37,245 bases of DNA from Gemmatimonadota bacterium (lineage in GTDB: Bacteria > JAAXHH01): the NCBI GenBank assembly GCA_026706345.1, contig JAPOYX010000023.1:1-37245 (forward strand), read 5' to 3'. Below the pieces are notes generated by a model that saw only the letters and a program-made list of their open reading frames with translations, searched no databases and was not told the DNA's origin. This document shows positions 1 through 37,245 of this stretch, piece after piece (the stretch's first letter is position 1; every line of letters begins with the position of its first letter). The position numbers were made by a program, and so were the translations under genes.

Positions 1-210
1 GAACTCCAGGAACTCATGGTCGAACTGGCACTGGTTGACCGCGAGTTGGAGGAGACATACGCCCTGCACGACCTGCGCCTGGCGCGGCTGGTTACTCATG
101 TTGATCAGGATGACGCAACGTCGATTGAACGATTCAGAAACCTGGGATTCCGCATTGAAAAGAACATGCATCCGCTATATGGAGGTTACGTGGCTATCCT
201 GGACACGTAG
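1..210 (+). CDS. C-terminal part of a GNAT-like protein, cut by the window edge
   Basis: An open frame runs in from base 1 and stops at 208-210, so only about 69 residues are visible. The segment with the motif VDQDDATSIERFRNLGF resembles the last part of GNAT acetyltransferases, where an Asn/Asp-rich stretch is followed by a helix and a LGF turn. No acetyl-CoA-binding loop is visible because the N-terminal part lies outside the window. The ATG at base 16 is probably internal. A second GNAT-like gene follows on the same strand. The family call is tentative. Confidence 0.5.
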   Translation, partial: ELQELMVELALVDRELEETYALHDLRLARLVTHVDQDDATSIERFRNLGFRIEKNMHPLYGGYVAILDT

Positions 211-336
211 GATTCCGCATGCTCTCCTATGTTTGTTCAACTTTCGGTCTACCGATCACCTTCGGCTTCAGTTGCCCGTCTGATCGGATCCGCTGATTAT
301 CTGCAGGCGATCGTAAACCCTTCGTTCACATCCACC

Positions 337-1344
337 ATGAAAATCAAAACCATCGAAATCGACCAGGCGTCCGTCCTGACGGATTTCTACAATGAGCAAT
401 TCGCGGACATGCCGTACTGCTATCCGGTAACGCCGGATGAATTCGAAACCGGCGTCCTGTGGCATGAGGAACAGGACGGCGAGCCGTACGAGGACCTGTC
501 GGACGAGTCGTTCCTGGTGGTGGAAGACGACGACGGCGCCATTGCGGGTTTCGCCCACGTGGCCATCTGCCGCAGGGGCGAGGAGGATTACCGCATCGGC
601 CTCCATCCGGTCGAAGAGTTGTTGAAGGACTGCATCGGCCTCATCCGGTTCTTTCACTACCGGGCCGGTGCGAGACCGGCGGGCCAGGCGCTCCTGGAAG
701 CGGCGGAAGCACACTTGCGTAGCTTCGGCATAGACCAGATTCGCGCTTTCAGTTACTTCGGATACCGCTTCTACCGCTTCTGTCACGCTTTCCAATCAGA
801 CAGGATGGGCCACGTGGGCGCCCTGCTCAGCATGAACGACTACCGCATAACCCGGGGGATTATCCTCCTCGAACTTCCCGATTTCACCGTACCCGATCCG
901 GTCTTGCCGGACGCTGAAGTTACGACGCGCTTCGACGTCAAGCCCGGACGGGGGAGGCTGCCCAACATGGAGTTCCAGCTCTTCCGCGGAGATCAGTGCA
1001 TTGGACACGGATTCGCGCAGTCGCTGGGAGACTTCTGCCGGTCGCCCCTGGCCCAGGAAACCTTCTACATTCCCTGGTTCTCCATCGAAGGCAGTCCGGT
1101 GGGAGGACGTGTCAGCGAGGGGGACCAGGGGAAGGGGTTCGGACGGTACATGATGGAGGTCCTGCTGCGGGAGATGCGCTGGCTCGGATACCGCCACGCC
1201 ACCACCCAGGCGAACACGGGCAGCCCCCGGCCCATTCTCCTGTACACGAACATGGGGTACCGCGTCGTAGACACCAACTACCAGTATTTCAAGGACCTTG
1301 AGAGGGAGATCCCGCTGGAGGTGTTTAAAGAGGTCGGGTTTTAG
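337..1344 (+). CDS. tandem GNAT-type N-acetyltransferase
   Basis: A 335-residue protein with two GNAT-like halves. The N-terminal half contains a strand-turn-strand FLVVEDDDGAIAGFAHVAI typical of the central GNAT sheet. The C-terminal half carries the acetyl-CoA pyrophosphate-binding loop DQGKGFGRYM (Q/R-x-x-G-x-G) followed by a closing LYTNMGYRVVDTN strand. The layout resembles two-domain acetyltransferases of the mycothiol-synthase type, but the substrate cannot be inferred. The frame is open back to an ATG at 229; I prefer 337 because the residues after it (MKIKTIEID) look like a normal N-terminus and the upstream part is low-quality sequence. No strong ribosome site is seen at either start. 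It lies immediately left of the low-GC defence island. Confidence 0.75.
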   Translation: MKIKTIEIDQASVLTDFYNEQFADMPYCYPVTPDEFETGVLWHEEQDGEPYEDLSDESFLVVEDDDGAIAGFAHVAICRRGEEDYRIGLHPVEELLKDCIGLIRFFHYRAGARPAGQALLEAAEAHLRSFGIDQIRAFSYFGYRFYRFCHAFQSDRMGHVGALLSMNDYRITRGIILLELPDFTVPDPVLPDAEVTTRFDVKPGRGRLPNMEFQLFRGDQCIGHGFAQSLGDFCRSPLAQETFYIPWFSIEGSPVGGRVSEGDQGKGFGRYMMEVLLREMRWLGYRHATTQANTGSPRPILLYTNMGYRVVDTNYQYFKDLEREIPLEVFKEVGF

Positions 1345-1591
1345 CGGTAGTGCCGAAGCGAATGAGTTCACATGCCAACGAGTATCTCCTCCTCGTGAAT
1401 CATGGAGAGCGTTGTATCATTGCCTTTACGAGTCGTACAACTCTCAGTTGATTACACTACCTATTTAGGATGTATTCCCTTATATAAATAAAGGAAATAC
1501 ATCAAGATAACTTGGTCGGATGGAAATATCCGAATAACAACAACCGAACATGAAGTTGGAAAACCACCAGGCCAACACTACTGTACAGCGC
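1345..1591. other. AT-richer intergenic stretch at the left boundary of the island
   Basis: No coding frame with recognisable protein similarity was seen. Composition drops visibly in GC compared with the GNAT gene to the left, with a run such as ttatataaataaag near 1481. It grades into the helicase remains that begin near 1592. No direct repeat, tRNA or integrase marking an island end was found here. Confidence 0.4.
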
Positions 1592-2088
1592 GTTGTACAT
1601 GATAAAATCGTGACAGTAGCACGGGGGCAATGGCATGATTCCGATACACTCGAGTAAACCTGTAAGGCGCTCATGGTCACGGTAGCTTATAAGCTTCTGT
1701 CTCGCGACGCTGAGTCGCGCCTTGTAATTACCGAGACGAGCCGACCGTGGAGTTCGATGGCGATAGCGCGCTGTTCCAACTGGTATACGAAGCACAGTGA
1801 ATCTGTCTGGCACATGTCTTGATCCCGTGCTTGCCGTGCACAACTAGATAGTCGAGTCATTGCCGCATCAGACTACTGCCGTATACGTATCATTACTGCT
1901 CATTCAGCCCCTTCGCTTCCTGCTGCCCAACGATCTCGGCGCCGGAAAGAACATGATGACGGGGCTCCTCATCAAAGGAGTCGATCACCCGAGGCGATCT
2001 TCAGCGCTGCCTAGTCGTCTGCCTAAGTAGTTTTGCGGAGCAGTGGTAGGACGAACTGAACCGAAGATTCCAACTGCCGTGCGAGAAT
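1592..2088 (+). pseudogene. decayed SNF2-family helicase fragment (DISARM DrmD/HepA-like)
   Basis: Reading across frames recovers one ordered helicase N-terminal region. At 1673-1750 one frame gives YKLLSRDAESRLVI. After a 1-base shift near 1750 another gives FDGDSALFQLVYEA, then a TGA at 1798 and ICLAH. After a second shift near 1818 a third gives DPVLAVHN, a TAG at 1845, [13 protein letters not shown] (the Q-motif), [19 protein letters not shown] (a degraded Walker A region) and LLIKG. After a third shift near 1990 the sequence reads [17 protein letters not shown], a TAG at 2047, DELNRRFQLPCEN, and a TAG at 2089. These match in order the start of SNF2-type helicases found beside DUF1156 methyltransferases. 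The Walker A Lys-Thr is now Lys-Asn. At least three frameshifts and three stops make it non-functional. Its 3' part is missing. The segment before 1673 is the least certain. Confidence 0.72.
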
Positions 2089-2100
2089 TAGAAGTTACAG

Positions 2101-2514
2101 AAACTCCCCAAGGCGAAAACACCCAATATCGCGGGTATGGCACAAGCCGGTATCTTAGAAGCGAAGTCTGGCCATATTCGCCTGCGCCAACCAGAGGAAC
2201 TGCCGGAGGACTGGAATTCTAACCTCGACACTCGGCTGACCGCCTGGAAGATGGTCCATTACTTAGTGCGTGTGTTGGAGTCAAGCAGCAAGAGTGCCGC
2301 GGCCGAGTTAACCGTCGTACTTGGTGTCAGAACCGAACTCGCATGCGAGTTGTGTTGTCGATTTTACACACCGTGTGAACTCAAGAAATAGCCAGCCAAG
2401 GCACAGTCTTACAACGACTTGGTGCAGAGCTGGCTGGAGATCAACTACTTGTTGCGAGAGGAACAGAAGTTCGACGCGGAACAAACTACCCTATTCGTCG
2501 GTGAGGCAAATTGA
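2101..2514 (+). pseudogene. C-terminal remnant of a DUF1156-type adenine DNA methyltransferase
   Basis: The frame from 2101 gives a segment with RLRQPEELPEDW, then LTAWKMVHYLVRVLE, then ELCCRFYTPCELKK and a TAG at 2389-2391. The same frame continues without a break as AKAQSYNDLVQSWLEINYLL and ends in TGA at 2512-2514. This is the characteristic tail of DUF1156 methyltransferases (PEELP-W, V-H-L-R-LE, RLY-CE-K, AYN-LV-SW-EI). All catalytic parts (DUF1156 domain, DPPY motif) are missing, so it is 5'-truncated as well as interrupted. It is fused almost directly to the helicase remains, so a multi-kilobase deletion probably joined them. The next gene starts 34 bases after the final stop, as expected inside an operon. 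An 84-residue ORF from 2137 could be called here by software but is probably not a functional gene. Confidence 0.75.
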
Positions 2515-2548
2515 AAACTGGCCGCTTACGGTCCACAGGAGTAACGAA

Positions 2549-5260
2549 ATGGAGATTACGAACAACAGTCCTGCGCATTTCCAAACCAATGCGGTCGGTG
2601 CAGTGTTCCACCGTTGTGCGCTTCAAGTCAACCCGCACCACTACAGTGAGACCTATCGGGGACAGGCAGAACCTGGTGATGCTGCCACGCATGCAGAGGA
2701 CATTGTTAAGAAAGCTCTGGCGCAACGAGTCTCAGTACTGGCGATAACAGATCACAACGATGTGGGCAGTGTGCCGGCGTTTCGGGCAGCGGCAGCAGAG
2801 CGTGGTGTGTATATCTTTCCCGGCTTCGAGTTGTCGTCGAAAGAGGGTGTGCATGTCCTCTGTATCTATCCCCCGGACTCCCATCAGGATCAGCTCGGAC
2901 GTTACCTTGGCGAGTTCGGCATCACCAATACGAAGCGGTCGTCGGATCTCTCGTCGATGAACTTTGTGGACATCCTTACGAAAGTGCGAGAACAGGGCGG
3001 AGTGACCATCGCCGCACATGTGACCAGTGACCAAGGAGGAATGCTTAAGGTCCTGAGTGGGCAGGCCCGGATTCACGCGTGGAGAAACGAACATCTCCTT
3101 GCGATCCAGATTCCGGGTTCGGTGGACGATCTACCGCAGGACCTGCGCCAGATCGTCGTAAACAAGAACCCGGACTACCGTCGAAACGATGCTGCCGAGG
3201 AGAAACTTGCCGTCGCGGCAATCAACGCCAAGGACATCGTCAGACCGGAAGATCTTGAAGACCACTCCGCAACATGCTGGATTAAAATGTCGGAAGTGAG
3301 CATCGAGGGTTTGCGGCAAGCCTTCCTCGACCCGGGCTCACGCATTCGGATCAATCCTAAGGAGGGGAAACTGGAACCTGAGGAACACGCCGAATTGCTT
3401 TCTCTGGCCTGGGAAGGAGGATTCCTGGACGGTGCGAATTTGGGCTTCAACCCTAATCTGAATGTACTCGTAGGCGGACGCGGCACAGGTAAATCCACGA
3501 TAGTCGAGAGCATCCGAGCTGTCCTCGGGCTGGATGCCGTCGGCGATGAAGCGAACAAAGCCCACGAAGGAATCGTCCGATACGTGTTGCGAAACGGGAC
3601 AAAGATTACACTGCGGGTCCGCACCTACAGACCGGCGGTTCGAGACTACTGTATCGAACGAACAATTCCCAACCCTCCTCTCGTCAAGGACGATAAGGGC
3701 GAGGTGTCCAACTTGTCACCAGCGGATATCTTGCCACGCATTGAGGTTTTTGGACAGCACGAGATATCAGAGTTGGCTAAAAGCCGTGAAAAACTCACAC
3801 GTCTACTCGACCGGTTCATGGAACACGACGACGCTACACCTCGTCGCAGTGCCGACGTACGGCGCGAACTAGAAAAAAACAGGCGGAGTATCATTGAGAC
3901 GCAGGCTGAACTGAAACAAATCGAGGAGCGCCTAGCAGCGCTACCGGGACTTGAAGAGACGCTTGTACAGTTTAAGGAAGCCGGACTAGAGGATCGCCTG
4001 AAGGAACAGAGTCTACTAGTGCGCGAAGAACAGATTTTTGTGTCTATACCAGATCGTCTTGCAACTTATCACGAATGCCTGGAGAATCTGAAGCGCGAAC
4101 TCCCCGTCGACCGAACTTTCCTCTCTACCAAAGCGCTCGAGGATCTACCGACGAGAGAGATTCTGGTTCGTTTGAATGGCGTGTTCGAACATCTCGATGC
4201 GGAAATCGCAGCCGTAGTCCAATCGCTGGAATCTGCTTTGCAACGCGCCGAGCGAGGTGTGAATGACGTACGCTCCGAGTGGAATTCTCGCAAGCAGGAG
4301 GTGCAAGCAGCTTACGAAAAGATCCTACGCGAACTGCAGAAGTCGCATGTCGATGGTGAGGAGTTTATCCGCTTACGTCGTCAGATAGAAGGTTTGCGCC
4401 CATTGCGCGAAAGCCAGACATCACTTCGGCGCATGGAGAAAGAGCAGTCCGACCGACGGCGGAAACTGCTCGCCGAGTGGGAGGACTTGAAGGGCAAGGC
4501 GTTTCGTCAATTAGATCGCGCGGCAAAGAAGGTCAACCGGCAGTTGGAGGGTCGCGTACTGGTCGAAGTGACGGCTGCAGGCGATCGAGAGCCTTTGTTC
4601 GAAATCTTGCGTGACGACATCGGTGGCCGACTTTCCGAGGCAATAAATGCCTTGGACGAATTGCACGACCTGTCGCTCACACAGTTCGTGAACGTCTGCC
4701 GAGAAGGAGTGGAGGCCGTAGAGGATACATACGACAACATCCCGCATGCGCAAGCCGAACGTCTGGCACAGGCGGACGTAGGGTTATTGATGCGCATCGA
4801 AGAACTGGATTTGCCAACAACCACGGTGATCCGACTTAATACTGCACAACAGGGTGAGGCACCATCATGGCAGACACTTGAGGAACTTTCCACTGGCCAG
4901 AAGGCGACAGCGGTACTTTTGTTACTGTTGCTCGAATCCGACACACCTTTGGTCGTCGATCAGCCGGAAGATGACCTCGATAATCGCTTTATCACCGAGG
5001 GGGTCGTACCGCGCATGCGCGCGGAGAAACAACAGCGTCAGTTCGTTTTCTCCACGCACAATGCCAACATTCCAGTGTTGGGCGATGCCGAACTTATTGT
5101 TGGACTCACAGCCTCAGGTGAAGCCGAAGGAGGTCACGCACGAATAGCGCCGGAACATGTCGGTTCCATTGACCATCGGAAGGTGTGCGAACTAATTGAG
5201 AAAATACTGGAAGGTGGTAAGGACGCTTTCGAGCGGCGGCGTCGGAAATACGGATTCTGA
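2549..5260 (+). CDS. TrlF-type PHP-AAA (SMC-like) ATPase
   Basis: A 903-residue protein. Residues about 18-165 form a PHP-phosphoesterase-like domain: a RCALQVNPHHY segment, ITDHND at 66-71 and AAHVTSD at 155-161 supply the usual His/Asp metal positions. Walker A is VGGRGTGKST near 308-317. Residues about 430-650 are rich in Glu/Lys/Arg/Leu and predicted coiled coil. The ABC-type signature LSTGQKAT is at 780-787, Walker B LVVDQPEDD at 803-811 and the H-loop STHNAN at 835-840. This is the architecture of TrlF-family AAA-like ATPases, implying an SMC/Rad50-like nucleotide switch driving a phosphoesterase or nuclease-like domain. The frame is open from 2321, but ATG 2549 has AGGAG 7 bases upstream and precedes the first conserved residues. 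It lies between methyltransferase and DUF499 remnants and 21 bases before the AlbA_2 gene. A defence role is inferred from this context. Confidence 0.88.
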   Translation: MEITNNSPAHFQTNAVGAVFHRCALQVNPHHYSETYRGQAEPGDAATHAEDIVKKALAQRVSVLAITDHNDVGSVPAFRAAAAERGVYIFPGFELSSKEGVHVLCIYPPDSHQDQLGRYLGEFGITNTKRSSDLSSMNFVDILTKVREQGGVTIAAHVTSDQGGMLKVLSGQARIHAWRNEHLLAIQIPGSVDDLPQDLRQIVVNKNPDYRRNDAAEEKLAVAAINAKDIVRPEDLEDHSATCWIKMSEVSIEGLRQAFLDPGSRIRINPKEGKLEPEEHAELLSLAWEGGFLDGANLGFNPNLNVLVGGRGTGKSTIVESIRAVLGLDAVGDEANKAHEGIVRYVLRNGTKITLRVRTYRPAVRDYCIERTIPNPPLVKDDKGEVSNLSPADILPRIEVFGQHEISELAKSREKLTRLLDRFMEHDDATPRRSADVRRELEKNRRSIIETQAELKQIEERLAALPGLEETLVQFKEAGLEDRLKEQSLLVREEQIFVSIPDRLATYHECLENLKRELPVDRTFLSTKALEDLPTREILVRLNGVFEHLDAEIAAVVQSLESALQRAERGVNDVRSEWNSRKQEVQAAYEKILRELQKSHVDGEEFIRLRRQIEGLRPLRESQTSLRRMEKEQSDRRRKLLAEWEDLKGKAFRQLDRAAKKVNRQLEGRVLVEVTAAGDREPLFEILRDDIGGRLSEAINALDELHDLSLTQFVNVCREGVEAVEDTYDNIPHAQAERLAQADVGLLMRIEELDLPTTTVIRLNTAQQGEAPSWQTLEELSTGQKATAVLLLLLLESDTPLVVDQPEDDLDNRFITEGVVPRMRAEKQQRQFVFSTHNANIPVLGDAELIVGLTASGEAEGGHARIAPEHVGSIDHRKVCELIEKILEGGKDAFERRRRKYGF

Positions 5261-5281
5261 ACAGATGCGAGAGGGTACGAA

Positions 5282-6625
5282 ATGAATCTAACCGAACTGG
5301 CCGAGTTGATTCACAACGATGAGAATTCCGGTGTTGAATTCAAGCGTGACGACATTACACCACAGAAATTGGCCAAGGAGATGGCCGCGCTACTCAACTT
5401 TGAGGGCGGTCATATCTTGCTGGGGGTAGAGAAGGACAAAAGCGTGTCGGGTTTGACTAGAGAGCGTGATAAAGCCGAGGAGTGGGTAATGGAGGTAGCA
5501 CGTGTGCATCTTCGCCCTGCGGCTATTCCGTTTTGGGAAACACTCGACTGGGGAGACGGAAAAACCGTGGGTATTGTGTCCCTTCCAGTTGACGCACCCG
5601 ACAAGCCATATAAGTACAGACGAGGCTCGGCGTGGGTCACCCAGATACGTGTTGGTACAAATTCGCGTGTTGCGACCGATGAAGAAGAGGCACGCCTGTA
5701 CATGCAGTCGGGACGTCTGCAGTACGATCGAAAACCGATCCCCGGGGCCAGCCTAGATGATTTCGACATGCGTCGGTTGCTGAACTACTTTCGGGATGTA
5801 CGCCGTCAATCTTTTCCCCAAGCGGATGACTACGAAGGCTGGACTCGTCCGCTCGTTAATACCGAATTCATGTACGAACACAACGGACGACCGATACCCA
5901 GTGCGGGCGGACTACTGCTGTTCGGTGTACGACCCAAGAAATACCTACCTCAGGCCGGGATCAGCGCTGTTGCCTATTCGGGTATCGAAAAAGACTACGA
6001 TGCCAAGGAGCGAGCAACGCTGACAGGTGCGGTAGTTTCTCTTTTTCCCGCCACGCATGCCGAAACAGTGCCGGACTATTCGGACTTACCAACAACATTC
6101 ACTGAGGCTGGTAATGTCGTAGAGGTAGGTGTTATTGATCAGGCGATGGACTTTGTCCGCCGCAATACCACGATCGAATCCTCAATCCACAGCGGAGGAC
6201 AACGCTTAGAGCGCTGGGACTATCCAATCGAAGCCATCCGAGAGGCTATCGTTAATGCCATCGCTCATCGAGACTACACCATCGGCGTGATGGACATCGA
6301 ACTATCGATTTACTCGGACCGATTGGAGGTTATTTCTCCTGGACGTTTGCCAAACACGGTCACCGTTGATAAGATGCGTGCAGGTTATCGAGCTTCGCGA
6401 AACGAGCTTATCAAAGAGGTTCTGCGCGACTACCGGTACGTAGAGGCCACAGGTTTAGGCGTACCACGCAAGATAATTGCTGGGATGCGGGCACACAACA
6501 ACACCGAGCCGGATCTTATCGAGGAAGATAGCCGGTTTATCGTGCGCTTGTGGAAACATCGCCACGAAGCCATTGTGGCCGATCATTTTGAAGGAGAGAC
6601 CTATAGTGGCCATCACCAATCATAA
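5282..6625 (+). CDS. AlbA_2 (Schlafen AAA_4-type) and HATPase-like ATP-binding protein
   Basis: A 447-residue protein. The N-terminal AlbA_2 domain is clear: VEFKRDD at 18-24, then KEMAALLNFEGGHILLGVEK at about 32-51. The C-terminal part has the COG2865-type ATPase N-box EAIREAIVNAIAHRDY at 317-332 and LEVISPGRLP further on, ending with TGLGVPRKI. Such proteins bind nucleic acid through AlbA_2 and nucleotide through the GHKL-like fold. Some are annotated as transcriptional regulators and many occur in phage-defence clusters. GAGAGG lies just upstream of the ATG. It follows the PHP-ATPase gene after 21 bases, and its end overlaps the start of the DUF499 remnant by 20 bases, so the genes were translationally coupled. 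The frame is intact, in contrast to the genes around the pair. Confidence 0.85.
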   Translation: MNLTELAELIHNDENSGVEFKRDDITPQKLAKEMAALLNFEGGHILLGVEKDKSVSGLTRERDKAEEWVMEVARVHLRPAAIPFWETLDWGDGKTVGIVSLPVDAPDKPYKYRRGSAWVTQIRVGTNSRVATDEEEARLYMQSGRLQYDRKPIPGASLDDFDMRRLLNYFRDVRRQSFPQADDYEGWTRPLVNTEFMYEHNGRPIPSAGGLLLFGVRPKKYLPQAGISAVAYSGIEKDYDAKERATLTGAVVSLFPATHAETVPDYSDLPTTFTEAGNVVEVGVIDQAMDFVRRNTTIESSIHSGGQRLERWDYPIEAIREAIVNAIAHRDYTIGVMDIELSIYSDRLEVISPGRLPNTVTVDKMRAGYRASRNELIKEVLRDYRYVEATGLGVPRKIIAGMRAHNNTEPDLIEEDSRFIVRLWKHRHEAIVADHFEGETYSGHHQS

Positions 6626-6695
6626 ACGGGTCGGCAAAGCTCTGTACTTGAACTTAAACAATTACGATGTGTTTTCAATGTCAAACCATTCCTAA
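6606..6695 (+). pseudogene. cut-off start of a DUF499/Swt1-HEPN gene
   Basis: A GTG at 6606 sits about 8 bases after AAGGAGAG (6591-6598) and opens a frame reading M-AITNHKRVGKAL. This closely resembles the conserved N-terminus of Swt1-HEPN/DUF499 ATPases, which are usual neighbours of DUF1156 methyltransferases. After the Leu at 6642-6644 the similarity ends, and the frame closes at TAA 6693-6695 after only 29 codons. The intact protein would be about 1000 residues. I read this as a deletion junction: ribosome site and first 13 codons survive, the rest is gone. Bases 6696-6791 up to the transketolase stop hold nothing recognisable. Identification from 13 residues is necessarily uncertain. 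Confidence 0.55.
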
Positions 6696-6791
6696 TAAAG
6701 ACGAGGTAAAGGGATTTAAACATTCCCAAGATGGGGTTTGTACACATTCATAGTAAAGCAACACGTGGCGGTGAAGATCAGCGCCTTCCGT

Positions 6792-8804
6792 TCACCTACC
6801 AGATGTGACCAGCTTCTTCGCCCTGTCGACGATATTTGCCGCGGTGAAGCCCAGGTTCTCGAACGCGACGTCACCGGGTGCCGAGGCACCGAAGCGTTCC
6901 AGGCCGATGACGTCGCCTCGCGGACCCACGTACCGCTCCCAGCCCAGTGTGACGCCGGGTTCCACGGCTAGGCGCGTGGAGACCGACGCCGGGAGCACGG
7001 ACTCCCGGTATTCCTCGGTCTGCGCTTCGAACAACTCCCAACTCGGCATGCTCACGACACGCGCCGCCAGGCCTTCGTCGGCCAGCGCGTCCCGGGCTTC
7101 GAGGGCCAGACAGACCTCGGACCCGGAGGCGATGAGGATCACGTCCGGCCGTCCGTCGGGATCGGCCAGCACGTAGGCGCCCCGGTGCAGGCCGTCGGCG
7201 GGCGCGAGTCCCGCCCGGTCCAGCACGGGGAGTTTCTGGCGGGTCAACAGCAGTGCGACCGGGCCGTCCTTTCCGCGCAGCGTGGCCACCCACGCCTCCG
7301 CCGTCTCGGCGGCGTCGGCCGGCCGGATGAGGGTCAGATTGGGGATCGCCCGCAACGCCATGTAATGCTCGATGGGCTGGTGGGTCGGACCGTCCTCACC
7401 CAGTCCCACGCTGTCGTGGGTGAAGACGTAGACCGGCGCGATGCCCATCAGGGCCGCGAGACGGATGGCGGGACGCATGTAGTCCGAGAAAACGAGGAAG
7501 GTGCCGGAGTAGGGACGCAGCCCGCCGTGGAGCGCCATCCCGTTCAGAGCGGCGGCCATGGCGTGTTCACGCACGCCGAAGTGCAGGTTGCGGCCTTCGT
7601 AATTGCCTGCGGCATAGTTCGTTTCGGCCTCCACCATGGTGTTGTTGGACCCGGCCAGGTCCGCCGACCCGCCCAGCAAGCCGGGGACGCGTTGGGACAG
7701 GGCGTTGATGGTCACACCCGAGGCCTGCCGCGTAGCCATGGGGGCCTGGTCGGAGGAGAAGGACGGCAGGTTCTCGTCCCAGCCGGCCGGCAGTTCGCCG
7801 TCCATGGCCTGTTGCCAGGACTCCGCCAGGTCCGGGAAGGCGGCCGCGTAGGCATCAAAGGCCTGGCGCCACGCCAGTTCCCATCCCTTGCCGTACAGGA
7901 CCATCTGCTGGAAATAGGCACGTACGTCGTCGGGTACCAGAAACTTCGGCTCCAGAGGCCAGCCGAGGTTCTGCTTGGTCAGTTCCACCTCTTCCTCACC
8001 CAGGGGTTCGCCGTGAGCTTTCGACGTACCCGCCTTGTTGGGACTGCCGTATCCGATGACCGTGCGGCACAGGATGATCGAGGGCCGGTCCGTCTCCTGC
8101 CGCGCCAGCTCCAGCGCCGCTTCGACCCGGGCGAGGTCGTTGCCGTCCATTACCCGCTGTACGTGCCATCCGTAGGCGTCGAACCGCAGGCCCGTGTTTT
8201 CGGAGAAAGCCAAGTGCATATCGCTATCTATCGTGACTTGGTTGTCCAAATAGAGGACGATCAGCCGGCCGAGTCCAAGGTGACCGGCCAGAGAGCAGGC
8301 CTCGGAGGCGACGCCCTCCATCATGTCGCCGTCGCTGGCGATCACGTAGGTGTGGTGGTTGACGATCTCGTGGCCGGCGCGGTTGTACCGGGCCGCCAGG
8401 TGGGCCTCGGCCATGGCCATGCCCACCGCCGTGGCGATGCCCTGGCCCAGGGGCCCCGTGGTCGTCTCCACGCCGGGCGTATCGCCGTACTCCGGGTGGC
8501 CGGGCGTCTGGCTCTCCCACTGCCGGAAGTTCCTGATCTCTTCGAGGGGCAGGTCGTACCCCGTGAGGTGGAGCATGGCGTAGAGGAGCATGGACCCGTG
8601 TCCGCCGGAAAGCACGAAGCGGTCCCGGTTCGCCCAGTCCGGATTCGTCGGGTTGTACCGCATGAGGCGCGTCCACAGCACGTAGGCGATGGGCGCCGCT
8701 TCCATGGGCAGTCCGGGATGGCCGCTGTTGGCCTGCTGCACGGCATCGACGGCCAGCATGCGTATGGTGTTGATACAGCGTTGCTCGAGATCGTTCACTG
8801 ACAC
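6792..8804 (-). CDS. tkt: transketolase
   Basis: About 670 residues, the normal length for bacterial transketolase, a thiamine-diphosphate enzyme of the non-oxidative pentose phosphate pathway that moves two-carbon units between ketoses and aldoses. Visible motifs include [12 protein letters not shown] near the N-terminus, [12 protein letters not shown], the ThDP-binding ASDGDMMEG with a downstream LDNQ, and [20 protein letters not shown] with the catalytic Glu. The frame extends to an ATG at 8858, but a GTG at 8804 with AAAAGGA about 8 bases upstream, just before [16 protein letters not shown], fits family length better. It lies 82 bases downstream of the FGGY kinase on the same strand, so the two are probably co-transcribed. 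The island remnants abut its 3' end. Confidence 0.95.
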
Positions 8805-8886
8805 GGTCTGAGTCCTTTTCGGTTCGTTGTTCCGCCAGTACTGTGGTGGCCGGTCCAAATGCCCGTTAAAGATACAACCCGCCTCC

Positions 8887-10362
8887 TCAACTGTCCATCA
8901 TCATATCGTACAGGTCCTGTTGCCGGTGCATGGCTTCGCGATAGCGGTCCCGGTTCGCCGGATCCGGCTCGTAGGTCTTCCCCATCGGAGCGTCTGCGGC
9001 GGACAGGTCTTCCAGCGCACCCGAAGCCTCCAGCGCCAGCAGCGCGGCGCCTCGGCTCGAGGCCTCGGTCACGGCCGAGGCGGTGATGGGGCGCTCCAGT
9101 ACGTCGGCCAGCATCTGCATCCAGACGGGCGACTGGAGGAGGCCGGCGCCCGATGCGACGATCTCGCCGGAATCCCCGGTGATTGCCCGAAGCCGGCCGT
9201 AGATGTCCGCGAAACAATAGGCGGTGGCCTCCAGGCCGGCGCGCATGACGTCCAGGGGCGTGGTATGCAGCGTCATGCCGGTAATGGACGCCCTTGCGGA
9301 GTCGTGCCAGCCCGGGCTGCGCTCGCCCGCCCAGAAGGGCAGCACCGTGAGGCCGTGGCCGGCCGGCGCCATCCGGGAGAGGGCTTTCTCGACGCCTTGT
9401 TCGTCGCCGAGCCTCAGCGTGTCGCGCATCCAGCCGTAGACGTTCCCGCCGTTGCTCAGGGCGCCGCCCATCAGGATCCTCCGGCGGTCCGACCGGTAGC
9501 ACCACAGGCCTTCGGGGATCGTGAACGCATCGGCGCGCTTCATGACCCGCATGGCGCCGGAAGTGCCCACCATCAGGGCGATGCGGTCCTCGTCCACGCA
9601 GCCGCTTCCGATGTTGTTGCAGGCCCCGTCGCCGATGGCGGGATACCAGGCCGCGCCGGCCAGGACCGGCCAGCGGGCCACGTATTCTTCCTTCGGACCC
9701 CGGACCGGTTCATCCACGTCACTGACGGCGGTAAGTTGCGTCCGTTCCACCGGAAGGGTCGCGAGCGTCTCTTCGTCCCAGTCGCACCGGTGCGCGTTGA
9801 ACAGTCCGGTGCCGGATGCCATGGAGATGCTGCAGGCCGGCGCGCCGAACCACTTCAGGAAGAGATACTCCCCGATGGACATCCACCGTTCCACACGGGC
9901 GAAGCGATCGGGATCGTTCCGGGCGAACCAGCAGATCTTGGCAGGCAGATAGGACGCGTGTAGCACACATCCGGTGCGTTTGTGGGTCGAGGCCGCGTCG
10001 AGACGCCTGCCCAGTTCGGCGATGACCGTCCCCGGCCGTGTATCCGCCCAGCTGATGAGCGGGGTCACGGCACGGTCTCTCTCCACGCCGATCACGTTGT
10101 GCCAGAAGGTGGTCATGGCCACGCCGTCAATGCCGGGATGGCCGCCCGCGGCGCAGAACGCGTCTAGGACCGACTCCACCTCAGCCGCCAGGCGGTTCGC
10201 GTCGATATAGACCCCGCCATCAGGTGTTGTCTCCATGTCGTAGGCTTTTTGAAAGGCGGGGGAGGCGATCCGGGCGGCCCGGTCGAACAGGATCGCCCGT
10301 ACGGACGACGTGCCGATGTCGATGGCCAGTACGCAGGGAGGCTCAATCGTGTCGCGGGGCAT
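8887..10362 (-). CDS. FGGY-family carbohydrate kinase, gluconokinase-like
   Basis: A 491-residue ATP-dependent sugar kinase. The N-terminal phosphate motif is [16 protein letters not shown]. The substrate-side segment [10 protein letters not shown] followed by [11 protein letters not shown] resembles Bacillus-type gluconate kinases more than glycerol kinases. The C-terminal phosphate-2 motif is MVGTSGAMR and the adenosine motif [16 protein letters not shown]. It would phosphorylate a sugar or sugar acid (gluconate, or possibly xylulose) that feeds the pentose phosphate pathway, consistent with transketolase lying directly downstream. Length and domain order are complete. The exact substrate cannot be assigned from sequence alone. 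Confidence 0.88.
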
Positions 10363-10614
10363 GGAAGATGCCTGGCGGTCGGGTCAATGAGAAAACCGCG
10401 TCCTGGTGCTGTCAGGATACATCCAAGAACAACGGGCGCGGATAAAGGCGTCGGGAACGGCTGCAGGCGGTATTATATCGAAGGGCTGTGAGTGTTTCAA
10501 GCCAAAAGCGCTGGCCAAGGAAAGGATTGACAGACGGTCTCCGGAAGTCTTTTTTACAAGCGTTCAACGCGTCACTTCTAAAAAGGGAATACTAGCCAGG
10601 AGAAGCAGCAGCAG

Positions 10615-11640
10615 ATGTCTTCCAGCCTGAAAGAAGTCGCCCGGGCCATGGTCGCCCCGGACAAGGGGATCCTGGCCGCGGACGAAAGCAGTGGTACGAT
10701 TCAGGACAGGTTCGCTGGCATTGGGCTGCCGTCGACGAAGGAGAACCGCCGCGCGTACCGGCACATGCTGTTCACCACCGAAGGCATGGAGGAATTCATC
10801 AGCGGCGTCATCCTCTACGAAGAGACCCTCCGCCAGAAGGCCCTCGACGAAGCCGAAACGCCGTTCCCGGAACTGCTGTCCGGCAAAGGCGTAATTCCCG
10901 GAATCAAGGTGGATACCGGCATCCATGATCTGGCGGGGTTTCCCGGAGAAAAGATTACCGAGGGACTGGACGGCCTGCGCGGGCGCCTGAAAAGATACGG
11001 GAAACTGGGTGCCGCCTTTGCCAAGTGGCGGGCGGTCATTACCGTGGGGCAGGGCATTCCCACGGATGTCTGTATCGACGCCAACGCCCACGCCTTGGCC
11101 CGGTACGCCGCCCTGTGCCAGGAATGCGACATCGTACCGATCGTGGAGCCCGAAGTGCTGATGGACGGCGACCACTCCATCTACCGGTGCGATGAGGTTA
11201 CCGGCGTCGCCCTTCGGCGCGTTTTCGAGGCGCTGGCCGAGCACGGGGTCATGCTGGAAGGGATCGTACTGAAGCCCAGCATGGTCATCTCGGGCTCGGA
11301 ATGCCCCGAACAGGTTTCTGTCGAAGAAGTGGCGCGTCGCACGGTGAACAATTTCCTGCGCAACGTGCCGCGCGAAGTGCCCGGTGTCGCCTTTCTCTCG
11401 GGCGGGCAGTCCTCGGAGATCGCCACGGCGCACCTGAATGCCATGAACGCGCTGTTCAGCGAACTCCCGTGGGAACTCAGCTTCTCCTACGGACGCGCCC
11501 TGCAGGCCGCTCCGCTACAGGCCTGGGGTGGCGATCCGGCCAATTTCGAGTCAGGACAGCAGGCCTTTTACCACCGTGCCATGTGCAACAGCGCCGCCCG
11601 GACCGGCCAGTACAGCAGCGACATGGAAACCGCGGCATAG
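10615..11640 (+). CDS. class I fructose-bisphosphate aldolase (eukaryotic-type family)
   Basis: A 341-residue glycolytic/gluconeogenic aldolase that cleaves fructose 1,6-bisphosphate through a Schiff base. Typical segments: DKGILAADESSGT at about 16-28, IPGIKVDTG, the WRAVITVGQG strand, IVPIVEPEVLMDGDH, and the Schiff-base lysine in GIVLKPSMV (Lys220), followed by FLSGGQS. This is the Schiff-base class I family best known from animals and plants, not the DhnA/FbaB type. AGGAG at 10598-10602 precedes the ATG by 12 bases. It is divergent from the FGGY kinase across 252 bases. The last codons and the stop lie in a 29-bp tandem duplication. The bacterial class I family has the symbol fda in some species, but I leave it open. 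Confidence 0.94.
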   Translation: MSSSLKEVARAMVAPDKGILAADESSGTIQDRFAGIGLPSTKENRRAYRHMLFTTEGMEEFISGVILYEETLRQKALDEAETPFPELLSGKGVIPGIKVDTGIHDLAGFPGEKITEGLDGLRGRLKRYGKLGAAFAKWRAVITVGQGIPTDVCIDANAHALARYAALCQECDIVPIVEPEVLMDGDHSIYRCDEVTGVALRRVFEALAEHGVMLEGIVLKPSMVISGSECPEQVSVEEVARRTVNNFLRNVPREVPGVAFLSGGQSSEIATAHLNAMNALFSELPWELSFSYGRALQAAPLQAWGGDPANFESGQQAFYHRAMCNSAARTGQYSSDMETAA

Positions 11641-11675
11641 TTAGCGGCGACATGGAAACCGCGGCATAGTTAGCG
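11618..11675 (+). repeat. 29-bp perfect tandem duplication across the aldolase stop codon
   Basis: Two adjacent identical 29-base copies, 11618-11646 and 11647-11675, each beginning gcgacatggaaacc and containing the TAG. The first copy encodes the last residues (DMETAA) and the stop; the second lies in the untranslated region. Part of the unit (gcgg) starts again after the second copy. Zero mismatches suggests a recent duplication. Confidence 0.95.
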
Positions 11676-11757
11676 GCGGCGGTGCCTGTTTCGGTGCAGG
11701 TACGCGTCACGATACCCGTTTCCCGACAGCGCTGCCCTCCGGGGACCTCGGCCGGAC

Positions 11758-12858
11758 ATGATGTCCAGACCATCTTATTCCGACATCGTAGCAAACCTGC
11801 CTTCCGTGACCCCCTTCGTGGGTCCCGAGACCATCGAACGACAGCAGGGAAGAACGTTCCGGGTACGCATCGGCGCCAATGAAAGCGCCTTCGGCGTATC
11901 ACCCCGTGCCGCGGCGGCCATGAGCGAGGCCGCGAGGGGCGTCGCCTGGTACTGCGACCCGGAAGGCTATGAGCTGCGGGCGGAACTGGCCGGGATGCAC
12001 GGCGTGGACATCGAGAACGTGACGCTCGGCGCGGGGATCGACGACCTGCTGGGGCTGATTGTCCGCATGTACATGGATCCCGGCGACACGGTCGCCGCGT
12101 CCCTCGGTTGCTATCCCACCTTCGTCTATCACGTAGACGGTTTCGGCGGCAAACTGGAGACCGTGCCCTACCGTAATGACCGCAACGATCTGACGGCGCT
12201 GACGGACCTGGCCGCGAAACGGAAGGCCGTTATCGTCTACCTGTCCAATCCGGACAACCCCACGGGCTCCTATTACGGCAGCAACGCCATCGGGGATCTC
12301 CTGGACCGCGTGCCGCCGGACTGCCTCTTCATTCTCGACGAGGCCTACCTGGACTTCGTACCTCCGGACACCATTCTTCCCGTCGACGTGGACGATCCCC
12401 GGCTGGTCCGGGTGCGCACCTTCTCCAAGGCCCACGGGATGGCCGGCGCCCGGGTCGGATACGCCATCGCCCATGAGGACGTCATCCGGACCTTCGACAA
12501 GGTCCGCCTGCATTTCGGCGTGAGCCTGGTAGCCCAGGCCGGCGCGCTGGCCTCGCTCCGCGACCCGGAATTCGTCGCGGGTGTGGTGAAAGCCGTGGAG
12601 GAAGGTCGTCGGGACTACTACGAACTGACCGCGGAGGCTGGCGTATCGGCCCTGCCCTCCCAGACCAATTTCGTGGCCTTTGATTTCGATACGGGCGAGA
12701 GGGCCGGCGCCGTGATGAACACGCTGATCGAACGGGGCGTGTTCCTGAGAAAACCCGCCGCGCCGGGCCTGGACCGCCTCGTCCGGGTTACGGTGGGCAC
12801 GCCGGAGGACCGGGCTACCTTCTCGGAGCTGTTCCGGGACGTCATGAACGGGATGTAA
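11758..12858 (+). CDS. histidinol-phosphate aminotransferase-like PLP enzyme
   Basis: A 366-residue fold-type I aminotransferase. It shows the HisC hallmarks: NESAFGVSP near residue 41, YLSNPDNPTGSYY (cofactor Asn-Pro), FILDEAYLDF (Asp binding the pyridine nitrogen), and RTFSKAHGMAGARVGY with the Schiff-base lysine at 224. The family transfers an amino group between glutamate and histidinol phosphate or related aromatic or phosphorylated substrates. There are no other his genes nearby, so a paralogue with another substrate is equally possible. Two adjacent ATG codons (11758, 11761) could start it and no strong ribosome site distinguishes them. It follows the aldolase by 117 bases and precedes a PhyH gene. 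Confidence 0.86.
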   Translation: MMSRPSYSDIVANLPSVTPFVGPETIERQQGRTFRVRIGANESAFGVSPRAAAAMSEAARGVAWYCDPEGYELRAELAGMHGVDIENVTLGAGIDDLLGLIVRMYMDPGDTVAASLGCYPTFVYHVDGFGGKLETVPYRNDRNDLTALTDLAAKRKAVIVYLSNPDNPTGSYYGSNAIGDLLDRVPPDCLFILDEAYLDFVPPDTILPVDVDDPRLVRVRTFSKAHGMAGARVGYAIAHEDVIRTFDKVRLHFGVSLVAQAGALASLRDPEFVAGVVKAVEEGRRDYYELTAEAGVSALPSQTNFVAFDFDTGERAGAVMNTLIERGVFLRKPAAPGLDRLVRVTVGTPEDRATFSELFRDVMNGM

Positions 12859-12962
12859 GCTGCGGGCCTGGGGGAGTCGCGGCCTTGGGGGCCGGGGGCT
12901 GGCATCGCAGTACGAGCAAAAGCAGGCAACCACGACGCACACCGGGAGAGGACGCTCCAACT

Positions 12963-13700
12963 GTGGTCGATCTCGGATTCTTCAAACAAAACGGCTACGT
13001 AAATCTCGGACAGCCTTTTTCCGCGGAAGAGCTTAGCCGCTTCATCGAACTGTACGACCGCGACCGATCGGAAACGAATTACTTCTGGCGGCCCATCGCC
13101 TTCGACGGGCATCAGAGCGTAAACTGCGAGCCGCTGATTTCCACGCCGGAATTCGACGGGCTGATCCGCCACCCGTCGCTTATCGCCGCCATCGAGACCA
13201 TCCTCGAAGGACCCAGTTGCCTCGCGGAGGCCTGTCTGCGCCACATGGCGCCGCACGAGGGCGGCCCGGTGGAGGTCTGGCACCGGGACAGCAGGCATAT
13301 GTCCGACCGGCCTTATCGGTGCGGCTACCTCCACATGATGCTATACCTGTCCGACGTAAGCGAAGACACCCACTGCTTTTCCATATCACCGGAACCCTGC
13401 GACGGGCTCATCCTTGAAATCGAGGAACAGGTCCAAGAGCGGGGCAAGGTTCACCTACACGGTCCGGCCGGCACGGTCATACTCTTCAACCTGTCCGTGG
13501 TCCACGCCGCCACCGTGCGAAAAACCCCGCACGAACGCAAGTCCGTTCAGGTCTATTACGGCCATCGGGACGGCCCCGTCCTTAGCCAGCACACTACCAT
13601 CCCCACAGCTCTCTGGCGCGATCACCTCGATCCGGAAGTACGCGGTTTCTACAGCCTGCTGAACAATCGCTCGCGGTTGTTCGCCGAGGCGTTCGGCTAA
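12963..13700 (+). CDS. phytanoyl-CoA dioxygenase (PhyH) family protein
   Basis: A 245-residue Fe(II)/2-oxoglutarate dioxygenase. It opens with FFKQNGYVNLG, typical of PhyH proteins, and carries the iron-binding facial triad: HRD in VEVWHRDS (His107, Asp109) and His181 in NLSVVHAATV, with Arg192 nearby as the likely 2-oxoglutarate anchor. Members hydroxylate diverse small molecules, so the substrate is unknown. I start at GTG 12963, preceded by GGGAGAGG about 12 bases upstream, because residues before it from ATG 12885 look non-coding. Its stop overlaps by 4 bases the stop of the convergent PLP gene. Probably co-transcribed with the HisC-like gene. Confidence 0.85.
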   Translation: MVDLGFFKQNGYVNLGQPFSAEELSRFIELYDRDRSETNYFWRPIAFDGHQSVNCEPLISTPEFDGLIRHPSLIAAIETILEGPSCLAEACLRHMAPHEGGPVEVWHRDSRHMSDRPYRCGYLHMMLYLSDVSEDTHCFSISPEPCDGLILEIEEQVQERGKVHLHGPAGTVILFNLSVVHAATVRKTPHERKSVQVYYGHRDGPVLSQHTTIPTALWRDHLDPEVRGFYSLLNNRSRLFAEAFG

Positions 13701-14764
13701 CGGTCCGGATCCGCCCTATTCCAGGGCACTACCGACAGCCATGGACCGAGCTCGTCCCCATAAGCGAAGATGGCCGGCAGACCACCGGTATGGATGAAAA
13801 GTACGCGGCCGCCCGCTGCGATCACCCCTGAACGCACATGGTCGATCAGGCCCGCCATCGTCTTGCCCGTGTACACCGGGTCGAGGAGCAATCCCTCCTG
13901 CCGGGCCGCCATGGCGATCGCCTCGCGCACCGCGTCGTTGAGCCGGCCATAGCCCGGCGCGAGCACCCCGTCGAATGCCTGGACGTCGTCCCCATCGAAC
14001 ACTTCCGGCCGCTCGATCATCGCCGCCAGTTCCGACGCGACCTGCCTCACCCGCGCCATCTGACTGCCGCCATCGCGCCGCACGCAGATGCCATACACCG
14101 GTACCTCCTTGCCCAAGGACCGGAGGCCCACCAGCAGCCCCGCGTGGGTCATCGCGCTGCCCGTGGGACTGACCACGGCGTCGAATTCCAGGTCGAGGTC
14201 TCGGGCCTGCGCCAGGATCTCTTCGGCGGCGAGCACGTAGCCGAGCGCGCCGAGCGGCGGATGGAAGGGAGCGAGATGGATCACGTAGGGCCGCCGGCCT
14301 TCGTCCGCGAGCGATTGGGCGAGAAGGTCCAGCGACGCGTCCGCCGCGGCCTCGTCCTCACCGACCGGGAAGGTATGCAGCTTCGCGCCGAAGAGCCGGT
14401 CGAGCAGCACGTTTCCGGATGCCCGGTAAAGCGCGTCCACGTCGGGCACCCGTTCTTCCAGCTGTACGTGGACTTCCATGCCAAGCTTGCGTCCGGCAGC
14501 GGCGGCCACGCGGACGTAGTTCGACTGCACCGCGCTGGTGATCAGCAGGGTGTCGGCGCCCTGGGATCGTGCTTCGCCGAGGGGAAACTCGATCTGGCGG
14601 ACCTTGTTGCCGCCCATGGCCAAACCCGTGCAGTCGTCGCGCTTGATCCACAGCTCGATGCCTAGGGACGTACCCAGGCGCGGCGCGGACTCCAGCGGCG
14701 TAGGCGCGTGGCCGAGCCGGACTCGCGGGAACTTTTCGATGGCTTTGGATAGTGGAGTGGGCAT
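13697..14764 (-). CDS. D-cysteine desulfhydrase / ACC deaminase family PLP enzyme
   Basis: A 355-residue fold-type II PLP enzyme. Key segments: LWIKRDDCTGLAMGGNKVRQ with the probable Schiff-base Lys54, then LLITSAVQSNYVRVAAAAG (phosphate-side Ser/Asn), VVSPTGSAMTHAGLL (glycine-loop equivalent) and a C-terminal LFIHTGGLPAIFAY typical of the DcyD/AcdS family. The family degrades D-cysteine to pyruvate, sulfide and ammonia, or opens the ring of 1-aminocyclopropane-1-carboxylate; sequence alone does not separate these. The gene is last in a minus-strand run, 111 bases after the GH32 gene, and may have its own promoter. Confidence 0.88.
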   Translation of the reverse strand: MPTPLSKAIEKFPRVRLGHAPTPLESAPRLGTSLGIELWIKRDDCTGLAMGGNKVRQIEFPLGEARSQGADTLLITSAVQSNYVRVAAAAGRKLGMEVHVQLEERVPDVDALYRASGNVLLDRLFGAKLHTFPVGEDEAAADASLDLLAQSLADEGRRPYVIHLAPFHPPLGALGYVLAAEEILAQARDLDLEFDAVVSPTGSAMTHAGLLVGLRSLGKEVPVYGICVRRDGGSQMARVRQVASELAAMIERPEVFDGDDVQAFDGVLAPGYGRLNDAVREAIAMAARQEGLLLDPVYTGKTMAGLIDHVRSGVIAAGGRVLFIHTGGLPAIFAYGDELGPWLSVVPWNRADPDR

Positions 14765-14875
14765 GTTCGCGACTGCTCGATTCCCTTCGGTGGAAGCTCG
14801 ACATTCGCGCGCCGATCGTTTGACTTCTATACGACAATCGGCTTTCTCGCGAAAAACACAGGAATTGCTTAGGAT

Positions 14876-16315
14876 TTACCCGACATCCCAGGCAGACCGG
14901 AGTTCGTGTACGGTCAGCGAGACGATGCGCACGCCGCCGTTATCCGCTCGAAGCGCCAGGCTGTGGTTGGCCGCGGCCGGCAGGAAGCAGAAGGACATGG
15001 ACAGCTCGCCGTGGTTGCCGAAGATCTCCAGGGAGGTGCGGTCGACCAGGAACTGGAGTTTCACCCGCCCGCTCATGGAACGCAGGTCCGCGCTTCTTCC
15101 GAAACAGGACAAACTCTGTGCGGCTGCGTCGTATGCGATGCCGTGGCCTCGCACTTCGACGGCGAACCCCTTCCCCTCGTCAACATCGATCTCCATTCGG
15201 ACGTCGAAGAGGTCGCCCGTTTCCGCCAGGACGAGCCGGCTTTCCGCCTCGCGCTGGTTCGTCACCGCATAGCTGCTGATCTCCCCGGACTGGTACCGCC
15301 TGCGGAACTGTTCGGCCGCCATGCTTGCCAGGTCCCCGGCAGCCCAGTTGCGCGTCCCCGCGTGAAGCAGTTCGACTTCCCTGACGGGTTCCCTGCAGAG
15401 CCGGACGCCGTCCGGGAGCGTCCTCAGCGACAGTTCCACCGGGAAGGACATCTGCTGGTTGAAGGGCATGGCTGGGTACCTGCCATCCCGCATCCAGGAG
15501 ATCTGGATCCGTCTGCCGTCCACCGCCGGGACGTCGCTCCACGTCTGCGCGGCGTAACCGTTGCCGCCCTGCTCCGCCTGGAGAACGTCCGGTTCCGGTG
15601 AGAAGGTCCGGCCATCGAAACTACCCAGCAGATAGCCGCCGCTCGCGCCCCAGAATACCCACCGCGTGTTTGAAGGATCGCCGTCCACCGGCAGTTCGAA
15701 GAAATCGGGGCACTCGGACACGCCGGGCAGGGTCAGGTCCTGCAGGTGCTTCCACGACTTCAGGTCCGGGGACGAGAACAGGGCATAGTCGTTTTCGTCC
15801 ATGAACAGGGTCATGATCCACTGCCTGGTCGGGACGTGCCAGACCACCTTAGGATCCCGGTTTTCCGCCCTGATATGCCCGATGACCGGATTGCCCGCGT
15901 ATTTCGTCCAGGAACGGCCCCGGTCATTGCTGAAAGCGATGCACTGGATACACCGTTTGCCGGGGAACATCCTTTCTCCGCCCGCCGTGTAAAACGCGAT
16001 CAGCGGCGGCGTGTCTCCTTCCCGGAATCCTCCGGTATTCTCGTGATCCACCGCCGCGGACCCCGACCACATCCATCCCGTTTCGTCCACGTCCAGCGCG
16101 GCGGTATGGAGCTGCTTCCAGTGCACCAGGTCCGTGCTGACCGCGTGTCCCCAGGTCGTGCGGCCATGCACCATGCTTTCCGGGGTATGCTGGAAGTAGA
16201 GGTGGTACTCCCCGTCGTGATACACCAGTCCGTTGGGATCGTTGATCCAGTGCTTCTTCGCCGTGAAATGAAACTGGGGACGGAGGGTTTCGCGATAGAG
16301 GGTGTCGTTGGTCAT
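14876..16315 (-). CDS. GH32 glycoside hydrolase (beta-fructosidase/levanase-like)
   Basis: A 479-residue protein with the complete GH32 catalytic set: nucleophile Asp26 in HWINDPNG, transition-state Asp154 in ENRDPKV, and acid/base Glu201 in the EC motif VSECPDFFEL. The five-bladed propeller is followed from about residue 340 by the usual C-terminal beta-sandwich. The family hydrolyses sucrose, levan or inulin-type fructosides. No signal peptide is seen at the chosen ATG (16315), so it is predicted cytoplasmic. The frame continues upstream to 16582, but that part overlaps the next gene and lacks family similarity. It is 86 bases downstream of a PhyH gene on the same strand. Confidence 0.92.
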   Translation of the reverse strand: MTNDTLYRETLRPQFHFTAKKHWINDPNGLVYHDGEYHLYFQHTPESMVHGRTTWGHAVSTDLVHWKQLHTAALDVDETGWMWSGSAAVDHENTGGFREGDTPPLIAFYTAGGERMFPGKRCIQCIAFSNDRGRSWTKYAGNPVIGHIRAENRDPKVVWHVPTRQWIMTLFMDENDYALFSSPDLKSWKHLQDLTLPGVSECPDFFELPVDGDPSNTRWVFWGASGGYLLGSFDGRTFSPEPDVLQAEQGGNGYAAQTWSDVPAVDGRRIQISWMRDGRYPAMPFNQQMSFPVELSLRTLPDGVRLCREPVREVELLHAGTRNWAAGDLASMAAEQFRRRYQSGEISSYAVTNQREAESRLVLAETGDLFDVRMEIDVDEGKGFAVEVRGHGIAYDAAAQSLSCFGRSADLRSMSGRVKLQFLVDRTSLEIFGNHGELSMSFCFLPAAANHSLALRADNGGVRIVSLTVHELRSAWDVG

Positions 16316-16401
16316 CGCGGTGTTTCCAGGGTTTCGATGATCGAGCGGGCTGTGATCGACAAGGCTAATGCTGACCGGGTACGGTGCACGGTGGTCTGCC
16401 G

Positions 16402-17241
16402 CTACTTCAGCGCGACCCCGGGCGTACGGTTCCAGCCGATGGGTTCCTCCTCGCCATCGTAGACCGCGGTCAACGGTTTCAGCTCGCCCCGGGTCGCCTC
16501 CACCCAGGTGTCCGGACGGGGATGCCGCGCCAGGTAGGCCTTTATCCGGCCGGGCAACCCGTGATACAGAGGTATGTACCACAGGGTGATCACCGTGCGT
16601 CGCTGGTCGCTCTTGTTCCCGTGGGCCGCGTGCAGCAGCCGGGAATCCCCGATGACCAGGTCGCCGGCCCGGACCGGCACGTCAACCTCGCCTGGGGCGG
16701 CCCGGTACGCCGGGTGGTCGGGATCGGCCATGGACCGCAGCTCGTCCGTGTGGGCCTCGTCAACGTATTGATGGAGGGTATGGCGGTTCAGGTGGGATCC
16801 GGCGATCGCCCGGAGGCAGCCGTTGTAGTGGTCGGTATTCACCAGATAGTACATCAGGAAGACTTGCTGCGGCGGAGGTTCGTAGCTGCAGGGATCGTCC
16901 CATCCCCACCAGTCCTGGTGCCAGAACAGCGCCGGGCTCCGGGGCGGCTTGCTGATGACGAACCCGGAAGACCATGTGGGGCGGTCGAACCCGAGGTCGG
17001 CCAGCGCCTTGAGCGCCGGAGGATAGGAGACCAACTCGGCGAAGAACACGTCGTCGAAGACGCTGATCATGCTGCCGGTGGACTTCTGCTGTTCGAAATG
17101 GGACGGGTCCTGGGCGTCGAGCAAGCGGTCGGACACGCTTCTCACTCGTTCCAGCATGTCGGGTCGAAGCACCTGTTCCACTACGCAGAATCCGTCTCTC
17201 AAAAGCTGGTCGTACTTGTCCTGCACCGCCCTTTCCGCCAT
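16402..17241 (-). CDS. phytanoyl-CoA dioxygenase (PhyH) family protein
   Basis: A 279-residue Fe(II)/2-oxoglutarate dioxygenase. It begins YDQLLRDGFCVVEQVL, the PhyH opening helix and strand. The triad is His108 and Asp110 in LFWHQDWWGW and His204 in SRLLHAAHGN, with Arg214/215 (DQRRTVITLWY) for 2-oxoglutarate. The tryptophan-rich stretch after HQD is common in bacterial PhyH members acting on small metabolites. AGGAGGAAGATC directly before the ATG is a strong ribosome site. It stands between the DUF1854 gene and the GH32 gene. It is not closely similar to the PhyH proteins at 12963 or 29632, so the three look like separate family members rather than recent copies. Confidence 0.9.
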   Translation of the reverse strand: MAERAVQDKYDQLLRDGFCVVEQVLRPDMLERVRSVSDRLLDAQDPSHFEQQKSTGSMISVFDDVFFAELVSYPPALKALADLGFDRPTWSSGFVISKPPRSPALFWHQDWWGWDDPCSYEPPPQQVFLMYYLVNTDHYNGCLRAIAGSHLNRHTLHQYVDEAHTDELRSMADPDHPAYRAAPGEVDVPVRAGDLVIGDSRLLHAAHGNKSDQRRTVITLWYIPLYHGLPGRIKAYLARHPRPDTWVEATRGELKPLTAVYDGEEEPIGWNRTPGVALK

Positions 17242-17350
17242 GATCTTCCTCCTGCTCCTGCCTTAGTTTACAGCGGCGCCGCGATGGAAGGACTGATGAA
17301 CCCATGGCCGCGCCCCGTTCTGGCCGCGACGGATTCCGCTCGCCGTTCCG

Positions 17351-17899
17351 TCACACGTTGGTCTCGATCAACTGGATGCTGTGGGGATCCAGGCGGGTGT
17401 AATCCACGACCTCGAACCGGTTGCCGTCGACGTCGGTGAGCAAAAGCCGCGTGTCCGACGCCCAGTGGGTGTTCTCGTGGCCGCGGATGACGAACTCGCG
17501 CTTGCCCCGGTCGGTCATGACGTCCCAGTAGGTGACGCCGTATTCCATCTGTATGGAGTTTATACGTTCGATCGTCGCGCGAAGATAACGGTGAGCAAGT
17601 TCTTCCTCTATGACGCTACGCGAAGTTTCATCCAGATCGTTCATGTTCCGAATGAAGGCCACTTCCTCGTTCTTGATGTCCAGCAGCGACACGTACTGAT
17701 CAGTGTGGGCCAGGGGCGAGGCCTGAACCGGCCGGACGCGGATGTAGGACCGCTCGTCGCGGACCGTCATGCGCACCGTGTTCTTAGGCGCGCGGAAGAC
17801 CCGGATCTCGTGGGGCTGGTAGGGTTCGACGGGGGCGTTCTCTATTCCTGTTTCGAATTCAAAGGTATCCGGCGCGTCCACGCCAGGTTCATCCGGCAT
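17351..17899 (-). CDS. DUF1854 family protein associated with an ABC exporter pair
   Basis: A 182-residue soluble protein matching the DUF1854 pattern: RPVQASPLAHTDQYVSLLD, then EVAFIRNMNDLDETSRSVIEEEL, RYLRATIERI and a final REFVIRGHENTHW segment followed by RLLLTDVDGNRFEV. DUF1854 genes are typically next to half ABC transporters with an N-terminal PH-like module, in some proteobacteria within cyanophycin gene clusters. The same arrangement is present here: the two ABC genes end 14 bases upstream. GGGAG precedes the ATG. Biochemical function is unknown; the constant linkage suggests a regulator or accessory subunit of the transporter. Confidence 0.85.
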   Translation of the reverse strand: MPDEPGVDAPDTFEFETGIENAPVEPYQPHEIRVFRAPKNTVRMTVRDERSYIRVRPVQASPLAHTDQYVSLLDIKNEEVAFIRNMNDLDETSRSVIEEELAHRYLRATIERINSIQMEYGVTYWDVMTDRGKREFVIRGHENTHWASDTRLLLTDVDGNRFEVVDYTRLDPHSIQLIETNV

Positions 17900-17913
17900 C
17901 TCGATCTCCCTGT

Positions 17914-20202
17914 TCAGTTTGTATGTCCGTTGGCGCCGCGGTTCGGGTCGGCCTTGCCTCCGCCCACGGCCATGACCGCGGTGCTCGCCCGTTGGGTTTC
18001 GACCATGCGGTAGAAGTGGCCCTTCATGTCCAGCAGTTCCTCATGGGTGCCCGTCTCCACGATCCGTCCCGCATCCAGCACCACCAGCCGGTCCGCCCGC
18101 CGCAGGGTCGAGAGCCGGTGGGCGATGGCGAAGGTCGTCCGGCCCTTCACGAGATTGGCGATGGCCTCCTGGATGAGCTTCTCCGTGTGGGTGTCCACCG
18201 AGGAGGTGGCCTCGTCCAGGACCAGGATGCGGGGGTCGTGGATGATGGCCCGCGCGATAGCGATCCGTTGCTTTTCTCCCCCCGAAAGTTCCTTTCCGTT
18301 CTCGCCGATCTGCGTGTCGTACCCGTCGGGCTTCGCGCAGATGAAATCGTGGGCGTTCGCGGTCCGGGCCGCCCGCATGATCTGTTCGAACGAGGCATCG
18401 GGACTGCTGTAGCGGATGTTCTCCGCGATGGAGCCGCTGAAGAAATACGAGTCCTGCAGCACGACGCCGATCTGCCTTCGCAGGTCTTCCAGACCGATGT
18501 CCCGGATCGGCACGCCGTCAATCATCAGGCCGCCTTCGTCGATATCGTAGAACCGGCAGAGCAGGTTGGTCATCGTCGTCTTGCCCGAACCGGACTTGCC
18601 CACCAGCCCGATCATCTCGCCGGGCTGCACGTGGAGGCTGATGTCGTGGAGGACGGGCTTGCCGGCCTCGTAGGCGAAGGTCACGCCTTCGAATTCCACT
18701 TCGCCCTTCATGTCCTTCATCTCGACCGGGTCGTCCAGGTCCTCGGTTTCCGCAGGGGTGTCGACGATTTCGAAGACCTTCTCCGCGCCGCTCATAGCCC
18801 GGCTCGACCAGGTGTTCAGCTCGCCGAACCACCGAAGGGGTTCGTACAGCATCCAGAGGTAGGCGATGAACATGATGAGGGCGCCGGTGGTGAAGGTGTC
18901 GTCGATGACGGCGGACCCTCCGTAATACCAGACCAGGATAAGCCCGGACGTCGTCAGCATGCTGACCGTGCTGAAGAAGACGGCCGCTTCCTTCTCGCTC
19001 TCGTAATCGCCCCGGAAGACCCCTTCGTTGCTGCTCCTGAACCGGCGCATCTCCCGCTTTTCCTGGACGAAGGTCTTTACGACGCGCACCGAGGAAAGCA
19101 TCTCGCCCGCCATGCCCACCAGCTTGCCCCAGCGGTAGTATTTCGTCCGGAAAGCCCGGATCAGCCGGGTCCAGAAGTACCACCCGCCGGTGACGAGCAA
19201 GGGTATGGGAATGAGCACCAGGAGCGTCAGTTGCCAACTGGTCACGAAAAGCAGGACCAGGATGCCCACCAGGAGCAGGAGATTGGTCAGGATATAGGGC
19301 ACGCCGTCGACCAGGAACCACATCATGCTCTCCGTGTCGTTGGATACCCTCGAGATCAGGGAACCCACCTGCCGCTTGTTGTAGAACTTCATGTTCAGCC
19401 GGGAGAGGTTTTCGTACAGGTCCTCGCGGACGGACACGATCACGCGGCCGCCGAGCCAGACGGAAAGCCGGTCCTTGAAGATCTCCAGGACGAAGGATAC
19501 GAGGCGGATGACCGCGTAGGCACCGACGAGCAGGTAAAGGAACGAGAACGGGTCCCCGGAGGCGCCGGCGGCCGGGTCCTCAAGTACGTCGATGATGAGC
19601 CGCATGATGTAGGGCGGAGCGAGTTCGGCCAGGGTGAAAAGGAGCGACAGGAAGACCATCAGCGCGAGTTTGGCCTTGAAGGGCAGGGCGTACCTGGCGA
19701 TCCGCCGCATCATCGCGAGCCGGTTGGTGCATGCCGAACAGATCCCGTTCGGCTCGGGCAGAAGTCGTCCGCACCGGTCACACCGGGTTTTGTCCACCTC
19801 TCCCTGCATGTCGACCGGGTCATCCTTGATGAGCTGGTCGATACCCCGGGCGATCTGCGCGAACTTGGCGCGCTGGGACGGGGTGTAGCGGATGACCTCG
19901 ACCTCTTCGTTCCCGATCACCACGTTGATCCGGCCCGAACCGACCAATTCCTCCACGGCGGCGCTTCGGGCGTCGGACAACTCGATGGACGCGTCCCCGG
20001 CTCCCGTGCCTGATCCGTTCGAATCGAACCGCAACACGCGCTGGTCCGTCACCAAAAGCCAGCGTTCCTCGAAACGCAGGTCTTCCGTCAGGTCGGTCGC
20101 CGCCGCGATGCGGACGGACTCTCCTTCCCGCAGCGCCTTCCGGCAACGGTCGGCCAGCGCGTCGGGCATCCGCTCTTTGTAGGTGGTCGCGGTGTCGGTC
20201 AT
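17914..20202 (-). CDS. ABC exporter half-transporter with PH-like and zinc-ribbon N-terminus (second of pair)
   Basis: A 762-residue protein. Residues 1-130 form a PH-like module (LLVTDQRVLRFD at about 49-60). A zinc ribbon follows with Cys141, Cys144, Cys155 and Cys158. A six-helix type IV ABC exporter membrane domain spans about 165-470 (e.g. LILVWYYGGSAVIDD). The ATPase domain has Walker A GLVGKSGSGKTTM, Q-loop, LSGGEKQR signature and RILVLDEATSSVD. Its ATG lies in the last codons of the preceding ABC gene (ATGA overlap), which also supply GGAGGTGGC as ribosome site, so the two are coupled and probably form a heterodimer. Substrate unknown; cyanophycin-linked relatives suggest peptide or amino-acid-derived cargo. 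Confidence 0.9.
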   Translation of the reverse strand: MTDTATTYKERMPDALADRCRKALREGESVRIAAATDLTEDLRFEERWLLVTDQRVLRFDSNGSGTGAGDASIELSDARSAAVEELVGSGRINVVIGNEEVEVIRYTPSQRAKFAQIARGIDQLIKDDPVDMQGEVDKTRCDRCGRLLPEPNGICSACTNRLAMMRRIARYALPFKAKLALMVFLSLLFTLAELAPPYIMRLIIDVLEDPAAGASGDPFSFLYLLVGAYAVIRLVSFVLEIFKDRLSVWLGGRVIVSVREDLYENLSRLNMKFYNKRQVGSLISRVSNDTESMMWFLVDGVPYILTNLLLLVGILVLLFVTSWQLTLLVLIPIPLLVTGGWYFWTRLIRAFRTKYYRWGKLVGMAGEMLSSVRVVKTFVQEKREMRRFRSSNEGVFRGDYESEKEAAVFFSTVSMLTTSGLILVWYYGGSAVIDDTFTTGALIMFIAYLWMLYEPLRWFGELNTWSSRAMSGAEKVFEIVDTPAETEDLDDPVEMKDMKGEVEFEGVTFAYEAGKPVLHDISLHVQPGEMIGLVGKSGSGKTTMTNLLCRFYDIDEGGLMIDGVPIRDIGLEDLRRQIGVVLQDSYFFSGSIAENIRYSSPDASFEQIMRAARTANAHDFICAKPDGYDTQIGENGKELSGGEKQRIAIARAIIHDPRILVLDEATSSVDTHTEKLIQEAIANLVKGRTTFAIAHRLSTLRRADRLVVLDAGRIVETGTHEELLDMKGHFYRMVETQRASTAVMAVGGGKADPNRGANGHTN

Positions 20203-22400
20203 GCCACCTCCATGATCTCGGATGTGGCTTTCTGCAGCCGCACCAGATGGTGGAAATGGCCGCGGTTCGCGATCAGTTCTTCGTGGGTGCCTTCCTCGAC
20301 GACCCTGCCCTGCTCCAGCACCACCAGCCGGTCGGCGTCCCGTAGCGTGGACAGGCGGTGGGCGATGGCGATCGTCGTGCGCCCCTTGATCAACCGCGCG
20401 ATGGCTTCCTGGAGCTGTTTCTCCGTCTCGGCGTCCACCGAGGACGTCGCCTCGTCCAGGATCAGGATGCGGGGGTCGTGGAGGATCGCCCGGGCGATGG
20501 AGACGCGCTGCTTTTCGCCTCCCGACAGCCCCGTGCCCTTGTCCCCGAGAATCGTATCGTACCCATCGGGCTTTGCGAGAATGAAGTTGTGGGCGTTGGC
20601 CGCCCGGGCCGCCGCCATGATGTCCTCGAAACTCGCGGCGGGCTTTCCGTAGGCGATGTTCTCCCGGATCGTCCCGTTGAAAAGGATCGGTTCCTGCAGG
20701 ACGACGCCGATATGGCCCCGCAGGTCCTCGAGCCGGATGTCCCGGAGGTCCACGCCGTCCAGCGTGATCGAACCGTAGTTCACGTCGTAGAACCGGCAGA
20801 TGAGATTGATGGTCGTACTCTTCCCTGCGCCCGACTTGCCGACCAGCCCGATCATCTCGCCGGGCCGTATATGGAGATTGACGTCCCGCAGCACCGGCAG
20901 CGCGGCGTCGTACCCGAACGTCACACCCTGGAACCTGATCTCGCCCCGAGTTTGCATCATCTGCTTCGCGTTCTTGTCCTCGTAGTTCTCCGGTTCCATG
21001 TCGATGAGCTCGAATACCCGCTCCGCGGCGCTCATGGCCCGCGTCATCCAGCTATTGACCCGGCCGAGCCACCGCAGCGGCCCGTAGAACATGTGCAGGT
21101 AGAAGTAGAACAGAATCAGCTCACCCAGCGTGAGCGCCTGTCCGAGCACCTGCCCGCCCCCAACCAGCCACACGACGATGAAGCCCAGGAAGTTCAGCAG
21201 GCCCATGGTGGAGAAGTAGTAGATCCACTGTTTCTCGGTCCAGTACTCCAGGGCGAACATGTCCCTCGCGTTGCGCTTGAAACGGCCGACTTCCCTGTTC
21301 TCCTGGGCGAAGGCCTTGACGATCCGTATGCCCGAAAGGGATTCCTGGATGTGGGTGAAGAACCCCTCCCACTGGCGCCACATCCGGGTGTAGTAGGTCC
21401 GCAACCTCCGGTAAAGGACCCGGCCCCATATGACGATGAGCGGAACGGGGATGAGGATGTAGAGCGTGAGCACCCAGTTGGTGTAGAACAGCATGCCGAT
21501 GATCCCGAGCGTCGTCATCCAGCGGAGGATGAGGAAGGGCAGGCCGTCCACCAGGAAGCTGCGCACGTTCCGGGTGTCCCGCGTCACGCGCGAAAGCAGG
21601 CCGCCCGTCTTCTGCTTGTCGTGGAACCCGAGCGAAAGGTATTCGACGTGATGGTACACCTGGGCCCGGATGTCCGCCACTACGCGGGCGCCCACCCAGG
21701 CCGTCAGCCAGCCGTTCGCCATCTCGCCCAGCCAGCGGAGGACGAGCAGGCCGGCCATGACCGCGACGAACCAGAACAGCAGCGCCTTGTCTTTGTTCTC
21801 GAAAGCGTTGTCGATGATGAGCTGCGTAATCTTGGGCGGCAGGAGTTCCGCCACGCTGAGCACGGCGAACAGCGCCACCATGGCGATGGCCTTAGTCCGG
21901 TGGGCGCCCAGGTAGGAGCAGATCCGCTTGAGCATGCCCCACTTGCTGACGCAGGCGGGACACAGCCCGTCCCTGGTGGGCAGGCGCCTGCCGCAGGTGT
22001 CGCAGACCACCCGGGGGAATTCCGTCTTGACCTGAAACGGCTTTTCCTCAATGTGCTGCTCGATGCCGCGCTGCGCCTCGTTGAAGACGTCTACGCGGCT
22101 CTGGGAATAGCGGATCAGCGGGATGGTGTCTTCGGCCGTGGAGACCTCCAGGCAGGAGCCGCCTACCAGGGGTTCCACCGCCACCCTGGTCAGGTCCTCC
22201 AGCGGCACGGCGATGTCATCGCCGGCGCCGTTGAGTTCCAGGGCCATGACGCGGCGGTCGGTTACGATGAGCCAGGAGGGCTGAAAACGGCCTTTAGCGT
22301 CCAGGTCCGATTCCAGGGTGATGTGGATTTCTTCGTCGGTTTCCAGTACGGGGTAGAGCTTTTTCTTAATCTGATCCGGCAGGGGATCGGCCAGGCGCAT
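20199..22400 (-). CDS. ABC exporter half-transporter with PH-like and zinc-ribbon N-terminus (first of pair)
   Basis: A 733-residue protein paralogous to its neighbour. The PH-like module includes WLIVTDRRVMALEL at about 43-56. The zinc ribbon has Cys133, Cys136, Cys147 and Cys150. The membrane domain follows, then an ATPase with Walker A GLVGKSGAGKSTT, LSGGEKQR and RILILDEATSSVD. The frame extends to ATG 22463, but ATG 22400 has AAAGGGAG 5-6 bases upstream and begins the conserved part, so I choose it. It is the first gene of the run ABC, ABC, DUF1854, PhyH, GH32 and faces a divergent kinase gene across 312 bases. Both halves keep canonical ATPase motifs, so two functional ATP sites are expected. 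Confidence 0.9.
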   Translation of the reverse strand: MRLADPLPDQIKKKLYPVLETDEEIHITLESDLDAKGRFQPSWLIVTDRRVMALELNGAGDDIAVPLEDLTRVAVEPLVGGSCLEVSTAEDTIPLIRYSQSRVDVFNEAQRGIEQHIEEKPFQVKTEFPRVVCDTCGRRLPTRDGLCPACVSKWGMLKRICSYLGAHRTKAIAMVALFAVLSVAELLPPKITQLIIDNAFENKDKALLFWFVAVMAGLLVLRWLGEMANGWLTAWVGARVVADIRAQVYHHVEYLSLGFHDKQKTGGLLSRVTRDTRNVRSFLVDGLPFLILRWMTTLGIIGMLFYTNWVLTLYILIPVPLIVIWGRVLYRRLRTYYTRMWRQWEGFFTHIQESLSGIRIVKAFAQENREVGRFKRNARDMFALEYWTEKQWIYYFSTMGLLNFLGFIVVWLVGGGQVLGQALTLGELILFYFYLHMFYGPLRWLGRVNSWMTRAMSAAERVFELIDMEPENYEDKNAKQMMQTRGEIRFQGVTFGYDAALPVLRDVNLHIRPGEMIGLVGKSGAGKSTTINLICRFYDVNYGSITLDGVDLRDIRLEDLRGHIGVVLQEPILFNGTIRENIAYGKPAASFEDIMAAARAANAHNFILAKPDGYDTILGDKGTGLSGGEKQRVSIARAILHDPRILILDEATSSVDAETEKQLQEAIARLIKGRTTIAIAHRLSTLRDADRLVVLEQGRVVEEGTHEELIANRGHFHHLVRLQKATSEIMEVA

Positions 22401-22712
22401 GTAACTCCCTTTGGATCCATGCTGTGGGGATTGCCGCCACGCGGGTTGAACAGAACCGGTCATATATCAATAAAGTGGATGCACCTGCAAGTCTTCACTA
22501 CTTCGAATGCGATTTGAAGTCCTGGGGCAGTGTGAGGAAATCGTGGTTTGCTCCAGTCTACGAAAGTACACTTCCGTAGCCCGAAAATCAAGGAAAAGCT
22601 CCCTGCCGAGAACGTTTATTTACTGTAAATACTTTGATTTACGTCCGCCCGATCTTACATTGCACGAGATTGGACGGTATCTGAATTTCCATCCCGAAAC
22701 GTAACGCCGCGC
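22401..22712. other. divergent intergenic region between ABC operon and PfkB-like kinase
   Basis: No gene is visible in these 312 bases. The region is AT-richer than its flanks and must contain the promoters of both divergent units. Its clearest element is the 15-base palindrome at 22617-22631. On the plus strand TTGATT at about 22634 followed by TACATT about 16 bases later is a weak possible promoter for the kinase. Confidence 0.5.
22617..22631. promoter_or_regulatory. 15-base perfect palindrome, candidate operator
   Basis: TATTTACTGTAAATA is a perfect inverted repeat of seven bases around one central T. It lies about 82 bases before the kinase start and 217 before the ABC start. Its size and symmetry suit a dimeric transcription factor. 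It does not match a regulator site I can name with confidence. Confidence 0.4.
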
Positions 22713-23753
22713 ATGATGACGCCACTCCGTCTCGAAAGCCTGCTGTCCCGCTTCGCCGGCCTTTCCATCATGGTCGTGGGCGACTACTTCCTGGACAAGT
22801 ACCTGGTCCTCGATCCTGCACTGGACGAACCGTCCCTGGAGACGGGGCTGGCCGCACGCCAGGTCGTGGCCAGACGCTGCATGCCCGGCGCCGCGGGCAC
22901 GGTCATGGCTAACCTGCACGCCCTGGGTGTCGGAGACCTGCTCGCCGTGGGGGTCACGGGCGACGACGGGGAGGGGTACGAACTCAGGCAGGGCCTGGCG
23001 GCCATGGGGGTCCGCCTCGACGGGTTGTTCGAATCCCCGGACCGGTTCACGCCCACCTACATCAAGCCCATGAACCGGGAGCCGGGAGGAGAACGGGAAT
23101 CGAACCGCGTCGACATTCAGAACCGGACGCCCACGCCGCGAGTCCTGGAAAACCGAGTGGTCGCGTTCCTGGCTGACATGGCGACCAGGGTGGACGGCGT
23201 GGCCGTCCTGGACCAGGTGGGACGGCGCAACACCGGGGTCGTCACGGACCGGGTCCGGGAAGCGATCTGCGGCCTGGGCAGGACCCTGCCGGACATGGTC
23301 ATCCTGGCGGATTCGCGGGCGCGTATCGGCGAGTTCCGCCACGTCATCCGCAAGGGAAATCAGGATGAGATGGACAGGGCGGCCGAAGATCGGAGGTCGG
23401 CCGAGATGCGGAGGGCGGCCGAGGACCGGGTGTCAGGAGGAGATCGCGGGTCGGGCGAAGGATCGGCGCGGCCGGTTTACGTCACCCTCGGCGAGGACGG
23501 CCTGCTGCTGATCGACGGTGATGACCGCCGGCATGTGCCCGGCATACGCGTTCCGGGACCCGTGGACACCGTCGGGGCAGGGGATAGCGTCACGGCCGGG
23601 ATCGTGGCCTCGCTGGCCGCCGGCGCGACGCCTATGGAGGCCGGCATGGTTGGCAACCTCGCGGCTTCGATCACCGTCCGTCAACTGGGTGTCACGGGAA
23701 CGGCCTCGCCCGCGCAACTGGTGGACGCATTGAAGACGATGATGGAAGCTTAG
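22713..23753 (+). CDS. PfkB-family carbohydrate kinase, RfaE/HldE N-domain-like
   Basis: A 346-residue ribokinase-fold kinase. The N-terminus has IMVVGDYFLDKYL, the start seen in heptose-7-phosphate kinase domains (RfaE/HldE), then PGAAGTVMANLHALGV and a lid region. The ATP-site signature is DTVGAGDSVTAG with catalytic Asp at the C-terminal end, and VTLGEDGLLLIDG precedes it. No nucleotidyltransferase domain follows, so it is a stand-alone kinase; the substrate (heptose phosphate, ribose-like or other sugar) is open. Three 18-bp tandem repeats encoding a charged hexapeptide occupy the region before VTLGEDG, where relatives normally have an ordered helix. Start is ATG 22713 or the adjacent ATG 22716. 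The stop is 9 bases from the stop of the convergent beta-barrel gene. Confidence 0.83.
   Translation: MMTPLRLESLLSRFAGLSIMVVGDYFLDKYLVLDPALDEPSLETGLAARQVVARRCMPGAAGTVMANLHALGVGDLLAVGVTGDDGEGYELRQGLAAMGVRLDGLFESPDRFTPTYIKPMNREPGGERESNRVDIQNRTPTPRVLENRVVAFLADMATRVDGVAVLDQVGRRNTGVVTDRVREAICGLGRTLPDMVILADSRARIGEFRHVIRKGNQDEMDRAAEDRRSAEMRRAAEDRVSGGDRGSGEGSARPVYVTLGEDGLLLIDGDDRRHVPGIRVPGPVDTVGAGDSVTAGIVASLAAGATPMEAGMVGNLAASITVRQLGVTGTASPAQLVDALKTMMEA
23376..23429 (+). repeat. three in-frame 18-bp tandem repeats inside the PfkB-like kinase gene
   Basis: Copies at 23376-23393, 23394-23411 and 23412-23429, e.g. agggcggccgaagatcgg, encode RAAEDR, RSAEMR and RAAEDR. They fall exactly on codon boundaries, so copy-number change would not shift the frame. 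Confidence 0.9.
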
Positions 23754-23762
23754 AGGAATCGT

Positions 23763-24407
23763 CTAACGAGGTTCTACTGTCCAGAAATTGAAGACCACAG
23801 AGGCGGCGACCGGAATCCACTGGATGCTCCGGTCATTGAAGGCGCGAATGTATCTCACGTCCAGCGCCAGGCCGACCGTGTCCGTAACGGGCATGTGCAC
23901 GCCGCCGCCCAGAAGGATACTGAAAGAAGCCTCTGAACCGAACGCGGTCAGCTTCGTGCCGCGCACGGTACCGAAGAACCGATCGATTGCCCTGGCGTAG
24001 CCGATACAGCCGATCCCGTAAACGGCCGCGGGGGAAGTGGTGGTCTTGTACATCAATCCGAAGTTGGCGCCTTCCAGGCTTACGTTGGCATCCACGTCCG
24101 GTCCAAGTCTCTGCAGCGCTTCGTCGCTCAGGCGATCCCGGTCGTGTCGACCGTGTTTTACAGAAAAGAGGTTGTCATGGCCGTTGAACGCGAGATGAAC
24201 GGTTTCGGAAACGCGTACCGTCATCCCCAGGAGGAACAGGGATCCTCTGGTTTTTCCGTCCGCAAAATCGCCTGAAGGAATACTCCGCCCGCCGCCCAGG
24301 CTGATCGACATGCGCTTTTCGGGGACCTGGGCGACCTGGGCGAATCCCTTGCCGGTTGCCGACAACGAGATTACGGAAGCCAGTAGGATAATGACGACTT
24401 TCTTCAT
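23763..24407 (-). CDS. outer-membrane beta-barrel protein, secreted
   Basis: A 214-residue protein with a clear Sec signal peptide, MKKVVIILLASVISLSATGKGFAQ, cleaved after about residue 24. The mature part has alternating hydrophobic strands (e.g. FGLMYKTTT, ILLGGGVHM, GLALDVRYIRAF) and ends in VVFNFWTVEPR, consistent with a small eight-stranded barrel of the OmpA/OmpW-like porin-fold group. The frame is open to ATG 24470, but ATG 24407 starts the signal peptide and is chosen. No specific function can be assigned. It lies between the kinase (convergent) and lhr (upstream, same strand, 62 bases away). Confidence 0.72.
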   Translation of the reverse strand: MKKVVIILLASVISLSATGKGFAQVAQVPEKRMSISLGGGRSIPSGDFADGKTRGSLFLLGMTVRVSETVHLAFNGHDNLFSVKHGRHDRDRLSDEALQRLGPDVDANVSLEGANFGLMYKTTTSPAAVYGIGCIGYARAIDRFFGTVRGTKLTAFGSEASFSILLGGGVHMPVTDTVGLALDVRYIRAFNDRSIQWIPVAASVVFNFWTVEPR

Positions 24408-24469
24408 GCCTGCCGCCCGGGACCGGCCGCAAGGGCCGTCGAGGACCGCCGGTCCGCATCTCATGCGCA

Positions 24470-27400
24470 TTATGACTTCTGCGCACCGGCCTTTTCACGG
24501 GTCCGCCGGCCGCTCAGATACGCCTTGAGCTTCGGCGGAAAATCCCGCTTGACCAGTTCCTGCCGCAGCGCCCACTGTTCTTCGGCCGCTACCGGAGAGG
24601 TCTCCCTGATTTCGCCGCCTTCCATGATCAGGATCGGTTCGCCGTCCCGGTAGAGGATCCGGTTGCTGGTGATGCCGGGCACGCGCCGCCCGGGCGTGAT
24701 GATTCCGACCAGGTTCAGGGGGTCGGCGGCGCTGATGGCCACGAGGGTGCCCTGTTTCTCCTTACGCCGGATGCTGCGCAACAGGGTCACGGCTTCGCCC
24801 AGGGCGTACTGCTCGCCCCAGACCCCGTTCACGAACCGGCCGCCGCGGATCTCTCCCCGGGCTTCCATCCGCCGAAGCACCCGCACGAGGTCCCGCCACG
24901 GCGGCGAGGCGTTCTCCCGCTCCGTCAGGCGCCGGAACACGACGCCGTACCGGGCGAGCGCGACGCGGGCATAGGCCTCGAGATCCTCTTCCGCGTTGCC
25001 TTCCGCCGGCACGCGGGACGTCAGACCCCACCGTCCCGCCGTCGACAGGTCGAAGGGATTCCGGCGTTCCCGTCCCCGGCGGGACTCCCGGTGACGCGAC
25101 GGCACCAGCAGGGCCCGGAGGCCCGCAAAACTGTCGGAGGTCACCATCCCCGCCGATACCAACTCCGCCACGGCTTCCTCGGTGTGGGTGCGAAGGAGGC
25201 CGGACTGCGCGGTGATGTCGTCGAAAAACACCGCGCCCTGCCGGGTCATCAGGTCCAGTACCGTCTTAGCGTAGGTGGAAAGCGGAAGTTCCTCGTCGCC
25301 GGCCGCGCCGCTCAGGGACATCCACAGCGATCGGTTCATGCGGTCCACGATGGCGATGGGCGTCGACCGGATCGGACCGGCCGTCTTTCCGTTCTCACCG
25401 TTCGACCGGTGGGGACGAAGCCGTCCCCAGGCGTACTTGCCGGAAAGGCACAGACTGTCGAGCCAGGCGTAGTCGTAGTCAGTGACGCGGGACGGCAGGA
25501 TCTCGCTCTCCCAGGCCGCGGCCGGCGCCTCCACGCCTTCCAGCATGCGGAGCACGGCGGCCACGGCGTCGGCCCCCTTGAGCCGGGTGTCGGGCGCCAG
25601 GTGATGCCAGGTAAAGAGGAACTGCATGAAGTCGGCGGGTGAAACGGGCTGGATCTCCCGGCGCAGTTTGGTGATCGTGAAGCGGTGGATCCTCGCCAGC
25701 AGCCGGCGCTCGCACCATTCCAGCGCGCCCGCGTCCGGTGAAAACTGTCCCCTGAAGACGAACCCCTCGCTCTCCAGGGCAATCAGCGCCTGATCGACCT
25801 TGCCGACCGGCAGGTCGATGGACCCGGCCAGGCCGGCCGCCGTGACCGGACCCAGCGTCTCCAGCCTCCCCCGAATCAGTTCCACCAGGGCGTACTCTTC
25901 CAGGGCGTACTCTTCCGTGGCGGATGCGTCGGCCAGCCCGGCCTGCCTGGCCGTGGCCTGAAAACCTTTTTCCAGGTTGCCTCTCACGTCGTCCGGGATT
26001 TCCTCCGCCGGTTCGAACCGCCCCTGCGGATGCAACCGCTCGAAATGGATGCGCCGTTCCAGGGGCGTCCACAGGCGCTTCCCGCCCTCCGTCACGAGCG
26101 TGGCGGCCCGGCGGTCGCCTTCCAGAACGGCGTAGTACTCCGTCCAGCTCCCGAACTGATCGCCCTTTCGCCCCTCCTCTTCCGTGACATACCCCGCGAG
26201 CACCAGGGCGTCGTGGAGTTCGTCCGGACTGCGCACTTCGGGCCAGGCATCGCTTCGCACGGTGTCGATGGCTTCGGGGTCCAGGCGGCCCAGGTCGCCC
26301 GCGACCGCGGGGTCGAGCCAGCGGCGGTTCCGGACGGCGTTCGTCCGCCGCTCCTCGAGGGGCGCGTCGTCCAGGAAGGCATAGGGACGGGCGTTGAGGA
26401 TCTCCTCGGCCATGGGCGAGGGCTCGCGGAGGTCCCTGGCGTGCACGTTCATGTCTCCGGACTTCATCGTCTTCAGGACAGTCTCCAGGGTCTCGACGTC
26501 CATGGCCTCGTGCAGGCAGTCCTCGATCGTCTGGCTGACCAGGGGATGGTCCGGCACCTCCCGGTCGCCCGCGATGTTCTCCAGGCACGCGATCTGGTCG
26601 GGGAACACCTGGGCGATCAGGTCCTCGGCCACGGACCGCTGAATCTGCGGCGGCACCCGGTCTCCGCCCCTGCGGCGCAGCACGGCCAGGGCGGTCGACG
26701 CGTTCCAGCGCCAGCGCACTTCGAACATGGGCGCGTCGAGGAGGGCCTGGACCAGGACCTCCCGGACCGTCTTGGCGTTCAGGTAGCTGAAGACGTCGTC
26801 CAGGGGGAAGCTGTGGGTGGCGCCTAGGGACAGGATGATGGAATCCTCGTTCGCCGCGGCCTGCAGCTCGAAGTTGAAGGTCCGGCAGAAACGCTTGCGC
26901 AGGGCCAGCCCCCAGGCCCGGTTGACCCGGCTGCCAAAGGGGCTGTGGAGCACCAGGTGCATGTCGCCGGCCTCATCGAAGAACCGTTCCGCCACCAGGT
27001 CCTTCTGGGAGGGGATGACGCCGAGGGCCGCCTTGGTCGCGCCCAGGTATTCCGCGATCTGCGTCGCCGCCACGTGGGAGACGCCCGCGGACGTCATCAG
27101 CCAGTCCTCGGCCTCCCGTTTCCATTCCGGATCGAGCTTCCCCTGACTATCGCGTCCGGGCGTCGGCCCAACCTCTTCACCGCCATCCTTTGGCGGCCCC
27201 GTCTCTTCGCTGCCATCCTTCGGTGGACCGAACCCCACGTCCATCCTGCTCGCGACCTCTTCCCTCAGCCGCGACAGCGAAGCGGAGAGTTCGACCGTCC
27301 TCCCCGGCGCCTCGCCGAACCAGAAGGGCATGGTGGGCGGCAGGCCCTGGGCGTCCTCGACCCGGATCTTGCCCTTCTCCACGCGCAGGATCCGCCACGA

Positions 27401-29005
27401 GTTGTTCCCCAGCTGCACGATGTCCCCGGCCGTGCTCTCGATGGCGAAGTCCTCGTTCAGCGTGCCGATGAAGGTCTCCGTGGGCTCCATGATCACGTCG
27501 TAGTCGAACTGGTCGGGAATCGTCCCGCCCGACATCAGCGCGTTGATCCGGGCCCCCTTGCGGCCCCTGACCGCACCGTTCATGAGGTCCCGCTGGATGT
27601 AGGCGTGCTTGCGGCCCCGGCGCGGGGTATAGCCCTCGGCCAGCATGGACACGACGCCGTCGAATTCCTCCCGGGTCAGATCGCGATAGGGGTAGGCCCG
27701 CCGAACGAGATGATAGAGGTCGTCCTCCTGGAAATCGCAATTGGCCACCTCGGCGATGATCTGCTGGGCGAGCACGTCGAGCGGCTGTTCGGGGATGATG
27801 ATCCTGTCCAGTTCGCCCCGCCGCACCGAGTCCATGATCGCGGCCGCCTCCACCAGTTCGTCGCGCGTCAGCGGGAACAGGCGCCCCTTCGGCGTACCCG
27901 TGATCGTGTGGCCCGACCGGCCCGCCCGCTGAATCAGCGTGGCAATGGCCTTTGGGGAGCCGATCTGACAGACGAGATCGACGGAACCGATGTCGATCCC
28001 CAGTTCCAGGGAGGCCGTGGCCACGAGGGCCTTCAACGCGCCGGCCTTCAGCCGCTGCTCGGCGTCGTGGCGGTGCTCCTTCGACATGCTGCCGTGGTGG
28101 GAGGTGACGTGCTCGGTGCCGAGCCGTTCGCTGAGGTGACGCGCCAGCCGCTCCGACATGCTCCGCGTCGTGACGAAGATCAGCGTAGTCTCGTGCCGGA
28201 GAATGAGTTCCTCGAGGCGTTCGTACACCTCCTCCCACACTTCGTTCGACATGACGGCGCCGAGCGGTGAGCGGGGGACTTCGATCTTGAGTTCGAGTTT
28301 TCGCCGATGCCCGGTGTTGAGGATCTTGCAACCCTTCCCCTTATCGTAGGCGGCGCCGGTGAGAAAGTGGGCGATCCGGTCGATGGGTTTCTGCGTGGCG
28401 GAGATGCCGATACGTGTGAGCGGGCTGCTGGTAAGCCGTTCCAGGCGCTCCACCGAAAGGGCCAGGTGCGAGCCCCGCTTGTTGCCCACCAGCGCGTGGA
28501 TCTCGTCGATGATGAGCGTGTGCACGTTGGGCAGAATCCGGCGCCCCCCCGCGCTCGTGAGCAGCAGGTACAGGCTCTCCGGCGTCGTCACCAGGATGTG
28601 GGGCGGATGCTTTGTCATGGCCGCCCGTTCGCTCGTGGGCGTGTCGCCCGTGCGTACAGCCACGCGGATGGGCACGTCCGGCCAGCCGCGCTCCTTGAGT
28701 ATCGTCTTGATGCCCTTGAGCGGGACCTGCAGGTTGGCGTGGATGTCGTTGCTGAGGGCTTTCAGAGGCGACACGTAGACGATCTGGGTGCCCTCCTCCA
28801 GCGTACCGTACTGCCCCTGGCGGACCAGGTCGTCGATGGAGGACAGGAAGGCCGCCAGCGTCTTGCCGGAACCCGTGGGCGCCGCGATCAGGGTGTTCTG
28901 CCGCTGCTTGATGACGGGCCAGGCCCGCTTCTGGATAGCGGAGGGCTCGTCGAACTGTCTGTCGAACCAGGCGGCAACGGCAGGATGGAAGAGGTCGTTG
29001 GTCAT
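24470..29005 (-). CDS. lhr: Lhr-type ATP-dependent DNA helicase, full length
   Basis: A 1511-residue superfamily 2 helicase, the length of bacterial long Lhr. The N-terminal core has the Q-motif region [12 protein letters not shown], Walker [19 protein letters not shown] box [12 protein letters not shown], motif Ia/Ib segments, and motif [16 protein letters not shown] winged-helix and Lhr-specific beta-barrel region follows to about residue 880, then the large C-terminal extension. Long Lhr proteins act in DNA repair; mycobacterial Lhr is a 3'-5' translocase. Two repeats lie inside: a linker with two 10-residue GPPKDG-type units near residue 600 and an EEYAL duplication near 1035. The gene is flanked by a TATAAT-containing upstream region and is probably monocistronic. 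Confidence 0.95.
25886..25915 (-). repeat. 15-bp perfect tandem duplication inside lhr
   Basis: The unit cagggcgtactcttc occurs twice without mismatch (25886-25900, 25901-25915). On the coding strand it doubles five residues, giving [10 protein letters not shown]. The reading frame is preserved. Confidence 0.93.
27175..27234 (-). repeat. two 30-bp imperfect tandem repeats inside lhr
   Basis: Copies at 27175-27204 and 27205-27234 encode [10 protein letters not shown]- and [10 protein letters not shown]-type decapeptides in a hydrophilic linker of Lhr. The copies differ at several bases, so this is older than the 15-bp duplication. Confidence 0.85.
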
Positions 29006-29107
29006 GGGTTCTGCTGTAAGAATTGGTGGTGCTGATTGAACTGCAGAATCAGGGACTCAATATCTATCTCACCATATTCCATTATATTAAATGCCAAGGC
29101 AACAATC

Positions 29108-29145
29108 ATTATAGAATCGAAACTACACTACATGTCCTGTAGTTT
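29108..29145 (-). promoter_or_regulatory. possible lhr promoter with nearby inverted repeat
   Basis: On the minus strand TATAAT lies at 29113-29108, about 100 bases before the lhr ATG. Immediately upstream, AAACTAC (29120-29126) and GTAGTTT (29139-29145) form a 7-base inverted repeat with a 12-base spacer that would overlap the -35 region. No good -35 hexamer is visible. A terminator for the small genes upstream is an alternative, but no T-run follows. Confidence 0.35.
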
Positions 29146-29164
29146 ACGTGACCGGCGACGATGA

Positions 29165-29329
29165 CTAGTAGGCTATTGCGTAGATCAGCAGGCCGGTCCC
29201 CAGTACAAGCGCGATCAATCCCCTGTTCCTTGTTGTGAGCCCGATCCGCTCCACCGTTCTGCCGCCGGCCCACACGAGCACGCCCGATACGAACAGGTAT
29301 ATTCCAGCGGCGATCAATAACGCGCTCAT
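29165..29329 (-). CDS. 54-residue two-helix membrane protein, paralogue of the next upstream gene
   Basis: A short ORF of 54 codons plus TAG. Two hydrophobic helices (about residues 3-22 and 37-54) flank a polar hairpin with AGGRTVERIGLTTRNRG. The hairpin and both helices align with the 64-residue protein encoded just upstream: AGG-x2-x-ERIGL-T-x-RG is shared, with conserved hydrophobic spacing on both sides. That similarity between neighbours is the main evidence that this very short frame is real. Start ATG 29329 is preceded by AGGG about 9 bases upstream. It follows its paralogue by 39 bases on the same strand. Function unknown; inner membrane location expected. Confidence 0.72.
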   Translation of the reverse strand: MSALLIAAGIYLFVSGVLVWAGGRTVERIGLTTRNRGLIALVLGTGLLIYAIAY

Positions 29330-29368
29330 GAATCTGCCCTGCTTTGAAGTCTGGTGCCCGGGGAAACG

Positions 29369-29563
29369 TCAGGTCAGCAAGAAAGTCCCGAAGGTGGAGA
29401 TAATCACGCCCACGACCATGGCGATCTTGCCGCGCCTGGGGGTGGACAGGCCGATTCGTTCCATGTTGTTGCCGCCGGCCATGGCGAGCAGTCCCGTGAT
29501 GAAGAGAAACATGCCCACAAGCATCAATGGGAAAATGAAGACTGCATCCAGTACATCACTCAT
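29369..29563 (-). CDS. 64-residue two-helix membrane protein
   Basis: Starts at ATG 29563 behind a very strong ribosome site, AAGGAGG about 8 bases upstream. Two hydrophobic helices (about residues 8-30 and 47-63) enclose the hairpin AGGNNMERIGLSTPRRG. A longer frame through 30109 exists but overlaps the PhyH gene antiparallel in sense of frame and lacks support. The protein is a paralogue of the 54-residue product just downstream. It lies 68 bases after the PhyH stop and may be co-transcribed with the M20 and PhyH genes. I do not recognise the family. A small membrane-associated regulator or transporter subunit is possible but not shown. Confidence 0.78.
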   Translation of the reverse strand: MSDVLDAVFIFPLMLVGMFLFITGLLAMAGGNNMERIGLSTPRRGKIAMVVGVIISTFGTFLLT

Positions 29564-29631
29564 ACCGGGAGCCTCCTTTTTAACCGAGCGGTTAATACCC
29601 AGTTCGATTTCTGCGCTACCACCCCGGTGAA

Positions 29632-30486
29632 TCACGCCTCGTACAGCACCGGACAATACGCGGGATCGTCCAGGTGCTGCACGTAGTAGTCGTTGCGGCC
29701 CTCCACCGGCCGGGTGTTCTCGGTCCGCAGATGAAAGGCGAAGCTGCGGCGCGGCGCGTCCGATACGTTCGGCCCGCTGGCGTGGTAGGTATGCCGGTCG
29801 TGGAAACTGACCGCGCCGTGAGGCAGGACCGCCTCGACTTCCTCCCAGCTTTCTCCCTCGGGTACGGGGATATCCTTCTGCTGCGCTTCGTGGTCGTGCC
29901 CGAAGAAGTCGCCGCTGTCCAGCAGCCCCCACCGGTGCGAGCCCCGCAGGAACCGCATGGGGCCGGACTCCGCCGTCACGTCGCTCACGGCGACCCAGGC
30001 CGTGAACAAATCGCCTTCCATGTACTTCCAGTACTGCTTGTCTTGGTGCCAGCCGACGTTGCCCGCCACCTCGCCGCCGGGTGGTTTGTAGAGCATCTGC
30101 GACGCCCACAGCTGTACGCGCTTCGTGCCCAGCAGGGCCGCCGCCCAGCGTCCGATTTCGGGGTGCGAGGCCAGTTCATAGATGGTCCGGTCCGAAAGGT
30201 GGGCCTGGTCGATCTTGCGGATGCGCTTCGGGTCGTCTCCGGGGTTCCACGATCGTCGTGGCGGCTCGCCGGTCTCGTAATCTCCGGCCATGACCGCGTC
30301 CATGCGCGCCGTGACCCGGCTGATCAGGTCGGTGGGGATGATCGGCGGCGAAAAGTAAAACCCGTCGCGCCGGTATCTTTCGCCGGCATCCGGGGGAATC
30401 TGTACGGCGGGAATGGTGACAGCCATTCTGTTCTCGCTCATCGGGCGCTCACCAGTCCGGCTCTCATTCATCTGGTCCTCACCCAT
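29632..30486 (-). CDS. phytanoyl-CoA dioxygenase (PhyH) family protein with repeat-extended N-terminus
   Basis: Up to 284 residues. The core starts near YRRDGFYFSPPIIP and holds the Fe(II) triad: His and Asp in GWHQDKQYWKY and a distal His in RHTYHASGPNVSD, with Arg in PRRSFAFHLRTE as the 2-oxoglutarate anchor. GPMRFLRGSHRWG is the typical PhyH loop. The first 20 residues are four pentapeptide repeats encoded by 15-bp units containing three in-frame ATGs (30486, 30471, 30441); a fourth ATG at 30426 begins the conserved protein. Which start is used is unclear. It follows the M20 amidohydrolase after 21 bases and is probably in one operon with it. Substrate unknown. Confidence 0.88.
   Translation of the reverse strand: MGEDQMNESRTGERPMSENRMAVTIPAVQIPPDAGERYRRDGFYFSPPIIPTDLISRVTARMDAVMAGDYETGEPPRRSWNPGDDPKRIRKIDQAHLSDRTIYELASHPEIGRWAAALLGTKRVQLWASQMLYKPPGGEVAGNVGWHQDKQYWKYMEGDLFTAWVAVSDVTAESGPMRFLRGSHRWGLLDSGDFFGHDHEAQQKDIPVPEGESWEEVEAVLPHGAVSFHDRHTYHASGPNVSDAPRRSFAFHLRTENTRPVEGRNDYYVQHLDDPAYCPVLYEA
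30427..30486 (-). repeat. four 15-bp imperfect tandem repeats at the 5' end of a PhyH gene
   Basis: On the coding strand units such as atgggtgaggaccag and atgaatgagagccgg follow each other at 15-base spacing, encoding MGEDQ, MNESR, TGERP and MSENR. Three of four begin with ATG, and GTGAG inside each unit can act as a ribosome site for the next ATG. Confidence 0.8.
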
Positions 30487-30507
30487 CCATTTCGTTCCTA
30501 TCGACCC

Positions 30508-31914
30508 TTACTTCTCCGGCAGTGCGCTCGTGTACGTCTTCCCGTCCCTCGCCTCGTCGAATTCCTCGTTGGCGCGTTTGAGCAGGTCCGGGTCCCGCAA
30601 CAGGTCCAGACCCGTCAGCGCCAGCGCCTTGGCCGCGAAGAGCATGCCCCTGGTGCCGATGGTCGAACCGGAGGAGGCCACCATCTGCCAGCTGTGGGCC
30701 GGCGTGCCCAGGGGCCAGCAGCAGGTCGTGATCTGTCCCGTGGGCGTGATCCAGCTCACGTCGCCCACGTCGGTCGACCCTTCGACGCCGGGCGGGGTGT
30801 CGCTGTGGGGAAGCACCTGCGTCCAAAGCGGATTCTCGATGCTCTCGGCAATAGAATCCCTCTGCGTCGACTTCTCCATGCGTGCGTAGGCCATCTGAAC
30901 CGCGTTCTCGGGAAAAGTCGCCTGCAGCTGCCGGGCGAATCGCCGCTCCTCGGCGGTGAAGGCGAGATCGTTCACGGCCTGCATCTTCTGGAGCATCAGG
31001 TCGGAAATCGTGCCGTTCGGCAGGACCTCGTAAGCGCCCCCGATGAACTCGATATCGTGGGTGGTGCCGCTCATGAGCGCCGCGCCCCGGGCGATGTCCA
31101 GCACCCGTTCATACATCTCGTCCACCTCGGCGCGTTTCGGAGACCGGATGTAGTACCAGACCTGGGCAAAGGCCGGCACAACGTTCGGCGCCTCCCCGCC
31201 GCTCGTTACCACGCTGTGGATGCGGGCCTCCGGGATCACGTGCTCCCGGAGGTAGTTCATGCCCACGTCCATGAGCATCACGCCGTCGAGGGCGCTGCGT
31301 CCCTGATGCGGCATGGCCGAGGCATGGGCTGCCACGCCGTGGAAGTTCACCTTGAAGGAGTTGAGCGCGAGCGACGAACCGTTCCAGACCAGGTTCGTTG
31401 CGCCGGGATGCCAGGTGATGGCGGCGTCTAGGTCGTCGAAGACGCCGGCGTTTGCCATGAGCACCTTGCCCACCACCTGCTCTTCCGCGGGACAGCCGTA
31501 ATACCGGATCGTGCCGCCGATGCCGTCCCGTTCCATCGCGCGCTTCAGGGCCTTCACGGAGCCCAGGCACGCCGTGCCGAAGAGATTGTGCCCGCAGCCG
31601 TGGCCGGGACCGCCCTGCTCGATCGCCTCCCGTTCCGCCGACACCGTCTGCGACAGGCCCGGCAGTGCATCGTACTCGCCCAGGAACCCGATGATGGGAT
31701 CTCCCGAGCCCCAGGTGGCGACAAAGGCCGTGTCCATCCCCCCGGCGCCCCATTCCACGGAAAAGCCGTCGGCTTCCAGTTCCTTTGCCTGCAGCGCCGA
31801 CGCATAGGTCTCCTGAAGGGCGATCTGTGGATGGTCCCAGATGTCCTTCGCCATCCGGGACAAGCTGTCGTCCTGGTCGTTGATGTAGTCGATGATCAGT
31901 TTTTCCGCAGTCAT
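30508..31914 (-). CDS. M20 family amidohydrolase, AbgB-like (aminobenzoyl-glutamate hydrolase type)
   Basis: A 468-residue zinc peptidase-fold hydrolase. Metal-site segments are FLGEYDALPGL, GPGHGCGHNLFG and GCPAEEQVVGK, with the dimerisation domain between about 190 and 310 and a late STDVGDVSWITP segment carrying the last ligand region. This pattern matches AbgB, which cleaves p-aminobenzoyl-glutamate, and related N-acyl amino acid hydrolases. The true substrate is not fixed by sequence. GGAG lies about 9 bases before the ATG. It is the first gene of a run with PhyH and two tiny membrane proteins, and a TATAAT box lies about 80 bases upstream. Confidence 0.9.
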   Translation of the reverse strand: MTAEKLIIDYINDQDDSLSRMAKDIWDHPQIALQETYASALQAKELEADGFSVEWGAGGMDTAFVATWGSGDPIIGFLGEYDALPGLSQTVSAEREAIEQGGPGHGCGHNLFGTACLGSVKALKRAMERDGIGGTIRYYGCPAEEQVVGKVLMANAGVFDDLDAAITWHPGATNLVWNGSSLALNSFKVNFHGVAAHASAMPHQGRSALDGVMLMDVGMNYLREHVIPEARIHSVVTSGGEAPNVVPAFAQVWYYIRSPKRAEVDEMYERVLDIARGAALMSGTTHDIEFIGGAYEVLPNGTISDLMLQKMQAVNDLAFTAEERRFARQLQATFPENAVQMAYARMEKSTQRDSIAESIENPLWTQVLPHSDTPPGVEGSTDVGDVSWITPTGQITTCCWPLGTPAHSWQMVASSGSTIGTRGMLFAAKALALTGLDLLRDPDLLKRANEEFDEARDGKTYTSALPEK

Positions 31915-31994
31915 GGTCAGGCTTCTCCGATTGGTGTGCGGGATATTCGAAGGGTACGCGGGATTTGGGATGTCGATGCGGGATACAAAGGTAT

Positions 31995-32023
31995 ATTATA
32001 ACGGTCACCCGAAGCACATGCAA
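31995..32023 (-). promoter_or_regulatory. sigma70-like promoter for the M20-PhyH run
   Basis: On the minus strand TTGCAT (32023-32018) is followed after 17 bases by TATAAT (32000-31995), about 80 bases before the M20 ATG at 31914. The -10 is perfect and the -35 matches three of six positions. The AT-rich box stands out from GC-rich surroundings. Confidence 0.45.
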
Positions 32024-32129
32024 CGTAGATACATTGTAGAAACGATGCGGAGCTTCAGACGGACACCGGGGAATTACGCTACCAGCAGAGGTTCAGGAAC
32101 CATCCGGGGGCGGGAGGTGTACCTCCATC

Positions 32130-32993
32130 ATGCGCATGTTCGACCGGAAATTCGGTGAGCGTCTCATCGAGGAGTTGCCCGGGACGCCGGCGGTTTACCT
32201 GTTCAAGGACGGACGGGGGGCGGTTATTTACGTGGGCAAGGCGGGGAACATCCGGCGGCGCCTCCAACAGTACCGGAACGCCACCCGGCGCAAGGTGCAC
32301 CGGAAGATGCGCACGCTGGTCCGCGAGGCCACTGAGCTGGAAGTCATTCACCGGGATTCGGAGCGCGAGGCGCTGCTGCTCGAGAACGAGTTGATCCGCA
32401 AGCTGCGGCCGTCTTACAACGAAGACGGCACCTACGATTTCCTTTACCCGGCGATCGGAATCGGCGGTAACGAAAAGCAGGTCCTGTTATGCTTCACGAC
32501 CCACGTGGACGCGTGGAAGGACCTGGACCTGCGCTGGTACGGGGTGTTCAAGTCGCGCCGGCGGGCCCTGGCCGCTTTCGATGCCCTCGTCTATCTGCTC
32601 GGCCTGGTCGGGCACATCGAAAGGACCGCCCATCTTCCCCCGTACGAACGAATACGCGGTTCCCGCCTTACCGGTTTCCGCCGGCTGACGCCCGAAATCG
32701 TGGCCTCACTGGATGCCTTCCTTTCCGGCGCCGGCCACGACACGCTGGTACCCCTGACCCGGCAATTGCTGGAGAAACCCCTGGCCCGACGGGATGCGTC
32801 CGAGGTCCAGCGGAACATCCGGATGCTGAAATACTTCCACGACCGGGACCTCGCGCCGCTCCGGGCAGCCATGCGTTCCAGTGGCAAAACAGGAACCTAT
32901 GTTCCGCAGGACGAGCGGGACGCGCTGTTCCTGTCCACGGACGAGCGGTATGATGAAAGTGGCGCACATGATGAAGAAAGTAAGGAAAATTAG
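32130..32993 (+). CDS. stand-alone GIY-YIG nuclease, UvrC N-terminal-like
   Basis: A 287-residue protein. Residues about 19-100 are a UvrC/Cho-type GIY-YIG domain: PGTPAVYLFKDG, VIYVGKAGNIRRRLQQY, and LLLENELIRKLRPSYN with the catalytic Glu region. The remaining part (about 110-260) resembles no UvrC domain I can name; the UvrB-binding, RNase H and HhH parts of UvrC are absent. It may incise damaged DNA as Cho does, or be a separate nuclease. ATG 32130 and ATG 32136 are both possible. The ribosome site is inside the palindrome GGAGGTGTACCTCC (32113-32126), which could mask it. It precedes the vapBC pair by 83 AT-rich bases. Confidence 0.8.
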   Translation: MRMFDRKFGERLIEELPGTPAVYLFKDGRGAVIYVGKAGNIRRRLQQYRNATRRKVHRKMRTLVREATELEVIHRDSEREALLLENELIRKLRPSYNEDGTYDFLYPAIGIGGNEKQVLLCFTTHVDAWKDLDLRWYGVFKSRRRALAAFDALVYLLGLVGHIERTAHLPPYERIRGSRLTGFRRLTPEIVASLDAFLSGAGHDTLVPLTRQLLEKPLARRDASEVQRNIRMLKYFHDRDLAPLRAAMRSSGKTGTYVPQDERDALFLSTDERYDESGAHDEESKEN

Positions 32994-33001
32994 TTTATCC
33001 C

Positions 33002-33031
33002 TTGCTTTTCTTAAGAATACATATATATATT
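33002..33031 (+). promoter_or_regulatory. vapBC promoter with embedded palindrome
   Basis: TTGCTT (33002-33007) and TATATT (33026-33031) are spaced by 18 bases. The spacer contains the perfect 10-base palindrome TTCTTAAGAA (33008-33017). A direct repeat GGGATTACC occurs at 33055-33063 and 33068-33076, just before the vapB ATG. AbrB-type antitoxins repress their own operon, so these are natural operator candidates. Confidence 0.45.
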
Positions 33032-33076
33032 TCAAAGTAAGAAAATATGAAGAAGGGATTACCTTGAGGGATTACC

Positions 33077-33367
33077 ATGATCGAATCCAGCATCACCAGT
33101 AAAGGCCAGACCACGCTGCCCAAGGTGATACGGGAAACCCTCGGTATAGAGACGGGTGACAGGATCCGCTACGTGATCTACGATGACGAGGTGCGCATTC
33201 TGCCGGTACGCCCCATTGCACGGTTGTATGGCGTACTCGAATACGACGGTCCCGCCGTGACCACAGAGGACATGGACCAGGCTGTGGCGGATGGAGCCTG
33301 TGAGGAATCCGCCGTGACCGCGAAGGACATGGACCAGGCTGTCGCGGATGGAGCCTGCGAGGAATGA
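33077..33367 (+). CDS. AbrB/MazE-fold antitoxin, VapB type, with duplicated C-terminus
   Basis: A 96-residue protein. The N-terminal swapped-hairpin DNA-binding domain reads SSITSKGQTTLPKVIRETLGI, with GDRIRYVIYDDEVRILP after it. The C-terminal toxin-neutralising tail DMDQAVADGACEE is present twice because of a 57-bp tandem duplication, so the protein is about 19 residues longer than usual. GAGG lies 7 bases before the ATG. The stop overlaps the toxin start by ATGA, the normal coupling in vapBC operons. The antitoxin should bind the VapC active site through its tail and repress the operon. Confidence 0.9.
   Translation: MIESSITSKGQTTLPKVIRETLGIETGDRIRYVIYDDEVRILPVRPIARLYGVLEYDGPAVTTEDMDQAVADGACEESAVTAKDMDQAVADGACEE
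33254..33367 (+). repeat. 57-bp tandem duplication at the 3' end of vapB
   Basis: Copies at 33254-33310 and 33311-33367 agree at 50 of 57 bases. Each encodes 18 residues with the shared DMDQAVADGACEE, then TCC in the first copy and the TGA stop in the second. Most differences are silent or conservative (e.g. gtg/gtc, tgt/tgc), so the duplication has been kept under protein-level constraint. Confidence 0.95.
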
Positions 33368-33762
33368 TCGCGCTAGATACCAATGTCCTGGTCCGGTTTC
33401 TCGTTCGCGACGATGAAAGACAGGCCGCGGCGGCAAATGAACTGCTTTCGTCGTTGACTGTTGAAAAGCCGGGATTTGTCTGCCGGGAGGTCGTCGTCGA
33501 ACTCGTCTGGGTCTTGGAGCGCGCTTACGGCTTTCCCCGTGAGCAGATCGCCGACGTGCTCGAACATCTGGTCTCAACGGAAGTCCTGGTGATAGAAACC
33601 GCCGAAGATGTAGCGCTTACGGCCTTCCGGTACCGGGCCGGCGGCGTGGGGATTTCCGATCTGATGATCCTGGCCGCCGCCGAACGGGCACAGGCCCTTC
33701 CAGTGTATACTTTCGATCAGAAAGCCGCACGCCAGGAGGGTGTGACGCTGCTCCAGGGATAA
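33364..33762 (+). CDS. vapC: PIN-domain ribonuclease toxin VapC
   Basis: A 132-residue PIN-domain protein with the full acidic set: Asp5 in IALDTNVLVR, Glu46 in VVVELVWVL, Asp99 in GISDLMILAA and Asp118 in YTFDQKA. These bind the divalent metal for RNA cleavage; VapC toxins usually cut tRNA or rRNA. Overlap of ATGA with vapB couples their translation. All catalytic residues are intact, so the toxin is probably active and its antitoxin needed. Confidence 0.93.
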   Translation: MIALDTNVLVRFLVRDDERQAAAANELLSSLTVEKPGFVCREVVVELVWVLERAYGFPREQIADVLEHLVSTEVLVIETAEDVALTAFRYRAGGVGISDLMILAAAERAQALPVYTFDQKAARQEGVTLLQG

Positions 33763-33814
33763 CAGTTCCTTGCCTTACAGGACCCAGGGAACGGATGCAA
33801 TCCTCTTAGGCAGA

Positions 33815-33916
33815 TAACCCGTACTCAAATCGCACCAATATCGTAACCCGTACTCGAATCGCGCCAACGCGTAGTTGAGCAACCCGAGGCGCAGGCGAGC
33901 AACCCGAGGCGCAGGC
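33815..33916 (+). repeat. two nested families of short tandem repeats between vapC and the exonuclease gene
   Basis: First, a 29-base period: copies at 33815-33843 and 33844-33872 share taacccgtactc and atcgc-ccaa with a few mismatches. Second, a perfect 20-base duplication, gagcaacccgaggcgcaggc, at 33877-33896 and 33897-33916. No spacer-repeat alternation as in CRISPR is present. The whole intergenic gap is 194 bases and otherwise featureless. Confidence 0.85.
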
Positions 33917-33956
33917 AAGCAGCAGCGAAAAGAGATCAAACAAGAGAGATCACACC

Positions 33957-34799
33957 ATGTTCAAAAGCGTAATGCCTAATGTATGGGCCTTCGACGCGGA
34001 ATGGGTTCCGGACCCCGAGGCGGGACGTTTGCTCTACGACCTGCCGGGCGACATGCCCGACCGGGAAGTCGTCCTCGAGATGTGGCGCATGAACGGCGCC
34101 ACGGCAGAAAAACCGAGACCCTTCCTCAAGTACGCCATGTCCCGCCTGGTCTCCATCGCCATGGTGACCCGAAGCCAGGACCCCCAGGGTAGGGTGTCGC
34201 TCGACCTGCGGGTGCAGCCCCGGGACCCGGACAACCCCGAGGATTGCAAGGAATCGGTGATCCTGTCCCGGTTCCTGGAAAGCGTGGGCCGTCGCCTGCC
34301 CCAACTCGTCGGATTCAATTCCACGGGATCGGACCTGCCTATCGTCATTCAACGCGGGATAATCAAGGGTATCACGGCGGCCGGGTTCTGCAAGCGGCCG
34401 GACAAACCCTGGGAGGGTCCGGATTACTTCGCGCGGGCAAGCGAGTGGAACGTGGACCTGATGTCGGCCATCGGGGAATGGGGCAAGGCGCGCCCGTCCC
34501 TGAAGGAGATGGCGGTACTTTCGGGCATACCCGGCAAGATGGAAGGCTTCGACGGGGACAGCGTCGCCGAGGCCTGGCTCGACGGCGATATCCGGCGGAT
34601 CGCGCAATACAACCAGCACGACGCCGTGACGACCTATCTCGTCTGGCTGCGCATCGCCCACTTCGCCGGGTTCTTCAACGACGAACAGTACCGGGAAGAA
34701 CAGGACCTGGCGCGCTCCATGCTTGAAGAGAAGGCGAAATCACCGGAGAACGAACACCTGGCCGCATACATGCGGGAATGGGACCGCTTGAGGGAATGA
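33957..34799 (+). CDS. DEDD-type 3'-5' exonuclease (PolB-like exo2 family)
   Basis: A 280-residue protein with the RNase H-like exonuclease pattern: ExoI VWAFDAEWVPD (Asp13, Glu15), ExoII LVGFNSTGSDLPIV, and ExoIII IAQYNQHDAVTTYLVWLR. This matches the predicted 3'-5' exonuclease family related to the proofreading domain of family B polymerases but without a polymerase. Role in repair or RNA/DNA trimming is inferred. It starts at ATG 33957 behind AGAGAG. The stop codon lies in the first of three 21-bp repeats, so the reading frame ends WDRLRE and would end similarly in each later copy. Confidence 0.85.
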   Translation: MFKSVMPNVWAFDAEWVPDPEAGRLLYDLPGDMPDREVVLEMWRMNGATAEKPRPFLKYAMSRLVSIAMVTRSQDPQGRVSLDLRVQPRDPDNPEDCKESVILSRFLESVGRRLPQLVGFNSTGSDLPIVIQRGIIKGITAAGFCKRPDKPWEGPDYFARASEWNVDLMSAIGEWGKARPSLKEMAVLSGIPGKMEGFDGDSVAEAWLDGDIRRIAQYNQHDAVTTYLVWLRIAHFAGFFNDEQYREEQDLARSMLEEKAKSPENEHLAAYMREWDRLRE

Positions 34800-34842
34800 T
34801 GGGGGTACCTGAGGAGATGATGGGACCGTTTGAGGAGATGAG
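34780..34842 (+). repeat. three 21-bp tandem repeats across the exonuclease stop codon
   Basis: Copies at 34780-34800, 34801-34821 and 34822-34842 follow the pattern ggg-acc-ttgagg-gatgat with a few substitutions. In the gene frame each unit reads W-D/G-x-L-R-E/R-stop, so the same stop codon recurs every 21 bases. Confidence 0.85.
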
Positions 34843-34904
34843 CCCTGTTAACGAGACAGGTTGTTAAAACGGTCACCCGGGGTTTTGACCTGGTGTTCGT
34901 CGCC

Positions 34905-35351
34905 TCATATAAACATCTCTACGCACCAGGACCGAAAGCCATGATTCCGGTAGAATCTAAGCACGCTGTCCAGATCCTTTGTGGCGGAGTGTACGCGGAA
35001 TCGTTGAATGCCGTTCCGGCTGGCGATCTCCTTCATCCGTTCGACGAGCCTGCTGCCGACGCCGGCGCTTCGGTAGGGTTCCCTGACATACAGGTCGTGA
35101 ATTTCCAGGTGTTGTTCTCCCTCGTTGAAAACGCACAGATCCCGGCTGATGTGCACCGCGCCGCTGCTGTACCCAATGATCTCGCCCTCTATAACAGCCA
35201 CCAGTAAGTAAGATCCGAGGGCCGTCTTGATCTCTTCGGGGGAACTGGGGCCGAAACCGTAGGTAACCGCTTCAGCTTCCCATTCCAGATCCAACTGATG
35301 TACCGCATCTACTTCCGCAAGCCGGCATTCGCGTATGATCAGACTCTTCAT
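34905..35351 (-). CDS. GNAT family N-acetyltransferase
   Basis: A 148-residue single-domain acetyltransferase. The acetyl-CoA loop is REPYRSAGVGSRLVERM at about 90-106, preceded by LEIHDLYV and followed by FRVHSATKDLDSVLRFYRNHGF, the usual Asn/Asp-containing strand and LGF-like turn. Length is normal for GNAT. GAGG lies 7 bases before the ATG at 35351. It is convergent with the exonuclease gene. Substrate unknown. Confidence 0.9.
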   Translation of the reverse strand: MKSLIIRECRLAEVDAVHQLDLEWEAEAVTYGFGPSSPEEIKTALGSYLLVAVIEGEIIGYSSGAVHISRDLCVFNEGEQHLEIHDLYVREPYRSAGVGSRLVERMKEIASRNGIQRFRVHSATKDLDSVLRFYRNHGFRSWCVEMFI

Positions 35352-35468
35352 TGGAAACCTCTGTTGTTTGCCTGTTGTTGGTCGAATGTGATGGGTGACG
35401 TTCCTGGCGCACGTACGATGGAGACGGGTCCTGCTACAGGATTCCTGCAGTTCGCATCGGTGGTTTCC

Positions 35469-35496
35469 TTGACGCGTGTTTTTTCCGATTTATCAT
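35469..35496 (+). promoter_or_regulatory. sigma70-like promoter for the Cache-oxidase pair
   Basis: TTGACG (35469-35474) and TATCAT (35491-35496) are separated by 16 bases and lie about 50 bases before ATG 35546. Each hexamer has five of six consensus positions. Confidence 0.5.
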
Positions 35497-35545
35497 CTAT
35501 GACATCATGATTAAACACCTATCCCCTCCTTCTGGAGGAGGAATA

Positions 35546-36070
35546 ATGCGTGCTGCGATCATCCTGTCGATCTTGTTCCTTACCGTCTTTGCCACCCAAT
35601 CCTGCCGTAGCGGTACCTCCGAACCACCTGAATCCACTCAGGGAGATCTGCGGACCGCAGCGGTTGCGACTCTTGATGCGCTGGTGGCAGACCTGGTAGC
35701 GGAGCGACCGGCGGATTCCGCTGCCTATGCCGAACGTTTGCGGGTCTACCTGGAAGCCAATCCCGCGTTCTACGGCAGCGCCGTTGCGCTTCTGGACGAG
35801 GCCGATACCGTCACCGACTGCCCCTATGTCTATCGCACCTCGGAAGGCTACGATACCATTTATCTCGCCACGCCAGCCTACAACATTGAGGGGCAAGACT
35901 GGTTCATGATGCCGCTGGAGGCGAACGCGGGGATCTGGACTTCCCCTTACTTCGATGCGGGTGGTGGCGAGATCTGGATGATTACACGCTCTGTCCCGGC
36001 GCGTGACGACAAGGGTGTTTTTGCCATCGTCACCACTGACCTGCCAGTAGATCCACCTGAAAAGGAATGA
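35546..36070 (+). CDS. exported Cache-domain protein, possible lipoprotein
   Basis: A 174-residue protein. The N-terminal MRAAIILSILFLTVFATQSC is a signal peptide with Cys20 in a marginal lipobox position. The mature part reads like a single Cache/PDC sensor domain: DWFMMPLEANAGIWTSPYFD with the W-x-PY motif, then GGEIWMITRSVPARDDKG and VFAIVTTDLPV. Cache domains bind small ligands outside the cytoplasm; here no kinase, methyl-accepting or cyclase domain is attached, so it is a free sensor or scaffold. GGAGGAGG about 5 bases upstream fixes ATG 35546 over the in-frame ATG 35507. Its stop is 4 bases before the oxidase subunit start, implying coupled translation. Confidence 0.75.
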   Translation: MRAAIILSILFLTVFATQSCRSGTSEPPESTQGDLRTAAVATLDALVADLVAERPADSAAYAERLRVYLEANPAFYGSAVALLDEADTVTDCPYVYRTSEGYDTIYLATPAYNIEGQDWFMMPLEANAGIWTSPYFDAGGGEIWMITRSVPARDDKGVFAIVTTDLPVDPPEKE

Positions 36071-36074
36071 AGAA

Positions 36075-36683
36075 ATGACCCGGCAGACCGGTCATCTCAC
36101 CGAACAATCCGATAATTTGAAGAGACAGCCCGGCATGCCCATGGAAATCCTGGGCATGTACCTCTTCATCGCCAGCGAACTCATCGTCTTCATCACGCTG
36201 CTGTTCATTCTGTTCTGGCTGCGATCGGGTCTCGTGGGGGACTGGCCTCCTCCGGACCAGCCGCGCCTGCCCCTCGGGATCACGGGCATAAACACCGTTT
36301 TTCTCCTCGTCAGCGGCTATACCATGCATCGCGCCTACCGGGCCGTGAAGCAGAATCTGACTGCACAACTTACCCGGTGGCTGATGATCACCTGCGTCCT
36401 GGGCGTCGTCTTCCTCACGGTACAGGGGTTCGAGTGGATCCGGCTGATCCGCTTCGGATTGAGTATGACCTCGAGTCTGTACGGCGCCATGTTCTACACG
36501 ATCATCGGACTCCACGCCATCCATGTATTCGTAACCGTATTCGTCCTGCTTTACCTCTGGGTCAGGTCCTCCTCCGGCCTCTATACCGCTGAAAAGCACA
36601 CCGGCGTGGTGCTGGGCTACATGTTCTGGCTCTTCGTCGTCCTCATCTGGCCCGTCCTCTACGTTTTGGTCTACCTGGTTTGA
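36075..36683 (+). CDS. haem-copper oxidase subunit III (CoxC-like)
   Basis: A 202-residue membrane protein with five predicted helices. Subunit III hallmarks are the early MPMEILGMYLFIASELIVF, with the ASE motif, FLTVQGFEWIRL with the conserved Gln and Glu region, and FYTIIGLHAIHVFVTV with GxHxxHV. It assists subunit I of a terminal oxidase and may take part in electron or proton supply. No subunit I or II gene is in the window, so this is an orphan copy, probably a paralogue. AGGA lies 8 bases before the ATG, overlapping the preceding stop. Confidence 0.87.
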   Translation: MTRQTGHLTEQSDNLKRQPGMPMEILGMYLFIASELIVFITLLFILFWLRSGLVGDWPPPDQPRLPLGITGINTVFLLVSGYTMHRAYRAVKQNLTAQLTRWLMITCVLGVVFLTVQGFEWIRLIRFGLSMTSSLYGAMFYTIIGLHAIHVFVTVFVLLYLWVRSSSGLYTAEKHTGVVLGYMFWLFVVLIWPVLYVLVYLV

Positions 36684-36731
36684 ACGACGGTAACTGAGTG
36701 GGGATCGGACAGGTCGACACGGTGCGCGACG

Positions 36732-37004
36732 CTAACGGGCCAGGGTCGTCAAGATCCCTTCGACGTTTCCAAGACGGCCGTTCATATCGTGAATCTCTTT
36801 TCTAACGTCATGTATCTCTTTTCTCACGCCCGAAACTTCCATTCGTACGGAGCTTATCTCATCTTTCAATTCATTGCGGTGTTCTTTCAACTCGTTTTTC
36901 AACTCGTTTCGTAGCTCTTCTCTACCGTTCTTCGCTTCCCGCCAGAAAAAGATAAAAGCACTCAACAAGACGGCCGGTGTGATGATCAGCTGTGCGAATT
37001 CCAT
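36732..37004 (-). CDS. small membrane-anchored coiled-coil protein
   Basis: A 90-residue protein: an N-terminal helix MEFAQLIITPAVLLSAFIFF anchors it in the membrane, then a highly charged heptad-repeat coil to the end with repeats such as NELK and VRKEIHD twice in a row. ATG 37004 has GGAGGG about 7 bases upstream and is preferred; the in-frame ATG at 37022 would translate through that site. The pattern is shared by many small phage- and chromosome-encoded proteins and does not define a function. It is convergent with the oxidase subunit gene. Confidence 0.68.
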   Translation of the reverse strand: MEFAQLIITPAVLLSAFIFFWREAKNGREELRNELKNELKEHRNELKDEISSVRMEVSGVRKEIHDVRKEIHDMNGRLGNVEGILTTLAR

Positions 37005-37245
37005 AAGCGCCCTCCAATTCAACCTCGCCCGCGTTTATCGACCCACCCCATTGGATGTTCTTTTCGGCAGTCGGCCTGACCGGCATTTCACCTGACGGAC
37101 ATTTCAACCAGTCGGGTGTCTGAATCGCCCAACAAATCATCTAGTAGCAATATCGCCTTGCGATCTCGAGTTAAAAGTCAACTTTTGTTGTACCTTCGTG
37201 GCCTCTGGCTGGACCCCAACAGCGGGCACCTTGAACGCGTCGAAC

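What the first reader, a model, noticed from the sequence alone, without database searches (positions are those of the whole stretch)
2549..6625. PHP-AAA (TrlF-like) plus AlbA_2/HATPase protein as a two-gene candidate defence module
An SMC-like ATPase fused to a PHP phosphoesterase-like domain, paired with an AlbA_2 nucleic-acid-binding ATPase, has the makings of a sensor-effector system: one nucleotide switch with a nuclease-like head, one DNA/RNA-binding regulator. Both keep all visible motifs inside a decayed neighbourhood, a sign of continued selection. SMC-like and AlbA_2-containing systems such as Menshen are known in outline, so this may be a relative with a PHP effector; I could not verify that relation.
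Basis: partly seen in the sequence, partly recalled or inferred. Interest (0 to 1): 0.7.

Follow-up and report, generated by a model that had tools for sequence, protein, structure and literature searches.

The report
Stranded two-gene defence cassette (trlF–trlG)
This is an intact pair of genes, known in Photorhabdus as a 'temperature restriction' locus, that elsewhere sits as a movable cassette inside many unrelated bacterial anti-phage operons; here it outlived the defence operon around it, which suggests the Photorhabdus locus is really a stranded immune module.

Summary
Both genes are real and intact. Gene 1 (2549-5260) belongs to NCBIfam family TrlF (PHP domain plus SMC/Rad50-like ATPase); gene 2 (5282-6625) has the AlbA_2 + HATPase architecture of TrlG. 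The pair equals trlF-trlG of the Photorhabdus 'Temperature Restricting Locus' (2020), not Menshen. New here: (1) relatives form a discrete ~3.9-kb cassette embedded in Hma, BREX, type I and III restriction, DUF1156/PLD-helicase and even Wadjet operons; DNA similarity between some copies stops at the cassette edges while the host operon differs. (2) The 'decayed neighbourhood' is the collapsed Hma host: broken HmaA and HmaB fragments directly upstream; no intact Hma elsewhere in the genome. (3) The Photorhabdus locus looks stranded too: its trlR is 83% identical to the ORF heading a type I operon carrying trlF-trlG. (4) Roles are probably reversed: this TrlF clade lost the PHP HxH motif, while TrlG has a Schlafen/SAMD9-like RNase fold with both catalytic glutamates, and published escape mutations hit trlG, never the larger trlF. 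Most likely TrlF senses or restrains, TrlG arrests growth. Trigger and substrate are inferred; this copy carries Lys where Schlafens have the third catalytic Asp.

The parts
1550..2121 (+). Decayed N-terminal part of HmaA (helicase of the Hma/DUF499 BREX-related system), several stops
   Evidence: HmaA model PDLC00659: 1550-1756 (positions 2-70, 5e-4), 1747-2121 (68-192, 5e-8), 1815-1976 (91-144, 4.6e-17); tblastn with L061 HmaA E 2.4e-7
2098..2478 (+). Decayed C-terminus of HmaB (DNA methyltransferase), one internal TAG
   Evidence: HmaB model PDLC00661 positions 841-967, E 2.5e-25; ORF 2137-2391 hits PDLC00660 at 1.6e-19
2549..5260 (+). trlF: PHP-like domain (about 17-265) with non-canonical QxN in place of HxH, then SMC/Rad50-like ATPase with Walker A at 309-316, coiled coil about 429-665, signature 781-784, Walker B/D-loop 804-812, H-loop His837
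   Evidence: NF045780 519 bits; Pfam; alignment A3; AlphaFold2 model pLDDT 88, Foldseek to SMC/JetC/Rad50 and to RNase AM/EndoQ PHP domains
5282..6625 (+). trlG: Schlafen-type AlbA_2 domain (14-130; Glu14, Glu19 conserved) plus GHKL ATPase (HATPase_c_4, 338-423; N-box Asn325)
   Evidence: Pfam; alignment A4; model pLDDT 89; Foldseek to SAMD9 tRNase domain, SLFN11/13/14 and histidine-kinase/PDK folds; profile match to Schlafens

Best explanation
The pair is a trlF-trlG (TRL) cassette: an embedded backup or guard toxin module of anti-phage operons, stranded here after its Hma host operon collapsed. Shown: intact pair; cassette behaviour across unrelated host operons; broken Hma remnants in the window. 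Known from Photorhabdus: TrlG-dependent growth arrest. Inferred: TrlF, an SMC/Rad50-like ATPase with a remodelled and probably non-catalytic PHP domain, senses infection or inhibition of the host system (nucleotide state, DNA ends, or the partner complex) and restrains TrlG or is bypassed by it; TrlG, a Schlafen-type RNase coupled to a GHKL ATPase, then attacks RNA (probably tRNA) and stops growth and phage production.
For: Family identity and the same architecture in Photorhabdus TrlG (AlbA_2 14-128, HATPase_c_4), where trlG point, stop and IS mutations or deletion of the operon relieve growth arrest at 36 C (PMC7554251). Embedding: HmaB-FG-HmaC (L046, L080, L097), PglX-FG-PglZ-BrxL (L034, L083, L088, L091), HsdM-HsdS-FG-HsdR (L033), Mod-FG-Res (L077), DUF1156-FG-PLD helicase (L044), JetA-FG-JetB-JetC-JetD (L096). 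Cassette edges: L078 vs L114 align only over 9976-13854 although the hosts differ (type III vs BrxH-like); L092 (BREX) vs L094 (Wadjet) likewise. Tree: 8 host labels need 16 changes; the window lies in a supported clade of Hma/DUF1156-helicase loci. trlF and trlG co-inherit, r = 0.90, 0 of 2000 permutations. Photorhabdus trlR is 83% identical to the ORF heading the L033 type I operon, with hsdM/hsdS missing between trlR and trlF. TrlG fold, Glu14 41/41 and Glu19 40/41. HxH lost in the clade, Photorhabdus included. No trlF escape mutants: about 9e-9 under equal target size per codon if trlF were also required (my calculation on the published table).
Against: 20 of 43 loci have no recognised host system within 1 kb, so embedding is not obligatory. 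TrlF without TrlG exists (19 scorable loci), so TrlF must do something alone. The window TrlG has Lys51 where Schlafens have the third catalytic Asp. The growth-arrest data are for heat, not phage. No activity was measured.
Confidence: 0.55

Rival explanations
1. TrlF is the effector: like Ppl, its PHP domain degrades DNA when nucleotide levels fall or DNA ends appear, and TrlG regulates or assists.
For: TrlF shows partial similarity to Ppl (200 bits), a PHP ssDNA exonuclease gated by NTPs and 3' ends (PMC12904381); TrlF occurs without TrlG beside restriction genes (L037, L087, L104); D68, H69, E94, H102, H157, D229 remain conserved.
Against: HxH is replaced by QxN and the DxH His is missing in this clade; the Ppl cut-off (1000 bits) is not met; Photorhabdus escape mutants never hit trlF.
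Confidence: 0.17
2. A toxin-antitoxin or addiction pair: TrlG is a toxin held off by TrlF, and persists after host collapse because it is hard to lose.
For: Recurrent survival of intact trlF-trlG beside broken host genes (window, L041, L042, L045, L050, L072); toxicity assigned to TrlG in Photorhabdus; tight coupling.
Against: TrlF alone is common; strong preference for sites inside defence operons; the whole operon can be deleted in Photorhabdus without harm (PMC7554251).
Confidence: 0.15
3. A housekeeping growth or temperature regulator unrelated to phage defence, as originally described.
For: The only published phenotype is temperature restriction, with promoter induction on temperature shift (PMC7554251).
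Against: Patchy distribution across many phyla, cassette exchange between unrelated defence operons, presence on conjugative plasmids.
Confidence: 0.05
4. In this genome the pair is a functionless leftover on its way to decay (compatible with the family-level explanation above).
For: The host operon is gone; Lys51 at a catalytic position.
Against: Both frames intact over 4 kb while the adjacent 1 kb is full of stops; dN/dS about 0.1 for the pair with L041; L041, also without an intact host, shares Lys51.
Confidence: 0.15

Closest known systems
Temperature Restricting Locus trlR-trlF-trlG of Photorhabdus laumondii (PMC7554251)
   Same: Same two protein families, order and spacing; Photorhabdus TrlF carries the same LQVN replacement of HxH (L100)
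   Different: About 33% (TrlF) and 41-42% (TrlG) protein identity; no trlR found here; the window pair comes from the Hma-associated branch; phage role untested in both
Schlafen-minimal histidine kinase-wHTH effectors linked to BREX and DUF499 BREX-related (Hma) operons (PMC12839542)
   Same: TrlG fits that effector class and that genomic setting
   Different: In the parts of that paper read or searched the PHP-SMC partner is not described (no hit for PHP); restriction types I/III and Wadjet hosts are outside its scope
Ppl anti-phage protein
   Same: PHP domain fused to an SMC-like ATPase
   Different: Single gene; far below the Ppl cut-off; HxH lost in the window clade
PrrC in type I restriction operons and PARIS
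   Same: Positional analogy: a growth-arresting module embedded with a restriction or BREX system, guarding it
   Different: Different effectors (anticodon nuclease / TOPRIM); TrlF similarity to AriA is weak
Menshen
   Same: SMC-like ATPase plus AlbA_2-type protein, in outline (from memory)
   Different: No Nsn-named model among the matches shown; no third gene here

Membership tests
TrlF family (NF045780) | Whole-protein score above curated cut-off (350) | tested here: met
   519 bits, full length
TRL pair (trlF-trlG) | AlbA_2 + HATPase_c_4 protein directly downstream of trlF | tested here: met
   about 42% identity to Photorhabdus TrlG
TRL pair (trlF-trlG) | trlR upstream | tested here: not met
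   No match in the window to the 79-aa trlR homologue
TRL pair (trlF-trlG) | Growth arrest dependent on TrlG | not testable with these tools
   Needs expression
Ppl | NF042955 cut-off (1000 bits) | tested here: not met
   200 bits
Canonical PHP phosphoesterase | Motif I HxH and motif IV DxH | tested here: not met
   LQVN and NAKDI instead
Schlafen-type RNase | Fold of the Schlafen/SAMD9 nuclease domain | tested here: met
   Foldseek E 3e-4 to SAMD9 tRNase domain, SLFN11 9e-4; profile match SLFN13 9e-7
Schlafen-type RNase | Catalytic Glu, Glu, Asp | tested here: inconclusive
   Glu14 and Glu19 present; third position Lys51 here, Asp in 34 of 41 relatives
Hma system | Intact HmaA, HmaB, HmaC | tested here: not met
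   Only broken HmaA/HmaB fragments here; no HmaC in the genome
Menshen | Three genes NsnA, NsnB, NsnC | tested here: inconclusive
   No Nsn-named model shown for either protein (TrlF list cut at 25; presence of such models in the library not verified)
PARIS | AriA ATPase with TOPRIM AriB | tested here: not met
   AriA match weak (E 1.4e-6); no TOPRIM domain in the partner

The most novel reading that the evidence does not exclude
TrlF-TrlG is a general plug-in immune module that moves as a unit between unrelated defence operons (methylation-based and SMC-based alike), guards them with a Schlafen-type RNase gated by a PHP-SMC sensor, and outlives them; the Photorhabdus temperature restriction locus is one such stranded plug-in misfiring with heat.
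Probability: 0.4. Interest if true: 0.75.

Novelty: new variant of a known kind. Interest (0 to 1): 0.58.

Why it matters
It ties an unexplained bacterial growth-temperature phenotype to antiviral immunity, gives TrlF/TrlG (named but, in the papers found, without an assigned mechanism) a testable function, and adds a promiscuous two-gene cassette to the known embedded modules such as PrrC and PARIS. A module that serves Hma, BREX, type I/III restriction and Wadjet must sense something these hosts share or something about the phage, which narrows the search for its trigger.

Tried and rejected
Menshen kinship: no support. Mapping the Photorhabdus escape mutations onto the window: only S16, V35, A36 and R126 fit the residue numbering of the homologue at hand (P. 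akhurstii, L100); the others did not match at any single offset, so no enrichment claim is made. A strict 'guard of methyltransferases' model was dropped because Wadjet operons also host the cassette. dN/dS against relatives other than L041 is saturated. Promoter/terminator scans were at chance level. A sweep for host fragments beside the seemingly solo loci found only L045 and L082, but this search misses decayed ends: it also missed the HmaA N-terminal fragment in L041, found by eye and by comparison with the window. The relatives in viral contigs are mostly distant TrlF-like proteins without TrlG.

Full report
What is there. Two intact, co-directional genes lie at 2549-5260 and 5282-6625, 21 bp apart, in a stretch of 53-55% GC against about 64% in the neighbouring metabolic genes; third-position GC is 0.58 and 0.54 against 0.85 for the transketolase next door, so the stretch looks imported. 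Gene 1 is TrlF (NF045780, 519 bits, cut-off 350). Gene 2 has the AlbA_2 + HATPase_c_4 architecture.

Known counterpart. PMC7554251 describes trlR-trlF-trlG in Photorhabdus laumondii as the Temperature Restricting Locus. TrlG there has AlbA_2 at 14-128 and HATPase_c_4; escape mutants growing at 36 C carried trlG changes and none in trlF; deletion of the whole operon also relieved the block. A Photorhabdus copy (L100) was recovered independently here and carries the same remodelled PHP motif as the window.

The decayed neighbourhood. It is a collapsed Hma operon: HmaA fragments (1550-2121, several stops), then the HmaB C-terminus (2098-2478, one TAG), then trlF. No intact HmaB and no HmaC was found in the genome. 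The closest relative, L041 (78% identity in TrlF), keeps only a fragment resembling the HmaA N-terminus in front of trlF, while L097, in the same part of the tree, keeps HmaB upstream and HmaC downstream. Similar leftovers flank the pair in L042 (HmaB), L045 (DUF1156 methylase), L050 and L072 (PLD helicase).

A cassette. In 80 loci from GTDB genomes plus plasmids, trlG follows trlF by -46 to +42 bp in nearly all pairs. At least 23 of 43 scorable pairs have a defence subunit or fragment within 1 kb, 10 on both sides. Host types: Hma, BREX, type I and III restriction, DUF1156-PLD helicase, Wadjet I and II. In loci with long flanks, 15 of 25 have such a subunit starting within 1 kb, against 4 of 25 in the 5-7.5 kb bin. 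The query set was drawn from these loci after PADLOC had labelled them, so the counts depend on that choice and are not an unbiased rate. L078 (type III host) and L114 (BrxH-like host) align over 9976-13854 only, the extent of the two genes, at 84% DNA identity; L092 (BREX) and L094 (Wadjet) align over 3.9 kb only. On the TrlF tree the host labels need 16 changes where 7 is the minimum, and the window sits in a supported group of Hma and DUF1156-helicase loci (quick method, some long branches elsewhere in the tree). Distances of TrlF and TrlG correlate at 0.90.

Photorhabdus revisited. The 79-aa ORF heading the Citrobacter type I operon (L033: 79-aa ORF, hsdM, hsdS, trlF, trlG, hsdR) is 83% identical to trlR of Photorhabdus and 87% to that of Shewanella (L098); in both of these hsdM and hsdS are absent and trlR adjoins trlF. 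PMC7554251 itself noted methyltransferase genes between trlR and trlF on a Yersinia plasmid. The simplest reading is that the temperature locus is a type I operon reduced to its control gene and embedded cassette, although assembly in the opposite direction is not excluded.

Roles. PHP motif I is HxH in outlying TrlF relatives (L080, L089, L116, L118, L120) but QxN in the window clade; the DxH histidine is missing too. TrlG models well (pLDDT 89) and matches the SAMD9 tRNase domain, Schlafens and histidine-kinase-like ATPases. The Schlafen 13 catalytic residues E205, E210 and D248 (numbering from established knowledge) align with Glu14, Glu19 and position 51; position 51 is Asp in 34 of 41, Lys in the window and four others. 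TrlF models as an SMC/Rad50/JetC-like ATPase with a PHP-fold head. If loss of either gene could relieve growth arrest with equal mutability per codon, seeing 16 trlG and no trlF events would have probability about 1e-8, so TrlF is probably not needed for the toxic step. This rests on the published table and on treating distinct alleles as independent events.

Conclusion. I rate an embedded, now stranded, TrlG-effector module as most likely (0.55). Schlafen effectors near BREX and Hma operons were reported in 2026 (PMC12839542), and embedded defences in general are a known theme, so the kind is known; the constant PHP-SMC partner, the cassette edges, the Wadjet and type III hosts and the reinterpretation of the Photorhabdus locus were not found in the papers read. 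A preprint on defences embedded in immune systems (Payne et al. 2024, cited in PMC12629846) could not be read and may overlap.

Noticed in passing
L096:1-10370; L094:6853-13920: trlF-trlG sits inside Wadjet operons (JetA-F-G-JetB-JetC-JetD; JetA2-JetB2-F-G), a system without a methyltransferase.
   Followed up: partly
L100:9640-9913 and L033:7867-8143: Photorhabdus trlR is homologous to the first ORF of a plasmid type I restriction operon that carries trlF-trlG.
   Followed up: yes
L035-L039, L087, L104: TrlF occurs without TrlG, some copies beside ISP-type or type I restriction genes, also on plasmids; its function alone is unexplained.
   Followed up: no
L003 (G009), L005 and L019 (G003): Other genomes of the window's genus carry more distant TrlF-TrlG pairs; the one in G003 has a broken TrlF and the one in G009 keeps the HxH motif.
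   Followed up: no
window 229-1344: Intact 371-aa ORF resembling a GNAT acetyltransferase (by eye), between the window start and the decayed Hma remnant.
   Followed up: no
window 24470-29005 (-): 1511-aa ORF, not examined.
   Followed up: no
L034:13144-15630: Avs2-like ORF close to the BREX operon hosting trlF-trlG on a Vibrio plasmid.
   Followed up: no
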